Source: an uncultured Litorivicinus sp.
GTDB taxonomy: Bacteria > Pseudomonadota > Gammaproteobacteria > Pseudomonadales > Litorivicinaceae
Assembly (NCBI GenBank): GCA_902558075.1
Contig: CACECO010000002.1
Span: forward strand, 62,001 to 126,000
DNA: 64,000 nt
Direction of reading: 5' to 3'
In this document: positions 1 to 64,000 of the stretch, piece by piece
How positions within the stretch are numbered: position 1 is the stretch's first letter
Layout of the letters: each line of letters opens with the position of its first letter
Position numbers and translations under genes: made by a program
Notes under the pieces: generated by a model
Told to the model about the DNA's origin: nothing
Databases searched by the model: none
The model's input: only the letters and a program-made list of their open reading frames with translations

Positions 1-732
1 ACGCCTCTCGAAATGGCCGAGACCTATGCTATCTTCGCAAATGGTGGCTATCGAGTACAAAACCACTTAATCGATCGCATAGAATCTGCCGATGGCGCGG
101 TCCTGTATCAAACGCGCCCAGTGAGTGTGTGCCGAAAGGCCTGTGAGGGACGATCCGTATCAGTGGATTTGGAACTCGATAATCGACTACAACCAGCAAA
201 ATCTGACTTCTTCGAACTCGACTATAGCGACCGTATCGCACCACGCGTTCTTGATGAGCGCATTCATTTTCTCATCAATGACATGTTGAAAGATGTAGTC
301 CGACAAGGAACAGCAAAAAAAGCGAATTCACTTGGCCGAGAGGATCTTGCAGGTAAAACAGGGACCACGAATGATCAAGTCGACGCCTGGTTCAACGGAT
401 ATCAAAAAAATTTAGTCGCTTCAGTCTGGGTCGGATTCGATCAACCCAAAACACTGGGGCGCTCAGAATATGGCGGAAGAGCGGCACTACCAATCTGGAT
501 CGAATTTATGAAGCACGCACTTAAAGGCACCCCAAAGGATACGCCACCGTTACCGACAGGCGTCGTCGCAACGCGGATCGATCCGGAAACTGGTGCCAAG
601 GCACGAGCGTCACAGACTAACGCCATGCGTGAGTTCTTTCTCTTGGAAAACCCGCCAAAGGACCCGGCGCCAGAGGCAATCATTCCTTCAACGGACGGCC
701 AAACAATACAAACACCCCAACAATTATTCTAA
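1..732 (+). CDS. mrcA: Penicillin-binding protein 1A, C-terminal part (5' end outside window)
   Basis: The reading frame is open from base 1 and enters with TPLEMAETYAIFANGGY, a conserved block of the class A PBP transpeptidase domain. The KTGTT box, which carries the KTG triad of the penicillin-binding active site, lies at about 355-369, followed by DAWFNGY. Only the last ~243 codons are present. The glycosyltransferase domain and the catalytic SxxK serine lie upstream of the window. The enzyme polymerises and cross-links peptidoglycan at the inner membrane. The C-terminal tail is Pro-rich and low in complexity. Identification as PBP1A rather than 1B rests on the TPLEMA...NGGY and AGKTGTTND blocks and on the priA/rpmE neighbourhood. 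Confidence 0.9.
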   Translation, partial: TPLEMAETYAIFANGGYRVQNHLIDRIESADGAVLYQTRPVSVCRKACEGRSVSVDLELDNRLQPAKSDFFELDYSDRIAPRVLDERIHFLINDMLKDVVRQGTAKKANSLGREDLAGKTGTTNDQVDAWFNGYQKNLVASVWVGFDQPKTLGRSEYGGRAALPIWIEFMKHALKGTPKDTPPLPTGVVATRIDPETGAKARASQTNAMREFFLLENPPKDPAPEAIIPSTDGQTIQTPQQLF

Positions 733-1478
733 AACACGCGAACGCGATTATTCAGATCTTTGAGCTTTAACGTCCAAGGCCAATCCGATCGGAATGATTT
801 GGGGGATCGCGATACCCAACCACGAACTTCGTAACGAGTCCCCGTTCTCACGCTAGAATCAATCTCTGGAAATATAACGCGCAACTTACCGTCCAGAATC
901 ACGGTAGTTTGATCGAGTATCTGAGTAACCATACCAACACGGTGTTGAAAGCCACCGCTTGATATGTTTTTCACCGCTTGAGGTAGCTGATCTAAAGACC
1001 AAACACCGATGCGCGACATCCTTGCGCCCCATTCGGTCGATAACAGACATTGAACTAAGCTAGTCTCTGGAGGAACCGAAACGGTGAGAGCTAGGCCTTC
1101 AGCAACAAGCACCTCTCCGAGATATGCCTCGCCCATCCATAGATTTCCTAACAGACGACCATACCGGTCTTTTGGCGCAGGCCATGGAGTGACTTGGATT
1201 GACTTCGGAAGCACCTCGATTGCACGTCGTTTCGCCCTAAGAGCATAATCACGTTTCCAGCCAGAATCTTTTAATTCGAATGTATTAAAACCTGTCAAAC
1301 GGACGCGAGAGCCATCATCTAGCTTAACGGTATCACCATCAATAACTAGATCGATTTTGAAGAGCGGAGAGAGGGTCTGCGGTGTAGGGCAGGACGTCGC
1401 AAAAGCAACACCCGAAAGCACAGAAGCCGCAACGACGGCGGCTTTTGTGAAGACTTTATTTCGAAACTGCTCGACCAC
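729..1478 (-). CDS. Secreted thermonuclease-like (SNase domain) nuclease
   Basis: This is a staphylococcal-nuclease-fold protein. The block [12 protein letters not shown] is followed by [10 protein letters not shown], which holds the catalytic Arg and Glu, and DRYGRLLG holds the second catalytic Arg. I chose the GTG at 1476-1478. It leaves a plausible signal peptide (Lys-rich start, [15 protein letters not shown]) and only a short overlap with rpmE; no strong ribosome site is visible. The frame stays open to an ATG at 1619, but that start would cover most of rpmE. A C-terminal domain of ~85 residues of unknown role follows the nuclease domain. It probably cleaves nucleic acid in the periplasm or outside the cell. 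It is cotranscribed with rpmE, a pairing also known in Pseudomonas. The stop overlaps the PBP1A stop by 4 bp on the opposite strand. Confidence 0.8.
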
Positions 1479-1671
1479 CGAAGCGCTTATTGAAACGATC
1501 GATACGTCCACCGGTATCAACAACTTTCTGCTTACCGGTATAGAAAGGATGGCATTCCTGGCAAACGTCGATTGAAAAATTTTCGCTTTTTGTTGAACGT
1601 GTCTCGTAGGTCGCTCCACATGAGCATGTAACTTTCACGTCAAAATAAGCTGGATGAATATCCGCTCTCAT
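1456..1671 (-). CDS. rpmE: 50S ribosomal protein L31
   Basis: A 71-aa zinc-binding (type A) L31. [12 protein letters not shown] is the typical N-terminus. The four cysteines in TCSCG and VCQEC form the zinc site, and the protein ends in RFGGR. The start at 1671 is supported by an AGAGGAT ribosome site just upstream on the minus strand. An in-frame ATG at 1758 would add 29 residues unlike the family. It binds the large subunit near the central protuberance. The gene is divergent from priA and overlaps the start of the nuclease gene. Confidence 0.96.
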
Positions 1672-1782
1672 TTTTCTATCCTCTGTATAATCAATGCCGC
1701 TTCTCCAACCACGGTACCCGTTAGACACCGCGTCTAGGTTGGGGGCGGAGTTTATCAAACACTGAGGTGTTCACGGAAGCCT

Positions 1783-3744
1783 ATGTTACGCTTTTTTATC
1801 AAAGTTTTTGTTCCAGGGCCGTTTTTCGAACCCCTTACCTACTCGACAAATGCTCCAATCAGCCCCGGTATTCGCGTCAAGGTACCTCTCGGATCGCGCG
1901 AAGTCATCGGCCTCTGTGCTGGAAAAGCGAATCGACCTGAAGCACTCGATATTGTTAAGTCAGTTATTTCAGTCATTGATGACGAGCCGATCGTTAGCAT
2001 GCAACATCAAGCTCTGGTGGATTTCGCATCGGACTATTATTTAGCACCGCTGGGTGATTTACTTCTTTCAAGCCTACCAACGACTCTTCGTAAAGGTAAG
2101 CCCATCCCAAAACCGAAAACTGAAACCGGGCACAATAACTCACCGGCTTATCAGCTCACAAAAGATCAACATCATGCGATCGAAGCAGTGGATCAAACAG
2201 CCAATCAATTCCGATGTTTTTTACTCCAAGGTGTCACTGGCAGTGGGAAAACGCAGGTTTTTTCTGAACTGATAGATCGAATGATCAAGCGAGGCCAGCA
2301 GATTCTATTACTGGTTCCCGAAATTGGCCTCACAGGTCAGATGGTGAGCAGGATTCAAGATCAGCTTGATGGTGAGCTTTGTGTGTCTCATTCAGGCATC
2401 GCCGATAGCGCGAGAACAAAAGCCTTTATTGCATCTGCTCGAGGCGTTGCCGATGTCATGATCGGTACACGCTCAGCATTATTCACGCCCATGCCAAATC
2501 TAGGGCTCATTTTGGTCGATGAAGAACATGACGGCGCCTACAAAAATCAAGAGGGGTGTCGCTATTCAGCTCGGGATCTGGCCATCGTTCGTGCAAAACA
2601 AATGAAGATTCCGATAGTACTCTCTTCAGCAACACCGTCCCTTGAGACATGGCAACAGGCAGAGCTTGGAAAATACCAGCGAATACGCTTATCAGCTCGC
2701 CCAGGACAGCAGCCTCAACAGACCATTAGTTTGATCGATGCAAGGTATGACAAACCAAAAGATGGTTTGAGTGCAGCAGCCAACCGAGCCATACGACATG
2801 CTATCGACCACGGCCAACAAGCACTCGTTTTTCTTAACCGGCGCGGGTATTCCCCCGTTCTCATGTGTACAGACTGTGGATGGATCCCGGCCTGTAAACA
2901 TTGCGATGCAAAACCAACGCTCCATCGCCAGCCCGACTCTTTGTGGTGTCATCATTGTGATCGTCGCCAGCGACCGATATCAATTTGCCCCGAATGCTCT
3001 GGACGCAGTTTATTAGCTGTTGGCCATGGAACTGAGCGTTTAGAAGAAGCGTTAGCTCGGGGATTTCCTGATGTTCCAATTATTCGTGTGGATCGAGACA
3101 CCACTGCACGACGGCGTGCATTTGAACAGCTAATCCAGCCAGTTATTGACGGCCAGCCCTGTATCCTGGTTGGCACACAAATACTCGCAAAAGGACACGA
3201 TTTTCAAAAGCTCTCCACCGTTGTTGTTACTGATGCTGATCAGGGGCTGTCAGGTGCTGATTTCAGATCAGTGGAACATTTTGCTCAACTTCTAACTCAA
3301 GTCGCGGGCCGGGCGGGACGTCATGGTGCGACCGGCAAAGTCTTGATTCAAACACATCGTCCTGAATCCGAGTGGTTCGATAAGATATTGAGGCAAGACT
3401 ACGACCATCTCGCAAAAGCGATATTTCGTGAACGGCTACAATTCAACTGGCCTCCCGAGTCGCATCTCGCGCTCATTACAGCAAGAGCTACGTCTTCGAC
3501 ACCGGTGTTCGAGGCGCTAGAAAAGGTCGCGAATCAAATTCGTGCATTGAATAGCCCAGTTCGTGTGCTTGGACCAGCGCCCGCTCCAATGGAACGTCGA
3601 AATCGGCAATATCACGGTCAGCTTTTGATCCTAGGAAAACGATCACTAATTCAATGGGTATTAAAAGAAACCGGTCCATGGGCTTATAAAAAGTTAGGAA
3701 AAGTCGTGTTTCAGTTAGATGTGGATCCCAGGGATCTTTGGTAA
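1783..3744 (+). CDS. priA: Primosomal protein N' (replication restart helicase PriA)
   Basis: A superfamily 2 DNA helicase that reloads the replisome at stalled forks. The N-terminal 3'-DNA-binding domain is followed by Walker A (GVTGSGKT), Walker B (VDEEHDGAYK) and eight cysteines in four CxxC pairs (CTDC, CKHC, CHHC, CPEC) that bind two zinc ions. The helicase C domain carries VGTQILAKGHDF and QVAGRAGR. At 653 aa it is shorter than the E. coli protein (about 730 aa); the shortening appears to be in the N-terminal part. The gene is divergent from rpmE and 33 bp upstream of argS. Confidence 0.97.
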   Translation: MLRFFIKVFVPGPFFEPLTYSTNAPISPGIRVKVPLGSREVIGLCAGKANRPEALDIVKSVISVIDDEPIVSMQHQALVDFASDYYLAPLGDLLLSSLPTTLRKGKPIPKPKTETGHNNSPAYQLTKDQHHAIEAVDQTANQFRCFLLQGVTGSGKTQVFSELIDRMIKRGQQILLLVPEIGLTGQMVSRIQDQLDGELCVSHSGIADSARTKAFIASARGVADVMIGTRSALFTPMPNLGLILVDEEHDGAYKNQEGCRYSARDLAIVRAKQMKIPIVLSSATPSLETWQQAELGKYQRIRLSARPGQQPQQTISLIDARYDKPKDGLSAAANRAIRHAIDHGQQALVFLNRRGYSPVLMCTDCGWIPACKHCDAKPTLHRQPDSLWCHHCDRRQRPISICPECSGRSLLAVGHGTERLEEALARGFPDVPIIRVDRDTTARRRAFEQLIQPVIDGQPCILVGTQILAKGHDFQKLSTVVVTDADQGLSGADFRSVEHFAQLLTQVAGRAGRHGATGKVLIQTHRPESEWFDKILRQDYDHLAKAIFRERLQFNWPPESHLALITARATSSTPVFEALEKVANQIRALNSPVRVLGPAPAPMERRNRQYHGQLLILGKRSLIQWVLKETGPWAYKKLGKVVFQLDVDPRDLW

Positions 3745-3777
3745 TGCTACACTCGCGCGCTCAATTGGAGGGACACT

Positions 3778-5520
3778 ATGAAGGACGCCGTCGCTGGGCT
3801 ATTTGAACAAGCGCTCGATCAACTCATCGCTCAAGGCATCATTGATGTGGCAGATCGTAAACCCGTTCAGATTGAAAATACCCGTGATCCTGCTCATGGA
3901 GATCTTGCAACCAATGTGGCCATGATGCACGGAAAAGCGGCCAAAATGGCGCCTCGCGCACTTGCGGAGTTAGTCCTCGAACAACTACCTCAATCAGACA
4001 GTGTCCAGTCAACAGAGATTGCAGGACCAGGGTTTATTAATGTTCGTCTGGCAAAAGGAGCAGCATTTGAACCAGTGATCCGGTGCCTAACAGAGTACCA
4101 CCAATTTGGATTTCGCAAAGCAACCAACGAGCGCGTGCAAGTTGAGTTTGTCTCAGCCAACCCAACCGGACCGCTGCATGTTGGACACGGCCGTGGCGCT
4201 GCTTACGGAGCGACACTGGTTAATCTGCTCAAAGCTCGCGGGCACGAGGTTGAGGCCGAATACTATGTCAATGACGCGGGCCGCCAGATGAACATTCTGG
4301 CCGTCAGCGTATTCATTCGGTATCTCGAATACGCTGGTGAATCCGTCGTTTTTCCATCAGCCGGTTACCGAGGCGATTATATTTCCAGCCTCGGCGCGAC
4401 CTTGTTTCAAAATGCTGGAGACTCACTCCAAGTTTCTCTCGACGCACTGCTCGCTGGGGTACCCACTGATTCTGAAGAGACCAAGGACGCACATATCGAC
4501 GGATTAATTCAGAATGCCAAAGGATCACTTGGCGACAACTGGCTCAAGCCTTTTGATTTTGCCCTAACAGCGATTCTTGATGACATTAAAGATGATTTAT
4601 CTGAATTTGGTGCAGACTTTGACGCGTGGTTTAGCGAGAAATCTCTCGTCACATCTGGCGAAATTGAGCAGGCCATCGCAACACTGGAAGAGCGCGGTCA
4701 TCTCTACAAACAAGGCGGCGCAATTTGGTTCAGATCAACAGACTTTGGCGATGATAAAGATCGCGTGATCCGCAGAGACAACGGTGAAACAACCTATTTT
4801 GCAAGTGATATCGCCTACATTGTCAACAAATTTTCACGTGGATTTGACCGCATTATTTACGTGTGGGGTGCTGACCATCATGGCTACATCGTGCGAATTA
4901 AAGCGGCAGCGCAAGCGCTCGGTTTTAATCCAGAGCGCCTCACGGTTCGTCTCGTCCAATTCGCGATCCTCTATAAAGATGGCGAGCGGCTTCAGATGTC
5001 AACCCGCTCAGGTTCATTCGTGACTTTGAGAGAGCTACGGGACGACGTTGGTCGCGATGCATGCCGTTATTTCTATGTCATGCGCAACGCGGACCAACAC
5101 TTGGATTTTGACCTGTCGCTCGCGACAAGCCAGTCAAAAGATAATCCGGTCTACTACATCCAATATGCACATGCGCGAATCTGTCGCGTGTTTGAGGTCT
5201 TGGAGGGACAACCATTTGACGAGCAACGCGGTCTCGATCATCTAACATCATTAGTCACCCGGCAAGAGCTGGACTTAGCAACTGCAATAGGGCGATTCCC
5301 GGAAGTGGTTGGTAAAGCGGCTGATTCGTTAGAAGCGCATACGATTTGCTATTATTTGCAGGATCTCGCAGCCGATTTCCACCGCTGGTACAACGGAACG
5401 CGTCTACTGGTTGATGATGGCGATCTGCGTGATGCTCGCTTGGCGCTGGCCAAGGCGGTGCAAACAGTTATTCGTAACGGTCTTGATCTACTCGGTGTGA
5501 GCTCCCCAAGGTCCATGTGA
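3778..5520 (+). CDS. argS: Arginyl-tRNA synthetase
   Basis: A class I aminoacyl-tRNA synthetase of 580 aa that charges tRNA-Arg in the cytoplasm. The N-terminal additional domain precedes the HIGH-type motif PTGPLHVGHGRG at about residues 129-140. The KMSKS-equivalent loop is GERLQMSTRSG. The DALR anticodon-binding domain is C-terminal. GGAGG precedes the ATG (tggaGGGACactATG). The stop overlaps the next start as ATGA, so the SPOR gene is translationally coupled. Confidence 0.97.
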   Translation: MKDAVAGLFEQALDQLIAQGIIDVADRKPVQIENTRDPAHGDLATNVAMMHGKAAKMAPRALAELVLEQLPQSDSVQSTEIAGPGFINVRLAKGAAFEPVIRCLTEYHQFGFRKATNERVQVEFVSANPTGPLHVGHGRGAAYGATLVNLLKARGHEVEAEYYVNDAGRQMNILAVSVFIRYLEYAGESVVFPSAGYRGDYISSLGATLFQNAGDSLQVSLDALLAGVPTDSEETKDAHIDGLIQNAKGSLGDNWLKPFDFALTAILDDIKDDLSEFGADFDAWFSEKSLVTSGEIEQAIATLEERGHLYKQGGAIWFRSTDFGDDKDRVIRRDNGETTYFASDIAYIVNKFSRGFDRIIYVWGADHHGYIVRIKAAAQALGFNPERLTVRLVQFAILYKDGERLQMSTRSGSFVTLRELRDDVGRDACRYFYVMRNADQHLDFDLSLATSQSKDNPVYYIQYAHARICRVFEVLEGQPFDEQRGLDHLTSLVTRQELDLATAIGRFPEVVGKAADSLEAHTICYYLQDLAADFHRWYNGTRLLVDDGDLRDARLALAKAVQTVIRNGLDLLGVSSPRSM

Positions 5521-6113
5521 TGCGAGATTATTCGACTCAAGCAGCTCGACACAGACGCTCTGAAAAGAAAGAGATAAGCGCTGTTGTTGGAATCACTTTG
5601 AGTATCTTGCTACTTGGCTCTGTCGCAACCGGGCTTATTTGGCTCAATAAGCTTACATCGCCACAATATCCGGCAGAATCGCAACAACCAGAAGCTCAGG
5701 TTACAGAGCCTCAATCCCCGGAAGTTAGAACACCAACCGACCCAGAACAAACAACAACCGTTCAGCAAGAGATACCGAAGGCACCGGAGAACTTTTACAC
5801 TTTCTATGAGTTGTTGATTACAGGGGAAGTCCCCATTGATATCGAGGCGGGACAATCCCGAGATGAAGCCGTCTCTGAGACGCTCAAAAGCACATTGATA
5901 CAAGTTGCGGCATTTAGGACAGCTGAAGCCGCTGATGACACTCGCGTAGCTCTATTATTTTTGGATTTAAAAGCGCGGGTGATTCCACCAAGTGAAATAA
6001 ACGGCGGATGGTATCGAATCGTACTTGGTCCATTTAAAACCGTCCGCGAAATGCGTGCTGCGGCCGATGTACTGACAAAAAATGGATACAGTGTACTCGT
6101 TCGAAGGGAGTAA
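5517..6113 (+). CDS. SPOR-domain inner-membrane protein (FtsN-like)
   Basis: A 198-aa bitopic protein. It has a short cytoplasmic segment, one transmembrane helix (about residues 22-45, [17 protein letters not shown]), a Pro/Gln/Glu-rich periplasmic linker, and a C-terminal SPOR domain (about residues 122-198, [14 protein letters not shown] ... WYRIVLGPF). SPOR domains bind denuded septal peptidoglycan. Its position just upstream of hslVU matches ftsN in enterobacteria and the SPOR gene in Pseudomonas, which suggests a divisome role. The short FtsN essential region was not recognised, so I leave the symbol blank. Confidence 0.88.
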
Positions 6114-6115
6114 AT

Positions 6116-6664
6116 ATGGAGCAATTCCACGGAACAACGATCGTTTCGGTCCGTCGTGGTGACCAAGTCTGCATCGGCGGCGATGGCCAGGTCACACTCG
6201 GTAATACTGTCATGAAGGGAAACGCCCGCAAAGTTAGGCGCCTCTACCAAAATAAGGTGTTGGCTGGATTCGCGGGTGGAACAGCTGACGCCTTCACCTT
6301 ATTCGAACTATTTGATGCGAAACTTGAAAAGCATCAAGGGAATCTCACCCGAGCCGCAGTCGAGCTCGCAAAGGATTGGCGGCAAGATCGGATGCTGAGA
6401 CGACTCGAGGCCATCCTCGCGGTCGCTGATGCAGAAACTTCGCTAATCATCACAGGCAACGGTGACGTTATGGAGCCTGAAGATGGCATTATCGCGGTTG
6501 GCTCTGGCGGACCATTTGCCCAAGCCGCCGCGCTCGCCTTGCTACGCAATACTGAACTATCGGCACGAACGATCGTCGAAGAAGCACTCAAAGCCGCGGG
6601 TGATATCTGCATCTATACCAATACAAATTTCACCATTGATGAGCTGACCACGAATCATGAATGA
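6116..6664 (+). CDS. hslV: ATP-dependent protease HslVU, peptidase subunit
   Basis: An N-terminal-nucleophile peptidase of the ClpQ family, 182 aa. The conserved TTIVSVRRG block begins at Thr7, which becomes the catalytic N-terminal threonine after removal of the leader residues. GGDGQVTLG and [11 protein letters not shown] are further family blocks. It forms the double hexameric core that works with HslU. The start follows the SPOR gene by 2 bp, and its end overlaps hslU by 8 bp. This is the conserved heat-shock pair. Confidence 0.97.
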
Positions 6665-7979
6665 TCTCTCTCCGAAAGACATTGTTGCTCGACTTGATCG
6701 ACACATTATTGGACAAGCAGACGCCAAACGTGCAGTCGCGATTGCATTGAGGAACCGCTGGCGTCGAATGCAACTCCCCGATGATCTAGCCAAAGAAGTA
6801 ACGCCAAAGAATATTCTCATGATCGGTCCAACAGGCGTCGGAAAAACTGAAATTGCTCGCCGACTTGCGCATTTGGCGCAAGCTCCTTTCATAAAAATTG
6901 AGGCAACAAAATTCACTGAGGTCGGGTATGTGGGCCGTGATGTTGAATCCATTATCCGAGACTTAGCTGGTGTCGCGATCAAAGATGAACGGGAACGTCG
7001 AATGCTCACCGTCCGTCATCAAGCGGAGGATCGCGCAGAACAGCGAATTCTGGATATTTTGTTGCCACCACCACGGGGTGATCAACCGATTCAATCAGAT
7101 ACCAGCGGCGCACGACAAGTGTTTCGGAAAAAGCTGCGGGAGGGCGTCCTCGACGAAAAAGAAGTCGAGATTGATGTCAAAGCCGGCGAGGTCGGTGTGG
7201 ACATCATGACGCCCCCTGGCATGGAAGAGATGGCGAGCCAGCTCCAAGACATGTTCTCTAAATTTGGGCAGGACAAAAAGAAGAAACGCAAATTGCCGAT
7301 TGGAGACGCATATAAGATTCTGGTCGATGAAGAAGCCGCTCGTTTAATCGCCGACGATGACGTCAAACTGACGGCAATCGACCATGTCGAAAGTCGTGGC
7401 ATCGTTTTTTTAGATGAAATCGATAAGGTGTGCCGCCGTGAGAACACGCAAGGTGCAGATGTAAGCCGAGAGGGAGTCCAGCGTGATCTGCTGCCGTTAA
7501 TCGAGGGAACCACGGTGCAAACCAAATTTGGTTCTGTGAAAACGGATCACATCCTCTTCATTGCTTCTGGCGCATTTCATCTGTCTAAACCGTCAGATCT
7601 GGTACCAGAATTACAAGGTCGTTTACCCATACGAGTCGAACTTGATGCACTCAAACCTTCCGATTTTGCTCGAATTCTTACAGAGCCCGATCACTCATTG
7701 GTCACGCAATATCAGGCACTTTTGAAGACCGATGGCATCGCCATCGAATTTGCCGAAAGCGGCATTGAGGCGCTTGCCGAAATTGCTGCCGTTGTCAACG
7801 AAAAAACCGAGAATATTGGTGCACGCCGATTACACACACTCGTTGAAAGAGTGTTGGAAGACTTACTGTTTCAAACTGGCCAGACCGATCCCGAAACAGT
7901 CACAATTGACCGTAGCTATGTTGAATCTCGATTGTCTGAACTCAGCCGAGATGAAGATTTATCTCAATACATCCTCTGA
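6657..7979 (+). CDS. hslU: ATP-dependent protease HslVU, ATPase/unfoldase subunit
   Basis: A AAA+ unfoldase of the ClpY family, 440 aa. Walker A is GPTGVGKTE (about residues 56-64) and Walker B is [10 protein letters not shown]. The inserted I-domain lies between them (about residues 110-230, charged, containing a KKKKRK stretch). The C-terminus ends in LSQYIL, the tail that docks into HslV and activates it. It unfolds substrates for HslV in the cytoplasm. It overlaps hslV, and ubiE follows 6 bp downstream. Confidence 0.97.
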
Positions 7980-7985
7980 GGCCAC

Positions 7986-8729
7986 ATGAAAGAGACAACA
8001 CATTTCGGATTCCAAGAAGTCCCCGTTGATAAAAAGACTTATCGCGTGAGAGAAGTCTTTAATAGAGTCGCTCGACGTTATGATTTGATGAACGATTTGA
8101 TGTCCGCCGGGCTCCACAGACTATGGAAACGGGTGGCAATCGAAACCATCGCCGTTCGGCCGGGAATGCAAATTCTCGATTTAGCTTCAGGTACCGGTGA
8201 TCTGGCTCGCGCTATGTTGCGTCGGACGGGCTCGGATGGCCATGTAGTTCTTGGTGATATTAACGATCAAATGCTCCGAGTTGGCCGTGATCGCTGTATC
8301 GATAATGGTGAGTTAAAAGGACTCAGCTGGTGTCAGTGCGATGCGGAAACCCTGCCCTATCCTTCAGAGTCGTTTCATCGAGTCACAATTGGCTTCGGCC
8401 TTCGAAACGTGACCAATAAAGAAGCTGCCCTCAAAGAAATGCATCGAGTACTTAAACTAGGCGGTAAAGCTCTCGTGCTTGAGTTCTCGAAGCCAGTATC
8501 AGCATCCCTATCGCAGATCTATGACTTGTATAGTTTTTCCGTTTTGCCAGCAATGGGACAACTAGTGGCGCAGGATAAAGAATCGTATCAATACCTGGCT
8601 GAATCGATCCGTAAACACCCTGATCAGGACACACTCGCAGATATGCTTCGTTCAGCAGGATTTGAATCTGTCACGTACCAAAATCTAACTGGCGGGATCG
8701 TGGCAATCCATACCGGAGTGAAAACATGA
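7986..8729 (+). CDS. ubiE: Ubiquinone/menaquinone biosynthesis C-methyltransferase
   Basis: A SAM-dependent class I methyltransferase of 247 aa. The SAM-binding motif I is [11 protein letters not shown] (about residues 64-74). The family blocks [20 protein letters not shown] and EFSKP are all present. It methylates the C2 position of the ubiquinone ring precursor, and demethylmenaquinone where present. The end overlaps ubiJ as ATGA, forming the ubiE-ubiJ-ubiB cluster. Confidence 0.96.
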
Positions 8730-9349
8730 TTCCGCGTCTGGTGCTGGCCGGATTAGTTGCCGCATCAGAACAGGCGATCAGCGCCGGTATGCACGCGGCT
8801 GATATTCAGCCTGAACAGCTTGCCCCGATGACTGGCAAGGTGTTGAAGCTTAGTGTTACTGATCTCGATCTAGATGTATGGATTATCTGTGGCGAAGATC
8901 GTTGGTGGCTTGCAACAGAGTCTCAAGAAACTGCCGATGTTGAGCTGTCTGGCACCTTAGGGAGTCTTGTTGAGACGGCGCGGTCGCTCACCCAACCCAA
9001 TGCGCCTCTCATATTTGAGGGGCTCGATATCCGCGGAAGCGTTGGCGTTCTTCAAACCATGCAGAAAACGTTTCAGGCAATGGATTTGGATTGGGAGGAT
9101 GCCGTCACGAAAGCGCTCGGACCCATACCCGCCGGCATGCTGATCCAAGCTCTGCGTACTGCTCGGTCACAGTGGATAACAAGTCGCGACTCGATGAAGC
9201 GCCAGACTCGAGAGTTCTTACACTCAGAACAAAACACACTCCTGACAGAAAACGCATTTTCTGGAACAGAAGCGCGTATCACATCACTGAATCGCCAAAT
9301 CGACCGCCTGGAGGTGCGGATAAAAAGACTCGAGGCCGATGATGGGTAG
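8726..9349 (+). CDS. ubiJ: Ubiquinone biosynthesis accessory factor UbiJ (SCP2 domain)
   Basis: A 207-aa protein with an SCP2-type lipid-binding domain in the N-terminal half ([15 protein letters not shown] ... [10 protein letters not shown]) and a C-terminal coiled-coil segment rich in Arg, Leu and Glu. UbiJ organises the soluble Ubi complex that carries hydrophobic ubiquinone intermediates. The position between ubiE and ubiB is diagnostic. Its end overlaps the start of ubiB by about 11 bp. Confidence 0.9.
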
Positions 9350-10961
9350 TTCATTGCGTCTTCTTAAAATTGTTCGTGTTTTATTTTCTGAGCGGATTGA
9401 TGAGCTGCTCCCTCGGCCTAGACGAAAATTATTGAAAGCCATAGCTTGGTGCATCCCCTCAGTTCGCAAAAAGCGAGGTCGTGGTGAGCGCTTGCGCGAT
9501 GCACTTCAATCCCTTGGACCTATATTTGTAAAATTCGGGCAAATGCTATCGACCAGGCGTGATCTGTTACCTCCGGATATCGCAGGACCATTGGCCGAAC
9601 TTCAAGATCGTGTCAAACCGTTTTCAGGTGAAGTCGCCAAATCGATTATAGAATCAGAATTAGGTTGCTCGGTTGATGAGGTCTTCAGTGAGTTTTCATC
9701 AGATGTCATGGCGTCTGCTTCAGTTGCGCAAGTCCATGCCGCTCGCCTCAAGACCGGCGAACCTGTGATTGTAAAAGTGATCAGACCTGGAATCGAGAAA
9801 GTCATCGAAGAAGATCTGAAACTGATGATGACGATTGCCAAGTTTGTTGAGAAAAACTTTGTTGATGGAAAGCGGCTGAAGCTCATGCAGGTTGTATCTG
9901 ACTATCGCATGACCATCTTGGATGAGTTGGATTTAATGCGTGAAGCCGCGAATGCTGCATTAATCCGTCGTAATTTCGCAGATTCAGCGATTTGTTATGT
10001 ACCTGAAATCTATTGGGACTATACACGCCGAAATGTGATGGTCGAAGAGCGGATTTACGGTATACCAATTTCTCGCGTTGACATTTTTAATGAGAAAAAG
10101 GTCAACATGGAGAAGCTGGCCGAGAGTGGAGTTGAAATCTTCTTTACTCAGGTATTTGATCACAGCTTCTTTCACGCAGACATGCACCCGGGAAATGTGT
10201 TTGTTGATATTTCAGATCCCGAAAACCCAGTGTATAAAGCGATCGACTTCGGCATCGTCGGCACGCTTGATCCTGAATCACAAGCCTATCTCGCACAAAA
10301 TTTAATTGCTTTTTTTGATCGAGACTACCGTGCTGTTGCCGAATTACACGTTGAATCAGGCTGGGTACCTAAAAATACCAACATCGGTGAATTCGAAAGT
10401 GCAATCCGCACAGTTTGTGAACCGATCTTTCAAAAGCCGCTCGGTGAAATTAGTTTTGGCGTCCTGCTCATCCAGTTATTCGAAGTCGCACGGCGTTTTC
10501 AAATGGAAGTACAGCCACAATTGGTCTTGCTTCAAAAAACATTGCTCAACATCGAAGGGCTTGGTCGAGAGCTGTATCCAGAACTAGACCTTTGGAATGC
10601 CGGAAAGCCATTCCTTGATCGCTGGGTAAGAGAACGACTTGGTCCGAAAGGTATTGTCGATTACACCAAGCGCAATATCTCCCGTTGGGCAGTTCAGTTC
10701 CCAGCATTAACCAATACGTTACTGTCCGCTCCTGAACGGCTGGAACGGCTAGAACTGATTCAACTTGAGCAAGCAAATGCGTTACAACTTCTTGGTCAAG
10801 AGATGAAAAAGCGGAGACTCACGGGATACATGAGTACAGTTTTTGGCGGAAGTGGTTTAATTGTCGCTGCGGCGGCATTGATTACGGAACATGACTGGCT
10901 TACAGGGCATTGGCCTTTTGCTATAGCCGTGCTATCACTTGTGCTTTTGGTGAGACGCTGA
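9339..10961 (+). CDS. ubiB: Ubiquinone biosynthesis protein kinase-like ATPase UbiB
   Basis: A 540-aa ABC1/ADCK atypical kinase-like protein. The KxGQ motif appears as FVKFGQMLSTRRDLLP, the family signature that occludes the active site. The Lys of VIVKVIRPG and the HADMHPGNV and IDFGIVG loops are the kinase-like ATP-binding elements. Two C-terminal hydrophobic segments anchor it to the inner membrane. It supports ubiquinone synthesis as an ATPase of the Ubi complex. A second ATG three bases later is an equally possible start. The stop overlaps hisI as TGATG. Confidence 0.95.
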   Translation: MMGSSLRLLKIVRVLFSERIDELLPRPRRKLLKAIAWCIPSVRKKRGRGERLRDALQSLGPIFVKFGQMLSTRRDLLPPDIAGPLAELQDRVKPFSGEVAKSIIESELGCSVDEVFSEFSSDVMASASVAQVHAARLKTGEPVIVKVIRPGIEKVIEEDLKLMMTIAKFVEKNFVDGKRLKLMQVVSDYRMTILDELDLMREAANAALIRRNFADSAICYVPEIYWDYTRRNVMVEERIYGIPISRVDIFNEKKVNMEKLAESGVEIFFTQVFDHSFFHADMHPGNVFVDISDPENPVYKAIDFGIVGTLDPESQAYLAQNLIAFFDRDYRAVAELHVESGWVPKNTNIGEFESAIRTVCEPIFQKPLGEISFGVLLIQLFEVARRFQMEVQPQLVLLQKTLLNIEGLGRELYPELDLWNAGKPFLDRWVRERLGPKGIVDYTKRNISRWAVQFPALTNTLLSAPERLERLELIQLEQANALQLLGQEMKKRRLTGYMSTVFGGSGLIVAAAALITEHDWLTGHWPFAIAVLSLVLLVRR

Positions 10962-11380
10962 TGATCGAGATTAAGGATGAGAATACAAGACGGCAATTAC
11001 TCAATGCAGTAAATTTCAACGCTGACGGGCTGGTGTGTGCAGTTGCTCAAGACCACCAATCAAAAGAGGTCTTGATGGTCGCATGGATGGATCGAGAGGC
11101 ACTCAATGAGACGCTACACCAGGGTCAGGTTGTTTACTATTCGCGCTCGCGTGGGAAGCTGTGGCGCAAGGGTGAATCTTCTGGTCAAACACAGCAATTG
11201 ATCGACATTCGGATCGATTGTGACAAAGATTCCGTGCTTTTAGGTATCCTGCAGACCGGTGTCGCCTGTCATACTGGACGTCGATCCTGTTTTTCGTGGT
11301 CACCCGAAGGTGATGGTGAATGGGAGGCTGTTGAACCAGTGGAGGTTAATCCAGAAACTTTGTATGGAGACGACACATGA
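10961..11380 (+). CDS. hisI: Phosphoribosyl-AMP cyclohydrolase
   Basis: The third step of histidine synthesis: it opens the purine ring of PR-AMP. It has 139 aa. The conserved block [10 protein letters not shown] is followed by the zinc-site cysteines in [10 protein letters not shown] and [11 protein letters not shown]. The ATG at 10961 gives translational coupling to ubiB; an upstream in-frame ATG at 10910 lies inside ubiB and lacks family homology. Here hisI and hisE are separate genes, not the fused hisIE of enterobacteria. Confidence 0.95.
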
Positions 11381-11703
11381 CGGTAATCGAGTTTCTGGAA
11401 GACATGCTCGCTGAGCGGCGCTTTGGTGATCCAGAGAAATCATACGTGTCAAAGTTGCATCATAAAGGTCTCGACCACATCTTAAAGAAGGTTGGTGAAG
11501 AGGCGACTGAGGTTGTGATGGCGGCCAAAGATGCGGCGAGATCTGAAAATAACGAAGATGTAATTCACGAAGTAGCCGATCTATGGTTCCACACATTGGT
11601 GTTACTCTCTCACCTAGAAGAGCCACCGAGTGCGGTATTGGCGGTACTAGAACGACGTTTAGGTGTCAGTGGTCTAGTCGAGAAGGCAAATCGAGAGAAT
11701 TAA
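11377..11703 (+). CDS. hisE: Phosphoribosyl-ATP pyrophosphatase
   Basis: The second histidine-pathway step: it removes pyrophosphate from PR-ATP. The protein is 108 aa, all alpha, with the MazG-like acidic motif [14 protein letters not shown] and HEVADLWFH supplying metal ligands. It overlaps hisI by the ATGA quartet, so the two enzymes are made from one message. The rest of the pathway visible in this window is at 25692-28414. Confidence 0.95.
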
Positions 11704-11704
11704 G

Positions 11705-12043
11705 ATGACTGATTGCCTATTTTGTAAAATTCGCGATGGTGAAATACCCGCCGATTTCATTTACAGAGATGATGACTGCTTAGCATTTCGGGATGTTAAT
11801 CCGAAAGCCCCGGTTCATTTTTTGGTCATTCCGCGTCGACATATTAAAAATTTATTTGATACGACACCCTCTGATGAAGGCTTGTTAGGACGAATTCAGC
11901 TAAAGATTCCTCAGATTGCAAAGGAACAAGGGCTGGATTCGGGATTCAGAACGGTGTTGAATACGGGACCTGGAGGCCATCAAGAGGTGTATCACATGCA
12001 CTATCATGTTCTCGGGGGCGGCCCGTTTACCGGCTTTAATTAA
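11705..12043 (+). CDS. HIT-family purine nucleoside phosphoramidase (HinT-like)
   Basis: A 112-aa histidine-triad protein. The HxHxHxx motif is seen as YHMHYHVLGG near the C-terminus, with the middle His as nucleophile. The N-terminal CLFCKIRDGEIPADF block is typical of HinT. Family members hydrolyse AMP-lysine-type phosphoramidates in the cytoplasm. It lies 1 bp after hisE in the hisIE-tatABC neighbourhood. Confidence 0.93.
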   Translation: MTDCLFCKIRDGEIPADFIYRDDDCLAFRDVNPKAPVHFLVIPRRHIKNLFDTTPSDEGLLGRIQLKIPQIAKEQGLDSGFRTVLNTGPGGHQEVYHMHYHVLGGGPFTGFN

Positions 12044-12070
12044 CAACACATAAGACAATAGGAGTCCGTT

Positions 12071-12322
12071 ATGGGAGTTGGTGGTATCAGCATTTGGCAG
12101 TTACTGATTATCTTGGCCATCGTGATCATGATCTTTGGTACTAAAAAATTGAAATCACTCGGCACCGACCTTGGGAGTGCAGTGAAGGGGTTCCGCGCAT
12201 CAGTAACCGATAAGTCGGAAGACAAGGATGCAGAAGGCGCAGCGGATACAACAGCCGAAAGTACCGTCCAACAAAACGAATCAGCTGAAACACAACAGAC
12301 CGAACAAAAAGAGAAAGTCTAA
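12071..12322 (+). CDS. tatA: Twin-arginine translocase subunit TatA
   Basis: An 83-aa protein with one N-terminal transmembrane helix ([17 protein letters not shown]), the [10 protein letters not shown] hinge, an amphipathic helix containing GSAVKGF, and a charged, disordered tail. It oligomerises to form the Tat pore for folded proteins. A good ribosome site (ataGGAGtccgttATG) supports the start. It is the first gene of tatABC. Confidence 0.95.
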
Positions 12323-12628
12323 GTGTTCGATATTGGTGCGACAGAGCTGTTGCTTGTTGCAATCATTGGGCTCGTTGTTGTTGGTCCAGAGCGTTTACCT
12401 CGGCTTGCCCGCACACTTGGGTTGTGGGTTAAACGGCTTCGTGGACAAGTTCAATCCATTCAAAAAGATATTAATCGCGAGTTGGAGCTCGAGGACTTAA
12501 AGCGCCAGTTGGAAGAGCGCGGCGGTGGACTGAAAATGGAAGATATTGCTGGGGAGGACCCCCTGGGCCTCAGCCAGACGAGTAATACTACTCAAGCAGA
12601 GAAGAATGAGCGATCCAAGCCTGAATGA
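12323..12628 (+). CDS. tatB: Twin-arginine translocase subunit TatB
   Basis: A 101-aa protein. It starts with a GTG immediately after the tatA stop. The N-terminal helix (IGATELLLVAIIGLVVVGPERLP) has the conserved Glu and the GPERLP hinge typical of TatB, followed by a long amphipathic helix and an acidic tail. With TatC it forms the signal-peptide receptor. It overlaps tatC by 23 bp. Confidence 0.95.
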   Translation: MFDIGATELLLVAIIGLVVVGPERLPRLARTLGLWVKRLRGQVQSIQKDINRELELEDLKRQLEERGGGLKMEDIAGEDPLGLSQTSNTTQAEKNERSKPE

Positions 12629-13574
12629 TCAACCTCTGATCGCCCACCTGATTGAATTACGAGATCGACTTATTCGAATCTTGGTTGTGATTCTTCTCTT
12701 CTTTTTAGGCTTTATCGCATTTGCGAATGATCTTTACGCCTATCTAGCGGATCCGTTGCAATCACTGTTACCGGAAGGCGCTTCGATGATTGCAACACAG
12801 GTTGCATCGCCGTTTCTCGCACCATTCAAACTTGCGTTGTACCTCAGTGTCTATTGTGGAGCCCCAATGATTCTTTACCAACTGTGGGGATTCGTTGCGC
12901 CAGGTCTTTACGATAATGAAAAGAAAATAGCCGGGCCGCTTCTCATTTCTAGCATCTTTTTGTTCTACGCCGGAATGGCATTCGCCTACTTTGTAGTGTT
13001 CCCGCTGGTATTCGGATTCTTCACCACAATCGGGCCGACCGGCGTGACGGTGATGACCGACATCGACGCCTATCTCTCCTTTGTACTGAAGCTGTTCCTT
13101 GCTTTTGGCCTTGCCTTTGAAATCCCTATTGCAACCATGTTGCTCATAAAAGCAGGAATCGCCTCACCCGAATCGCTGAAGGGCAAACGTCCCTATGTAT
13201 TTATTGGTTGCTTTGTCGTTGGTATGTTGGTCACCCCCCCAGACGTGATTAGCCAGACATTACTTGCAGTACCGATGTGGCTACTGTTCGAAGTGGGTTT
13301 AATTGGTTCACGCTTCCTCGGGCAGCCGAAGTCAAAGATTAACGAGGATGTGGCCCATGATCCAGTTGGACCAAGTGAATCACCGGTCGTGGCCGCTATT
13401 ACGAATGAAGCAACCGAAGATGATCCAAAGGATAGCGAAACCGATGAGTTCGATTTGTATGCACCAGTGGAAACCGTTGAGACTGATTCACCAATCATCG
13501 AAGAGCTTGATAAGCCTGAGCCTCGGGACGGAGACGACTCAGACGAAGGACCCCCAAAACCGCCGTCGGCTTAG
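12606..13574 (+). CDS. tatC: Twin-arginine translocase subunit TatC with a long acidic C-terminal tail
   Basis: A polytopic inner-membrane receptor for twin-arginine signal peptides. LIAHLIELRDRL is the conserved N-terminal motif; six hydrophobic segments follow, and FGLAFEIP is also conserved. I chose the ATG at 12606 because it begins directly before the family N-terminus; an upstream start at 12546 lies within tatB. At 322 aa it exceeds the usual ~250 aa. After the last membrane helix (ends around nt 13325), about 80 residues rich in Asp, Glu and Pro extend to the stop, predicted cytoplasmic. It ends 1 bp before the convergent iminopeptidase gene. Confidence 0.95.
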   Translation: MSDPSLNDQPLIAHLIELRDRLIRILVVILLFFLGFIAFANDLYAYLADPLQSLLPEGASMIATQVASPFLAPFKLALYLSVYCGAPMILYQLWGFVAPGLYDNEKKIAGPLLISSIFLFYAGMAFAYFVVFPLVFGFFTTIGPTGVTVMTDIDAYLSFVLKLFLAFGLAFEIPIATMLLIKAGIASPESLKGKRPYVFIGCFVVGMLVTPPDVISQTLLAVPMWLLFEVGLIGSRFLGQPKSKINEDVAHDPVGPSESPVVAAITNEATEDDPKDSETDEFDLYAPVETVETDSPIIEELDKPEPRDGDDSDEGPPKPPSA

Positions 13575-14537
13575 TTATGTGTGACCGTACAATGCAGCCA
13601 TATCCCGCGTCGCCTGACACAGCCCCTCAGCCATTTCAGGACCAAACGCGCAGTGCCCCGCTCGATCAAGAATCCGCAGGTTCAGATTCGGGTAGAGCGC
13701 CTTCAGATCGTGGGCATTTCTGACTGGACAGACGTGATCATTGGCGCCATGTAGTAACCACATCGGAGTCGAGTCGAGTTCATCGTGTTTCGTTTGGAAA
13801 ATGGACTCAGACAGAAAACAACTTTGGCTGAGGTAATGGTGCTCTACCTGGGCGGTGGTGAGTTCACAATGAAGAGATCTTTGACTCGTTTGGGTTGCCC
13901 TTGGGTCGCAAGTTGATAGTCGGTGCTCCCATAAATTCCAGGCTCGCGCTGCTTGCATCCGAGTAAATTCGTCGTTCGCATGCAATAGTCCTTGATAAGC
14001 CTTGAACACCGTTCTAAGCGTTGGATCCTGATCGCCGATGGGTGCAGTAAAGTCCGCCCAGGCAGCTGGGTAAAGTGTTGCCGCTCCACCACCATATAAC
14101 CAATTCAGGTTATCGGGGGTATTCAGAAAAACCCCTCGCAAAATCAAGCCAAGACAATTCTTTGGGCGTTCCATCGCGTATAACAGAGCGAGTGTTGCAC
14201 CCCAAGACCCGCCGAATAAGACGTATCGGGCAACGTCGAAATGGGCAGTAATCAAATCGAGATCTAACAGCAAATGATTGGTGGTGTTTGTCGAAAATAA
14301 GTCTATGGACTCAGAACGCCCGCACCCCCGCTGATCGAAACACAACACATTAAACATTTCGGGACTAAAAAATCGGGGCATCAATGGTGATGTTCCAGAT
14401 CCTGGACCACCATGTAAACAAATGACGGGGAGACCATTGGGATTGCCAAAGCACCCGACCCACAGGCGATGTCGACCGTCAGACGTGGTCAGCATCTTCT
14501 CACGATACGGTTTGAGATCAGGATACAGTCTGTGCAT
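13575..14537 (-). CDS. pip: Prolyl iminopeptidase (alpha/beta hydrolase, S33)
   Basis: An alpha/beta hydrolase of 320 aa that removes N-terminal proline from peptides in the cytoplasm. The start at 14537 gives the family N-terminus MHRLYPDLKPYR. The oxyanion motif HGGPGSGTSP, FDQRGCGRS and the nucleophile elbow GGSWGATLAL are present. The Asp of GANDHVCPV and the final His of RAGHCAF complete the triad. The frame stays open to an ATG at 14696, but that part overlaps typA and lacks homology. It lies 28 bp downstream of typA on the same strand. Confidence 0.93.
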   Translation of the reverse strand: MHRLYPDLKPYREKMLTTSDGRHRLWVGCFGNPNGLPVICLHGGPGSGTSPLMPRFFSPEMFNVLCFDQRGCGRSESIDLFSTNTTNHLLLDLDLITAHFDVARYVLFGGSWGATLALLYAMERPKNCLGLILRGVFLNTPDNLNWLYGGGAATLYPAAWADFTAPIGDQDPTLRTVFKAYQGLLHANDEFTRMQAARAWNLWEHRLSTCDPRATQTSQRSLHCELTTAQVEHHYLSQSCFLSESIFQTKHDELDSTPMWLLHGANDHVCPVRNAHDLKALYPNLNLRILDRAGHCAFGPEMAEGLCQATRDMAALYGHT

Positions 14538-14538
14538 A

Positions 14539-14555
14539 CGCCCCCTTACGGGGCG
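14539..14555 (-). promoter_or_regulatory. Hairpin over the ribosome site of the iminopeptidase gene
   Basis: CGCCCC and GGGGCG form a 6-bp GC-only stem around a 5-base loop. It sits between the typA stop and the iminopeptidase ATG (14535-14537). On the minus strand the A/G-rich ribosome site is within the 3' arm, one base upstream of the start codon. Folding could limit translation or act as a weak attenuator after typA. No T-tract follows, so it is not a standard terminator. Confidence 0.4.
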
Positions 14556-14565
14556 GCATGCACTC

Positions 14566-16389
14566 CTAGCTTGCCGCCTTCGATCGTCCCGCTCGTTTGC
14601 GGTCTGACTCTTTAAGTAGTTTTTTACGAAGTCGAATATGGTTTGGTGTGACTTCAACAAGCTCATCATCATCAATGAATTCGAGTGCAGACTCAAGCGT
14701 CATCCGAATTGGTGGTGTGAGAATGAGGTTCTCATCAGTCCCTGCCGCTCGAATATTTGTGAGTTGCTTGCCTTTGACGGGATTAACTGGAAGGTCGTTG
14801 CCGCGTTTATGAATGCCAAGCAGCATTCCTTCATAAACATCCACTCCAGGACCAATCATGAGGCGACCGCGGTCCTGAAGGTTATACAGTGAGTACGCCG
14901 TTGTCGCACCATCGGTCATCGAAACTAAAACCCCATTAATCCGATTCCCCAAATCGCTCGGCTTGGCGGGTCCGTAATGATCAAACACATGACTCATGAT
15001 GCCAGTTCCTGAAGTCATCGTGAGAAACTGAGACCGGAAGCCAATCAGGCCACGAGCGGCAATAATGTACTCAAGGCGCAGACGACCCTGGAGATCTAGC
15101 ACCATGTTCTTCATTTCGCCCTTACGGAGACCCATCGCCTCCATCACAGCACCTTGGTGCTGGTCTTCGATATCGATTGCAACATATTCATAAGGTTCTT
15201 CTTTAAGGCCATCCACCTCACGCACAATCACCTTGGGTCGAGAGACACCAAGCTCAAATCCTTCGCGTCGCATCGATTCAATTAAGACAGATAGGTGAAG
15301 TTCGCCGCGACCAGAGACCACAAACTTATCTGCCGAATCCCCCTGTTCAACACGGAGCGCAACATTGTGAATTAACTCACGATCTAAACGATCTTTAATG
15401 TTTCTTGAAGTGACGTATTTACCGTCTTTTCCGGCGAACGGACTGTCATTCACCTCAAATGTCATACTCACCGTTGGCTCGTCAACAGTCAGTGGGGTTA
15501 ACCCTTCCGGCAATTCAACTGAGCAAATCGTGTCTGAAATCGATAGCGGATCCAAACCAATGATGCAAACGATGTCACCAGCTGTGGCAGATGGTTGTTC
15601 AATCTGTTCAAGGCCCAAATATCCGAAAATCTGAAGGACCTTTCCGTTGCGAGTACTGCCATCACGGTCAACGACCGTCACCTGTTGATTCCGCTTCAAC
15701 TGACCACGACGGATCCGGCCAACGCCAATGACACCCTGAAATGAATTGTAATCCAGCGCGGAAATTTGAAGCTGAAGCGGTCCGTTAAGATCGACCTCCG
15801 GAGCCGGGCAATGGTCCAGAATGGCCTGGAGAATCGGCTCCATGCTTTCAGTCAGTTGGTCTGGCTCTGGACCGGACAGACCATAAATGGCTGAGCAATA
15901 TACTACCGGGAAATCAAGTTGGTCATCCGTGGCACCGAGCTGATCAAATAGATCAAATACTTTGTCAACGGCACCGTGCGGATCTGCACCGACCCTATCT
16001 ACTTTGTTGACGATAACAATTGGTTTCAGGCCCCGGTTAAAGGCTTTTTGAGTCACGAACCGCGTCTGCGGCATGGGGCCTTCGGCTGCATCAACGACCA
16101 ACAGCACCGCATCGACCATCGACAATACGCGTTCAACCTCACCACCAAAGTCAGCATGACCGGGCGTATCCACGACGTTAATCCGAAAGCCATTCCAAAT
16201 GAGACCAGTATTTTTCGCAAGGATTGTGATCCCACGCTCTTTTTCCTGGTCATTCGAATCCATCACGCGTTCATTTTTAATTTCTTTTCTGTCGAGAGTA
16301 CCAGAAGCGGCAAGTAGCTTATCGACGAGTGTGGTTTTCCCATGGTCAACGTGCGCAATAATCGCCACGTTACGGATCCGTTCAATCAT
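14566..16389 (-). CDS. typA: Ribosome-associated translational GTPase TypA/BipA
   Basis: A 607-aa translational GTPase. The G1 motif [10 protein letters not shown]2 region ERGITI, G3 DTPGH and G4 NKVD are visible in order. EF-G-like domains III and V and the BipA-specific C-terminal domain (ending around [10 protein letters not shown]) follow. It acts on ribosomes and is linked to 50S assembly at low temperature and to stress. The start at 16389 has a strong GGAGGAT site; an in-frame ATG at 16491 has no family homology. It is divergent from glnA. Confidence 0.97.
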
Positions 16390-16463
16390 AAAATCCTCCG
16401 AGCGCGCGCGAGTATAACGGACACTTGATGACAGCTGTGTGTTTTTTTGCGCTCGGCTAGATT

Positions 16464-16478
16464 GCACCATCATTGTGC
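16464..16478 (+). promoter_or_regulatory. NtrC-binding box 1 upstream of glnA
   Basis: GCACCATCATTGTGC matches the NtrC dyad GCACYA-N3-TRGTGC with a single half-site mismatch. It is the most distal of three similar 15-bp boxes, about 110 bp upstream of the sigma-54 element. It probably binds phosphorylated NtrC, encoded three genes downstream. Confidence 0.7.
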
Positions 16479-16495
16479 CATTATATATCACAAAA

Positions 16496-16510
16496 GCACA
16501 ACTTTAGTGC
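16496..16510 (+). promoter_or_regulatory. NtrC-binding box 2 upstream of glnA
   Basis: GCACAACTTTAGTGC keeps both outer GCAC/GTGC half-sites of the NtrC dyad. Its start lies 32 bp from the start of box 1, close to three helical turns, as expected for cooperative enhancer sites on one face of the DNA. Confidence 0.6.
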
Positions 16511-16526
16511 GATATTATGGCGTATT

Positions 16527-16541
16527 GCACCATAATAGTAC
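16527..16541 (+). promoter_or_regulatory. NtrC-binding box 3 upstream of glnA
   Basis: GCACCATAATAGTAC keeps the left half-site GCACCA exactly and a degenerate right half (AGTAC). It starts 31 bp after box 2. It is the weakest of the three and the closest to the promoter. Confidence 0.5.
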
Positions 16542-16575
16542 CTGTATTTGCTTGGAAACCAAGCATTCATCAAAA

Positions 16576-16591
16576 CGGCATAGCGATTGCT
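16576..16591 (+). promoter_or_regulatory. Sigma-54 (RpoN) promoter of glnA
   Basis: CGGCATAGCGATTGCT matches the -24/-12 consensus TGGCAC-N5-TTGCW at both invariant doublets (GG and GC, ten bases apart) and in TTGCT. The expected transcript start is near 16602, about 50 bp before the glnA ATG. With the upstream NtrC boxes it forms a typical nitrogen-regulated promoter. Confidence 0.7.
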
Positions 16592-16654
16592 GTGGATACA
16601 TATGCGTTCAACTTTAACTGGTTGACTTTATGGGTTCGACATACGGAGTAAAAA

Positions 16655-18061
16655 ATGTCTGAAACTACCTTAAAATTAATTGCCGATAACGAAGCGCGTT
16701 GGGTGGACCTTCGCTTTACAGACCCACGTGGAAAAGAGCAACACGTAACTTTTCCAGCCTCGAAAGTAGATAGCGAATTTTTCGCCGAAGGTGCAATGTT
16801 CGATGGTTCCTCGATAGCAGGTTGGAAGGGTATTAACGAATCAGATATGATCTTAATGCCCGATGACGCAACCGCAGTCGTTGACCCGTTCACGGAAGAA
16901 GTAACCGTAAACCTGAGATGCAACATCGTTGAGCCAAGTACTATGCAGGGGTACGAACGCGACCCCCGGTCAGTGGCTCTTCGCGCTGAAGAGTATCTAA
17001 AGTCCACCGGAATCGGTGATGCATCCTTCTTCGGACCAGAACCCGAGTTTTTTGTGTTCGATAACGTGCAGTGGAAGGCCGATATGTCTGGGGCGATGTA
17101 TAAAATTGATGCCGAGGAAGCGGCTTGGGCAAGCAGCGCTGAGTTTGAAGCTGGCAACATGGCACACCGACCAGGTGTCAAAGGCGGTTATTTCCCTGTC
17201 CCTCCAATTGACTCTGCAATGGATTTAAGAACGGCCATGTGCGAAACCTTGGGAGCAATGGGCCTTCAGGTAGAGGTTCACCATCATGAAGTCGCGACCG
17301 CCTGTCAAAATGAGATTGGGGTAAAGTTCAATACCCTCGTGAATAAAGCTGATGAAGTTCAGATACTTAAGTACGTAGTGCATAACGTTGCTCATGCCTA
17401 TGGCAAAACCGCAACGTTTATGCCCAAGCCATTGGTCGGCGATAATGGATCTGGTATGCACTGCCATCAGTCCATCTGGAAAAACGGCGAAAACTTATTT
17501 GCAGGAAATGGTTATGCCGGCCTGTCTGATGAGGCTCTTTATTACATTGGCGGCATTATCAAACACGCGCGAGCCATAAATGCTTTTGCAAACGCATCGA
17601 CAAACTCATACAAACGCTTGGTCCCTGGGTTCGAAGCGCCCGTGATGCTCGCATATTCAGCACGCAACCGTTCAGCATCAATCCGTATTCCATACGTTTC
17701 AAGTGCCAAAGGCCGTCGTATCGAAGTCCGCTTCCCCGACCCAACAGCGAATCCATATCTGGCATTTTCCGCGATGTTAATGGCCGGTCTTGATGGGATA
17801 CAGAACAAGATCGATCCAGGTGAAGCCGCAAGTAAAGATCTATACGACCTTCCAGAAGAAGAGGCCCTCGCTATCCCAACAGTCGCCTCTAGCCTCGAAC
17901 AAGCTTTGGATGCACTTGATGCAGATCGGGCGTTTCTGACAGCTGGCGGTGTTTTTACCGATGATATGATCGATGGATACATGGAGCTGAAGCGCGAAGA
18001 AGTTGAGCGACTGAACATGACTACACATCCGGTTGAATTCGGCATGTACTATAGCGTGTAA
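16655..18061 (+). CDS. glnA: Glutamine synthetase, type I
   Basis: A 468-aa dodecameric GSI that makes glutamine from glutamate, ammonia and ATP. Recognisable blocks are [24 protein letters not shown], the ATP-binding [16 protein letters not shown], and [10 protein letters not shown]. The adenylylation Tyr lies in [11 protein letters not shown], so activity can be tuned by GlnE-type modification. Ribosome site CGGAG precedes the ATG. Expression is likely under NtrC and sigma-54 (16464-16591). ntrB and ntrC follow after a hairpin. Confidence 0.98.
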
Positions 18062-18065
18062 AGGC

Positions 18066-18093
18066 AATGACGGAGACGCGAGTCTCCGTCATT
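18066..18093 (+). terminator. Perfect hairpin between glnA and ntrB (attenuator or mRNA-end structure)
   Basis: AATGACGGAGAC and its exact complement form a 12-bp stem closed by a GCGA loop, which belongs to the stable GNRA tetraloop class. It begins 4 bp after the glnA stop and ends 8 bp before the ntrB ATG. No run of T follows, so it may be a partial terminator, a processing or stabilising structure for glnA mRNA, or a control on ntrB translation. High glnA and low ntrBC expression is known for the enterobacterial operon. Confidence 0.7.
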
Positions 18094-18101
18094 ACAACAC
18101 C

Positions 18102-19166
18102 ATGTATCTAGCACTTCTTAACTCTTTAAACAACGGGATAATGGTATTGGACGCTAACGGAAAAATCTGTTGGGCTAACGAATCAGCGTGTCGAATAGTC
18201 TCGACTAATTGGAAATATTTGAAGAATCGCGAGTTGTCAGATTTCATGGCCTGTCCACAAGCGAGTGAGGTCAATGACTCGCTAGTTGATTGTGTCAAAC
18301 TGGGGCATAACTTTACCTATAGGGAATTACAACTTGGTGCGGGACGATCTATGTCTACGACAGATGCTTCTTTTAGTAAATTAGAGCATTTCTTCGATCG
18401 CCACGGAACTGTCTTAGTGGAGTTAGCTGAAGTAGAGCAAATACTAAAAATAGCACGTGAAGCTAGGTATTCAAAAGACGAGCAAAGCTCAAAACAATTA
18501 TTACGAGGTCTAGCGCATGAAATAAAAAATCCGCTGGGCGGAATTAAAGGAGCTGCCCAGTTACTTTCGAAGGAAGCTGATGCATCGGTCTACCAAGACT
18601 ACCTGGAAGTAATAATTACCGAGACAGACCGGCTTACTGGTTTGGTCGACAACCTAGTGGGTCCAAACATTAAGCAAGTTAACGAGTCGATTAACATTCA
18701 CAGACTATTGGAACAGTGTAGGTCCCTGCTCAGCGCGCAAGCAGGCGGTAAAATAGATTTCCAAAGAGATTACGATCCGTCGCTACCAGAGACCATAGGA
18801 AGCGCACAGCAACTCTATCAAGCCATCCTAAACATCACGAAAAACGCCTTAGAAGCGGTCATTGAATCGGATACCTCATTGCCGTGGGTGCGATTCAGCA
18901 CGCGCGCCATTCGCCGTGCACTTCCTGGATCGAAAGGTGCGCACACAATGCTGCGAGTGCGGATAGAGGACAATGGGCCCGGCATTCCGGAAGATCTGAA
19001 AGAAAGAATTTTCTTTCCTATGGTATCCGGCCGAGCCCAAGGCTCCGGACTCGGGTTATCCATCACACAAACCATTATCTCGCGGCATCGCGGATGGATT
19101 GAAGTGGAATCTGAACCGGGTCATACCGCCATAGATGTCATGTTGCCGTTGGGAGATATGCCATGA
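18102..19166 (+). CDS. glnL: Nitrogen regulation sensor kinase/phosphatase NtrB
   Basis: A cytoplasmic histidine kinase of 354 aa with no membrane segments. It has an N-terminal PAS domain (GIMVLDANGKICWANESA), an H-box GLAHEIKNPLGG with the phospho-acceptor His at about residue 139, and a catalytic domain with the N-box NITKNALEA, VEDNGPGIP-type G1 (IEDNGPGIP) and GSGLGLSI. It phosphorylates NtrC when nitrogen is scarce, under PII control. The ATG at 18102 follows the intergenic hairpin. The stop overlaps ntrC as ATGA. Confidence 0.95.
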   Translation: MYLALLNSLNNGIMVLDANGKICWANESACRIVSTNWKYLKNRELSDFMACPQASEVNDSLVDCVKLGHNFTYRELQLGAGRSMSTTDASFSKLEHFFDRHGTVLVELAEVEQILKIAREARYSKDEQSSKQLLRGLAHEIKNPLGGIKGAAQLLSKEADASVYQDYLEVIITETDRLTGLVDNLVGPNIKQVNESINIHRLLEQCRSLLSAQAGGKIDFQRDYDPSLPETIGSAQQLYQAILNITKNALEAVIESDTSLPWVRFSTRAIRRALPGSKGAHTMLRVRIEDNGPGIPEDLKERIFFPMVSGRAQGSGLGLSITQTIISRHRGWIEVESEPGHTAIDVMLPLGDMP

Positions 19167-20584
19167 GTTCACCTACTGTTTGGGTGGTTGATGATGACCG
19201 CTCTATACGCTGGGTTCTTGAAAAAGCACTTCAGAATGCTGGTTACAAACATTCAGTTTTTGACTCAGCGAAAGCTGCACGAAAAGCACTCGAAGTAAAC
19301 ACTCCAACCGTCGTGATGACAGATATCCGTATGCCTGGAGAAGATGGCTTTTCACTTCTCGAGCACCTTCACACTGTCTCTCCCAAGCTTCCAGTCATCG
19401 TAATGACCGCTCACTCGGATTTAGACAGTGCGGTCGCCTCCTATAGCCGCGGGGCCTTCGAGTACCTTCCCAAACCCTTTGATGTCGATGACGCTATTTT
19501 ATTGGTTCGACGGGCTCTCGAGCGTCATCAAGAGCCGACTCTGACGATTGAGGCCGATTCTAACGAAGCACAACCACTTATGTTGGGGGAGGCACCGGCA
19601 ATGCAGGATGTGTTCAGAGCGATCGGACGACTCGCTCAAGCCGAAATCACTGTATTGATCAATGGAGAATCAGGTACGGGAAAAGAATTGGTGGCCAAAG
19701 CTGTCCATGCGAATTCACCACGAAAAGGTGGGCCATTTATTGCGTTGAACATGGCAGCCATCCCGAAGGACTTAGTTGAATCCGAACTATTCGGTCACGA
19801 AAAGGGGTCATTTACTGGCGCAACTGGTGCTCGCACCGGGCGCTTTGAACAAGCAAATGGCGGAACACTCTTCCTCGATGAAATTGGAGATATGCCATTC
19901 GACACGCAAACACGCTTATTGCGCGTCCTTGCAGATAACGGTTTCTATCGCGTCGGGGGCACATCTCAAGTGAAAGTGAATGTACGAATCATTGCCGCGA
20001 CCCACCAGAATTTGGAAGAACGCGTCAAAGAGGGCCTATTTCGCGAGGATTTATTCCATAGGCTCAATGTGATCCGTATTCAATTACCCGCACTCAGAGA
20101 TCGCAGAGAGGACATTCCAGCACTCGCTGAGCACTTCTTAGCACTCGCTGCGCGGGAAATTAATACTGAATCCAAACATCTCGGCGAGGATGCAAAGCGC
20201 ACACTCGCAGAATTTAGTTGGCCCGGCAATGTTCGCCAGCTCGAAAACATGTGTCGCTGGCTATCGGTGATGGCACCAAATCCACAAATCCAAGCGCAAG
20301 ATCTACCACCTGAAGTGACATCACCGACAGAAACAACCCATCGATCGACGTTAACCTGGACAGGCCTTCTTCGCGAACGGGCTGCGAGCTTAATTAAATC
20401 TCATGAGGGTGAGGTAATCGACAAGTTAACTGAGGAGTTTGAGAGGACCCTTATCGAGGTTGCGCTGACGGATACTGCCGGCCGCAAGAAAGAGGCAGCC
20501 GAAAAACTGGGCTGGGGTCGAAACACCCTCACCCGTAAACTGAAAGAGCTTGGGTTCGCGGAGGCAGATATCACCGAAGATTAA
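19163..20584 (+). CDS. glnG: Nitrogen regulation response regulator NtrC
   Basis: A sigma-54 enhancer-binding protein of 473 aa. The receiver domain has phospho-acceptor Asp54 (VMTDIRMPG). The AAA+ domain has Walker A GESGTGKE, the sigma-54 contact loop as GSFTGA (Ser instead of the usual Ala at the second position) and Walker B FLDEIGDM. The C-terminal Fis-type HTH lies in [19 protein letters not shown]. It likely binds the three boxes upstream of glnA. Its end overlaps the convergent secB by 4 bp. Confidence 0.97.
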
Positions 20585-21015
20585 TTCATTGTTTGTTGCT
20601 TGCGCTGCTCCAAGAGCGCATCAAAGTTTATGGGTGCAAGCATCGGCGCGGGGAACGTTGCTTTTACGGCCAATGAATCGATCGTCTCGCGTGCATACGG
20701 GAACAAGATATTGGGACAAATTGAGCCCAAAACGTGTTCGACTGTCGCTTCATCAAATCCTTGTAATACAAAAATCCCCGCTTGTTGAATCTCAATCAAA
20801 AATGCGACCTCGTCATCAGTCTTCACAGTCGTCCCGAGCTTCAAAACTACCTCATACAATGTGTCATTCAGTTTTTTGTTGGTGACATCCACCTCAAGTC
20901 CAAGCTTAGGATTCCACTGTTTTTCGAAGATTTGAGGCGCTTTTGGCGATTCAAGCGATAAATCTTTTGTGTAAACTCGAGCAATTGAAAAATTCTGCGC
21001 AACTTCTTCAGACAT
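20581..21015 (-). CDS. secB: Protein-export chaperone SecB
   Basis: A 144-aa cytosolic tetrameric chaperone that keeps preproteins unfolded and delivers them to SecA. The YTKDLSLESPKAP and CPNILFPYARE blocks are family hallmarks. It overlaps the start of grxC's end by 8 bp, and the order rhodanese-grxC-secB matches the conserved enterobacterial block. Confidence 0.97.
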   Translation of the reverse strand: MSEEVAQNFSIARVYTKDLSLESPKAPQIFEKQWNPKLGLEVDVTNKKLNDTLYEVVLKLGTTVKTDDEVAFLIEIQQAGIFVLQGFDEATVEHVLGSICPNILFPYARETIDSLAVKATFPAPMLAPINFDALLEQRKQQTMN

Positions 21016-21277
21016 AAATGCCTGCTTCCTTTAACCATAAATTAAGTTGTCCCGAACGAAGTGCGTCCTGCATATCATCACAACCACCAACGTAGTGATC
21101 ACCGATGAATACCTGAGGCACAGTACGCCGGTTGGTGATTTCCATCATTTCCTCACGCTTTCCGAGGTGTTTATCAACACGAATCTCCTCATATGGGACT
21201 TTCATGTCATCAAAAATCCGTTTTGCCATGATACAAAATGGACAGATTCCAGTGGTATACATCACCACCTTGCTCAT
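21008..21277 (-). CDS. grxC: Glutaredoxin 3
   Basis: An 89-aa dithiol glutaredoxin. The active site reads CPFC, a variant of the usual CPYC. The cis-Pro TVPQVFIG and the GGCDD glutathione-binding motif follow. It reduces disulfides with glutathione in the cytoplasm. The start overlaps the rhodanese stop by 4 bp and the end overlaps secB by 8 bp. Confidence 0.95.
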   Translation of the reverse strand: MSKVVMYTTGICPFCIMAKRIFDDMKVPYEEIRVDKHLGKREEMMEITNRRTVPQVFIGDHYVGGCDDMQDALRSGQLNLWLKEAGIYV

Positions 21278-21723
21278 GATGACTTCCCTTTCTTAGTGGG
21301 CAATGATGCAGCTGTCCATTCAGACATGCCACCAGCTAGCCGAACAACGTTTTCGAACCCTCGTTTTTTTAACGTCTTCGCGATTGATCCTGCTGAGCTT
21401 CCCAGTTTACAAACAACGATCACCGGATGTGCCTTATGACGGTCAATCTCGGACACTTTTTTGTCAAATACACTCACGGGGAGATTGTATGCCCCAGCAA
21501 TATGCCCCTTCGTAAACTCTTTTTGTTCGCGAACATCAAGAATCAATGCGTTATCGCGATTAATCATCCGAGTCGCTTCGGTTGTATTCACTGACTTACC
21601 CGCTTTTTTAGTTTCCGTATAATAAAGGGTTCCAGCCGCAGAGACCCACAACACCATAAGCACCCAGTTTTCCTGAGCAAATCCGATAAATTCCTGCATA
21701 AATGACGAGAGACCGTGATCCAA
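21274..21723 (-). CDS. Membrane-anchored rhodanese-like sulfurtransferase (YibN-like)
   Basis: A 149-aa protein with one N-terminal transmembrane helix (about residues 18-37) and a single rhodanese domain. LDVREQKEFTKGHIAGA is the CH2A-type motif, and the catalytic Cys lies in VVCKLGSSAG. Its linkage to grxC and secB and its divergence from gpmI match E. coli yibN. YibN has been associated with the Sec/YidC membrane-insertion machinery, so a membrane-biogenesis link is possible; the enzymatic substrate is unknown. Confidence 0.9.
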   Translation of the reverse strand: MDHGLSSFMQEFIGFAQENWVLMVLWVSAAGTLYYTETKKAGKSVNTTEATRMINRDNALILDVREQKEFTKGHIAGAYNLPVSVFDKKVSEIDRHKAHPVIVVCKLGSSAGSIAKTLKKRGFENVVRLAGGMSEWTAASLPTKKGKSS

Positions 21724-21764
21724 ATTAAGACGTCGAGTATAATGATGTCGCTGGCGAAGTCACG
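21715..21764. promoter_or_regulatory. Divergent promoter region for gpmI and the rhodanese operon
   Basis: A perfect TATAAT at 21738-21743 reads toward gpmI, though its -35 position is weak. On the minus strand, TATACT (21736-21741) pairs with GTGACT (21758-21763) at 16 bp and reads toward the rhodanese gene. The two -10 elements overlap, so the operons may compete for polymerase. Confidence 0.35.
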
Positions 21765-21822
21765 GGTCCCTCGTCAGATCCATGCCTAGATCCGTTATAT
21801 TTGATCAATTCTGGAATATTAA

Positions 21823-23352
21823 ATGCGACCTAAACCCGTTGTACTTTTAATTTTAGATGGCTTTGGGATCCGCGAAGTTGCGGATGACAATGCCATATGT
21901 CATGCAAGCACACCAACATTTGATCATTTGGCTCAAAACGCTCCAAGCGCGCATTTGGAAACATCGGGTGAGGCGGTTGGTTTGCCAAATGGTCAAATGG
22001 GCAATTCTGAAGTCGGTCACATGAACCTCGGGACTGGCCGCGTTGTTTATCAAGATTTCACTCGGATTAGTAAAGCAATCGATGAAGGCGACTTCGAAAC
22101 CAACGAAGTCCTTGTCAGTGCGTGTCGTCAAGCCAAGGCCCAAGAAGGCACTCTTCATGTTCTAGGCTTGTTAAGCCCAGGTGGCGTTCATAGCCACGAA
22201 GATCATATTGAAGCAATGATCGGTTTAGCAGATTCATTGAGCGTTCCGATGACACGACTCCATGCCTTTTTGGATGGTCGAGATATGCCTCCACAATCAG
22301 CAGAATCTTCGCTGGTTCGGTTCCAACGGTTAGAAACGGTGTATACGAATTACAAACTCTCAAGCCTTTGCGGCCGCTACTATGCAATGGACCGTGACAA
22401 TAATTGGGACCGCATCCGGAGCGCATTCAACCTGATCACCAAAAGCCAGGCTGAGTTTTCAGCAGGAACGGCAGTGGAAGGCCTGCAACAAGCCTACCAA
22501 CGAGGCGAGACAGATGAATTTCTGAAGGCGACACGCCTCGGTGAATCTTGGGAAATGCGACCTGAGGATGTCGTCATCGTTATGAACTTCAGAGCCGATC
22601 GAGCGAGACAAATTACCAAAACGCTTACGGCACATTCACTTCCCGAGCTCAGTCGACCAAGCTGGATTCAAGAAGTCTCTGTTTCGACACTGACACAGTA
22701 TGCAGACGATCTCGGCGTACGCGTCGCCTTTCCCCCAGAAACGCTGACTAACACGCTTGGCGACGTTGTCGCAAATGCTGGATTGTCGCAGCTACGAATC
22801 GCCGAAACAGAGAAATATGCCCACGTCACCTTTTTCTTTAGTGGCGGCCGAGAAGCCCTCGTGAGTGGAGAGCACCGCGAACTCATTCCCTCTCCAAAAG
22901 TTGCGACTTATGATTTGCAGCCCGAAATGAGTGCTCCTGAAGTGACAGATTATCTCGTCGATACCATCTCATCGCAGAAATTTGATTTCATCGTGTGCAA
23001 CTACGCAAATGGCGATATGGTTGGCCATACCGGGAATTTCGATGCAACCGTCAAGGCAGTTGAAGCGCTTGATCAGGCGGTTGAGCGCGTACTGCAGGCA
23101 TGTAATTCAGTCGGAGGTGCTTGCCTCATTACCGCTGATCATGGAAATGCGGAGCAAATGATCGATCCGGACAACGGACAACCACTTACAGCACACACGA
23201 CTGGACCCGTACCGATTTGGTTAGGAGCAAATCCTGTGAACGCATCAGGCCTTTCGGCAGGAGCCTTACGTGACGTCGCTCCGACACTACTTGCACTTCT
23301 TGGCGTGGATCAACCCACAGAAATGACCGGTCAGTCACTCCTGAAATTCTGA
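21823..23352 (+). CDS. gpmI: 2,3-bisphosphoglycerate-independent phosphoglycerate mutase
   Basis: A 509-aa alkaline-phosphatase-superfamily enzyme that interconverts 3- and 2-phosphoglycerate in glycolysis. The catalytic Ser62 lies in MGNSEVGHMNLG. Metal ligands are in ILDGFG, HSHEDH, NYANGDMVGHTG and TADHGNAE. It needs Mn(II). The stop overlaps envC as TGATG, as in the conserved gpmI-envC pair. Confidence 0.97.
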   Translation: MRPKPVVLLILDGFGIREVADDNAICHASTPTFDHLAQNAPSAHLETSGEAVGLPNGQMGNSEVGHMNLGTGRVVYQDFTRISKAIDEGDFETNEVLVSACRQAKAQEGTLHVLGLLSPGGVHSHEDHIEAMIGLADSLSVPMTRLHAFLDGRDMPPQSAESSLVRFQRLETVYTNYKLSSLCGRYYAMDRDNNWDRIRSAFNLITKSQAEFSAGTAVEGLQQAYQRGETDEFLKATRLGESWEMRPEDVVIVMNFRADRARQITKTLTAHSLPELSRPSWIQEVSVSTLTQYADDLGVRVAFPPETLTNTLGDVVANAGLSQLRIAETEKYAHVTFFFSGGREALVSGEHRELIPSPKVATYDLQPEMSAPEVTDYLVDTISSQKFDFIVCNYANGDMVGHTGNFDATVKAVEALDQAVERVLQACNSVGGACLITADHGNAEQMIDPDNGQPLTAHTTGPVPIWLGANPVNASGLSAGALRDVAPTLLALLGVDQPTEMTGQSLLKF

Positions 23353-24437
23353 TGCATCGGATCCTCTGGTTGTTGATCGCTTTCTGGAGCACTCAGAGCC
23401 AGGCGAACGAAATTCGTGACGCAGAGACTCAACGTCAGAAGGCTGAGCACCAACTAAAAACGCTGAAGCAAGATGTTCAGCTTGATACGAAAAAACTGAA
23501 GGTCATCGAGTCTGAACTTATTCGTCTGAACTTGGATTCAAAAAGACTCACCCGCGAAATTGCCTTCTCTGAAAAATTACTTCGCGAGTTAACCGAAACA
23601 CGGAAAACGACTGAAGAAAGTATCAACGGGGTTATTAACGAATTAAAAGATCTGATTGAACAATACCGGACAGAGTTGGTTGCTTACTACATCACTGGAT
23701 CAACAATGCGATCAAATGCGGCGGCTGACAATAAACTGGCGGACTACCTTCCATTTCTTCTCAATGCACGCCAAAATAATGCTCGTGCAATTGAGCAAAA
23801 AGCCGACAATCTCCGCTCCCTGCTTGCAGAACAAGAGCTACAGACGCAAATTGCACAGAAAACATTGCTCGACCTGACCGATACACGGGATGCGCTATCA
23901 CAAAAAACCCGGGACCAACGACAACTGCTGGCGAGTATTAATCGCAAACTGGAAACGAAACAACAGCGTGAAGATGCGTTGAACTCAGATCTTCAATCTC
24001 TCGATCGCCGCATTAAGTCGCTACAACTTCAATCTGGTAGCGCAGGGCTTAAATCTCTCAAAGGGAAAATGGGATGGCCCGTTGACGGTCGCGTACTCAG
24101 ACGATTCGGACAAAACCGGCAAGATGGCTTTGGCAATTGGCAGGGGCTTGTGATCAGCACGACGGATAATAGCGAAGTGAAGGCTGTACAAGCCGGCAAA
24201 GTGGCTTACGCCGGATATCTGCTTGGCTATGGCCTGGTCGTGGTGATTGCCCACAACGATGGTCACGCGACGATTTATGGCCATAACCAACGCTTAACAG
24301 TTGAAACCGGTCAAACCGTTTTAGCGAGGCAAGTGATTGCGATTGCCGGAAATACAGGTAGTCTGCCCATCACTGCGTTATATTTTGGAGTCACTCGAAA
24401 TGGAAAGCCAGTCAACCCAAGCTCATGGTTAAATTAA
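23352..24437 (+). CDS. envC: Murein hydrolase activator EnvC (degenerate LytM/M23 protein)
   Basis: A 361-aa periplasmic protein. A short signal peptide (ILWLLIAFWSTQSQA) is followed by a long coiled coil of Gln/Leu/Lys/Arg-rich heptads (about residues 20-230) and a C-terminal LytM domain. The LytM metal ligands are lost: the segment that normally carries HxxxD reads GNWQGLVIS, and the final HxH reads LYFGV. EnvC homologues do not cut murein; they activate the amidases AmiA/AmiB at the septum, regulated by FtsEX. Confidence 0.92.
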   Translation: MHRILWLLIAFWSTQSQANEIRDAETQRQKAEHQLKTLKQDVQLDTKKLKVIESELIRLNLDSKRLTREIAFSEKLLRELTETRKTTEESINGVINELKDLIEQYRTELVAYYITGSTMRSNAAADNKLADYLPFLLNARQNNARAIEQKADNLRSLLAEQELQTQIAQKTLLDLTDTRDALSQKTRDQRQLLASINRKLETKQQREDALNSDLQSLDRRIKSLQLQSGSAGLKSLKGKMGWPVDGRVLRRFGQNRQDGFGNWQGLVISTTDNSEVKAVQAGKVAYAGYLLGYGLVVVIAHNDGHATIYGHNQRLTVETGQTVLARQVIAIAGNTGSLPITALYFGVTRNGKPVNPSSWLN

Positions 24438-24441
24438 GAAA

Positions 24442-25695
24442 ATGATGAAAAACATTCGAAGCATTCTGAGCTTTCTTCTTGTCATCCCTGTGGCCGCTCA
24501 GGCCACAGAGCAGTCATCTGACGTCGAATCATTAGATACGCTACGTGCCTTCATTGAAGTCTATGAGCATATTAAAGGCGAGTATGTTGAAGAAATTGAT
24601 GACCAAACATTACTGAATGATGCCATTAATGGAATGTTAACTAAGCTTGACCCGCATTCGGGTTACCTCAAACCACGCGAAGTTTCGAGTCTTCGGGACT
24701 CAACATCTGGTTCATTTGGCGGAATCGGGATCGAAATGGATGTGATCGATGGTCTCATCAAGGTAATTGCACCAATAGATGACTCTCCCGCCTCACGTGC
24801 AGGGATTCTTGCAAAAGACGTTATTACTCACGTTGACGACGAACCTGTGCGAGATCTTAGCCTTCAAGGAGCCATTGAAATCTTACGCGGTCCTATCGGA
24901 TCAGCTGTCACTCTTGGAATTCTCAGGGAGGTCGAAGGCGAGCCTCAGGAAGTGATCGTATCGCTAGAGCGTGCAGTCATCCGAGTCACGAGTGTTAAAC
25001 ATGAAATGCTACCTCACGGTATCGGCTATCTGCGAATCTCGCAGTTTCAAAATCGGACAGGTCCAGATTTGATCAAAGCGATTAGCAATTTCCAATCTCA
25101 GGGTGAATTCAATGGCTTAATTCTTGATTTAAGAAATAACCCTGGCGGAGTTTTATCTGCCGCAATCGAGGTTACCGATGCGTTCATCAATGGGGGGTTG
25201 ATCGTTAGCACGAAAGGCCGTGATGAGTTTTTAGATTCGAAATATGAGGCGACTAGTGAGACGATCCTAGCCGATCAACCAATTGTTGTTTTAATCAATG
25301 GCGGCTCAGCATCCGCAGCCGAAATTGTTGCTGGCGCATTACAAGATCACGAGCGTGCTGTGCTGATCGGAACTCCTTCGTTCGGGAAAGGCTCTGTCCA
25401 AACAATCTTAGCGCTCGAGAACGAATACGCGCTCAAACTCACGACGGCGCTTTATTACACGCCAAATGGCCGATCAATTCAGGCCACAGGCATTCAACCA
25501 ACAATTCAGGTATCCGAAGGAGAGGCATTAATTGAGACCGATACCCGGATTCGTGAAGCAGATTTGCCGAAGCATTTGGAAAATGTCAGCGAGCAATCTG
25601 GAGGCAGTGACAAAATCGTCGATCGGCTGACTGAAGACAATCAACTGCTTCACGCTTACAACCTACTACGCGGTTCGCAGTTGTTGATTCGTTAG
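24442..25695 (+). CDS. Carboxy-terminal processing protease (S41 family)
   Basis: A 417-aa periplasmic protease with a signal peptide ([14 protein letters not shown]), a PDZ domain (about residues 90-175, GGIGIEMD ... [11 protein letters not shown]) and an S41 catalytic core. The Ser291/Lys316 dyad appears in NGGSASAAE and SFGKGSVQ, with the 25-residue spacing typical of CtpA. It sits downstream of envC, the same order as in Pseudomonas. It probably trims envelope proteins. The start could equally be the next ATG. The end overlaps the convergent hisF by 4 bp. Confidence 0.93.
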
Positions 25696-26453
25696 AGGCG
25701 AACTTCAATCCCCGCAGCCGCCATTACCTCTTTTGCTTCACCAATCGTGTACTGTGCGAAATGAAAAATACTCGCTGCTAGAACAGCTTCAGCGTGGCCT
25801 TGAACGACACCATCGACCAAGTGATTGAGATTACCAACACCGCCAGATGCAACCACAGGGACAGTCACAGCATCTGCTACAGATCGCGTTAAGCCCAAAT
25901 CAAAACCATCGCGTGTCCCATCTCGATCCATCGACGTCAAGAGAATTTCGCCTGCGCCGTAAGAGACCATTCGCGCGGCCCACTCGACAGCGTCGAGTCC
26001 CGTTGGCTTTCGGCCACCATGAGTAAAAATTTCCCAATGGCCTTGCTCAACTTGCTTTGCGTCAATTGCAACCACAATGCACTGTGATCCAAACTTTTCC
26101 GCTGCTTTTCTGACCAATTCAGGCTCAAAAACAGCCGCGGTGTTAATAGAAACCTTATCGGCTCCAGCCAATAATAAATCACGAATATTACCTGTATTCC
26201 TGATGCCACCACCGACAGTTAAGGGAATAAACACTTCACTCGCTATGCGAGACACCGTCTCAAATGTCGTTGCTCGGTTTTCGTTACTGGCCGTGATATC
26301 CAAAAAGGTAATCTCATCGGCACCCTCTTGATTATATCGGCGACTGACTTCAACAGGATCGCCCGCATCACGGATATCCTCGAATTGAACACCTTTGACG
26401 ACTCGACCCTGATCAACATCAAGACAAGGGATGATACGCTTGGCAAGGCCCAC
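25692..26453 (-). CDS. hisF: Imidazole glycerol phosphate synthase, cyclase subunit
   Basis: A (beta/alpha)8-barrel of 253 aa. [21 protein letters not shown] carries the first catalytic Asp, and the second is in [10 protein letters not shown]. It closes the imidazole ring using ammonia supplied by HisH. It is the last gene of the minus-strand hisB-hisH-hisA-hisF operon and abuts hisA directly. Confidence 0.97.
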
Positions 26454-27185
26454 TTAGTTGGACTCCGTTAACGCGATTGCTTCAGCCAAATCCAATGTAC
26501 CTTCATAGATCGCACGGCCAGTAATTGCACCGATCACACCATCGGACTCAACTGCCAATAAAGCAGTCACATCACTTAAACCTTTTAACCCACCCGACGC
26601 GATGACCGGACATCCTGTCTCTCTCGCGAGTAACGCAGTTGCATCAATATTGACCCCAGACAACATACCATCACGGCCAATATCGGTATAAACGACAGAA
26701 GAGACGCCAACGTTAGCAAAGCGTTTCACAACCTCAGTCGCTGATAGGGTACTTGCCTCTGCCCAACCCTCGGTTGCAACCCAGCCATCTTTGGCATCAA
26801 CGCCAACGATGATATGACCCGGAAATTGCTGACACGCCTCGGTCACAAAATCAGGTTCTTTAACGGCTTGAGTTCCGATAATCACCCATGACAAACCGAG
26901 GTCGAGGTAGTCTTCAATAGTGGCAAGGTCGCGAACTCCTCCACCAAGCTGAACAGGTAATTGTGGAAACTTTGCAATAATGCCTGCAACCGCCTCTTTA
27001 TTTTCGGGCTTTCCTGCAAACGCACCATCGAGATCGACCACATGCAAACTTTCAGCACCTGCTTCAACCCAACGCGACGCTGTCGCCACTGGATCATCGG
27101 AATAGACCGTCGCGTCAGCCATACGGCCCTGACGTAACCGTACACAGGTTCCATTTTTCAAATCAATCGCCGGAATAATCAGCAT
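26454..27185 (-). CDS. hisA: ProFAR isomerase (phosphoribosylformimino-AICAR isomerase)
   Basis: A 243-aa barrel enzyme homologous to HisF that performs the Amadori rearrangement in histidine synthesis. The catalytic Asp is in IPAIDLKNG and the second in [10 protein letters not shown] use the ATG at 27185, which begins MLIIPAIDL and overlaps the hisH stop; a start four codons earlier is possible. Confidence 0.96.
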
Positions 27186-27820
27186 GCCCCGTCCCAAGTC
27201 AAAAAGTTTCGATAAAGATGAATGCCAGCATCATGCGATTTTTCAGGATGGAATTGCACCGCAAAGACATTGGGCTTCGAAAGTGCTGCTGCAAACGGCG
27301 TACCATGCTTACAGATCCCAACTGCAAACTCTGCAGTGGCATCGGCATAGCGATAACTATGCACGAAATAAAAACGTGTCCGATCGGCTATCCCATTCCA
27401 CATTGGATGCTGACGTTGTTCTACCTCGTTCCAGCCCATGTGCGGAACTTTCAACGCATGTCCCTTCCGATTTTTCATCGATTTAGGGAATAGCGTAATC
27501 CGCCCAGGAAACACGCCTAACGCATCAACACCTGCGCTCTCCTCACCAGACTCGGTCAGGATTTGCATGCCGACACAAACGCCCATGAGTGGTTTTTCGT
27601 GAATGACCCTGAGCACAACTAAATCGAGCCCTCGTTCATGAAGACCTTGCATGCAGTCACCCATCGCACCCACACCAGGCAGCACGACACGATCGGCAGA
27701 CTGAATTTCTTTAGCGTCGGCAGTGACGAGCACACGGCTCTGTCCCGCACGCTCAACCGCTTTGGCAACACTATGCAAATTCCCAGAGCCGTAATCAATC
27801 ACGGCGACTGTTTGCGTCAT
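27179..27820 (-). CDS. hisH: Imidazole glycerol phosphate synthase, glutamine amidotransferase subunit
   Basis: A class I glutamine amidotransferase of 213 aa. The nucleophile Cys is in GVCVGMQIL, and the His-Glu pair is in QFHPEKSH. It releases ammonia from glutamine for HisF. It starts immediately after the hisB stop and overlaps hisA by 7 bp. Confidence 0.97.
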
Positions 27821-28414
27821 TTACAGCGATCCTTTCGTCGACGGAATCATTCCTCCCATCCGAGGATCGGGGTTCAATGCCATCCGCAGAGCACGGCCAA
27901 AAGCTTTAAAGACTGTTTCAATTTGATGATGAGAATTATCACCTTTGAGATTATCGATATGCAAAGTCACCTGCGCATGATTCACAAATCCCTGGAAGAA
28001 CTCGCGGAACAAATCAACATCGAAACCTCCAACAGCTGAGCGGGTGAAAGGTATATCGTAGAACAGGCCCGGTCGACCGGAAAAATCGATCACAACTCGG
28101 CTGAGTGCCTCATCGAGCGGCACATAGGCATGCCCGTAACGCGTCATCCCTTTTTTATCGCCAACGGCTTCAGCAAAGGCCTGTCCAAGCGTTATCCCAA
28201 CATCTTCAACAGTGTGATGGTCATCTATCTCTAAATCCCCAGTCGCCTGAATCGATACATCAACTAGTCCGTGCCGTGAGACTTGATCGAGCATATGCTC
28301 AAAAAACGGAATGCCTGTTTTAAACTCCCCGACACCGGTTCCATCAAGATTTAGGTTGATTCGAATCTGTGTTTCTAATGTATTTCGTTCGACGGAAGCA
28401 ATACGATCTGTCAT
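27821..28414 (-). CDS. hisB: Imidazoleglycerol-phosphate dehydratase
   Basis: A 197-aa manganese enzyme of the sixth histidine step. Two repeated halves carry the metal-binding clusters [11 protein letters not shown] and DNSHHQIE, with FFEHMLDQ and FFQGFVNHA also conserved. It is monofunctional: no N-terminal histidinol phosphatase domain, unlike the enterobacterial fusion. It is the first gene of the hisBHAF operon and divergent from the AsmA gene across 71 bp. Confidence 0.97.
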
Positions 28415-28485
28415 GGCCTGTTCCTTAAGCCGTTATAAACACCGTAGTATAACGGGCCAAGGTCTGACTGACGACAGAGGGTGTC

Positions 28486-30369
28486 ATGCGAATTTTCAAA
28501 GCTCTTCTCATACTGGTGACGGTTTCCATTGTCGCTGTGGCGGGTTCAGCGGCCTACATCACACAGGTTCTCGACCCAAATGACCTGAAGCCCACGTTAA
28601 TCGAAACCGCAGAAAAGCAACAAATTTTTCTAAAGTTAGACGGAAATATTGCTTGGACTTTCTGGCCGTGGTTTGGAATTACAGTAGAAAATGTTCGAGC
28701 GAACTCGGCAAATTGGACCTTTGAAGCAGATCGATTGGAAGGTTCTCTTTCAATTTTATCAATTTTGTCTGACACCATCTTCATCGACGAACTGACTGCA
28801 ATGTCTCCTAGAGTCAGAGTTGATCTGAGCAAATCTTCAAACGCTGACTCTTCCGCAGAAGAGTCCTCAGAAATCTCAAACAGGACCGTATTGATCCGGC
28901 AATTAGCGATTCAAAGTGGGGCGATTGAGGGTTTGTATCCTGGGCTAACGCTCAATCGATTGAATTTATCGGTCGATTCTCTCAGCCCCGCGACGGCCAG
29001 CCGTTTTGAACTCGAGACCTATATTGAATGGGACGAGAAACAAGCGCCTTTGAAGATCAACGCACAAATCATTCCAACCGCCACCTTCGATGGCCTGACC
29101 ATTCGAGACCTTAAGTTGCAGTCCCGCGATTTAAATCTTGACTATGCTGGCTACCTCAGTGCATCCAAATCAGGACAATTCAGTGGGGAGGGCCAACTGT
29201 CTGTCGCTGAGTTATCCCTGCGACAATGGCTTAGAGCAAGTAATTTTGCCGTTCCAAAGACAAATGAATTGGATCGGTTTAACCGCTTCCAATTAAACAC
29301 CGGACTCAAAGTGTCTACCGACTTCGTCAGTCTCCGACCGTTTGCTCTGGTGCTGGATGAGACATCAATTGATGGACGTGTTGACTTGCAATTGAATCCA
29401 CTCGCTATCGATCTGGAGCTCTTGGCAGATATGCTCAATTTAGATCACTATTTAACGACTGAGTCCGATGCAAACTCAGGACAGTCAGATCTGTCACCAG
29501 GTTTACTTGGCACTTACAAAATTGATCTTGGCTCACTGATCGTCAACCAACGTGAATTGACTGACGTTGGTGTAGATCTTGGAATCGGCACGGACGAGAT
29601 CACACTCGGGCGCTTGGATGCCAGCTTATTTGGTGGCGAACTCCGCGCTGCTGGTACCCATCTGATTGCCCCACAAATTACAAATTTGACCGGTACAATC
29701 AACGGAGTTCAGCTGTCGCAGTTTCAATTCGCGAGGCCCCTAGATACTCTATCCGGATCATTACAGACGACCTTTGACTTGAGAGCGGCAGGCCGAACTA
29801 AAGATGAAATGATAACATCTGTGTCTGGACCTGTACGCGCAAAAATAGCAAATGCGTTTTTGGCACCACTGAATGTTTCAGATGTCATTTGTCAAACTGT
29901 CGCGTCAGAGCGGAATTTAAGCGCAAACACCGCTGATAAGCTTGCTCTGAAGGCTGATTTTCAAGAAGGGATTGCCGTAATCGAGTCGATTAAAGCGACC
30001 GTTGCGAATGTCGCCATCCAAGGAAAAGGGCGAATTAGCCTCGTTTCTACTGCATCAAATATCCAAGGATCGATTGAGATACCCAATGATGGTGCAATCG
30101 GTTCATGCACGGCACCCAAGGTACTTAACGGTGTATCGCTTCCTCTTTCTTGTCGAGGTCAATTGCAGAACGAGTCGCTTCAGTGCTCCGTAGATGAGAA
30201 GGCACTGAATCAATTGATCGCCAAAGCAGCTCAGAAAGAATTGACAAAACAAGCGGATAAAAAATTAAAAGCCGCTGAGCAACAATTGAAATTGTCTGTT
30301 GAAGAGGTAATCAAGAAGAAACTCGATACCGAAGACTCTAATTCGCTGAAAAATCTTTTGAATCGATGA
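28486..30369 (+). CDS. AsmA-family inner-membrane-anchored protein
   Basis: A 627-aa protein with an N-terminal membrane anchor (about residues 5-25, LLILVTVSIVAVAGSAAYI), then AsmA N- and C-terminal domains of beta-rich repeats. The NDLKP and GNIAWTFWPWFGI blocks are AsmA hallmarks. A charged Lys/Gln/Ala tail follows. Large AsmA-like proteins are thought to bridge the periplasm in phospholipid transport; this one is mid-sized. Its stop overlaps mutY as ATGA, the asmA-mutY order of Pseudomonas. Confidence 0.92.
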   Translation: MRIFKALLILVTVSIVAVAGSAAYITQVLDPNDLKPTLIETAEKQQIFLKLDGNIAWTFWPWFGITVENVRANSANWTFEADRLEGSLSILSILSDTIFIDELTAMSPRVRVDLSKSSNADSSAEESSEISNRTVLIRQLAIQSGAIEGLYPGLTLNRLNLSVDSLSPATASRFELETYIEWDEKQAPLKINAQIIPTATFDGLTIRDLKLQSRDLNLDYAGYLSASKSGQFSGEGQLSVAELSLRQWLRASNFAVPKTNELDRFNRFQLNTGLKVSTDFVSLRPFALVLDETSIDGRVDLQLNPLAIDLELLADMLNLDHYLTTESDANSGQSDLSPGLLGTYKIDLGSLIVNQRELTDVGVDLGIGTDEITLGRLDASLFGGELRAAGTHLIAPQITNLTGTINGVQLSQFQFARPLDTLSGSLQTTFDLRAAGRTKDEMITSVSGPVRAKIANAFLAPLNVSDVICQTVASERNLSANTADKLALKADFQEGIAVIESIKATVANVAIQGKGRISLVSTASNIQGSIEIPNDGAIGSCTAPKVLNGVSLPLSCRGQLQNESLQCSVDEKALNQLIAKAAQKELTKQADKKLKAAEQQLKLSVEEVIKKKLDTEDSNSLKNLLNR

Positions 30370-31382
30370 TCGAAAATTTTTCACAGCGCCTAGCCGTTTG
30401 GCAAAAACAATACGGTCGCCATGAGCTACCGTGGCAGCGGCAGGGAGGTTATGCAACGTGGGTCGCAGAAATTATGCTACAGCAGACTCAGGTTCAGGTG
30501 GTTGTGCCGTATTTTCAAAAATTCATAAAAGAATTTCCGACCATCAGTGATCTTGCGAGCGCTTCGCTAGATTCAGTACTAGCTCACTGGGCTGGCCTCG
30601 GGTATTACTCGAGAGCTCGGAATTTGCATAAAGCGGCCAAAATTATTGTCAGTGACCACCATAGTGAGATCCCAAAAGATCTCGATTTATTGATTCAGCT
30701 CCCAGGGATCGGACGGTCAACAGCAGGGGCCATCCTATCGCTCGGCTTCGGATTACGTGGTGTCATACAAGATGGCAATGTTCGACGCGTGTTGTCTCGC
30801 TTGTTCTGTATTCATGGCGACCTATCAAAGGCCACCGCCCAGAAAACATTGTGGAAACTTGCCGACCAACTGACGCCAAAGTCGGGGCTTGATGCGTGCG
30901 TCCACACCCAAGCCATGATGGATCTGGGATCTATAGTTTGTCGGCGGAGCAAGCCGACATGCCAGTTTTGCCCATTCGCTGTTGACTGCCAAGCGCATAA
31001 ACGTGGAGAAGTATCACGCTTTCCCGAACCAAAACGTGTAAAACAACGACCTGATGAAACTTGGGTCGTTCTGCAACTCGAAAATGAGCGAGATGAAACT
31101 CTATTTCTACGAAGGCCACTCGAAGGGATTTGGGGTGGGCTCTATGCACCCCACATTGATTCATCGCTATCTAAAATTAGCGAAATACTTAAGTCTGTTG
31201 ATGTACTTGATGCTGAATATCAGGGTGAACTGACACACGCGTTTAGCCACTTTAGAGTACGCTTGGAACATTATAAGTTAAAAGTTCACTCGCAAGATAT
31301 TGCGGAGATCGGTATGTGGTTCCCAATTGATAGCTTCCAAAATGGAGTTCCAGCCCCCATCAACAAACTGTTAAATGGCTAA
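30366..31382 (+). CDS. mutY: Adenine DNA glycosylase MutY
   Basis: A 338-aa base-excision repair enzyme that removes adenine opposite 8-oxoguanine. The EIMLQQTQV block holds the catalytic Glu, LPGIGRSTAGA is the helix-hairpin-helix, and the [4Fe-4S] cluster is C-x6-C-x2-C-x5-C in CRRSKPTCQFCPFAVDC. A NUDIX-like C-terminal domain recognises 8-oxoG. It is followed by yggX, as in many gammaproteobacteria. Confidence 0.97.
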   Translation: MIENFSQRLAVWQKQYGRHELPWQRQGGYATWVAEIMLQQTQVQVVVPYFQKFIKEFPTISDLASASLDSVLAHWAGLGYYSRARNLHKAAKIIVSDHHSEIPKDLDLLIQLPGIGRSTAGAILSLGFGLRGVIQDGNVRRVLSRLFCIHGDLSKATAQKTLWKLADQLTPKSGLDACVHTQAMMDLGSIVCRRSKPTCQFCPFAVDCQAHKRGEVSRFPEPKRVKQRPDETWVVLQLENERDETLFLRRPLEGIWGGLYAPHIDSSLSKISEILKSVDVLDAEYQGELTHAFSHFRVRLEHYKLKVHSQDIAEIGMWFPIDSFQNGVPAPINKLLNG

Positions 31383-31391
31383 GGGTGTTGT

Positions 31392-31664
31392 ATGACGAGA
31401 CTAGTGCTGTGCCGCAAATACCAACAGGATTTGCCAGGTTTGCCTGTGCCTCCTCTTCCTGGCGCAGTCGGACTCGATATTTTTGAAAACATCTCAGCTA
31501 AAGCATGGAAAGAGTGGCAGAACAACCAAACAATGCTTATCAATGAACACCGGCTCAGCTTAATGGATCCGGATGCTCGGAAATTTCTGACGCACGAAAT
31601 GTATCGTTTTTTTGATAGCCAAGAATACGCGAAACCAGACGGGTATGTTCCGCCTTCAAGTTGA
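31392..31664 (+). CDS. yggX: Probable Fe(2+)-trafficking protein YggX
   Basis: A 90-aa cytosolic protein. It begins [16 protein letters not shown], with the conserved Cys, and continues with [18 protein letters not shown], both strong family markers. It protects iron-sulfur clusters from oxidants. The mutY-yggX pair is conserved, and MutY itself carries such a cluster. Confidence 0.96.
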
Positions 31665-31707
31665 CAGCGTTGCAGTATTTCTGTTCAATACGCGACCTAC
31701 TCTGATA

Positions 31708-31770
<63 letters not shown>

Positions 31771-31783
<13 letters not shown>

Positions 31784-31846
31784 CTAGTACATCTGCAGAC
31801 ACTGCAAGCTACAGAGAAGTCTACAGAAAGCTACTCAGAGTATGAT
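31771..31846 (+). repeat. att-like repeat copy A: tRNA-Phe 3' end plus downstream arm
   Basis: The last 13 bases of tRNA-Phe and the next 63 bases recur on the minus strand at 33488-33563. The 13-base core is identical, and 48 of the 63 flanking bases match by hand count. The flank holds AGTCTAC at 31818-31824, one base from the TGTCTAC (GTAGACA) motif repeated in copy B. It looks like a left attachment junction. Confidence 0.65.
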
Positions 31847-31901
31847 GGTGGTGGACATGGGTGTAGTGAGGGTTACAGCTTAGACGCTATGCATCGGGTT
31901 T

Positions 31902-32645
31902 TTATGCGTATTTAAGCCGGTAATAAATTCTGCCTAAGTACTCTCTTATACCGCTAGATGTGTTTCTTAACGCATCTGCACTAGGAATAAAATGAAGCCA
32001 AGTCATGTTTCTGCTCGCAGCCTTAAAGTCTGTTGGGTAAGGATAGGTTTCCACACCGACTTGGTCGAATAAAAGTTTGGCTCTTGGCATATGGAAACTT
32101 GAAGTGACCAAAATAATCTTTTTCAGTTGACGCTCAGCCATTAAGTCTTTAACCGCTACGGACTCCTCCGCCGTATTCGACACTATTGAAGTAAGCAATA
32201 TTTGTTCTGGAAATATACCCATTTCCAAAGCCTTTTGCTTAAGCAACTCTCCTTCAGGCGGACTCTCACTCCAGGGCATTTTTCCACGTGTGAAAATTAG
32301 TCGATCAGCTTTACCCATTTTGACTAACTGCAGACCTACAAAGAACCTGTCTGGATCACCCCACTCTGTGACATACCCGTCTTCAGACTCAAACCCTCCT
32401 AGCATACCACTAAGAACCAACACAGCGTCCGCTTTTGGAACTGTGGTCGGAGCTTGGTATTGATATTCTGACTCCAAACCCACCCAGATAAAACGTGCTG
32501 TCAGTGGGAAAGAGCAAACCAAGAGAATAAACAAAGCCCAGTACACAGGCCATTGACGTCTCAAGACAAGCGCAAGGAGCATCAGGCCAATTATTAGACC
32601 GATTGGTGAAGCAACTAGAGGTAATAGTTTGTGAAGATAAATCAT
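31902..32645 (-). CDS. YdcF/ElyC-like DUF218 envelope protein
   Basis: A 247-aa protein with two N-terminal transmembrane helices (about residues 8-28 and 33-50) and a DUF218 domain outside or facing the periplasm. DAVLVLSGM, FTRGKMPWSESPPEGE and VTSSFHMPRAKLLF are the conserved blocks of the YdcF/SanA/ElyC family. ElyC homologues affect envelope integrity and peptidoglycan or undecaprenyl-phosphate metabolism, but the reaction is uncertain. It lies within the putative island next to tRNA-Phe. Confidence 0.85.
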   Translation of the reverse strand: MIYLHKLLPLVASPIGLIIGLMLLALVLRRQWPVYWALFILLVCSFPLTARFIWVGLESEYQYQAPTTVPKADAVLVLSGMLGGFESEDGYVTEWGDPDRFFVGLQLVKMGKADRLIFTRGKMPWSESPPEGELLKQKALEMGIFPEQILLTSIVSNTAEESVAVKDLMAERQLKKIILVTSSFHMPRAKLLFDQVGVETYPYPTDFKAASRNMTWLHFIPSADALRNTSSGIREYLGRIYYRLKYA

Positions 32646-32816
32646 CGTCTAACACCATCATAACCTGAGAAAATTTTAAAGATAATCTCAGAGCGTATCA
32701 GCACCAACAGATCTGATTGACCAGCTAGGTAGTTGGAATTCGCAGAGTGTTGGGTAAGGGTATGGCGATGCTCATCCTTTAGTCACCCAACATAACTGCT
32801 TAAAACAAAATTGTGA

Positions 32817-33476
32817 CTAGATAAATAAATCAAGTACCGGTTGATACCAAGGTAATGCGACCTTAACTATTGCGGTAAACGTATGCGGTGATTGCACGGC
32901 CATCGCCATCGGCACCGACCAATCTACTTGAGTCGAATCAGCAGAAATTTCACCGTTACTCTCAACAATACGTGGAGCTTTGACAGACCAACTCAAAACT
33001 CTCCCCTGCATCATCGCCGCTATCATCGCTTTTTCTTCAGCCGCTGATGCAGTCATGTCTTCACTGCTCTCAAAAACACTTTCGATTCTGAGGGTTGTTT
33101 CATCTATCATTTGGAAATTTAGCATCTTAGTCAGATCACCTTTTGGTATATCAGTCATCTGTTTCCCAAACTCTTGAATAGGTCCAACGATCCGCATACG
33201 ACAAACTATATCTTCACCTTCATATAATTGCTTCACAGTTCTCTTGAGACTTCCTGAGACTTCTATTTGTAAATCATCATTAGATTCACAAAAAGTACTA
33301 AGATTCTCTGCATCCAACTGAGCAAGAGCCGCACTCACGCGCATTTCCATTTGGTAGCTAGCCACACCATCGCCAATCTCAATGGACTGTTTTAAATCGA
33401 CACATCCAACTAGTGTGACCATAATCGTGAGCGCTATAACTTTAATGCCTATTGCGAATTTTTGAGTGAGTCGCAT
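32817..33476 (-). CDS. Lipoprotein, possibly LppM-like
   Basis: A 219-aa protein. Its signal sequence ends in a lipobox (TLVGC, Cys about residue 25), so it is probably lipidated and exported. The rest is beta-rich with alternating charged and hydrophobic residues. It begins with a DLKQSIEIGDGVASYQMEM pattern seen in LppM/DUF3153-type lipoproteins, and a near-C-terminal PWYQPVLDLFI could be a membrane-proximal segment. No catalytic motif is visible. The family call is tentative. It lies between the YdcF-like gene and att-like copy B, outside conserved core genes. Confidence 0.6.
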   Translation of the reverse strand: MRLTQKFAIGIKVIALTIMVTLVGCVDLKQSIEIGDGVASYQMEMRVSAALAQLDAENLSTFCESNDDLQIEVSGSLKRTVKQLYEGEDIVCRMRIVGPIQEFGKQMTDIPKGDLTKMLNFQMIDETTLRIESVFESSEDMTASAAEEKAMIAAMMQGRVLSWSVKAPRIVESNGEISADSTQVDWSVPMAMAVQSPHTFTAIVKVALPWYQPVLDLFI

Positions 33477-33487
33477 TGTTTACCCCC

Positions 33488-33804
33488 ATCACAGCCTGAG
33501 TAGGTTTGTGTAGACATTCCAGTAACTTGCAGAGTCTGCAGAGATTCTAATGGTGGCCAGAGACCGGATAGATACATTAGGCTCCATAGACCACTGATGT
33601 CTACCTAGAACTAAAGACTTACACACCATCAATTCATCTACAACAGCACTGTTTTGTCTACTCAATTGTCTACTGTTCAGACTGCATAGCTCCCTAGCCT
33701 TCTGTCGTAGCCAGAATGGGCTATTTAGACCCACCGAGGATCGGTGGAGCATTTTTGTGTAACCATTACCACCCGCCTAGGTCTGCTAAAGGGCGCTTTT
33801 GAAA
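33488..33804 (-). repeat. att-like repeat copy B: both arms around a tRNA-Phe 3' core
   Basis: On the minus strand this contains a hairpin-bearing segment, a left arm, a 13-base exact copy of the tRNA-Phe 3' end (33551-33563) and a right arm like that after the tRNA. GTAGACA occurs at 33510-33516 and, reversed, at 33598-33604, 33655-33661 and 33667-33673. That pattern suggests integrase arm-type sites on both sides of a core. Copy C (34533-34745) matches its left part. The segment is open for an 87-codon frame (33489-33752), which I do not consider a gene. Confidence 0.6.
33731..33756 (+). terminator. Rho-independent terminator-like hairpin in repeat copy B
   Basis: CCACCG-AGGAT-CGGTGG forms a 6-bp stem with a 5-base loop, followed after AGCA by TTTTT. 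It reads rightward on the plus strand. The corresponding place in copy C (34591-34607) keeps the stem but has a different loop and no T-run. Confidence 0.55.
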
Positions 33805-34055
33805 TCTCATGAAAAAGTTCAGCGCCTTGTCTGATCGTTAGCAGAAGAACCAAGAAAAATCCTGCTTTTAATAGGTAAAGTATCGCGAGCGCTACTTTTT
33901 TTAATTGCTGATCCGTTACTACGCATCCATTTTTATCGCTATTCGTGATATTGAACTATTAACGAGCAATCTTTAGCAAACCAAGGCAGATGATCTAGAA
34001 TTTGTTAAAAACGAATCCACTATACGAGTAATTGAAATCACACCAGGATGAGTCC

Positions 34056-34502
34056 ATGAGGCCAAATTGCGACTTCCCTCTATTAATGTCTCTAATCTGT
34101 TGCGTAGCTCTTTCTGGCTGCGAAGCAACTGCCGAAGGAATCCCATACCTTGATAAGCAGAAGATTTTTGCAGGAAAGATCTTGTACGACAGTAATTGTG
34201 CATCCTGTCATGGAGTCGCTTTGGAGGGTCAACCGAACTGGCAAAAACGGAGCTCAACCGGATACCTCCCTGCACCACCCCATGATGAAACAGGACACAC
34301 TTGGCATCATCCAGACCAGATGCTTTTTGAATTTACCAAATATGGGCCACAGAGATATGCAGGAGCTGACTACAAATCGGCAATGCCAGCATATGAAGGA
34401 AAATTAAGTGATGAACAAATTTGGAATGTATTAGCTTTCATAAAATCTCAGTGGCCAGAAGAAATTCAGAAGCAACATACTGAGGCATTTTCTCAGAAGT
34501 AA
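34056..34502 (+). CDS. Lipoprotein c-type cytochrome, single heme
   Basis: A 148-aa protein. A lipid-anchored signal sequence ends in LSGC (Cys about residue 21), then the heme-binding motif CASCH. A likely axial Met lies in AMPAYEGKLSDEQIW near the C-terminus. The ATG at 34056 follows an AGGATGAG ribosome site and fits the signal peptide; a TTG start 24 bases upstream is less likely. It probably carries electrons at the periplasmic face. The partner is unknown, as no oxidase gene lies nearby. It sits between the inverted repeats B and C. Confidence 0.88.
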   Translation: MRPNCDFPLLMSLICCVALSGCEATAEGIPYLDKQKIFAGKILYDSNCASCHGVALEGQPNWQKRSSTGYLPAPPHDETGHTWHHPDQMLFEFTKYGPQRYAGADYKSAMPAYEGKLSDEQIWNVLAFIKSQWPEEIQKQHTEAFSQK

Positions 34503-34532
34503 TTTCAAATTAGCCGGCTGCATCATTTTCCT

Positions 34533-34745
34533 TTTCCAAACGCGCTCTTTAGCCAAACTTGGCAGGGTGGTACTGGTTGCACAAAGTAATCCACCGGCCC
34601 TCGGTGGGTAGCTGGGGGAGTGGCCTAGGAGCAATAAAAAACAGTGCTGATTTAAATGAACGATGATGTGTAGGTCTTTGATTCTAGGTAGACACCAGTG
34701 GTCTGTTAAGCCTTAGGTAAGCATCTGTCCACTCTCTGACCACCA
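34533..34745 (+). repeat. att-like repeat copy C: left arm plus degenerate tRNA-Phe 3' core
   Basis: This is an inverted, imperfect copy of the left part of copy B. For example, 33 of 37 bases match between 34668-34704 and the complement of 33588-33624. A CCACCG-GCCCT-CGGTGG hairpin (34591-34607) and GTAGACA (34688-34694) are kept. The core TCTCTGACCACCA (34733-34745) has one change from the tRNA end. No right arm follows, so it resembles a right junction with host DNA. Together with the tail to 34855 it fills the gap after the cytochrome gene. Confidence 0.6.
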
Positions 34746-34855
34746 TTATCAGCACACCTCCCTATGTGTAACCCGTTGATATAACGGCACGTGTTTGTCT
34801 TTTTCTGGGTTTGAGTTCACATTCACAAGCAATGAATACCTGTCATTCCCAGCCG

Positions 34856-35236
34856 TCACACCCGGATCCAAACAGAATCGGTCGCGAGACGATAGCTTCC
34901 AATATATTCGTGATAGTAAGTACCAAATTCCTCTGGGGCAATCATGCTGACCCACTCCTCCCCATTTTCCCGTCGGTATAGATGGTAAATATGACCAATG
35001 ATTGGGACAAAGCTAACCGCGGCATCGTACATCCGTTTCGTATCTTCCGAGGTCGCAACGAGTTGACGAAATTCTTCTTGCAGCTCCTCGTAACGACCGC
35101 GAAGCTTAGCAGATGCCTCTTTCGACTTCATTTGGCGATAGCCGGTCGTATCCACCTCAGTTATTGCAGGCGCGGCAACGCTATCACCATAGGGCATAGT
35201 CGATTTGTTATCTGCTACACGATCTGGTTTTTTCAC
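34856..35236 (-). CDS. DUF2452-like protein of unknown function
   Basis: A 126-aa soluble protein. The N-terminus KPDRVADNKSTMPYGDSV and the VAAPAITEVDT stretch resemble DUF2452. A helical, Glu/Arg-rich middle (about residues 35-70, possible short coiled coil) follows, then an aromatic C-terminal half (HIYHLYRRENG). There is no known catalytic motif or membrane segment. Its start overlaps the stop of the small upstream ORF as ATGA, so it is the last gene of a tiny three-gene unit (35465 to 34856). Confidence 0.65.
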   Translation of the reverse strand: MKKPDRVADNKSTMPYGDSVAAPAITEVDTTGYRQMKSKEASAKLRGRYEELQEEFRQLVATSEDTKRMYDAAVSFVPIIGHIYHLYRRENGEEWVSMIAPEEFGTYYHEYIGSYRLATDSVWIRV

Positions 35237-35379
35237 TCTTGCGGATCACTTCCTGGATAATAGTATCCGTCATCTTCCTCCGGCTTGGACGGGCTTTCCG
35301 GCGCCTTAGTGATGGGTTGTTGTGCAACAACAGTGTCTGCCTCGTCCTTCAATTCATCCTCATAAACTCCGCCACACAT
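35233..35379 (-). CDS. Small acidic protein, hypothetical
   Basis: Forty-eight residues starting MCGGVYEDELKDEAD and rich in Asp, Glu and Pro, with a DDGYYYPGSDP end. Its ATG overlaps the stop of the 28-aa ORF upstream as TGATG, and its stop overlaps the DUF2452-like start as ATGA, which supports coupled translation. The same frame is open to 35478, but that extension would run across the upstream mini-ORF. No homologue is recognised. Confidence 0.45.
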   Translation of the reverse strand: MCGGVYEDELKDEADTVVAQQPITKAPESPSKPEEDDGYYYPGSDPQE

Positions 35380-35465
35380 CAGTCTTGTCTCCCAGTGTCT
35401 GCGATCGCCAGCGCTCCAAACAAAGCGATACCTCGCCAAAGTAGGAATGGACCGGTTGTTTTCAT
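35379..35465 (-). CDS. Tiny hydrophobic peptide, hypothetical (28 aa)
   Basis: It starts MKTTGPFLLWRG and continues with a short hydrophobic stretch (IALFGALAIADTG), enough for one membrane-inserted helix or a minimal leader. The stop and the next ATG form TGATG. This coupling to a second small ORF, itself coupled to the DUF2452-like gene, is the main reason to believe it is expressed. The 195 bases before the next gene contain no other plausible ORF. Confidence 0.4.
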   Translation of the reverse strand: MKTTGPFLLWRGIALFGALAIADTGRQD

Positions 35466-35660
35466 TATGTTTCTCCAAGCTACAGCAACATATTGTTAGT
35501 GGGGAGACCGAGTCTGCGGTTCAAGGTTGAAGTGACTCACATTTGAAAACAGAATCGACTTGTTTGATTCGGTTGCGTTTCTTGGTAAAGAATCGAGTAG
35601 CGTCGCTTAATCGAAAAGCTAAAGCACTCTCATACCAGAAAAACGAAAGAGGGAACAATA

Positions 35661-35849
35661 ATGGCTACTTACGAATGTGACGCATGTGGAATGGCGGTGA
35701 ACGCATCATGCGCAAAGTGTGATTCTCCACTAGTCGATGGTTCATTGACCCTTGATGACGGAACGGTTGTTCAAATCTCAAAATGCCCAGAATGCGAAGG
35801 AAAAATTAAGAGCCCACAATGTTGTGGCACTGATATGGTCGCAAACTAA
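35661..35849 (+). CDS. Small zinc-ribbon protein, hypothetical
   Basis: A 62-aa protein with four CxxC-type cysteine pairs or near-pairs: YECDACGM, ASCAKCDS, SKCPECEGK and SPQCCGTD. These could hold one or two zinc ions. The middle LTLDDGTVVQ is a short beta segment. It follows an AGAGGGAACAAT ribosome site. Small proteins of this type occur in marine proteobacteria; the function is unknown. Confidence 0.75.
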   Translation: MATYECDACGMAVNASCAKCDSPLVDGSLTLDDGTVVQISKCPECEGKIKSPQCCGTDMVAN

Positions 35850-36252
35850 CAGAGCGTATCGCTAGGCACTATCGGAATCCTGGCATCCTTTAGGATCAAG
35901 CCTCTTTGCCTGACATCACGACCAGTGCAACCTAGCATGCGACAGATTGAATTGTTGGTTGTATATCCCAGGCAATCCTGTACCCTGTCCAGTGTCGGCA
36001 AAGGATACTATCCGGGCGTATATGATGAATGAACCTAGGCTTTCAGGGTAAGGAGTCCCAGTTCTAGGTTCATACCCGTTTCTCTCTTTAGCGTTTTGAT
36101 GGTTGCCAAAAACGCTGTGGCAAAAATAATTCGAGGCATTCGTTGGCCCGTATGCGCCACTCGGATACCAAAATCGGTTCACGCGCTATGCAAAACGCAC
36201 ACACTCAGACAGTAGATCTGTAAGTGCGGTATTTCACAAGACACTCATGAGT
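35850..36252. other. Intergenic region with a 10-bp inverted repeat
   Basis: No convincing gene lies here. ATGAACCTAG at 36029-36038 is exactly complementary to CTAGGTTCAT at 36064-36073, with 25 bases between. This could be a long-loop RNA hairpin or a binding dyad. No T-run follows. The rest shows no clear signal. An 88-codon minus-strand frame (35916-36182) has no homology I recognise. Confidence 0.35.
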
Positions 36253-37281
36253 TCACTTTAAATTCCGATCCGAGAACCTCGATAATCCAACCGACGGATC
36301 AAAAATCCGTTGCCAAATCTCCGTCATCCGGCTGAGCTGTGGTCGTTGCTCAAGTTGCGCAAAGCTCCCAGTAACCATCCCATCATTTTCCCTTTTGGCA
36401 ACCTCGAAATTGAATATGTAAGAGCCTTCGATACCCATTCTCAAATCACTTAGAAAAATTTGGTCGTCGGACTCCCAAGCTTTGTACTGCCCTTTTGTGA
36501 ACCATTGCAATCGTTGAACGCTTGGATGATTGGCGACTGGCTCCAATAATTCCAAATTTCTCGGATAACCGACAATCTGTACGTCGTCGATCTCATCAAA
36601 AACCGATGTCCAAATTTCGTAATTGCGATCACCCGCTATGGCCACACTTCTCCACAACAGTGTGTTGAACGGTGCGGGAGTCGATTCATAGACGCTAGGA
36701 GAGATGCCGCGCAAATTCAGAGCAGACATTGCTTTTTCATCGATAAACACTTTAGCGATCGCACTCCAAACTAAATAGGCGGTCGAGACGATCAACATAA
36801 AATGATTGATTTGTAGTGTGCGGCGGGTATTCCGACTAACTAATGCGCAAACAAATGCAATGACCAAAGGCAGGGTATATAGCGGATCAATAATGAATAA
36901 CAAGGAATGTGAAAATGGATGTGCTGACCATGGCCATAAAACCTGTGTGCCATAAACCGTAAATAAGTCTGCCAAGCTGTGAGTGACGAAACACAAGAAA
37001 ATTGCTAGCCACCACTTGAGGAACACTATATCGGTGAATTGCTTCGGACGAGTCATCATCCAAGCAAAAACAGGCGCCACGAAAGCTTGAATCAAGAACG
37101 AATGAGAAAAGCCGCGATGGTAAGTCATATTTTCAATTGGTCCACCGAAATCGATGAGCACATCAAAATCAGGCAAGGTGCCGAACGCAGCACCATACAA
37201 AGCGGCACGCTTTCCGATGTGCTGACCTAATATTGCATAGCTAACTGCACCACCAAGAACCGCCTGCGTTACCGAATCCAA
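36253..37281 (-). CDS. Membrane-bound metal-dependent hydrolase (DUF457/YdjM-like)
   Basis: A 342-aa protein with about four transmembrane helices in its N-terminal half. MDSVTQAVLGGAVSYA, GTLPDFDVLID, YHRGFSHSFL and THSLADLFTVYGT are the family motifs, with Asp and His residues as likely metal ligands. A soluble C-terminal part of ~150 residues follows. YdjM of E. coli is a LexA-controlled relative, but I saw no LexA box here. The substrate is unknown. Confidence 0.85.
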   Translation of the reverse strand: MDSVTQAVLGGAVSYAILGQHIGKRAALYGAAFGTLPDFDVLIDFGGPIENMTYHRGFSHSFLIQAFVAPVFAWMMTRPKQFTDIVFLKWWLAIFLCFVTHSLADLFTVYGTQVLWPWSAHPFSHSLLFIIDPLYTLPLVIAFVCALVSRNTRRTLQINHFMLIVSTAYLVWSAIAKVFIDEKAMSALNLRGISPSVYESTPAPFNTLLWRSVAIAGDRNYEIWTSVFDEIDDVQIVGYPRNLELLEPVANHPSVQRLQWFTKGQYKAWESDDQIFLSDLRMGIEGSYIFNFEVAKRENDGMVTGSFAQLEQRPQLSRMTEIWQRIFDPSVGLSRFSDRNLK

Positions 37282-37308
37282 AAAGGCTTTCCTGAAAATC
37301 TAATATCT

Positions 37309-37500
37309 CTAGAAGTTTGCATTTTCATGCAATTCAATCGCCATCTCCAATAATCGTTCAACATCAAGTTTCCCGTAATTTGTTCGGCTCCATTCGAGGC
37401 CTTTACGCAACTGCTCGATATCGAGTTTCATCAGGCCAGTGACAATTTGATCGTGAGCTCCACGAACCAGGATTTCGACTTCACATTGCGTTTTCGACAC
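37309..37500 (-). CDS. Small hypothetical protein
   Basis: A 63-aa protein if it begins at the GTG at 37500 (MSKTQCEVEILVRGAHDQIV); a TTG start 12 bases upstream is also possible. GAGGT lies just ahead of the start. The middle (LDIEQLRKGLEWSRTNYG) looks helical and charged. No membrane segment or known motif. It lies 27 bp upstream of the DUF457 gene on the same strand and could be cotranscribed with it. Confidence 0.5.
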   Translation of the reverse strand: MSKTQCEVEILVRGAHDQIVTGLMKLDIEQLRKGLEWSRTNYGKLDVERLLEMAIELHENANF

Positions 37501-37512
37501 ACTACACCTCAA

Positions 37513-38044
37513 TGCTCATTATTCTTGATTTCAGAGTCTTGATCTCGTTTTCAAGACCAAAAGATATCCAAAAAAATCTCAAGATTGGTTGAAATCTAAA
37601 GCTAACCAATCGCTTCTCACAACAGCCATGGGATCACATTTTCATCTCAATTTACTGATGGTTAGCGGTGAATTGTACAAATTGAAATCTTCTTTTTAGC
37701 GCATGCATTATCGGTACTCTCAAGGGTATTGCCTGTAGATCATGGAGAATGAAGACATAATTCCATAGCGGCATTGTTCATAGATGACGGGATCCAAATC
37801 TGAGACTTTCCAGTTACGCGATACAAAACCAAAACGGTTCTCCCGATATCAATTCGATATATCCGACCGATTCACCGATGCTTCCTATCAGCCACGTTTG
37901 GCAACCCACATTGCCTTCTGGCACAAGCTTGTCGCGCCTGTAGTCTTTCTATCGCTAAGTCAATATCACGGGTCAAGTAAAAGAGCGTGACGACCCACCA
38001 CCAGACTTTCTGAACAGGCGAATGTTTCTCCACCAAAAGCACTC
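37513..38044. other. Intergenic region, no clear gene
   Basis: GTCTTGA (37536-37542) and TCAAGAC (37551-37557) form a 7-bp stem with an 8-base loop, without a T-run. A 68-codon plus-strand frame (37784-37990) lacks a ribosome site and any known motif. Nothing else could be supported. Confidence 0.4.
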
Positions 38045-38179
38045 CTACTTCTTCGGTCGTTTATTCGGCTTGGTATCTTCAGCCATCCATCGTTTGATTA
38101 CCGCAGCAATACGTCTCGGGTCCTGCTTGATTTGCTTTTGTAGTTTCACAAACTCCTTAATCCGATCTTCATCTGCCAT
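38045..38179 (-). CDS. Small basic protein, hypothetical (44 aa)
   Basis: It starts MADEDRIKEFVKLQKQIKQ and continues RRIAAVIKRWMAED, ending in a Lys/Arg-rich tail (KPNKRPKK). The body looks like two short helices. The pattern (residues spaced so that Val, Ile and Trp follow a basic turn) resembles the FliF/FliG-type short helical motif, but similarity is weak. It has a purine-rich upstream stretch. The family is not recognised. Confidence 0.5.
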   Translation of the reverse strand: MADEDRIKEFVKLQKQIKQDPRRIAAVIKRWMAEDTKPNKRPKK

Positions 38180-38367
38180 TCAGTCTTCTCACCTAATTTA
38201 ATTAATTAATCGGATAGTTAGTAGTTTGATTCCTTTGAATGTAAACCATCAAATGATTGAACTTAACCTCTCCAATTCAGTAGCATAATCCAAATGACGT
38301 TAAAAAACCGATCACTGACCGTCGTTTTAATGGTGATATCCTCTGAAGAAGCAAGGAGATACAATCA

Positions 38368-38748
38368 ATGCCCCCACGTCGTTGGACTACAGACGAGCTA
38401 GATACAGCAAATAAAATGTTGAGTGATGGCGCATCATTTGCCGAAATCGGCAAAACGATAGACCGAAGCGGTGCGGCTGTTGAAGCAAAGCTAAAAGGAC
38501 AAGGTGCCCAAAGAACTGCGGCCGCGAAGAAAAAACCAAAACCAGAGCCCCAACCGGTGGTTGAGGTGGAATCAACCGAGGCGAAAGGCACTATAGTCGA
38601 GGAAAAACCAGTCCCCTCTGAAACTCAACAAGCTGAACCAAAACCCACGCCGAGATCAAATGACGATGAGCAAGAGGGCCCAACAGTCAAATACATCGTT
38701 GGCGCAGTGATCATTGCTGTTGTGCTTTACCTTGCCCTTGGCGACTAG
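38368..38748 (+). CDS. HTH-like protein with a C-terminal membrane helix, hypothetical
   Basis: A 126-aa protein. The N-terminus PPRRWTTDELDTANKML followed by ASFAEIGKTIDRSGAAVEAKL resembles a SANT/Myb-like or GcrA-like helix-turn-helix. A long Pro/Glu/Lys linker follows (about residues 52-105), then one C-terminal transmembrane helix (YIVGAVIIAVVLYLALGD). The layout suggests a DNA-binding head tethered to the membrane, or a motif used structurally. An AAGGAG site precedes the ATG. Confidence 0.7.
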   Translation: MPPRRWTTDELDTANKMLSDGASFAEIGKTIDRSGAAVEAKLKGQGAQRTAAAKKKPKPEPQPVVEVESTEAKGTIVEEKPVPSETQQAEPKPTPRSNDDEQEGPTVKYIVGAVIIAVVLYLALGD

Positions 38749-38777
38749 TACGAGGACCTATACGACCCTCGGTCGCA

Positions 38778-39536
38778 TCAAGAAACCATTGCCGCTCCCC
38801 CGGCGAGCAGTGTCGCTGCGAATAAGAACCATCTCAGCACTCTAGGATCGGTGTAGACAGCAAACTTGACGCCCAAAAAAGCGCCAGCAACGTATCCGAT
38901 TGATAGGATGAAACCATCCATCCAAGCGACCTGGTCCTGCCAAACAAAGATCGCGAGAGAGACAAGCGTAAAAACGAACGTACAAACCAGTTTGATCGCA
39001 TTCGCTCGAACAATGTCATAACGCAACGTACCGGCAATCGATGCTAAGAGCAAAAACCCAACACCCGCCTGAATAAATCCACCATAAAAACCAGCGGCTA
39101 GTAGACCGATCAACGCAGACGGAGTCTCACTCACTCGACGCACTGCTGTTCCGATTGGTGGCGAGACAACCGCCGGTCTGAAAAGGACCAAGAGAGACAT
39201 ACAGATCATCGTCCCAATCAAAAGCGGCTTCAGAATAGCAGAGGGTGCGAAAGCAGCCGCCAATGAACCAAAGAGACCACCAATAGCCATCGGGATAAGA
39301 ATCGCTTTGAGATCAGAAGTCTCTAACTTTTTATGCCGTTTAAACTCGGAGACTGCGACCACGGATTCAACAAAAATACCGACCCGGTTGGTCGCATTAG
39401 CAACCTCAGGCGGCATACCCATGATCATTAAGGTTGGAAGCACAAGATTTGAGCCACCACCAGCCACTGTGTTGATCGCGCCGGCTAGTAAGGCCACAAA
39501 AATGAGAATAACGATTTCAAAACCGGCAAATTCCAT
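38778..39536 (-). CDS. TSUP/TauE-SafE family permease
   Basis: A polytopic inner-membrane protein of 252 aa with about eight hydrophobic segments. AGAINTVAGGGSNLVLPTL is the typical first block of the sulfite exporter TauE/SafE family, followed by NATNRVGI and a repeat half ending FYGGFIQAGVGFLLL. Members move sulfite or small organosulfur or carboxylate compounds; the substrate here is unknown. An upstream TTG at 39557 would add seven residues; the ATG at 39536 is preferred. Confidence 0.88.
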   Translation of the reverse strand: MEFAGFEIVILIFVALLAGAINTVAGGGSNLVLPTLMIMGMPPEVANATNRVGIFVESVVAVSEFKRHKKLETSDLKAILIPMAIGGLFGSLAAAFAPSAILKPLLIGTMICMSLLVLFRPAVVSPPIGTAVRRVSETPSALIGLLAAGFYGGFIQAGVGFLLLASIAGTLRYDIVRANAIKLVCTFVFTLVSLAIFVWQDQVAWMDGFILSIGYVAGAFLGVKFAVYTDPRVLRWFLFAATLLAGGAAMVS

Positions 39537-39623
39537 GATGAGCGATCCATTGATCAAAGCGCGAGCATACGCGTCGCAGGGAGGAACTCAAAATAAATTG
39601 AATGATCAGAATGAGGTTGAAGA

Positions 39624-40403
39624 TTAACGTTCAATTATCTCCGGTCTCTCTAAGTCAGCTAACCATTCTGATAAATCTTGGGCGACCGACTTTCCGTGCT
39701 CAGCCAAAAACTCGATAAATCGTCGAGCATTCAACGTCACAATATTGCTTTCAGGAAATGCAGTTTGATCAATTTTCTGAAGAGCAACATCGACGTCACC
39801 GATCGTGTAATGCACATGAGAATCACTTGATAAAGCCACCTTCCAATCCAAGGCCTTTACAGTCTCAAGGATCTCAATGCAGTACGGCTCACTGCCGAGC
39901 CGCGAACTGACAAAGGATGAGTTGTTAACTTCGATCAGGACGTTATTGTCGCGGGCGGCACGAACAACCTCTTCAATGTTGATCGGGTAATTTGGATTAC
40001 CCGGATGTCCAAGGATTTGTATCAGACCTGTTTCCATTGCTGCAATCATTGCTTGCGTATGCGTTCGACGATCCGATGGTGGGAAAACGGGTTCGTGGAA
40101 ACTCGCTATCCCAAAATCCACAAAACTCATGAGTGTGTGATTAACATCGAGTGGCTGATGTTCGGCAGGAAGAATGTTCGCCTCAACTCCCCTAAGCATT
40201 GCCACGCCATAACGAATGCGAGGCAATATCCGCATATTTCCAAAATGCCACGGATGGGGTGAGTCGGGCATCTCCGGACCATGATCTGTAATACTGAACA
40301 GCTGGAGCCCTTTGTCCGAAGCGGCTCGAAAATATTCTTCGACCGTAGAATAAGCATGTGTACTCGCCACCGTATGCGCATGCGTATCTGTTAAATGCCT
40401 CAT
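39624..40403 (-). CDS. PHP-domain phosphatase/hydrolase (YcdX-like)
   Basis: A 259-aa PHP-domain enzyme. TDTHAHTVASTHAYS and SITDHGPEM carry the first metal-ligand His and Asp residues; LGHPGNP and SSDSHVHY carry later ones, giving a trinuclear zinc site. YcdX relatives are phosphatases of unclear natural substrate. A purine-rich site lies just upstream of the ATG. The protein is cytoplasmic, with no signal peptide. Confidence 0.9.
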   Translation of the reverse strand: MRHLTDTHAHTVASTHAYSTVEEYFRAASDKGLQLFSITDHGPEMPDSPHPWHFGNMRILPRIRYGVAMLRGVEANILPAEHQPLDVNHTLMSFVDFGIASFHEPVFPPSDRRTHTQAMIAAMETGLIQILGHPGNPNYPINIEEVVRAARDNNVLIEVNNSSFVSSRLGSEPYCIEILETVKALDWKVALSSDSHVHYTIGDVDVALQKIDQTAFPESNIVTLNARRFIEFLAEHGKSVAQDLSEWLADLERPEIIER

Positions 40404-40472
40404 TCGTGCCTCCTACTTGATTTCATTAGTCTATGAAGGTTTTATTGCATTGTCTTGACGTTTGGTGATCTG

Positions 40473-41312
40473 ATGCTGAAACCGCAACCTATTTCCTACG
40501 CAGAGGATTGGATGCCGATCCAACAACGGCTCCTGATCAAAACAATAGAGACACTTACGGGCCGTGGACGCCTGATGAGACGCTATCGCGCATTCCAATT
40601 AGCATCCAGTCCGTTTCAAACGCCTGAGGTCTGGGACATGGCCATGGATCATTTAGGCTGTCGCGGACCGTCGACAGAGCAGATCGAAATCCCACGGCGA
40701 CGGACAAACCAAGGCCTGTTGTTAATCGCCAATCATCCTTTCGGCGTTACAGACGGAGTGACCTTAGCCTGGATCGCATCGCGGCTCGATCCCAATTTCC
40801 GTGTAATTGCCAACGGGGTTTTGAGACAAGAACCTTCATTGAATGCAAATATCTTACCTGTCGAATTTCAACAGAGTCGACAAGCAACCAAAATCAATAT
40901 CGAGACTCGACGGCAAGCGATTCAAATGCTCAAATCTGGAGGCGTAGTTGCGCTTTTCCCTGCGGGTGCCGTCTCTTGGTCTCAGCAGCGTGGCGCACCA
41001 GTTGAAGATGACACGTGGAAACCGCTGGTTGGGAGACTCGTGAAAGCATCTGGGTGCGATATCCTGCCTATCCGATTCGACGGGTCCAACTCGAAACTTT
41101 TCCAACAAGCTTCAAGAACGGCACTCACCCTTCGCCTTGGATTATATATGCACGAAATCAAACGCCGCCTCGATCAACCAATCCAGTTCGAAATCATGCC
41201 AATTATCGAACACGAAGAAATTCCGGATATTACCGCGCAGGCACTCGCCCATTGGCTCAGAAATCAACTATTTTCAGGTAACGGAATAAACTCGCTATCT
41301 CCAGGTACTTGA
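40473..41312 (+). CDS. Lysophospholipid acyltransferase-like protein (PlsC domain)
   Basis: A 279-aa protein. The acyltransferase motif NHPFGVTDG gives the His-x5-Asp arrangement seen in the hemolysin/OlsB-type branch. VIANGVLR and FPAGAVSW are the later conserved blocks. It probably acylates a lysolipid or ornithine-lipid precursor at the inner membrane; the acceptor is unknown. I use the ATG at 40473; a TTG at 40455 is possible. The last 49 bp overlap the convergent pirin gene. Confidence 0.85.
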   Translation: MLKPQPISYAEDWMPIQQRLLIKTIETLTGRGRLMRRYRAFQLASSPFQTPEVWDMAMDHLGCRGPSTEQIEIPRRRTNQGLLLIANHPFGVTDGVTLAWIASRLDPNFRVIANGVLRQEPSLNANILPVEFQQSRQATKINIETRRQAIQMLKSGGVVALFPAGAVSWSQQRGAPVEDDTWKPLVGRLVKASGCDILPIRFDGSNSKLFQQASRTALTLRLGLYMHEIKRRLDQPIQFEIMPIIEHEEIPDITAQALAHWLRNQLFSGNGINSLSPGT

Positions 41313-42142
41313 GCAAATCGGCCATCTATCCAATCAACTTTTGCCTGCTCAATGCGTTCCTCATCTGAGGAGACAAAGTTCCACCAAAGATGTCTTGGTC
41401 CATCGAGCGGTTCGCCACCAAATACCAAGACCCGTGCACCCTGCGGAGCAACGACTCTGACTTCTTGACCTGGTGCCAAAATCAAAAGTTCTGATTCAGG
41501 GTATCGAATCCCATCGACCTCGAGCGCACCCTGCGCACTATAAATCGCCCTCTCTTCATACTCTTTTGGAATCTGGATTGAGCCGCATTGAGATATCTGC
41601 AAATCCACATATAAAGAATACCACGGAAAAGAAACCGAGCTTTTGAGCCCAAACCATTCACCAAGTAATACACGGCCTTCGACCCCATTGTCAGAGAAGT
41701 GAGCAAGAGTTGACTCACCGTAGTGAATAAAACTTGGCGCCACCTCTTCCATCGATCGAGGCAGCGCTAACCAACTTTGGATGCCGAATAATTGAGAGAT
41801 GCTTGCCCGAGATTCAGAGTCTGATCGCTCAGAGTGGACAATCCCCGAGCCTGCTGTCATTAGGTTCACGGACCCTGGCCTGATGACCATGTCGTTACCG
41901 AGACTATCTCGATGCTGCATAGATCCTGCAAACAGATAACTGAATGTCGAAAGGCCAATGTGTGGGTGCGGCCGGACATCCAATCCAACATCCCGAATTA
42001 ATTCGCCTGGGCCGAACTGATCCCAGAAAACGAACGACCCGACAGCGCGTTTTACTCGTGATGGTAATGCGCGTTTGACTTCAAGATTACCAATGTCTGA
42101 TGTCCGCGGAATAATCTGTGTTTCAACTGGACGCACATTCAC
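41264..42142 (-). CDS. Pirin-family bicupin
   Basis: A 292-aa protein. The N-terminal cupin has the metal-binding PHPHIGLSTFSYL and MQHRDSLG, then GSGIVHSER with a further His, and the C-terminal cupin contains LGEWFG and APQGARVLVFGG. Bacterial pirins have been reported as quercetin dioxygenases or as regulators of metabolism. The real role is unknown here. The 3' end overlaps the acyltransferase gene. Confidence 0.92.
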   Translation of the reverse strand: MNVRPVETQIIPRTSDIGNLEVKRALPSRVKRAVGSFVFWDQFGPGELIRDVGLDVRPHPHIGLSTFSYLFAGSMQHRDSLGNDMVIRPGSVNLMTAGSGIVHSERSDSESRASISQLFGIQSWLALPRSMEEVAPSFIHYGESTLAHFSDNGVEGRVLLGEWFGLKSSVSFPWYSLYVDLQISQCGSIQIPKEYEERAIYSAQGALEVDGIRYPESELLILAPGQEVRVVAPQGARVLVFGGEPLDGPRHLWWNFVSSDEERIEQAKVDWIDGRFAQVPGDSEFIPLPENS

Positions 42143-42269
42143 CTCCTGAAATTGACAGTCGATGCGATGACGAGATAAATAAAGGGTGTTTACGGATGCT
42201 TAATTAATTCCATTTTGGAACCGCTGATACACGCTATCTTTTCTCCATAAACGCGCGTATCGTCTCGCC

Positions 42270-42734
42270 ATGCTGACGGTGTGCCTCTATCAACCCGAAA
42301 TCCCTCCGAACACAGGAAACATCATCCGCTTGTGTGCAAATACAGGTAGTCAATTACATTTAATTCGTCCACTGGGCTTTTCGCTTGACGAAAAATCAGT
42401 CAGGCGATCCGGTCTGGATTATCACGATCTGGCACGCGTTAAAGAATTTGAGTCATGGGACCATTATATTGGTGGCCCGCAGAGACGGATCTTTGCGCTT
42501 TCGACCAAAGGTATTGCGTCGTATGAATCGATCGCTTATCAATCAGAGGATGTTCTACTGTTTGGGCCTGAGACACGCGGACTCCCCGAAAATGTGAGAA
42601 AGAATAGTGCAGTAACCGAAGTCATTCGGATCCCAATGTGCCCAAACAACCGAAGTGTAAACCTTTCAAATTCCGTCGCAATTGTTCTCTATGAGGCGTG
42701 GCGCCAACTAGACTTCGAGGGAGGCGTTGCATGA
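42270..42734 (+). CDS. trmL: tRNA (cytidine/uridine-2'-O)-methyltransferase TrmL
   Basis: A 154-aa SPOUT-fold methyltransferase. It begins [18 protein letters not shown], and the trefoil-knot SAM-binding motifs GPETRGLP and [18 protein letters not shown] are clear. It methylates the wobble ribose of tRNA-Leu in E. coli. Its stop overlaps the next gene as ATGA. Confidence 0.95.
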
Positions 42735-44620
42735 GTGTCTTATCGATAAAAAATATTCAAGTGAGCTTTGGTGGCCCGACGATTCTCGAGAACGTCAGCC
42801 TCAAAATCCAACCCAAAGAGCGGATCGGCTTACTCGGTCGGAATGGTGCGGGCAAATCGACATTAATGAAGCTGATCGCGGGAGAAATCCTTGCAGATTC
42901 CGGTGAGATCAACAAAAGCTCGAGCCTGAAAGTTGCTCGACTTGTACAAGATGTGCCGACGGGAACGGAGGGTACGATCTTTCAGGTCGTAGCCTCAGGC
43001 CTTGGTGATCTAACACCACTACTTGAAAGCTATCACAAGATGCTGAAATCGATCTCTAAGGACCCCTCAGACAAAAACATGCAGGCACTTGAGTCTTGTC
43101 AGCACGCACTCGAGGCCGCGAATGGTTGGCGAGTTGAACAGATGGTTGAACAAACGCTCTCGAAATTTGGTTTGGATCCTGATGCGCAATACAACGCACT
43201 CTCCGGCGGTATGAAACGACGAGTATTGCTAGCTCGGGCTCTTGTCGTTGAACCAGATGTATTGCTTCTTGACGAGCCAACCAATCATTTGGATATTCCA
43301 GCGATTGAATGGTTGGAAGACCAAATCCGATTGTTTCAGGGCACCGTCCTCTTCATCACCCACGACCGGCGGTTTCTCGATGCGCTCGCAACGCGGATTG
43401 TTGAACTCGATCGCGGAACTCTCAGAAGTTATGAATGCAACTATCAAATCTATTTGGAGAGGCGTGACCAAGAGCTTTCGACCGAAGCAGATCAATTTGG
43501 AGCTTTCGATAAAAAGCTTGCAAAGGAAGAGGAATGGATTCGCCAAGGGATCAAGGCGAGACGGACTCGCAACGAGGGTCGTGTGCGCGCACTGGAACAG
43601 CTCAGACGCGAACGTGCAGCGCGTCGAGAGCGCCAGCAGACTGCAGACTTAACCCTCATTGATGCAGCAAAATCAGGGCGCCTCGTCATCGAAGCGGAGG
43701 GGTTGAGTCTGACTTTGGGAGATAAAAAGCTGTTTGAAGACTTTGCAACAACAGTCCTGCGCGGCGATCGAATTGGAGTCATTGGGCCGAACGGAGTAGG
43801 AAAAACTACGCTGATCAAAACGCTACTCGGTCAGATTGAACCAACAGAGGGCACAGCGAAGCTTGGAACAAATCTTCAAATCGCACTTTTCGATCAATTA
43901 AGAGAAACACTCGATGATGACGCCTCTGTGATAGACAATCTTCAGCACGGCTCAGACTTTGTCGAAGTCGGTGATGGCAAAAAGCACGTCATTGGATATC
44001 TGCAAGATTTTTTATTTCCGCCGGATCGTGCACGTGGACCAACCCGAATGCTGTCTGGCGGAGAACGCAATCGACTCTTACTTGCGCGACTCTTTTTGAA
44101 ACCCGCCAACCTGTTGATCATGGATGAACCAACGAACGATCTCGATCTAGAAACGCTCGATATTCTTCGTGATACGTTACTGAGCTACCAAGGAACTTTG
44201 ATTGTCATCAGCCACGATCGAGACTTCCTCGATTCAGTTGTTACAGGCATTTGGTCCTTTGATACAGATCATATGCTTCGGGAGTATGTCGGGGGATACA
44301 GTGATTGGCTTAGGCAACGGCCCAGCGACCATACAACGGGAACAAAACCAACTGAGCAGAAAAGCGCTTCCGTTATACCAAAGCCGGCAAGCAAAAAGAA
44401 ACTCGCATTTCATGAAAAACGCGAGTATGAGGCGTTAAGTGCTGAAATCGAGCAGATGGAAGCAAAAATCAAAGCGCTCGAAGAGGCAATGACTGACCCT
44501 GAATTTTTTCAATCAAATCCGGATCATGCCGCGGCAGAAAGTGCACGTTACCAGGCCTTGCAAAATGATCTTGAGCTTAAGTTTTATCGTTACATGGAAC
44601 TCGATGAACGCTCAAATTGA
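42731..44620 (+). CDS. uup: ABC-F family ATPase, Uup type
   Basis: A 629-aa soluble protein with two ABC domains and no membrane part. Domain 1 has Walker A GRNGAGKS and signature LSGGMKRR. Domain 2 has GPNGVGKT and LSGGERNR. A basic linker containing [12 protein letters not shown] separates them. The C-terminal domain is a coiled coil (Glu/Lys/Ala-rich), as in Uup, which binds DNA and ribosomes. The ATG at 42731 overlaps the trmL stop; a start 33 bases earlier is unlikely. It affects ribosome function or transposon excision in E. coli. Confidence 0.93.
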
Positions 44621-44707
44621 ACCAAATTTAATCGATATATCAATGGCTTAACTCATCAGCACTGTTCAGGTCAAACCCTGTGTCATCGAAACGTGGAGTG
44701 GAAACCA

Positions 44708-44866
44708 ATGTTTGCAATCGATATAGAAACGTTTATTTCACTGCAGCCCGGCCTTCTAGTCGTCATCAAAATGGCCGGCGTGATGACTTTGGTTTTAATC
44801 AAAGTGATGCAGTTAATGAATCACAGTGACGCAGACGGGTCAAAGCAACATAGAATCACCGTTTGA
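44708..44866 (+). CDS. Small membrane peptide, hypothetical (52 aa)
   Basis: MFAIDIETFISLQPG followed by a hydrophobic helix (LLVVIKMAGVMTLVLIK) and a short polar tail ending in HRITV. GGAGTGG lies ahead of the ATG. It is 38 bp upstream of the secreted Cys-containing protein gene, so the two may share a message. No homologue recognised. Confidence 0.55.
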   Translation: MFAIDIETFISLQPGLLVVIKMAGVMTLVLIKVMQLMNHSDADGSKQHRITV

Positions 44867-44904
44867 TACTGTTCAGTCAGTGAAAGGCTTGTTAGGCTTT
44901 CAAC

Positions 44905-45252
44905 ATGAAAAAACTCGTTATCCTCCTCAGTTGCTTCTGTCTTAGCATGAGCGCAAGCGCTGCTCGTGACTTCACGCGATCAGATACCAACCAAGAATTT
45001 TGCAAAGATATCGTTTACAAACTGGCTGAGGTTGGCGCTCGTGTATCTCACAGGTCAATGACAAAATGTGCACTACAGGTCCTTGGCGGCGTCTCAGCAA
45101 CATTACAGCGCTCCTATGGTTCGCCTGTAAATGGAATTGTTGAAAGCAATCCATATCGCATGTTTGTGACACGAGGTGATTATGAAATTGGAACATGCTA
45201 CCTACCGCACTCTTGTAAAAAACGCCGAAAGGTGGAACACAGAGGTTGCTAG
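44905..45252 (+). CDS. Secreted Cys-containing protein, hypothetical
   Basis: A 115-aa protein with a clear signal peptide (LVILLSCFCLSMSASA, cut after ASA). The mature part has five cysteines (in EFCKD, TKCALQ, GTCYLPHSCKK and the final HRGC) and a basic C-terminus. Likely periplasmic or extracellular with disulfides. It ends 2 bp before the ModE-like gene. No family recognised. Confidence 0.6.
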   Translation: MKKLVILLSCFCLSMSASAARDFTRSDTNQEFCKDIVYKLAEVGARVSHRSMTKCALQVLGGVSATLQRSYGSPVNGIVESNPYRMFVTRGDYEIGTCYLPHSCKKRRKVEHRGC

Positions 45253-45254
45253 CA

Positions 45255-45599
45255 ATGCGCACGCCCCGTCTCAAGCTCGCAATAGTGCTCAGCGACAACG
45301 ATACGCTTCTCGGCTCAGGGAAAATAGCCCTCCTCAAAGCGATTCAAAAAGAGCACTCGCTCTCCAAGGCTGCAAAGTCAATTAACATGTCATATCGACG
45401 CGCATGGCTCCTAATCCAAGAATTGAATAACTCGCTCAGAGAGCCGGTATTAATCACTCATACTGGTGGCCAGTCCGGTGGTGGGAGCGAATTAACCGAG
45501 GTGGCGAATCAAATAATTGAGGTTTATGAACGTCTCAACAAAGAGGCACTAGACGCAACCCAAGCTACCCGCGAATCAATCGCCTCGTTGCTACGATAA
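45255..45599 (+). CDS. ModE-like winged-helix regulator without ligand domain
   Basis: A 114-aa protein. It has the LysR-type HTH of ModE: GSGKIALLKAIQKEHSLSKAAKSINMSYRRAWLLIQELN. Next comes a GGQSGGGSELT turn typical of the ModE N-terminal domain. The molybdate-binding TOBE domains of full ModE are absent, as in stand-alone ModE-N proteins. It is probably a small DNA-binding regulator, possibly of the neighbours. The ATG at 45255 sits 2 bp after the preceding stop. Its end overlaps tpx by 9 bp. Confidence 0.85.
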   Translation: MRTPRLKLAIVLSDNDTLLGSGKIALLKAIQKEHSLSKAAKSINMSYRRAWLLIQELNNSLREPVLITHTGGQSGGGSELTEVANQIIEVYERLNKEALDATQATRESIASLLR

Positions 45600-46097
45600 T
45601 TGCAACGGAGCTAATGCCGCTTCGTAATCTGGCTCAGTGGATACCTCTTCAACCAGCTCAACATGCTTTACGATCCCAGCAGGATCAATTACGACCACCG
45701 CCCTGGCAGTCAGACCACGTCTGATGCCCGTCAGGACCGTTACTCCGTAATCATCAGAAAACGTTGATCTAAAGGTGGAAGCTGTCGTTACCCTATCTAG
45801 GCCCTCTGAGGCACAAAATCGTTTTTGGGCATATGGCAAATCCGCGCTAACGCACAAGACTGCGGTATCATTTAAAGATGCTAGTTCTTCGTTGAATCTG
45901 CGAGTACTCGTGGCACATGTAGGAGTATCGATGGAAGGAAAAATATTTAGAACAAGATTTTGACCCACAAAATCAACCAGTTGAATTTCACTGAGATCGT
46001 TTGCAGTTAGAAAAAACTCAGGTGCTTTTTCACCTACAACCGGCAGGTTTCCTTTGACATCGACGATTTCACCCCGCCATCCGATCTTAACTGTCAT
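45591..46097 (-). CDS. tpx: Thiol peroxidase (atypical 2-Cys peroxiredoxin Tpx)
   Basis: A 168-aa peroxiredoxin that reduces hydroperoxides with thioredoxin. The peroxidatic Cys is in DTPTCATS and the resolving Cys in RFCASEG, the spacing expected for Tpx. LPVVGEKAPEF is the usual N-terminal block. Next to msrAB it forms an oxidative-damage unit. Confidence 0.95.
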   Translation of the reverse strand: MTVKIGWRGEIVDVKGNLPVVGEKAPEFFLTANDLSEIQLVDFVGQNLVLNIFPSIDTPTCATSTRRFNEELASLNDTAVLCVSADLPYAQKRFCASEGLDRVTTASTFRSTFSDDYGVTVLTGIRRGLTARAVVVIDPAGIVKHVELVEEVSTEPDYEAALAPLQLS

Positions 46098-46147
46098 ATC
46101 GATTTCCTCCTACCAAGACTCTTCAGGTGGCGGTTTTTGGCTGTTTT

Positions 46148-47215
46148 TCAATTCCGAGCTGCTGAGAATTGTATTAAGTATCTTTCATATCCACGCGCTC
46201 GTAGCTGTGATACCGGGATAAATTCCAAGGCCGCAGAATTGATACAGTAGCGTAACCCAGTTGGTTCTGGGCCGTCTGGAAAAACATGGCCAAGATGTGA
46301 GTCGCCAAATTTAGAGCGCACCTCGACACGCTTCATCCATAGCTTTGTGTCATCTTTTTCGACGATATGTTGCGCCTCAAGCGGCTGCCAAAATGAAGGC
46401 CACCCAGTTCCCGAATCGTATTTATGCAACGAGCTGAACAGCGGTTCGCCACTTACTACATCCACGTAAATACCGTCCACTTTTTGATTCCAAAACTCAT
46501 TTTGAAACGGAGGTTCCGTGCCATCTTCTTGTGTCACTTGATATTGCAGCGGGGACAGTCGCGCACGAATATCTTTAACACTCGGCTTCCGATAGTTACT
46601 TTTCTTAGGACCTGTCTCGCTAAACACCTGAAACGCCTCGTTTTCTGACCACTCTCGGTTTAAGAACTGATCCCGCCCTGAGCGGTATCGATAGAATTTA
46701 TATTGAAGTGTATTACTTTTGTAGTAATCCTGATGATAATCCTCAGCTCGGTAAAAAGTTGGGGCAGGCAGGATCTCTGTGACGATTGGGGCATCGAAAA
46801 TTTTTGAGGCGGCCAAACGCTTTTTTGATTCCAGAGCCAGTGCTTTCTGCTCATCTGAATGCGTAAAAATCACTGTTCGGTATGGCGAACCACGGTCAAC
46901 AAATTGTCCGCCAGCATCGGTGGGATCTATCTGTTTCCAAAAAGTATTAAGTAACGTTCGATAATCGACGATTCGCGGATCATAAGTCACTTCGACTACT
47001 TCAATGTGGCCTGTATCGCCCGTGGTGACCTGCGCGTATGTTGGGTTAGGTATCGATCCACCCGAATACCCAGAGATAACAGAACTCACCCCATGGATGG
47101 ACTCAAATGGCGGCTCCATACACCAAAAACATCCTCCACCAAATGTCGCTTTTTCTGTTTCAGCCAGTAATGAAGAAGAGGCTAGCCAACACAACGTCAT
47201 GAGTGCTTTTTTCAT
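46148..47215 (-). CDS. msrAB: Periplasmic bifunctional methionine sulfoxide reductase MsrAB
   Basis: A 355-aa fusion with a signal peptide ([15 protein letters not shown]). MsrA (about residues 20-180) has [12 protein letters not shown] with the catalytic Cys. MsrB (about residues 215-345) has [28 protein letters not shown] and the catalytic Cys in RYCINSAAL. It repairs both S and R forms of methionine sulfoxide in exported proteins. The signal peptide separates it from cytosolic MsrA/B. It lies between the EamA transporter and tpx, all on the minus strand. Confidence 0.94.
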
Positions 47216-47242
47216 CGAAACTCCGTTTAGCGATTTTTCACC

Positions 47243-48148
47243 CTAAAAGTAAGACGTTAGTCTAAAACTACTGAGCTTTGCAACTATTCGTCCATCAATA
47301 ACTGCAAGGCCAGAGGCGATCAACAAATAAGCAATGATGTGTCGCACTGCGAGCTCCTCACCGAGAAAAGCCATACCAAGTCCAGATGCACTTATGGGAA
47401 CTAGGAAAGTAACCAAGACGACATTACTGGCGCCTGCGGTCTGCAAAATGCGAAAGTAGAGAAAGAATGCGAGCGTCGTTGATAGGAAACCAATTCCCAG
47501 CATTGCCAACCAGGGTTCCAACTCAGGCGTAGGAAGCGTCCATGGCTGGTCAAGAAGCATCACCGCTGGGAATATCCATAAAGTCCCGTAGAAAACCTGT
47601 CCCGTTGCGTTGAGCATCGGCGGATTACTTTTCAATCGCTTGGAATAAACAGAACCAAAAGCATAGCAAATCGTTGCGGTTAAGCCTGCTGTCATTCCGA
47701 GCAATGATGCGTCCACGGCAAAAGCGGCTGGCCCAAACAACACCAAAACACCAAAGAATCCAAAGCAAATGCCTACAACTTTAGAGACCGATAAGCGCTC
47801 ATCGAGGGTGAAATGGTGTGCAACTAAGGCCGTCAAAATTGGGGTCGATGCGTTAATAATCGATGCCAGAGATCCTGTGATCTCAGTTTGTCCAAAACTA
47901 ATTAAACTGAAAGGAATCGCATTATTGATCAGTCCAATGAATGCGAATGATCGCCATTGTTCAAAAATAGTTTTCAACGAATACCCAAGAACTTTCAATA
48001 GACAAACCAAACCCACCAACCCAATCAGCAAGCGGCTAAGAACGCTAGTCATCGGGGGCATCGCTTCAAGCATGACTTCCACAAAGAAAAACGATCCACC
48101 CCACACCAGCGAGAGGATCGCGATACGAATCCAGTCAGCGACTGCCAT
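47243..48148 (-). CDS. EamA/DMT-family transporter
   Basis: A 301-aa inner-membrane protein with ten predicted helices in two EamA repeats. LSLVWGGSFFFVEVMLEAM is the N-terminal DMT block, and the second repeat begins near GLTATICYAFGSVYSKRL. Typical substrates are amino acids, metabolites or drugs; none can be assigned. It starts the minus-strand EamA-msrAB-tpx set and is divergent from the peptidase gene at 48189. Confidence 0.9.
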   Translation of the reverse strand: MAVADWIRIAILSLVWGGSFFFVEVMLEAMPPMTSVLSRLLIGLVGLVCLLKVLGYSLKTIFEQWRSFAFIGLINNAIPFSLISFGQTEITGSLASIINASTPILTALVAHHFTLDERLSVSKVVGICFGFFGVLVLFGPAAFAVDASLLGMTAGLTATICYAFGSVYSKRLKSNPPMLNATGQVFYGTLWIFPAVMLLDQPWTLPTPELEPWLAMLGIGFLSTTLAFFLYFRILQTAGASNVVLVTFLVPISASGLGMAFLGEELAVRHIIAYLLIASGLAVIDGRIVAKLSSFRLTSYF

Positions 48149-48188
48149 AAGACCTCACAATATTAAGCGGCTAGCGTACACTAGGCAC

Positions 48189-50243
48189 ATGCAAACCCCA
48201 ACGACAGACAATGCTTGGCTCAGAGCCGCCAACTGGAGGGAAGTTCTGGATGACCCAGAGTCACTGCCTCCTGAGATTCGGAGCTTTCTCCAGTCGCAGA
48301 ATGAAACAGCAGAATCTTGGCTCGGCGGTCCTGGCTCGCGTCAGTGGATCATCGATGAACTGAAAGCAGCCATTCGTGATCGTGACGATTCAGTCCCAGT
48401 CGAAGATGGTGACTACAGCTATTGGCAACGGTTTATTGAGGGTGCGGAACATCCTGACTTTCTGCGCCAGACGCATCAGAGTGATCCCGAGATTTTACTG
48501 TGCGGTGATGATCGAGCAGCTAATCATCCTTACTACGATATCGGTGCTGCGGATCACTCTCCGAATCATGAATTGTTCGCTGTCACGGAAGATAGGCAAG
48601 GTTCTGAGCGCTATACCCTCACACTCTTTAAAGCTGGCTGTCAGAATCCAATCGAATCCCCTCTCACGGATTGTCGCGGCGATTTCGAATGGAGTACCGA
48701 CAGTCGCAAGTTGCTGTACACACGACTTGATGAGAACCAGCGCCCGAGTACTGTCTGGTGCCATACAATCGGTACACAGCAAACAGATGACCACCTGGTC
48801 TATCGATTAGAGCATCCAGGTCGTTTTATCGGATTGGGTAGAACAAGCTCTGACGCCTGGATCACGATCGACATTCACGATCATCAAACCAACCAGAGTT
48901 TTTTGTTACCAGCAGACCTCGATAACCTCTGTCCAATTGCTGTCACGGATTGGATCGAGGGACTTGAATACGAACTTGAACATGCTGATCCCTACCTAAT
49001 TATTCGTGGTAATCATGGGTATGAGGATTTTGCACTATACCGGGCGCCAAAACCGACAGCGGAAACTCGGAGTAACCCGGAAGCCTGGGACACGCTTTGG
49101 ATCCCTAAAAAGGGTGCCTTATTCAGTGATTATGAAGTCCTCGAGAATCACTGGGTCATTGAATACTCAGAGGAAGGCTGCGGTCGTTATCTGATCGCTG
49201 AGCCAAACCCAACAGCATTCGAAATCCGCCAAGAACTCGAGTTATCGACCTCGATTCATGATACGCACCTAGATCCGCTACCTGGATATCACCGCGATAT
49301 GATTCGAATGCTGATCTCAACGCCAGCAATGCCCCCCGAGGTGCGTGAAATTGATCTGACGACTGGAAATTTCAAACAACTCAAAGTGTCTACTCCGCCC
49401 AATGGTCATGATAATTCGAACTACATCGTGCAGCGATCGTATGGCATTTCAAGCGACGGACAACACATTCCACTGACAATCGTCCATCATCGAGACCTCA
49501 CGCCACACTCTGAAAGCCCTTTACTATTGACAGGCTATGGCGCCTACGGAATGAGTTTGACACCAGGCTTCAGTGCGAGCAGACGCACGCTGCTGACACG
49601 GGGAGTCATCCACGTCACAGCCCATGTTCGTGGCGGTATGGAAAATGGATATCAGTGGTATCGTTCTGGTCGGATGACAGACAAAGATCAATCCTTCAAC
49701 GATTTCATTGGCGCCGCCGAAACATTGATTCGGGATGGCTGGACTTCCGCTGGAAACATTATTCTGCATGGCGGCAGCGCTGGCGGTTTATTGGTGGGTA
49801 CGACGGTCATGCGCCGACCTGAGCTGTTCAGAGGCGTGATCGCAGACGTCCCTTTCGTCGATGTACTCGAAACGATGCTAGACGCCGACTTGCCACTCAC
49901 GCCACCAGAATGGCCGGAGTGGGGCAACCCCATTGAATCAATGGATGCCAAACGCAGACTGGGCCACTTATCGCCAACACAGATGGTCGAAAAACGGCCC
50001 TATCCTTGTATTCTTGCAACCGCTGGACTCACGGATCCGCGAGTAACGTATTGGGAGCCCGCACGATGGATTCATCGTCTTCAGGCAATTGCCGAGGGTG
50101 GTCCATTTCTCTTATATACCGAGCTCAATGCCGGGCACGGAGGACCAAGCGGACGCTATGCCGGCCTACATGATATTGCCCGAATCTATCAGGCAGTGAT
50201 CCAGTTATTTGATTTACCAAAGGAAGCGCCCTATGCCATTTAA
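48189..50243 (+). CDS. Prolyl oligopeptidase-family serine peptidase (oligopeptidase B-like)
   Basis: A 684-aa S9A peptidase. The N-terminal beta-propeller is recognisable in its SPNHELFAV and DFEWSTDSRKLLYT repeats. The catalytic domain has GYGAYGMSLTP, HVRGGMENG and the Ser in GGSAGGLLVG. The Asp is in GLTDPRVTYWEP and the His in NAGHGGPSG. The acidic pocket and REDE-type residues fit oligopeptidase B. I start at the ATG at 48189; the frame is open to 47769, but that part overlaps the EamA gene. It cleaves small peptides in the cytoplasm. Confidence 0.9.
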   Translation: MQTPTTDNAWLRAANWREVLDDPESLPPEIRSFLQSQNETAESWLGGPGSRQWIIDELKAAIRDRDDSVPVEDGDYSYWQRFIEGAEHPDFLRQTHQSDPEILLCGDDRAANHPYYDIGAADHSPNHELFAVTEDRQGSERYTLTLFKAGCQNPIESPLTDCRGDFEWSTDSRKLLYTRLDENQRPSTVWCHTIGTQQTDDHLVYRLEHPGRFIGLGRTSSDAWITIDIHDHQTNQSFLLPADLDNLCPIAVTDWIEGLEYELEHADPYLIIRGNHGYEDFALYRAPKPTAETRSNPEAWDTLWIPKKGALFSDYEVLENHWVIEYSEEGCGRYLIAEPNPTAFEIRQELELSTSIHDTHLDPLPGYHRDMIRMLISTPAMPPEVREIDLTTGNFKQLKVSTPPNGHDNSNYIVQRSYGISSDGQHIPLTIVHHRDLTPHSESPLLLTGYGAYGMSLTPGFSASRRTLLTRGVIHVTAHVRGGMENGYQWYRSGRMTDKDQSFNDFIGAAETLIRDGWTSAGNIILHGGSAGGLLVGTTVMRRPELFRGVIADVPFVDVLETMLDADLPLTPPEWPEWGNPIESMDAKRRLGHLSPTQMVEKRPYPCILATAGLTDPRVTYWEPARWIHRLQAIAEGGPFLLYTELNAGHGGPSGRYAGLHDIARIYQAVIQLFDLPKEAPYAI

Positions 50244-50913
50244 GATTGATTGGCAGACGATCGACGACGTCCTACTTGATATGGACGGTACACTCCTCGA
50301 TCTTCATTATGACGCAACATTTTGGTTGAAGACTGTGTACTCAATTGTCGCAAGTTTCACTGGAGAATCTGAAACCGAGATCCGTGATCGGTTTCAAAAA
50401 GAACTGAAAAAGCACGAGGGGACACTTGCTTGGTATTGCACAGACCGTTGGGCAGAGTTCTTTGGTATCGACCTTATCGAAGCGAAAAAACAACTTGCGC
50501 ATCTTATTCGGTACCGACCACATGCGAAGCAATTTCTCGAGGCATTGCGACCTTTGCCGCTAAGAACCATCATCGCCACTAACGCGCACCCTGACGTGGT
50601 CCAACTGAAACTGGATGTTATCCCCTTAAGCACATTGGTCGATGGCATTGTTTCTAGTCATCAATATGGCGTTGCCAAAGAGCACCCAAATTTTTGGAAT
50701 GCGTTATTCGATGAGTATTCGATCGATCCAAATCGTGCGGTATTTATGGACGATTCGCCAAGAGTCTTGGACGCTGCAGATCGCGCAGGCATCCGAGAAA
50801 TTGTCGAAATTAGGCACCCCAATTTATCTGAACCACCCCGCACCAGATGGAAACATGGTATTGATGACTTCGATACGCTGTTACCTGAATTATTGGCTTT
50901 AGGACAACAATGA
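50233..50913 (+). CDS. yrfG: HAD-family hydrolase (YrfG-like nucleotidase)
   Basis: A 226-aa haloacid-dehalogenase-superfamily phosphatase. The nucleophile motif is DMDGTLLDLHYD, motif II is TNAHPD, and motif IV is MDDSPRVLDAA. E. coli YrfG hydrolyses GMP/IMP. The yrfG-hslR-hslO-pckA order is the same here. The ATG at 50233 is inside the end of the peptidase gene (11 bp overlap); the stop overlaps hslR as ATGA. Confidence 0.92.
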   Translation: MPFKIDWQTIDDVLLDMDGTLLDLHYDATFWLKTVYSIVASFTGESETEIRDRFQKELKKHEGTLAWYCTDRWAEFFGIDLIEAKKQLAHLIRYRPHAKQFLEALRPLPLRTIIATNAHPDVVQLKLDVIPLSTLVDGIVSSHQYGVAKEHPNFWNALFDEYSIDPNRAVFMDDSPRVLDAADRAGIREIVEIRHPNLSEPPRTRWKHGIDDFDTLLPELLALGQQ

Positions 50914-51296
50914 GCGAAGTAAGGCTCGATAAGTGGTTGTGGGCAGCTCGTTTTTTCAAAACACGAAGGCTTGCTCGTGATGCCATTGATGGCGGCAAGA
51001 TCCACATTGATGATGTTAAAGCAAAACCATCCAAGGTAGTTACACCAGGTCTCGAAATTGAAATTTCGAGAGGACAAACCGATATGACTGTGATCGTACG
51101 CAGTGTTCGTGAAGATCGTCGGCCTGCACCTGAAGCACAACTACTTTACGAAGAGACTCCCGACTCGATTCAAAAGCGTGAGACAAAAAAGGATTTGAAT
51201 CGGTTTTCTCGTGCAGGATTCCAGCCGGCAGATCATCGTCCAAATAAACGGGAACGCCGCCAGATGACCAAGTTAAAAGGAATTTTTAATGACTGA
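50910..51296 (+). CDS. hslR: Heat-shock protein Hsp15, ribosome-associated S4-domain protein
   Basis: A 128-aa S4 RNA-binding protein. VRLDKWLWAARFFKTRRLARDAIDGG is the S4 domain (I quote its ends only: VRLDKWLWAA and KIHIDD). A basic C-terminal tail (NKRERRQMTK) helps bind the 50S subunit. It recycles nascent-chain-carrying large subunits after heat shock. It overlaps both neighbours slightly, in the conserved heat-shock cluster. Confidence 0.95.
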   Translation: MSEVRLDKWLWAARFFKTRRLARDAIDGGKIHIDDVKAKPSKVVTPGLEIEISRGQTDMTVIVRSVREDRRPAPEAQLLYEETPDSIQKRETKKDLNRFSRAGFQPADHRPNKRERRQMTKLKGIFND

Positions 51297-52177
51297 TCTA
51301 ACAGATGACCAAGATTCAGTCCGCCGTTATCTGTGTGACCTAGTACCGGATGCACGACTCATGACCGTGCACCTTGGCAAAACCAAAAATAAAATGCTTG
51401 ATCATCAGAAAATGCCTATGGTTGTCAAAACTTTGTGTGAAGAACTCGTTGCAGCAGCCTGTCTTCTATCCCATATGCTGAAATTTGATGGCCAAATGAT
51501 TCTTCCGATTAAAGGTTCTGGGCCAATTACAATGATGGTCGCTGAATGCTCCTCCGAAGGCCACATTCGATCGACAGCTCAGTGGGCTGAAGTTGGGAAC
51601 GCAAGCACCTTTGAGGACCTTGTTGGAACAGGCTATTTAGCAGTCACCGTAGATCCGCGACAGGGAGCGATACCAAGGTATCGTTCCATTGGAATCAGGC
51701 TCGATCTCGGGTTGCCTTAATCACTATTTTGAGAATTCTGAACAATTGGACACCAAGTTGTGGCTCGCCACCAACCAATTGACTGTTGGAGGGCTATTGA
51801 TCCAACGAATCCCAGAAGAAGGTGGGCAATCGCTTCAAGGATACTCAAACTGGGAGACACTCTCGACACTCGCCAACACTATTACTGATCACGAGCTTGC
51901 CTCGGACGCAGGTCCACTTCTGATTTATAAGTTATTTCATGAACTGGATCCTCGGGGTTTTGATCCATGGACCGTTGAGTTCGGCTGCTCGTGCTCTAGG
52001 GAACGAGCCGCCCGTGCACTGAGAGCGCTTGGCGAAACAGAGCTTAAACAACTGTTCATAGAACAGCCTTCACTCACGCTCGATTGCCATTTTTGCGGAC
52101 AGGTATACCAATATGATCAGGCTGACTTAGAATGGCTGCTATCTGATCAGCCACCGAGGTCTGACACGTTACAATGA
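51289..52177 (+). pseudogene. hslO: Hsp33 redox chaperone gene with a single frameshift
   Basis: The two parts of Hsp33 lie in adjacent frames. The first (51289-51720) reads correctly through AVTVDPRQG, then runs out of family sequence and stops at 51718-51720. The second frame gives RERYQGIVPLESGS from about 51662, matching the Hsp33 core, and continues to 52177. It has the zinc-switch cysteines CSC and CHFC. The join is at about 51661-51667, where two bases seem to be missing (or one extra). Apart from this the gene is full length and well conserved, so it could be a sequencing error, a recent mutation or a +1 recoding site. Hsp33 is normally activated by oxidation and heat. Its stop overlaps the next gene as ATGA. 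Confidence 0.85.
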
Positions 52178-53688
52178 AAACCGATTGGGCAAGTCGTTAC
52201 GACGACCTCACCATAGCCGAACTGGTCGAACACGCACTCACCCTCGGTGAAGGTCAATTATCCGCCAAAGGCGCTTTAATCGTGTCCACCGAACGTCACT
52301 CTGAAGTGCAACGTTTCATTGTGAATGAACCCTCTGTGAGCGATGTGATTAGGGCAGATGCCCAGTTCAAACTACTCGATAGCGGAGTTTTCAAATCAAT
52401 TTGGGAACGCGTCAAAGACGATATTGTTGAACGCGACCGCTATCGAATCCATGCTCAAATGGGCGTCAATGCAGAGATCGCTGTTCCACTCGAAATGACA
52501 ACTTTAACTGCGTGGCACGCCATGAGCTGTCATCATTTGTGCCATGTCCCCGAAGAGTTTAACCCGCGCGAAAAGCCGGAATGGAAATTGATCTGGGCAC
52601 CCATTTCTAGTTTTGGTGACGCAGAGACTCTCACGCATGAGGGCGGTATCGTCTTAATCCACGTCGGAAAACGTCGGATTTTGATGGGAGGAGATCTCAC
52701 AACCGGTGAAATGCGTCGAACCTTGCTCACACTTCTGGGGTTGATCCTACCTGAAAAAGACACACTGCCTTTGCACGGTGCCGCTTCTCAAGGCGATGGA
52801 GAAATTAGTCTATTCTTAGGTCCAGCCGGTACTCAAAAAACAACCTGGGCTCTTCGTTGTGGCCAATTGATTGGTGACCGCGGATTATCTTGGTCAAATG
52901 CAGGATTGCATCGACTTGCCGATGGCTGTCGACTGCACCTGGATCACAATCTCCCGATTAGTCTTGATGAAGCATTACGATTTGGCACCATCGCCGAAAA
53001 CTTAGCACTAGGGAACGACCGCGAGCCGCTACTGACAGATCCCGAGGCTGACTCAGCAGTGCGCATACCCACACACTTAGTTCTTCCTCTGACGCGACTC
53101 AACGCCAATCAAGCGTCTGATACGCCAGGTCCAAGCCAATTAGTCATTCTCGCGACAGACCCCTTAGGCGTCCTACCTCCGCTCTCCAAAATCACACGAG
53201 AGCAATGCCTTGCTTGGTTTATTTTAGGATACGGTAATCACCTAGGCCCCCAGGAAAAACGGCAGGCCGAGATCGATATTCGGTTCACACCGGGCTTCAT
53301 GGATACGCTTTTACCGAGAAATCTCGATGACTACGTCTTTATCTTAGACAACTTATTAGCAGCACACGATACGCGATGTTTTCTCGTGAATGCTGGATGG
53401 CATGGTGGACAGGCAGGGCAAGGTGACCCATTGTCCACGTCAGAAGAAAGTGCGGTCATCACAGGCATGTATTACTGCACTGATTGGGAGCCATTTGGAT
53501 CTCTTGGCCTATCAGTTCCGGCTGGTCAATCGGAAACTGCGGGTCCATGGCACCCAAGAGAGCGCTGGCCAGAGGCGAGCAACTACAATGTCAACGAGTC
53601 ACATTTGATCCAAGCAATCACAGATGAACTACAGCGGACCGAAGATCCACAGCGATGGCTAAAAGCCTTGGAAATTGAGTGCAATTAA
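52174..53688 (+). CDS. Divergent PEP carboxykinase homologue, probably catalytically altered
   Basis: A 504-aa protein homologous to ATP-dependent PEP carboxykinase, in the pckA position after hslO. The PckA skeleton is clear: GGDLTTGEMRRT, LPLHGAAS, P-loop GPAGTQKTT, LIGDRGLSW and ATDPLGVLPPLSKIT. Compared by eye with E. coli PckA, the Mn ligand Lys213 is Arg and Asp269 is Arg; only His232 is kept. Tyr207 is Thr, Arg333 is Lys, and the FEGGCYAK block reads LADGCRLHL. Nucleotide binding may survive, but decarboxylation is unlikely. It could be a regulatory pseudoenzyme or have a new substrate. The frame is intact, so it is not simply decaying. It overlaps gshA by 10 bp. Confidence 0.8.
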   Translation: MKTDWASRYDDLTIAELVEHALTLGEGQLSAKGALIVSTERHSEVQRFIVNEPSVSDVIRADAQFKLLDSGVFKSIWERVKDDIVERDRYRIHAQMGVNAEIAVPLEMTTLTAWHAMSCHHLCHVPEEFNPREKPEWKLIWAPISSFGDAETLTHEGGIVLIHVGKRRILMGGDLTTGEMRRTLLTLLGLILPEKDTLPLHGAASQGDGEISLFLGPAGTQKTTWALRCGQLIGDRGLSWSNAGLHRLADGCRLHLDHNLPISLDEALRFGTIAENLALGNDREPLLTDPEADSAVRIPTHLVLPLTRLNANQASDTPGPSQLVILATDPLGVLPPLSKITREQCLAWFILGYGNHLGPQEKRQAEIDIRFTPGFMDTLLPRNLDDYVFILDNLLAAHDTRCFLVNAGWHGGQAGQGDPLSTSEESAVITGMYYCTDWEPFGSLGLSVPAGQSETAGPWHPRERWPEASNYNVNESHLIQAITDELQRTEDPQRWLKALEIECN

Positions 53689-55253
53689 AACTACCGACGA
53701 TCTCTCCGCATATCCTGCAAGAAACCCACTTCGGTGTTTTGAGCCAACTCTTGACGGGCATGCGATTTGGGCTCGAAAAAGAAGGTCTTCGTGTCGACCG
53801 GGTCTCTGGTAACCTGGCACAAACCCCACATCCAAAGGATCTTGGTTCTGCACTCACGCATCCGCACATCACCACGGATTATTCTGAGGCCCTATTAGAA
53901 TTTGTCACCGGAACGCATGAATCGCCACACGCAGCGATACAAGAACTTGAAGAACTACATATATTTGCAAGCTCCGTGCTGAAAGACGAGCGTATTTGGC
54001 CGCTATCCATGCCGTGCCAATTACCTGAATCGGACTCCGATATTCCACTTGCGTATTATGGGGAGTCCCACATTGGCCGGTTGAAAACCGTGTATCGCCG
54101 CGGACTTGGATTTCGCTATGGCAGGCAAATGCAAACCATAGCTGGGATCCATTTCAATCTGTCATTCAGTGATGATTTATGGGCTTGGAAAGCTGCACTC
54201 GACGGTCATCCCGACGGCACTGATCGTCGTCTCATTCGTGATCATGGATACTTCCACACAATTCGCAATTTTCGTCGAATCCAATGGCTAATTATGCTGC
54301 TGACCGGATCAAGCCCATCAGTTGATGAAAGCTTTCGTTTGCTTGCCACTGATCGATTTACGGTAACTGGCCGAACACGCCTCGCAGAGGGGGCAACGAG
54401 CCTCCGTATGAGCGATCTGGGCTATCAATCTGCAACGCAAGAATCAATCAATATCTGCTTCAATCGTTTGGATACTTATTGCGATACATTATCCAATGCA
54501 GTGCATCACCCGTGGCCAACCTATGAAGGCTTAGGGCTGAAAGATGACCATGGATTCAAGCAACTGAATACTGCGGTGTTACAGATTGAGAATGAGTATT
54601 ACTCAAGCATCCGGCCAAAGCGTATTCAACGATCTGGAGAACGACCTGTTCGCGCACTCATAAATCGCGGCGTTGAATATCTTGAGGTGCGTGCAATCGA
54701 TTTAAATCCATTTGCTCGCAACGGAATCTCAGAGCATGAGGCATCTTTGATTACGTTACTTATGACCGCATCAGCACTTGCAGACAGCCCACTAAATACA
54801 ACCGAGGAGTCCATCGCCATCGATGGCATCAATGCACGCACAAGTTGGGCTGGTCGGAGACCTGGACAACGATTTGATGAACACTCGACGTTCAAGCAGG
54901 CAGGTCTCAAGTTCCTCGGATCACTCGACCTGGTCGCTGAGGCTCTCAATACTGCTTTTCATACAGAAAGTTTTACAGGTGCACTCGAAGATGCGCGCTT
55001 AAGGCTCATTGGGACCTGCCCGTTACTCTCTGAAGAAATCGAACGAACGGTTATCCAAAACGGGCATTTAGAACTTGGGCTCACGCGTGCAAATCAGCAT
55101 CACGACAGTTGGCAAACAGTAAATTTAACTCCCGAAAAGTTGGCTACTATGCGGCGGGAAGCGCAAGAAAGTCTGACGACCGAACAACAAATGGCTGCAT
55201 CAAACGAGGGCTCCTTTGATGCCTTCGTTGATGCATACATTCACCAACCATAG
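53679..55253 (+). CDS. gshA: Glutamate-cysteine ligase (type 1)
   Basis: A 524-aa ATP-grasp-like enzyme that makes gamma-glutamylcysteine, the first step to glutathione. GLEKEGLRVD, TDYSEALLEFVTGTH, YGRQMQTIAGIHFNLSF and YLEVRAIDLNPF are the family blocks. The GTG start at 53679 overlaps the preceding gene by 10 bp. Glutathione would serve GrxC (21008). The stop is 1 bp before the convergent FKBP gene. Confidence 0.95.
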   Translation: MQLKLPTISPHILQETHFGVLSQLLTGMRFGLEKEGLRVDRVSGNLAQTPHPKDLGSALTHPHITTDYSEALLEFVTGTHESPHAAIQELEELHIFASSVLKDERIWPLSMPCQLPESDSDIPLAYYGESHIGRLKTVYRRGLGFRYGRQMQTIAGIHFNLSFSDDLWAWKAALDGHPDGTDRRLIRDHGYFHTIRNFRRIQWLIMLLTGSSPSVDESFRLLATDRFTVTGRTRLAEGATSLRMSDLGYQSATQESINICFNRLDTYCDTLSNAVHHPWPTYEGLGLKDDHGFKQLNTAVLQIENEYYSSIRPKRIQRSGERPVRALINRGVEYLEVRAIDLNPFARNGISEHEASLITLLMTASALADSPLNTTEESIAIDGINARTSWAGRRPGQRFDEHSTFKQAGLKFLGSLDLVAEALNTAFHTESFTGALEDARLRLIGTCPLLSEEIERTVIQNGHLELGLTRANQHHDSWQTVNLTPEKLATMRREAQESLTTEQQMAASNEGSFDAFVDAYIHQP

Positions 55254-55254
55254 A

Positions 55255-55941
55255 TTAGTTGGCTGGATTAATCTCTAACAACTCAACATCAAACACGAGC
55301 ACTGAGTTTGGTGGAATTGGTCCTGTGCCAGCAGGACCATAAGCCAGTGCTGATGGAATGGTAAACTGGAACTTCGATCCAACTTTCATAAGCTGAACGC
55401 CTTCAGACCAACCAGGAATAACCCCATTCAGAGGAAAGCTTACTGGCTCGCCACGTGCGATTGAACTGTCGAATACAGAGCCTGAAATGAGTCGACCTTC
55501 ATAGTGGACTTTGACAGTGTCGGTCGCTTTCGGTAAATCTCCTGAGCCTTCGGCCAAGATCTTGTACTGCAGTCCTGAAGCGGTCACAGTCACGCCATCT
55601 TGGTTTGCGTTATTAGCCAAAAAGGCTTCACCTGATTTCAGATTTGCTTCGGACATTGCTTCTACCTGTCGTTGTTGTTCTGCACGCACCTTCGTCTGTG
55701 CATCTTGGACGGCTTTGTTGATTGCTGGACGATCGAGTTTCCAACTATTCGGATCTTTTGAGTCTTTGAGCCCTTCAAATACGAACTGAGGGTCTAATTC
55801 ACCAAAATCATTTTGAATACGCTCGCCTAGAATGATTCCAAGGCTGTAACTTAATTTTTCTAAATCTGTTGAAGGTTCATTCGCAAGCGCCGGAGTCGCG
55901 AACAAAGACGCCATGATTGCGCCCCGAAACATTAATTTCAT
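55255..55941 (-). CDS. Periplasmic FKBP-type peptidyl-prolyl isomerase (FkpA/Mip-like)
   Basis: A 228-aa protein. A signal peptide (AIMASLFATPALA) is followed by a helical dimerisation domain (about residues 25-115, starting LEKLSYSLGIILGER) and a C-terminal FKBP domain (VKVHYEGRLISGSVFDSS, GVIPGWSEGVQLM, AYGPAGTG, VFDVELLEI). It assists folding of exported proteins. It lies 9 bp after the phosphatidyltransferase gene on the same strand, so it is probably part of that operon. Confidence 0.93.
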   Translation of the reverse strand: MKLMFRGAIMASLFATPALANEPSTDLEKLSYSLGIILGERIQNDFGELDPQFVFEGLKDSKDPNSWKLDRPAINKAVQDAQTKVRAEQQRQVEAMSEANLKSGEAFLANNANQDGVTVTASGLQYKILAEGSGDLPKATDTVKVHYEGRLISGSVFDSSIARGEPVSFPLNGVIPGWSEGVQLMKVGSKFQFTIPSALAYGPAGTGPIPPNSVLVFDVELLEINPAN

Positions 55942-55950
55942 AAATACTCC

Positions 55951-56595
55951 TTAATTAGTTTCGGAAAGCCTATCAGGCTCTGGGGTTGAAATGCCACGTA
56001 GGGCTCGATTTCCCTCAATAATACGTGATGCCGTTGTCACCAAACACAACATGCCAAATACCCACGCAAGCCATTCAAACCAGTCCGGAATAAGACACAT
56101 CAACAATAAAACAACTGCCGTTTCAAAGCCTTCGGTCAAACCTTGCAGATAGTAAATGGACTTTTCTTTCAAAGCCTGATTCTGCAAACGATGACGCGTA
56201 GCAAAAATTGAGAACGCAAGGAAACTAGAGCCTGTTCCAACAAAACTGAAGAGCAGAAATGCAGCGGCCAAAGCCACGTTCGGATCGCGGATTGCAAAGG
56301 CCAAAGGAATCGCGCTATAGACCAAAAAATCACAGGTAATATCAAGAAAAGCACCCTGTTCAGTTGGGCCTTGAACGCGAGCCAAAGCTCCATCTAAACC
56401 ATCCAACAAACGGTTCGAGCCGAATAAAATCGCCGCAGTAATCAATGCATCAAGCATGATCGCAGTTGCCGCCAGTAACCCAACGACAGCACCAATCACC
56501 GTCAGTTGGGTCGCCGTTAATCCTGCCCGATCGAGCGGTAGGACTGCAGAGCCTAACGGCGCCTTCAACCGCTTCACAATCAACGCGTCAAACAT
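55951..56595 (-). CDS. ynjF: CDP-alcohol phosphatidyltransferase family protein (YnjF-like)
   Basis: A 214-aa inner-membrane protein with about six hydrophobic segments. LLDGLDGALARVQGPTEQG and AFLDITCDF form the CDP-alcohol phosphotransferase motif DxxDGxxAR...GxxxDxxxD (here with seven rather than eight residues between AR and G). It probably transfers a phosphatidyl or similar group from a CDP-linked donor to an alcohol; donor and acceptor are unknown. It overlaps the ATPase gene by 16 bp. E. coli ynjF sits in the same gene context. Confidence 0.85.
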   Translation of the reverse strand: MFDALIVKRLKAPLGSAVLPLDRAGLTATQLTVIGAVVGLLAATAIMLDALITAAILFGSNRLLDGLDGALARVQGPTEQGAFLDITCDFLVYSAIPLAFAIRDPNVALAAAFLLFSFVGTGSSFLAFSIFATRHRLQNQALKEKSIYYLQGLTEGFETAVVLLLMCLIPDWFEWLAWVFGMLCLVTTASRIIEGNRALRGISTPEPDRLSETN

Positions 56596-57200
56596 ATCAT
56601 GTCTCCACCTATCGGCCGATCGTCTGGATAATGTGTTACCAAAATTCCATAGCCTCCATCATGTCGTGCTTGCTCATAAATGACTTGTTTCACTTTTTCT
56701 CGGGTCTCTGTATCAAGTGCGCTCAATGGCTCGTCAAGCAGGAGTACACGAGGATGTGGTGCTAAAGCGCGGGCGACAGCCACACGCATCATTTGACCGC
56801 GAGACAATTGAAACGGATCCTGTGTAGCCATTCCTTGAAGACCCAGCTGATCTAGTAACTCATCCACACGGGCCTTACGAGCGATTCCTGCACATTGATG
56901 CATGGATAGTTCGATATTTGCGCCAATGGATAAATGAGGAAAGAGTAATGGCTCTTGAAACACGGTTTGCGACTCAGTACTCAGCCGAGCGTCAGCATCC
57001 ATCTGATGACCATCGAGTGTGATCTGGCCCATGAATTCAACTCCCGGCTCCTGAGCTATTAACGCATTCAATAACGTCGACTTGCCAAGACCAGACTCGC
57101 CATGAAGTGTCATGATTTCTCCCGGTTGGAGTGCGAATGAAACCGGTCGAAAGAGTTCACGACCAGCTCGTCTCACAAACACGTCATCGAAAATCAGCAT
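56580..57200 (-). CDS. ynjD: ABC transporter ATP-binding protein (YnjD-like)
   Basis: A 206-aa single ABC domain. Walker A is GESGLGKST, the signature is LSRGQMMRVA and Walker B is RVLLLDEPLS. The ATG at 57200 gives MLIFDDVFVRRAGREL; an upstream ATG at 57266 adds a part overlapping the permease. It powers the transporter formed with the two-domain permease and periplasmic binding protein, like thiamine or metal importers of the ThiPQ type. Confidence 0.88.
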   Translation of the reverse strand: MLIFDDVFVRRAGRELFRPVSFALQPGEIMTLHGESGLGKSTLLNALIAQEPGVEFMGQITLDGHQMDADARLSTESQTVFQEPLLFPHLSIGANIELSMHQCAGIARKARVDELLDQLGLQGMATQDPFQLSRGQMMRVAVARALAPHPRVLLLDEPLSALDTETREKVKQVIYEQARHDGGYGILVTHYPDDRPIGGDMICLTR

Positions 57201-58797
57201 AACCTTCTCCTTGCATCCCAGTACGATGTCTCCAGGCAATTCGGTTGAGATACATCGCAAGCACAAATGCGATCAAGGGCAAGAGCAGATTCACAAGTCC
57301 TGTTAGAGCGGCAGATCGTCGCTCACTCCCAACAGTGACCATCAATTCGGTCATCAAGGTTTCAATTCGACCACCACCAAGCAAGATTGTTTGGGTGTAG
57401 AGCGCGCAACTCACTGCAAACGCCAGCGCCATAGCCAAAAGCAATAATCGGCTGTTTCGGGGTAACCAAATCAATAATATCCGTCTAGCAATCGACAAGC
57501 CCGACTGTCGCAAAAGCATTTCATGACGCACATCACGTTCAAACCAGCTATCACTGATGACAATCATGACGTACGGCAGCGCAATGAGTGTATGACCAAA
57601 AATGACAGGCAAGAGACCTGGACTTCCACCCAGGAAATATAACCAGGCAAGCAGGCCTGACGCCATTGGGAGTCCGGGTAACCAGAGAAATGCCCACCAG
57701 ACCCAGTGTAATCTTTTCTGTCCTTTTGACACCAAATACTCAAGGATACCGACTGCCAAAACGATCGAAATCAAGCCAGTGATAAGACCGATCAATAACG
57801 ACGTCCAAAATGGGGAGGCTAAGGTGTCCAAGTCTTGTAAAGCCGTCAACGAAATATGCGGTAATGGCTCAAATACACTCCATCGAAGAGTCACCGACCA
57901 AATCAGCAGACTTACAATCGATAGACAGGTGATGGCAACCAACGTCCATCGCAATAAAGTGGCTAAACGAGTGAATGCCCAAACAACCGGCAGCTGATTT
58001 TTTGCATGCGAGCGAAGCAGTGGCCGAAATAAAACCCAAACCACACCGAGTCCAATCAACAAAATGAGTAACCCCTGCGCGCCCGCTTGTCGATTAGTGG
58101 CGTCTGGGTCGGTGAGTAATTGCAGCAATCGAACACCGATTAGCTGTGGTTGGTCTGGCCCCAAGATCAAACTGACCTCAAGATTGGTCAACCCAAAGAC
58201 AAACACCACAAATATTGCCGGTCCCATTAATTGAAGGACCTGTGGCCAAATCAGTTGATGATGGCACCCCGTATCAGTCATCCCTGCTTGTCTGGCGATG
58301 ACCCGATAGGATTGAAGTGGCAGCCGTTTGGTCATTGGAATCGCAATGGCAGCTAAAAATGCACTCTCTTTAATAACGAGCGATAGGATTGCTCCGACGC
58401 CCCATGGATCTCTGGGAAATAAATATTGATGTTCGATTGGAAACTCAAAAATAACAGAGATCCACCGCCAACCAACACCACCAGCGGACAATGCGAGCAC
58501 TAAACCAATGGCAAGTGCGCCATGTGGCATGGCAAGCAACAAACTCCGCCACAATTGGAAATCACTCAGTCGCAATGCTCTAGCAGAAAGAGTGCGTGCA
58601 ATAAATAATGAAATGATAAGCGAAACGGTCGCGACCCAAAGCGAGATTCCTAAGGAATGAACAAGGGCCGGCTCATTCGATAGTCGGTGCCAACCTTGCG
58701 CCCAAGAAGCATCTGAATACCGACCAATGGCATCATCCAGTAAGCCAAGGATGGGAAGAATCAGAATGAGAACGAAACATCGCTCAACCCAATTCAC
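57184..58797 (-). CDS. ynjC: ABC transporter permease, two fused membrane domains (YnjC-like)
   Basis: A 537-aa protein with about twelve transmembrane helices. The two halves each carry a BPD-type loop, for example AIPMTKRLPLQSYRVIARQAG with the EAA-like Ala-Gly in the first half and SIARRILLIWLPRNSRL in the second. It forms the import channel as a fused homodimer-like unit, as ThiP does. It overlaps the binding-protein gene by 4 bp and the ATPase by 17 bp. Confidence 0.86.
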   Translation of the reverse strand: MNWVERCFVLILILPILGLLDDAIGRYSDASWAQGWHRLSNEPALVHSLGISLWVATVSLIISLFIARTLSARALRLSDFQLWRSLLLAMPHGALAIGLVLALSAGGVGWRWISVIFEFPIEHQYLFPRDPWGVGAILSLVIKESAFLAAIAIPMTKRLPLQSYRVIARQAGMTDTGCHHQLIWPQVLQLMGPAIFVVFVFGLTNLEVSLILGPDQPQLIGVRLLQLLTDPDATNRQAGAQGLLILLIGLGVVWVLFRPLLRSHAKNQLPVVWAFTRLATLLRWTLVAITCLSIVSLLIWSVTLRWSVFEPLPHISLTALQDLDTLASPFWTSLLIGLITGLISIVLAVGILEYLVSKGQKRLHWVWWAFLWLPGLPMASGLLAWLYFLGGSPGLLPVIFGHTLIALPYVMIVISDSWFERDVRHEMLLRQSGLSIARRILLIWLPRNSRLLLLAMALAFAVSCALYTQTILLGGGRIETLMTELMVTVGSERRSAALTGLVNLLLPLIAFVLAMYLNRIAWRHRTGMQGEGYADFR

Positions 58798-59986
58798 TTA
58801 GCCTTTCCAAAATAGCGGTCTTTCCAGGCGCGCTCTAAAGGCTCGACCCAACTTGCATGCGGCTCTGATAATGGAATACCACGATCCTGCGAGGTCAGTG
58901 TCGCCGGTCCTAAGTCAATAGTCTGAAAAAGTGTTCGATCCGCAGAACGCAATCGCGACAAATCGATCACTGTCGGATCACCCCAAATCGACGGATCTGC
59001 TTTCTCGGCTTGTGCCTCGGGGCTCAAGAGAAGGTTGATCCAAACGAGCGCTGCATCACGTGATTGCGCATTGAACGGGATCGCCAAAAAATGCGTATTA
59101 CCAACCGTGCCAATTTCATGAACATAGGTACGCACAGAAGGCGCAAAACGACCATCCAAAATCCGCTGTGAAGCGTCATTTGGATTAAAGCTCAGCGCAA
59201 TATCTAAAATGCCATCAGAAAACAAATCCATCATGACTTCTGCCGAGTCAGGGAATTCTCTCCCGTTACGCCATAGATTGGGGTGCAATGCATCAAGGTA
59301 TTCCCACATCGGCAGGGTCACTGGCTTGAACCGCTCTTCTGAATAAGGCTCTGTCAGCCAATCAGGGTATCGCGTGGTTTCCCAAAGGACCTGCTTTAAG
59401 AACGTGGTTCCGTGAAAATTGGGTGGCTCAGGGTAAGTCACGCGTCCAATATTATCTTTCGCGTAGTCGAGCAGTGCAGCCATTGACTTCGGTGGTTCAG
59501 CGAGTCGCGCCTGATCGACAATAAATACCAATTGAGCACGACCCCACGGAGCCTCTAATCCGTCTGTCGGAACCGAAAAGTCAGCGGCAATCGTCGGCTC
59601 AGCTAAATTAATTCCACTCGATGACGGAAGATCAGCAACAAACGGAGCGCCCAGCAACCTATCACGCTTCATCCGAGCAAAATTCTCTCCGTTAATCCAC
59701 ATAACATCGACTGAACCCTGATCCGATCGGCCGACACGTCTAGCTGTTTGTATGCCCTGTATCGCAATGGAGATATCATCGACTTTGACATGCTCGACAG
59801 TAACATTGTGTCGCTCTTGAGCGATTGACGCCCAGCGCTCGATATATTGATTGATCGTTGACGAACCACCCCATGCATAAAAATAAATAGTCTGGCCTTT
59901 CGCATTGGCCTCTATTGCCTGCCAGTCAACCGCTTGGCCGGGCTGGGCACTCACAAATAAACTGAGCGCAAAGATCAATCGAGAAA

Positions 59987-59990
<4 letters not shown>
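58794..59990 (-). CDS. ynjB: ABC transporter periplasmic binding protein (YnjB-like)
   Basis: A 398-aa secreted protein with a short signal peptide (LIFALSLFVSAQPGQA). YFYAWGGSSTINQYIERW and VMWINGENFARMK are characteristic of the YnjB family. The ligand is unknown. It is the receptor for the permease and ATPase that follow. Its start overlaps the TVP38 gene stop by 4 bp. Confidence 0.88.
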
Positions 59991-61788
<1,798 letters not shown>

Positions 61789-61812
61789 CAGAAGAAACAT
61801 GACGAGGACACA

Positions 61813-62139
61813 ATGAGCGATCAAATTACGACTCTTACAAATGACAACTTTGATTCAATAATCAAGGATGCGCAAACGCCTGTACTGGTGGATTTCTGGG
61901 CAGAGTGGTGCGGGCCATGCAAAATGATCGCACCCGTCTTGGAAGAACTCGCCACCGAATATGCAGGCCGCCTCAAAATTGCAAAGCTAAATGTGGACGA
62001 TCACCGCGAAGCAACTGAAAAATTCAGTATCCGAGGAATTCCCACGCTAATCTTATTTAAAAATGGGGAGCCTGAAGCGACCAAAGTTGGCGCTCTGTCC
62101 AAGAGTCAACTCGCCGCATTTCTCGATTCAAACATTTAA
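61813..62139 (+). CDS. trxA: Thioredoxin 1
   Basis: A 108-aa thioredoxin with the active site AEWCGPCKM and the cis-Pro block [11 protein letters not shown]. It is the cytoplasmic reductant for Tpx and Msr enzymes seen elsewhere in the window. The trxA-rho pair is conserved in gammaproteobacteria. Confidence 0.97.
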
Positions 62140-62242
62140 AAGACTAGACGAGACCACCGAAAGCGCCTAAGCTTATTGTGTGGATACTCTTCGCAACTCC
62201 CTTTGTGTTTCATAAATTACAGTTTGACCAACCCAAATACCG

Positions 62243-62261
62243 CTCGGGGTCCGCACCCGAG
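62243..62261 (+). promoter_or_regulatory. Hairpin in the rho leader
   Basis: CTCGGG-GTCCGCA-CCCGAG forms a 6-bp stem with a 7-base loop, ending 15 bp before the rho ATG. No T-run follows. A leader structure here could take part in rho autoregulation, which is known in E. coli through Rho-dependent attenuation; this role is inferred. Confidence 0.4.
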
Positions 62262-62276
62262 TAATCCAGAGAACTC

Positions 62277-63536
62277 ATGAACCTCACAGAACTTAAAAAA
62301 AAATCAATGCCGCAACTCCTTGAAATTGCAGAAAGTATGAACCTCGAAAATCTCGCACGGTCTCGCAAACAGGATGTTATTTTCTCGATCCTTAAAGCGC
62401 ATGCGAAGAGTGGGGAAGATATTTATGGTGATGGTGTCTTGGAGATATTATCAGACGGTTTCGGATTCCTAAGGTCCGCTGACTCAAGTTATCTCGCAGG
62501 CCCTGATGACATCTATGTCTCGCCAAGTCAGATTCGACGGTTCAATCTTCGCAAAGGAGACTCCATTGCTGGCAAAATCCGTCCGCCGAAAGACAGTGAG
62601 CGCTACTTTGCATTGTTGAAGGTTGACGAGATCAACTTTGATAAGCCAGAGAATGCGAAAAATAAAATCTTGTTCGAAAACCTAACGCCGCTATTCCCGC
62701 AAGAACGTCTCACCATGGAACAAGGCAATGGTTCAACCGAAGATTTAACAGCACGAATCATTGATTTAGTTTGCCCAATTGGCAAAGGCCAACGCGCGTT
62801 GATCGTTTCACCACCTAAAGCAGGTAAAACGCTCATGTTGCAAAACATTGCCAACAGTATCGTGCGAAACAATCCAGAGTGTTATTTGATTGTCCTTCTG
62901 ATCGATGAACGTCCGGAAGAAGTCACCGAAATGCAACGCACGGTCCGCGGCGAAGTAGTCGCGTCGACTTTTGACGAACCACCGGCGCGCCATGTACAAG
63001 TTGCTGAGATGGTGATTGAAAAAGCCAAGCGGCTGACCGAACACAAGCGCGACGTGATCATCTTGCTCGATTCCATCACTCGACTTGCACGAGCTTACAA
63101 TACAGTCCAGCCATCGTCGGGCAAGGTATTGACGGGTGGGGTCGATGCGCACGCACTCGAACGGCCAAAGCGCTTCTTTGGTGCTGCTCGGAATATCGAA
63201 GAAGGCGGCAGTTTGTCCATTATTGCAACCGCATTGGTTGATACCGGTTCGAAAATGGATGAAGTGATCTTTGAGGAGTTTAAAGGAACTGGTAACTCAG
63301 AACTGAACTTGGAGAGACGAGCCGCTGAGAAGCGTATCTTCCCAGCGATCAATATCCGTAAATCTGGAACGCGCCGTGAGGACTTACTCACCACAGAGGA
63401 AGAATTGCAGCGCATGTGGATTTTAAGAAAGCTGCTCGACTCTATGGAAGATCTTCAAGCAATCGAGTTCTTGGTCGATCGCATGAAAACCACGACGACG
63501 AACGAAGAATTCTTCCAATCGATGAAGAAGCGCTAA
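62277..63536 (+). CDS. rho: Transcription termination factor Rho
   Basis: A 419-aa hexameric RNA-dependent helicase. The N-terminal RNA-binding cold-shock-like domain contains GFGFLRS and [13 protein letters not shown]. The P-loop is PPKAGKT, Walker B is [10 protein letters not shown], and the Q- and R-loop regions follow. It terminates untranslated transcripts. No long insertion in the N-terminal half. It overlaps the convergent gene at the window end by 4 bp. Confidence 0.98.
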
Positions 63537-64000
63537 GAAGCGTCTTCGATCAGGCGGCGTCTGAGTTGCTCAAGAGCCGCTGTTCTTCCAGACTCCGCTT
63601 CAATACTCAACAAATGCACCAAAGGATGATCAGAATCAAGCTGATTTGCTCGATTGATATGGTGGTTCGCTTCAGCATCAAGACCAGCCGCCATTGCCAA
63701 TCGCGCTTGCACAATCTCCAATGCAACCGAATCAGTGTGGGCCTTCGCTAAGGAATTGAGGGTTGCCAACCGCGACAAGGCATCGTCATCACCAATCGTC
63801 TCAAGGGCCAGCGCCCAGTCCTCACGCCACTCCTTTTTCAACGCTTTCATCAGCGGTTTGAATTCGGATGGACTGCGATCATGTTTGATTGCTTTTGGAA
63901 TATTCGCCATCAATCGCTCTGCTGATTCCAAATAACGCTCCGATTCATCCAGTTGTTCAAGCCGTCTCGCAGCTTCCGATGCCAGTAACCAATGCAGTGC
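63533..64000 (-). CDS. TPR-type protein, HemY-like (5' end outside window)
   Basis: The frame is open to the right edge; the last 155 codons are seen. The segment begins near [18 protein letters not shown], which resembles the conserved region of HemY-type proteins (alpha-helical, TPR-like, of haem gene clusters). Further helices follow ([35 protein letters not shown]). Its C-terminus seems shorter than standard HemY. Order near rho/hemB fits, but other TPR proteins are possible. Confidence 0.5.

Follow-up and report, generated by a model that had tools for sequence, protein, structure and literature searches.

A PckA-derived gene with replaced catalytic residues holds the pckA locus across the marine OM252 clade

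At the pckA locus of a 64,000-nucleotide stretch of DNA from an uncultured Litorivicinus sp. (the whole stretch analyzed, hereafter the window) lies a gene, here named pckL, whose product has lost nearly all catalytic residues of PEP carboxykinase (PEPCK) and has kept the phosphate-binding loop, and which is therefore probably a new sensor, partner protein, or enzyme. As judged from sequence, PEPCK activity has almost certainly been lost in the form found throughout this genus. Here an ancient metabolic enzyme has been turned, at its original locus and under selection, into something different, which makes the gene a natural example of such a conversion; it can be tested in cultured members that carry it, HIMB30 and LSUCC0096.

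Results

The pckL gene is a single unbroken frame of 504 codons (Table 1), and the intact PckA homologue described in the original prediction was confirmed in frame, coordinates, and homology. The Pfam model PEPCK_ATP matched the protein over nearly its full domain with an E value of 4e-68, and the score of 230.7 bits, against a gathering score of 26.5, places it in the homologous family. By the NCBIfam models (TIGR00224 and PRK09344), the same protein scored 129 to 255 bits where cut-offs run from 369 to 815, i.e., below every enzyme cut-off. The closest solved structures by phmmer were ATP-dependent PEP carboxykinases, that of Thermus thermophilus (1j3b) first. An AlphaFold2 model made with 54 sequences (pLDDT 88, pTM 0.89), which replaced an earlier one made from 14 close sequences (pLDDT 38), superimposed on 1j3b with a Z score of 42.4 over 480 aligned residues and an rmsd of 2.2, giving a PEPCK fold over the whole length, and Foldseek agreed; the model may be biased towards the canonical shape because 40 of the 54 rows are canonical-type PckA from viral contigs.

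Table 1. Positions in the window of pckL, its neighbors, and altered or retained sites
Feature	Position	Strand	Remarks
yrfG-like GMP/IMP nucleotidase	50209..50913	+	NCBIfam
hslR (Hsp15)	50910..51296	+	NCBIfam
hslO (Hsp33)	51289..52177	+	NCBIfam; overlaps pckL start by 4 bases; two overlapping ORFs here
PckA-derived gene (pckL)	52174..53688	+	504 aa; PEPCK fold, catalytic residues replaced
R-loop deletion site (TGRSP, Arg65 in E. coli)	52291..52311	+	3 residues missing; G64 and R65 gapped in 17/17
New C-H-[HYQ]-L-C-H motif	52528..52545	+	C119, H120, C123, H124 invariant; canonical PckA without motif
Arg181-Arg182 replacing Lys212-Lys213 (Mn ligand/substrate lysines)	52714..52719	+	Arg invariant in all orthologues
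His201 (E. coli His232), kept	52774..52776	+	alignment
P-loop GPAGTQKT	52819..52842	+	G248, G251, K254, T255 kept; L249P, S250A, G253Q
Arg236 replacing Mn ligand Asp269	52879..52881	+	Arg in 17/17
LADGCR replacing FEGGCYAK	52915..52932	+	Lys288 deleted; alignment
His301 replacing Arg333	53074..53076	+	His in 17/17
Rewritten region matching the omega-loop lid	53227..53298	+	alignment; presumed lid, assigned from family knowledge
Deletion site, Arg449 nucleotide-binding stretch gone	53422..53442	+	alignment
gshA, glutamate-cysteine ligase	53679..55253	+	TIGR01434 above cut-off; GTG overlaps pckL end by 10 bases

Residues were compared by aligning 17 full-length orthologues with E. coli PckA, in which the Mn, substrate, and nucleotide roles of these residues are established, and with 20 other canonical PckA proteins from the order and class. 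In every full-length orthologue (n = 17), the Mn ligands Lys213, His232, and Asp269 are replaced by or kept as Arg, His, and Arg, respectively, and Lys212 is likewise Arg (K212R). Among the substrate residues, Arg65 is deleted, Tyr207 has become Thr or Ser, and Arg333 has become His in all 17; among the nucleotide residues, Lys288 and Arg449 are deleted, Glu297 is Pro, and Thr455 is Ser or Phe. The P-loop keeps invariant G248, G251, K254, and T256, with Thr or Ser at position 255, and S250A is common to the genus orthologues. Over the whole protein, 38 of the 108 positions invariant in canonical PckA are invariantly kept in the genus form and 70 are not, and 105 positions, many around the P-loop, are invariant within the genus with a residue unlike the canonical majority. 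The R-loop, P-loop, and omega lid have been described as active-site loops for the GTP enzyme (PMC12529880). The spacing of the C-H-[HYQ]-L-C-H motif is compatible with metal binding on a helix.

Several of these changes had been proposed beforehand by manual alignment. Lys213 to Arg, Asp269 to Arg, and Tyr207 to Thr all held, with the phmmer alignment to 1j3b agreeing independently, as did the retention of the P-loop and His232 (Lys254 and His232 are both present) and the rewriting of the DDEHGW and FEGGCYAK blocks, which now read DRGLSW and LADGCR. The proposed change of Arg333 to Lys was a misalignment, the position being a genus-invariant His (H301); the replacement of Lys212 by Arg and the deletion of the Arg65 loop, Lys288, and the Arg449 stretch are additions to that list. 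No intact Lys/His/Asp triad at other positions, the finding that would have spoken against loss of the metal site, emerged from the alignments, in which all orthologues have Arg at both positions, or from the predicted fold, which matches PEPCK end to end. The sequence suggests no alternative triad either: the P-loop core has just one invariant Lys, the Lys222 of the P-loop itself.

The genomic setting identifies the ancestry of the gene. In the orthologues examined, the order yrfG-hslR-hslO-pckL-gshA is kept, and in 11 of the 12 relatives examined the start codon of pckL runs into the stop of hslO, with an overlap of 4 bases. Canonical relatives of the order have hslO, then a gap of 177 to 421 bp, then pckA; from this synteny, pckL is pckA by descent and position, in agreement with the earlier placement of the gene in a conserved yrfG-hslR-hslO-pckA locus. 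Its link with gshA is partly inherited, given that in one relative of the class with a canonical pckA, gshA directly follows pckA. In a sister-genus genome (G022), hslR-hslO is followed after 118 bp by gshA without pckA; one branch of the family lost pckA and the other rewrote it. Within the window, hslO lacks 2 bases that are present in HIMB30 and AG-898-O07 and is split as a result; since 11 of 12 relatives have an intact gene, this lesion is probably an assembly error or strain-specific. A few genes upstream, the opposite strand encodes a thiol peroxidase and an MsrA/MsrB fusion (45591-47215), which form with hslO and gshA a cluster of thiol/redox genes.

The altered form is a property of one genus, the marine Litoricola/Litorivicinus or OM252 clade, which includes the isolates HIMB30 and LSUCC0096 and has been described previously (PMC8269220). 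A search of 97 relatives showed that almost every genome of the genus has one orthologue, 65 to 93% identical, and that other families of the order have canonical PckA, about 30% identical to the genus form. Full-length orthologues came from 17 genomes across the genus, one from each, and all have the same catalytic changes, so that the relatives sharing them, which the original prediction had called for, were found in 17 of 17 cases. No copy was found in two incomplete genomes of the genus (G012 and G021), in the former of which the gshA match is itself cut at a contig end. In one metagenome-assembled genome (M30B13, locus L046, about 4670-5816), hslR and gshA are intact, but between them the sequence is garbled in several frames over the end of hslO together with the first half of pckL, a pattern suggestive of a local assembly fault. 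With a profile of the genus form, scores among 391 genomes of the order fell sharply at the genus boundary, from 906 bits to 280, and among 369 genomes of the class the sole high score came from the genome of the window itself; by profile score, neither set contained the genus form outside the genus. Peptide patterns searched against one genome for each of 84,980 species returned only genus-like records, in a search that would miss distant kin.

Selection on the gene was assessed with close orthologue pairs, for which dN/dS was 0.02 to 0.23; in the same genome pairs, the values for hslR, hslO, and gshA were similar or higher in most cases. Together with the genus-wide conservation, these values exclude simple decay, which the unbroken frame had already been taken to argue against. 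Within the genus, the shell of the former active site, chosen by hand from known residues, has an invariant fraction of 0.62 compared to 0.38 elsewhere in the protein (Fisher P = 2e-4), an indication that a ligand is still in use at this site. In the tree, the sequences of the genus form group with full support in a single clade, whose stem is about 7 changes per column long (3.9 + 3.1); the end branches reach at most 0.39 changes per column, and the placement of the long branch is uncertain. The long stem and short tips record rewriting followed by constraint.

PEPCK is a textbook gluconeogenic enzyme, and annotation at the family level would credit these organisms with it. A second PEPCK homologue was found neither in the source assembly (1.5 Mb, 72% complete) nor, as a canonical PEPCK, in genus relatives that are 98 to 99% complete, which answers the earlier question of a canonical pckA elsewhere in the genome; GTP-PEPCK was likewise not found in the 11 genomes checked. 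A full PEP synthase was present in every one of the eight genus genomes checked, malic-family enzymes in eight of eight genomes checked, and PEP carboxylase in six of eight; in the sister genus, PEP synthase was full in one of three genomes and split in pieces in another. With PEP synthase and a malic-family enzyme present, PEPCK activity looks dispensable, and the gene content suggests that a route from malate through pyruvate to PEP may operate without it. As the gene at the pckA locus is almost certainly unable to perform the PEPCK reaction, carbon in these common bacterioplankton probably flows via PEP synthase. Gluconeogenesis genes are attributed to the clade in its published description, the main text of which does not name PEPCK (PMC8269220). 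One relative that is 99% complete (G020) had no PEP carboxylase family match, unlike other near-complete members of the genus.

Discussion

The explanation we consider somewhat the more probable is that the protein is a vertical descendant of PckA that lost carboxykinase chemistry and has been kept as a phosphate- or nucleotide-binding pseudoenzyme, serving as a sensor or partner protein. The ancestor would have been a pckA gene between hslO and gshA, inherited vertically, and PEPCK chemistry would have been lost before the genus radiated, with the disappearance of the R-loop that binds oxaloacetate/PEP, two of the three Mn ligands, the Lys212, Lys288, and Arg333 residues, and the Arg449 nucleotide stretch. 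The P-loop Lys/Thr persists, as does the predicted fold, and the old active site, furnished with new arginines and histidines, may bind a phosphorylated ligand such as a nucleotide or similar anion. The protein may act as a sensor or partner that is co-translated with Hsp33 and glutamate-cysteine ligase and that plausibly has its role in redox or glutathione physiology; the nearby thiol peroxidase and MsrA/MsrB fusion make a redox role reasonable as an initial guess only. Lost chemistry, a kept P-loop, constraint around that loop, and coupling to hslO and gshA together fit a ligand-binding pseudoenzyme best, while the ligand, the partner, and the redox link themselves are conjectural; with the residues that bind the nucleotide base gone, ATP binding is not assured. 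A bolder reading, which we advance only tentatively, is that the gene encodes an enzyme of an undescribed reaction or a dedicated metabolite sensor that controls glutathione/redox physiology, with a PEPCK fold whose metal site has turned to arginines and which was fixed throughout a cosmopolitan marine genus in place of PEPCK.

A neofunctionalized enzyme explains the same facts nearly as well as a ligand-binding pseudoenzyme. Here the P-loop would handle a nucleotide or phosphate donor, and R182, H201, R236, D250, R253, and H301 would catalyze a different phosphotransfer or decarboxylation, as HPr kinase performs phosphotransfer on a related fold. The retained P-loop Lys/Thr and His232 agree with such a role, as do the many genus-specific invariant residues near the P-loop and the placing of the active-site shell among the most conserved parts of the protein; high invariance near the P-loop would be expected of a working enzyme with a new reaction as well. 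We nevertheless regard it as rather unlikely, since two of the three Mn ligands have become Arg with no obvious compensating acidic pair, the nucleotide-base residues are deleted, and no substrate or pathway gap was identified. It is improbable that the protein is purely a structural scaffold or a complex subunit, e.g., of GshA, with no ligand in the old active site: overlapping genes in fixed order with gshA and hslO would suit this, and low dN/dS fits a ligand-free scaffold too, but the conserved positions cluster around the P-loop and the former active site.

That the protein is still a PEPCK, with Arg standing in for metal ligands and other residues doing the work on the substrate, seems very improbable. 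The fold, the locus, and its status as the sole PEPCK homologue in these genomes are as expected of one; however, Arg65, Tyr207, Lys212, Lys213, Asp269, Lys288, Arg333, and Arg449 are all lost together, bypass genes are present, and no pckA appears in the sister genus. Scarcely credible, finally, is a decaying gene or local sequencing artifact, to which the 2-base deletion in the neighboring hslO of the window and the broken first half of the gene in one metagenome-assembled genome might point; the gene is intact in 17 genomes, cultured isolates included, with the low dN/dS given above, and the damage in that one genome is a single garbled block with intact flanks. Sequencing error and decay were rejected on these grounds. 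The three options of the original prediction, a nucleotide-binding pseudoenzyme, a regulator, or an enzyme with a new reaction, all still stand.

Among known systems, the protein resembles ATP-dependent PckA (PF01293) in its whole predicted fold (Z of 42 to 1j3b and 40 to E. coli PckA), its position after hslO, and its P-loop Lys254, Thr/Ser255, and His232, and departs from it in the eight residues listed above, Arg65 with its loop. GTP-dependent PEPCK (PF00821) shares the fold at lower similarity (Z about 27), but identity is about 13%, and the genus genomes checked had no PF00821 gene. HPr kinase/phosphorylase is a regulatory protein with a P-loop kinase core related to PEPCK; in the predicted model, by contrast, the domain arrangement appears to be that of PEPCK over the full length, and HPr kinase was not among the fold-search matches listed, which leaves room for a distant relation. 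With catalytic motifs absent under purifying selection, the protein has the features of a pseudoenzyme, and it resembles pseudoenzymes of other families (PMC5106787, PMC10211241) in a kept fold, lost catalytic motifs, and conserved sequence, while differing from them in that it replaces the enzyme at its own locus instead of being an extra paralogue. No description of a pseudo-PEPCK or PEPCK-derived pseudoenzyme was found in the literature searched, and searches on the effects of individual mutations and on OM252 with phosphoenolpyruvate gave nothing specific.

The genus form was not found in viral contigs. PEPCK relatives that carry the canonical motifs LIGDDEH and FFGLSGTG are encoded at no fewer than 85 places in such contigs (IMG/VR, L066-L145); many lie on short contigs (about 38 to 40% identity) and some on contigs longer than 100 kb. 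These may be viral metabolic genes, giant-virus genes, or host contamination.
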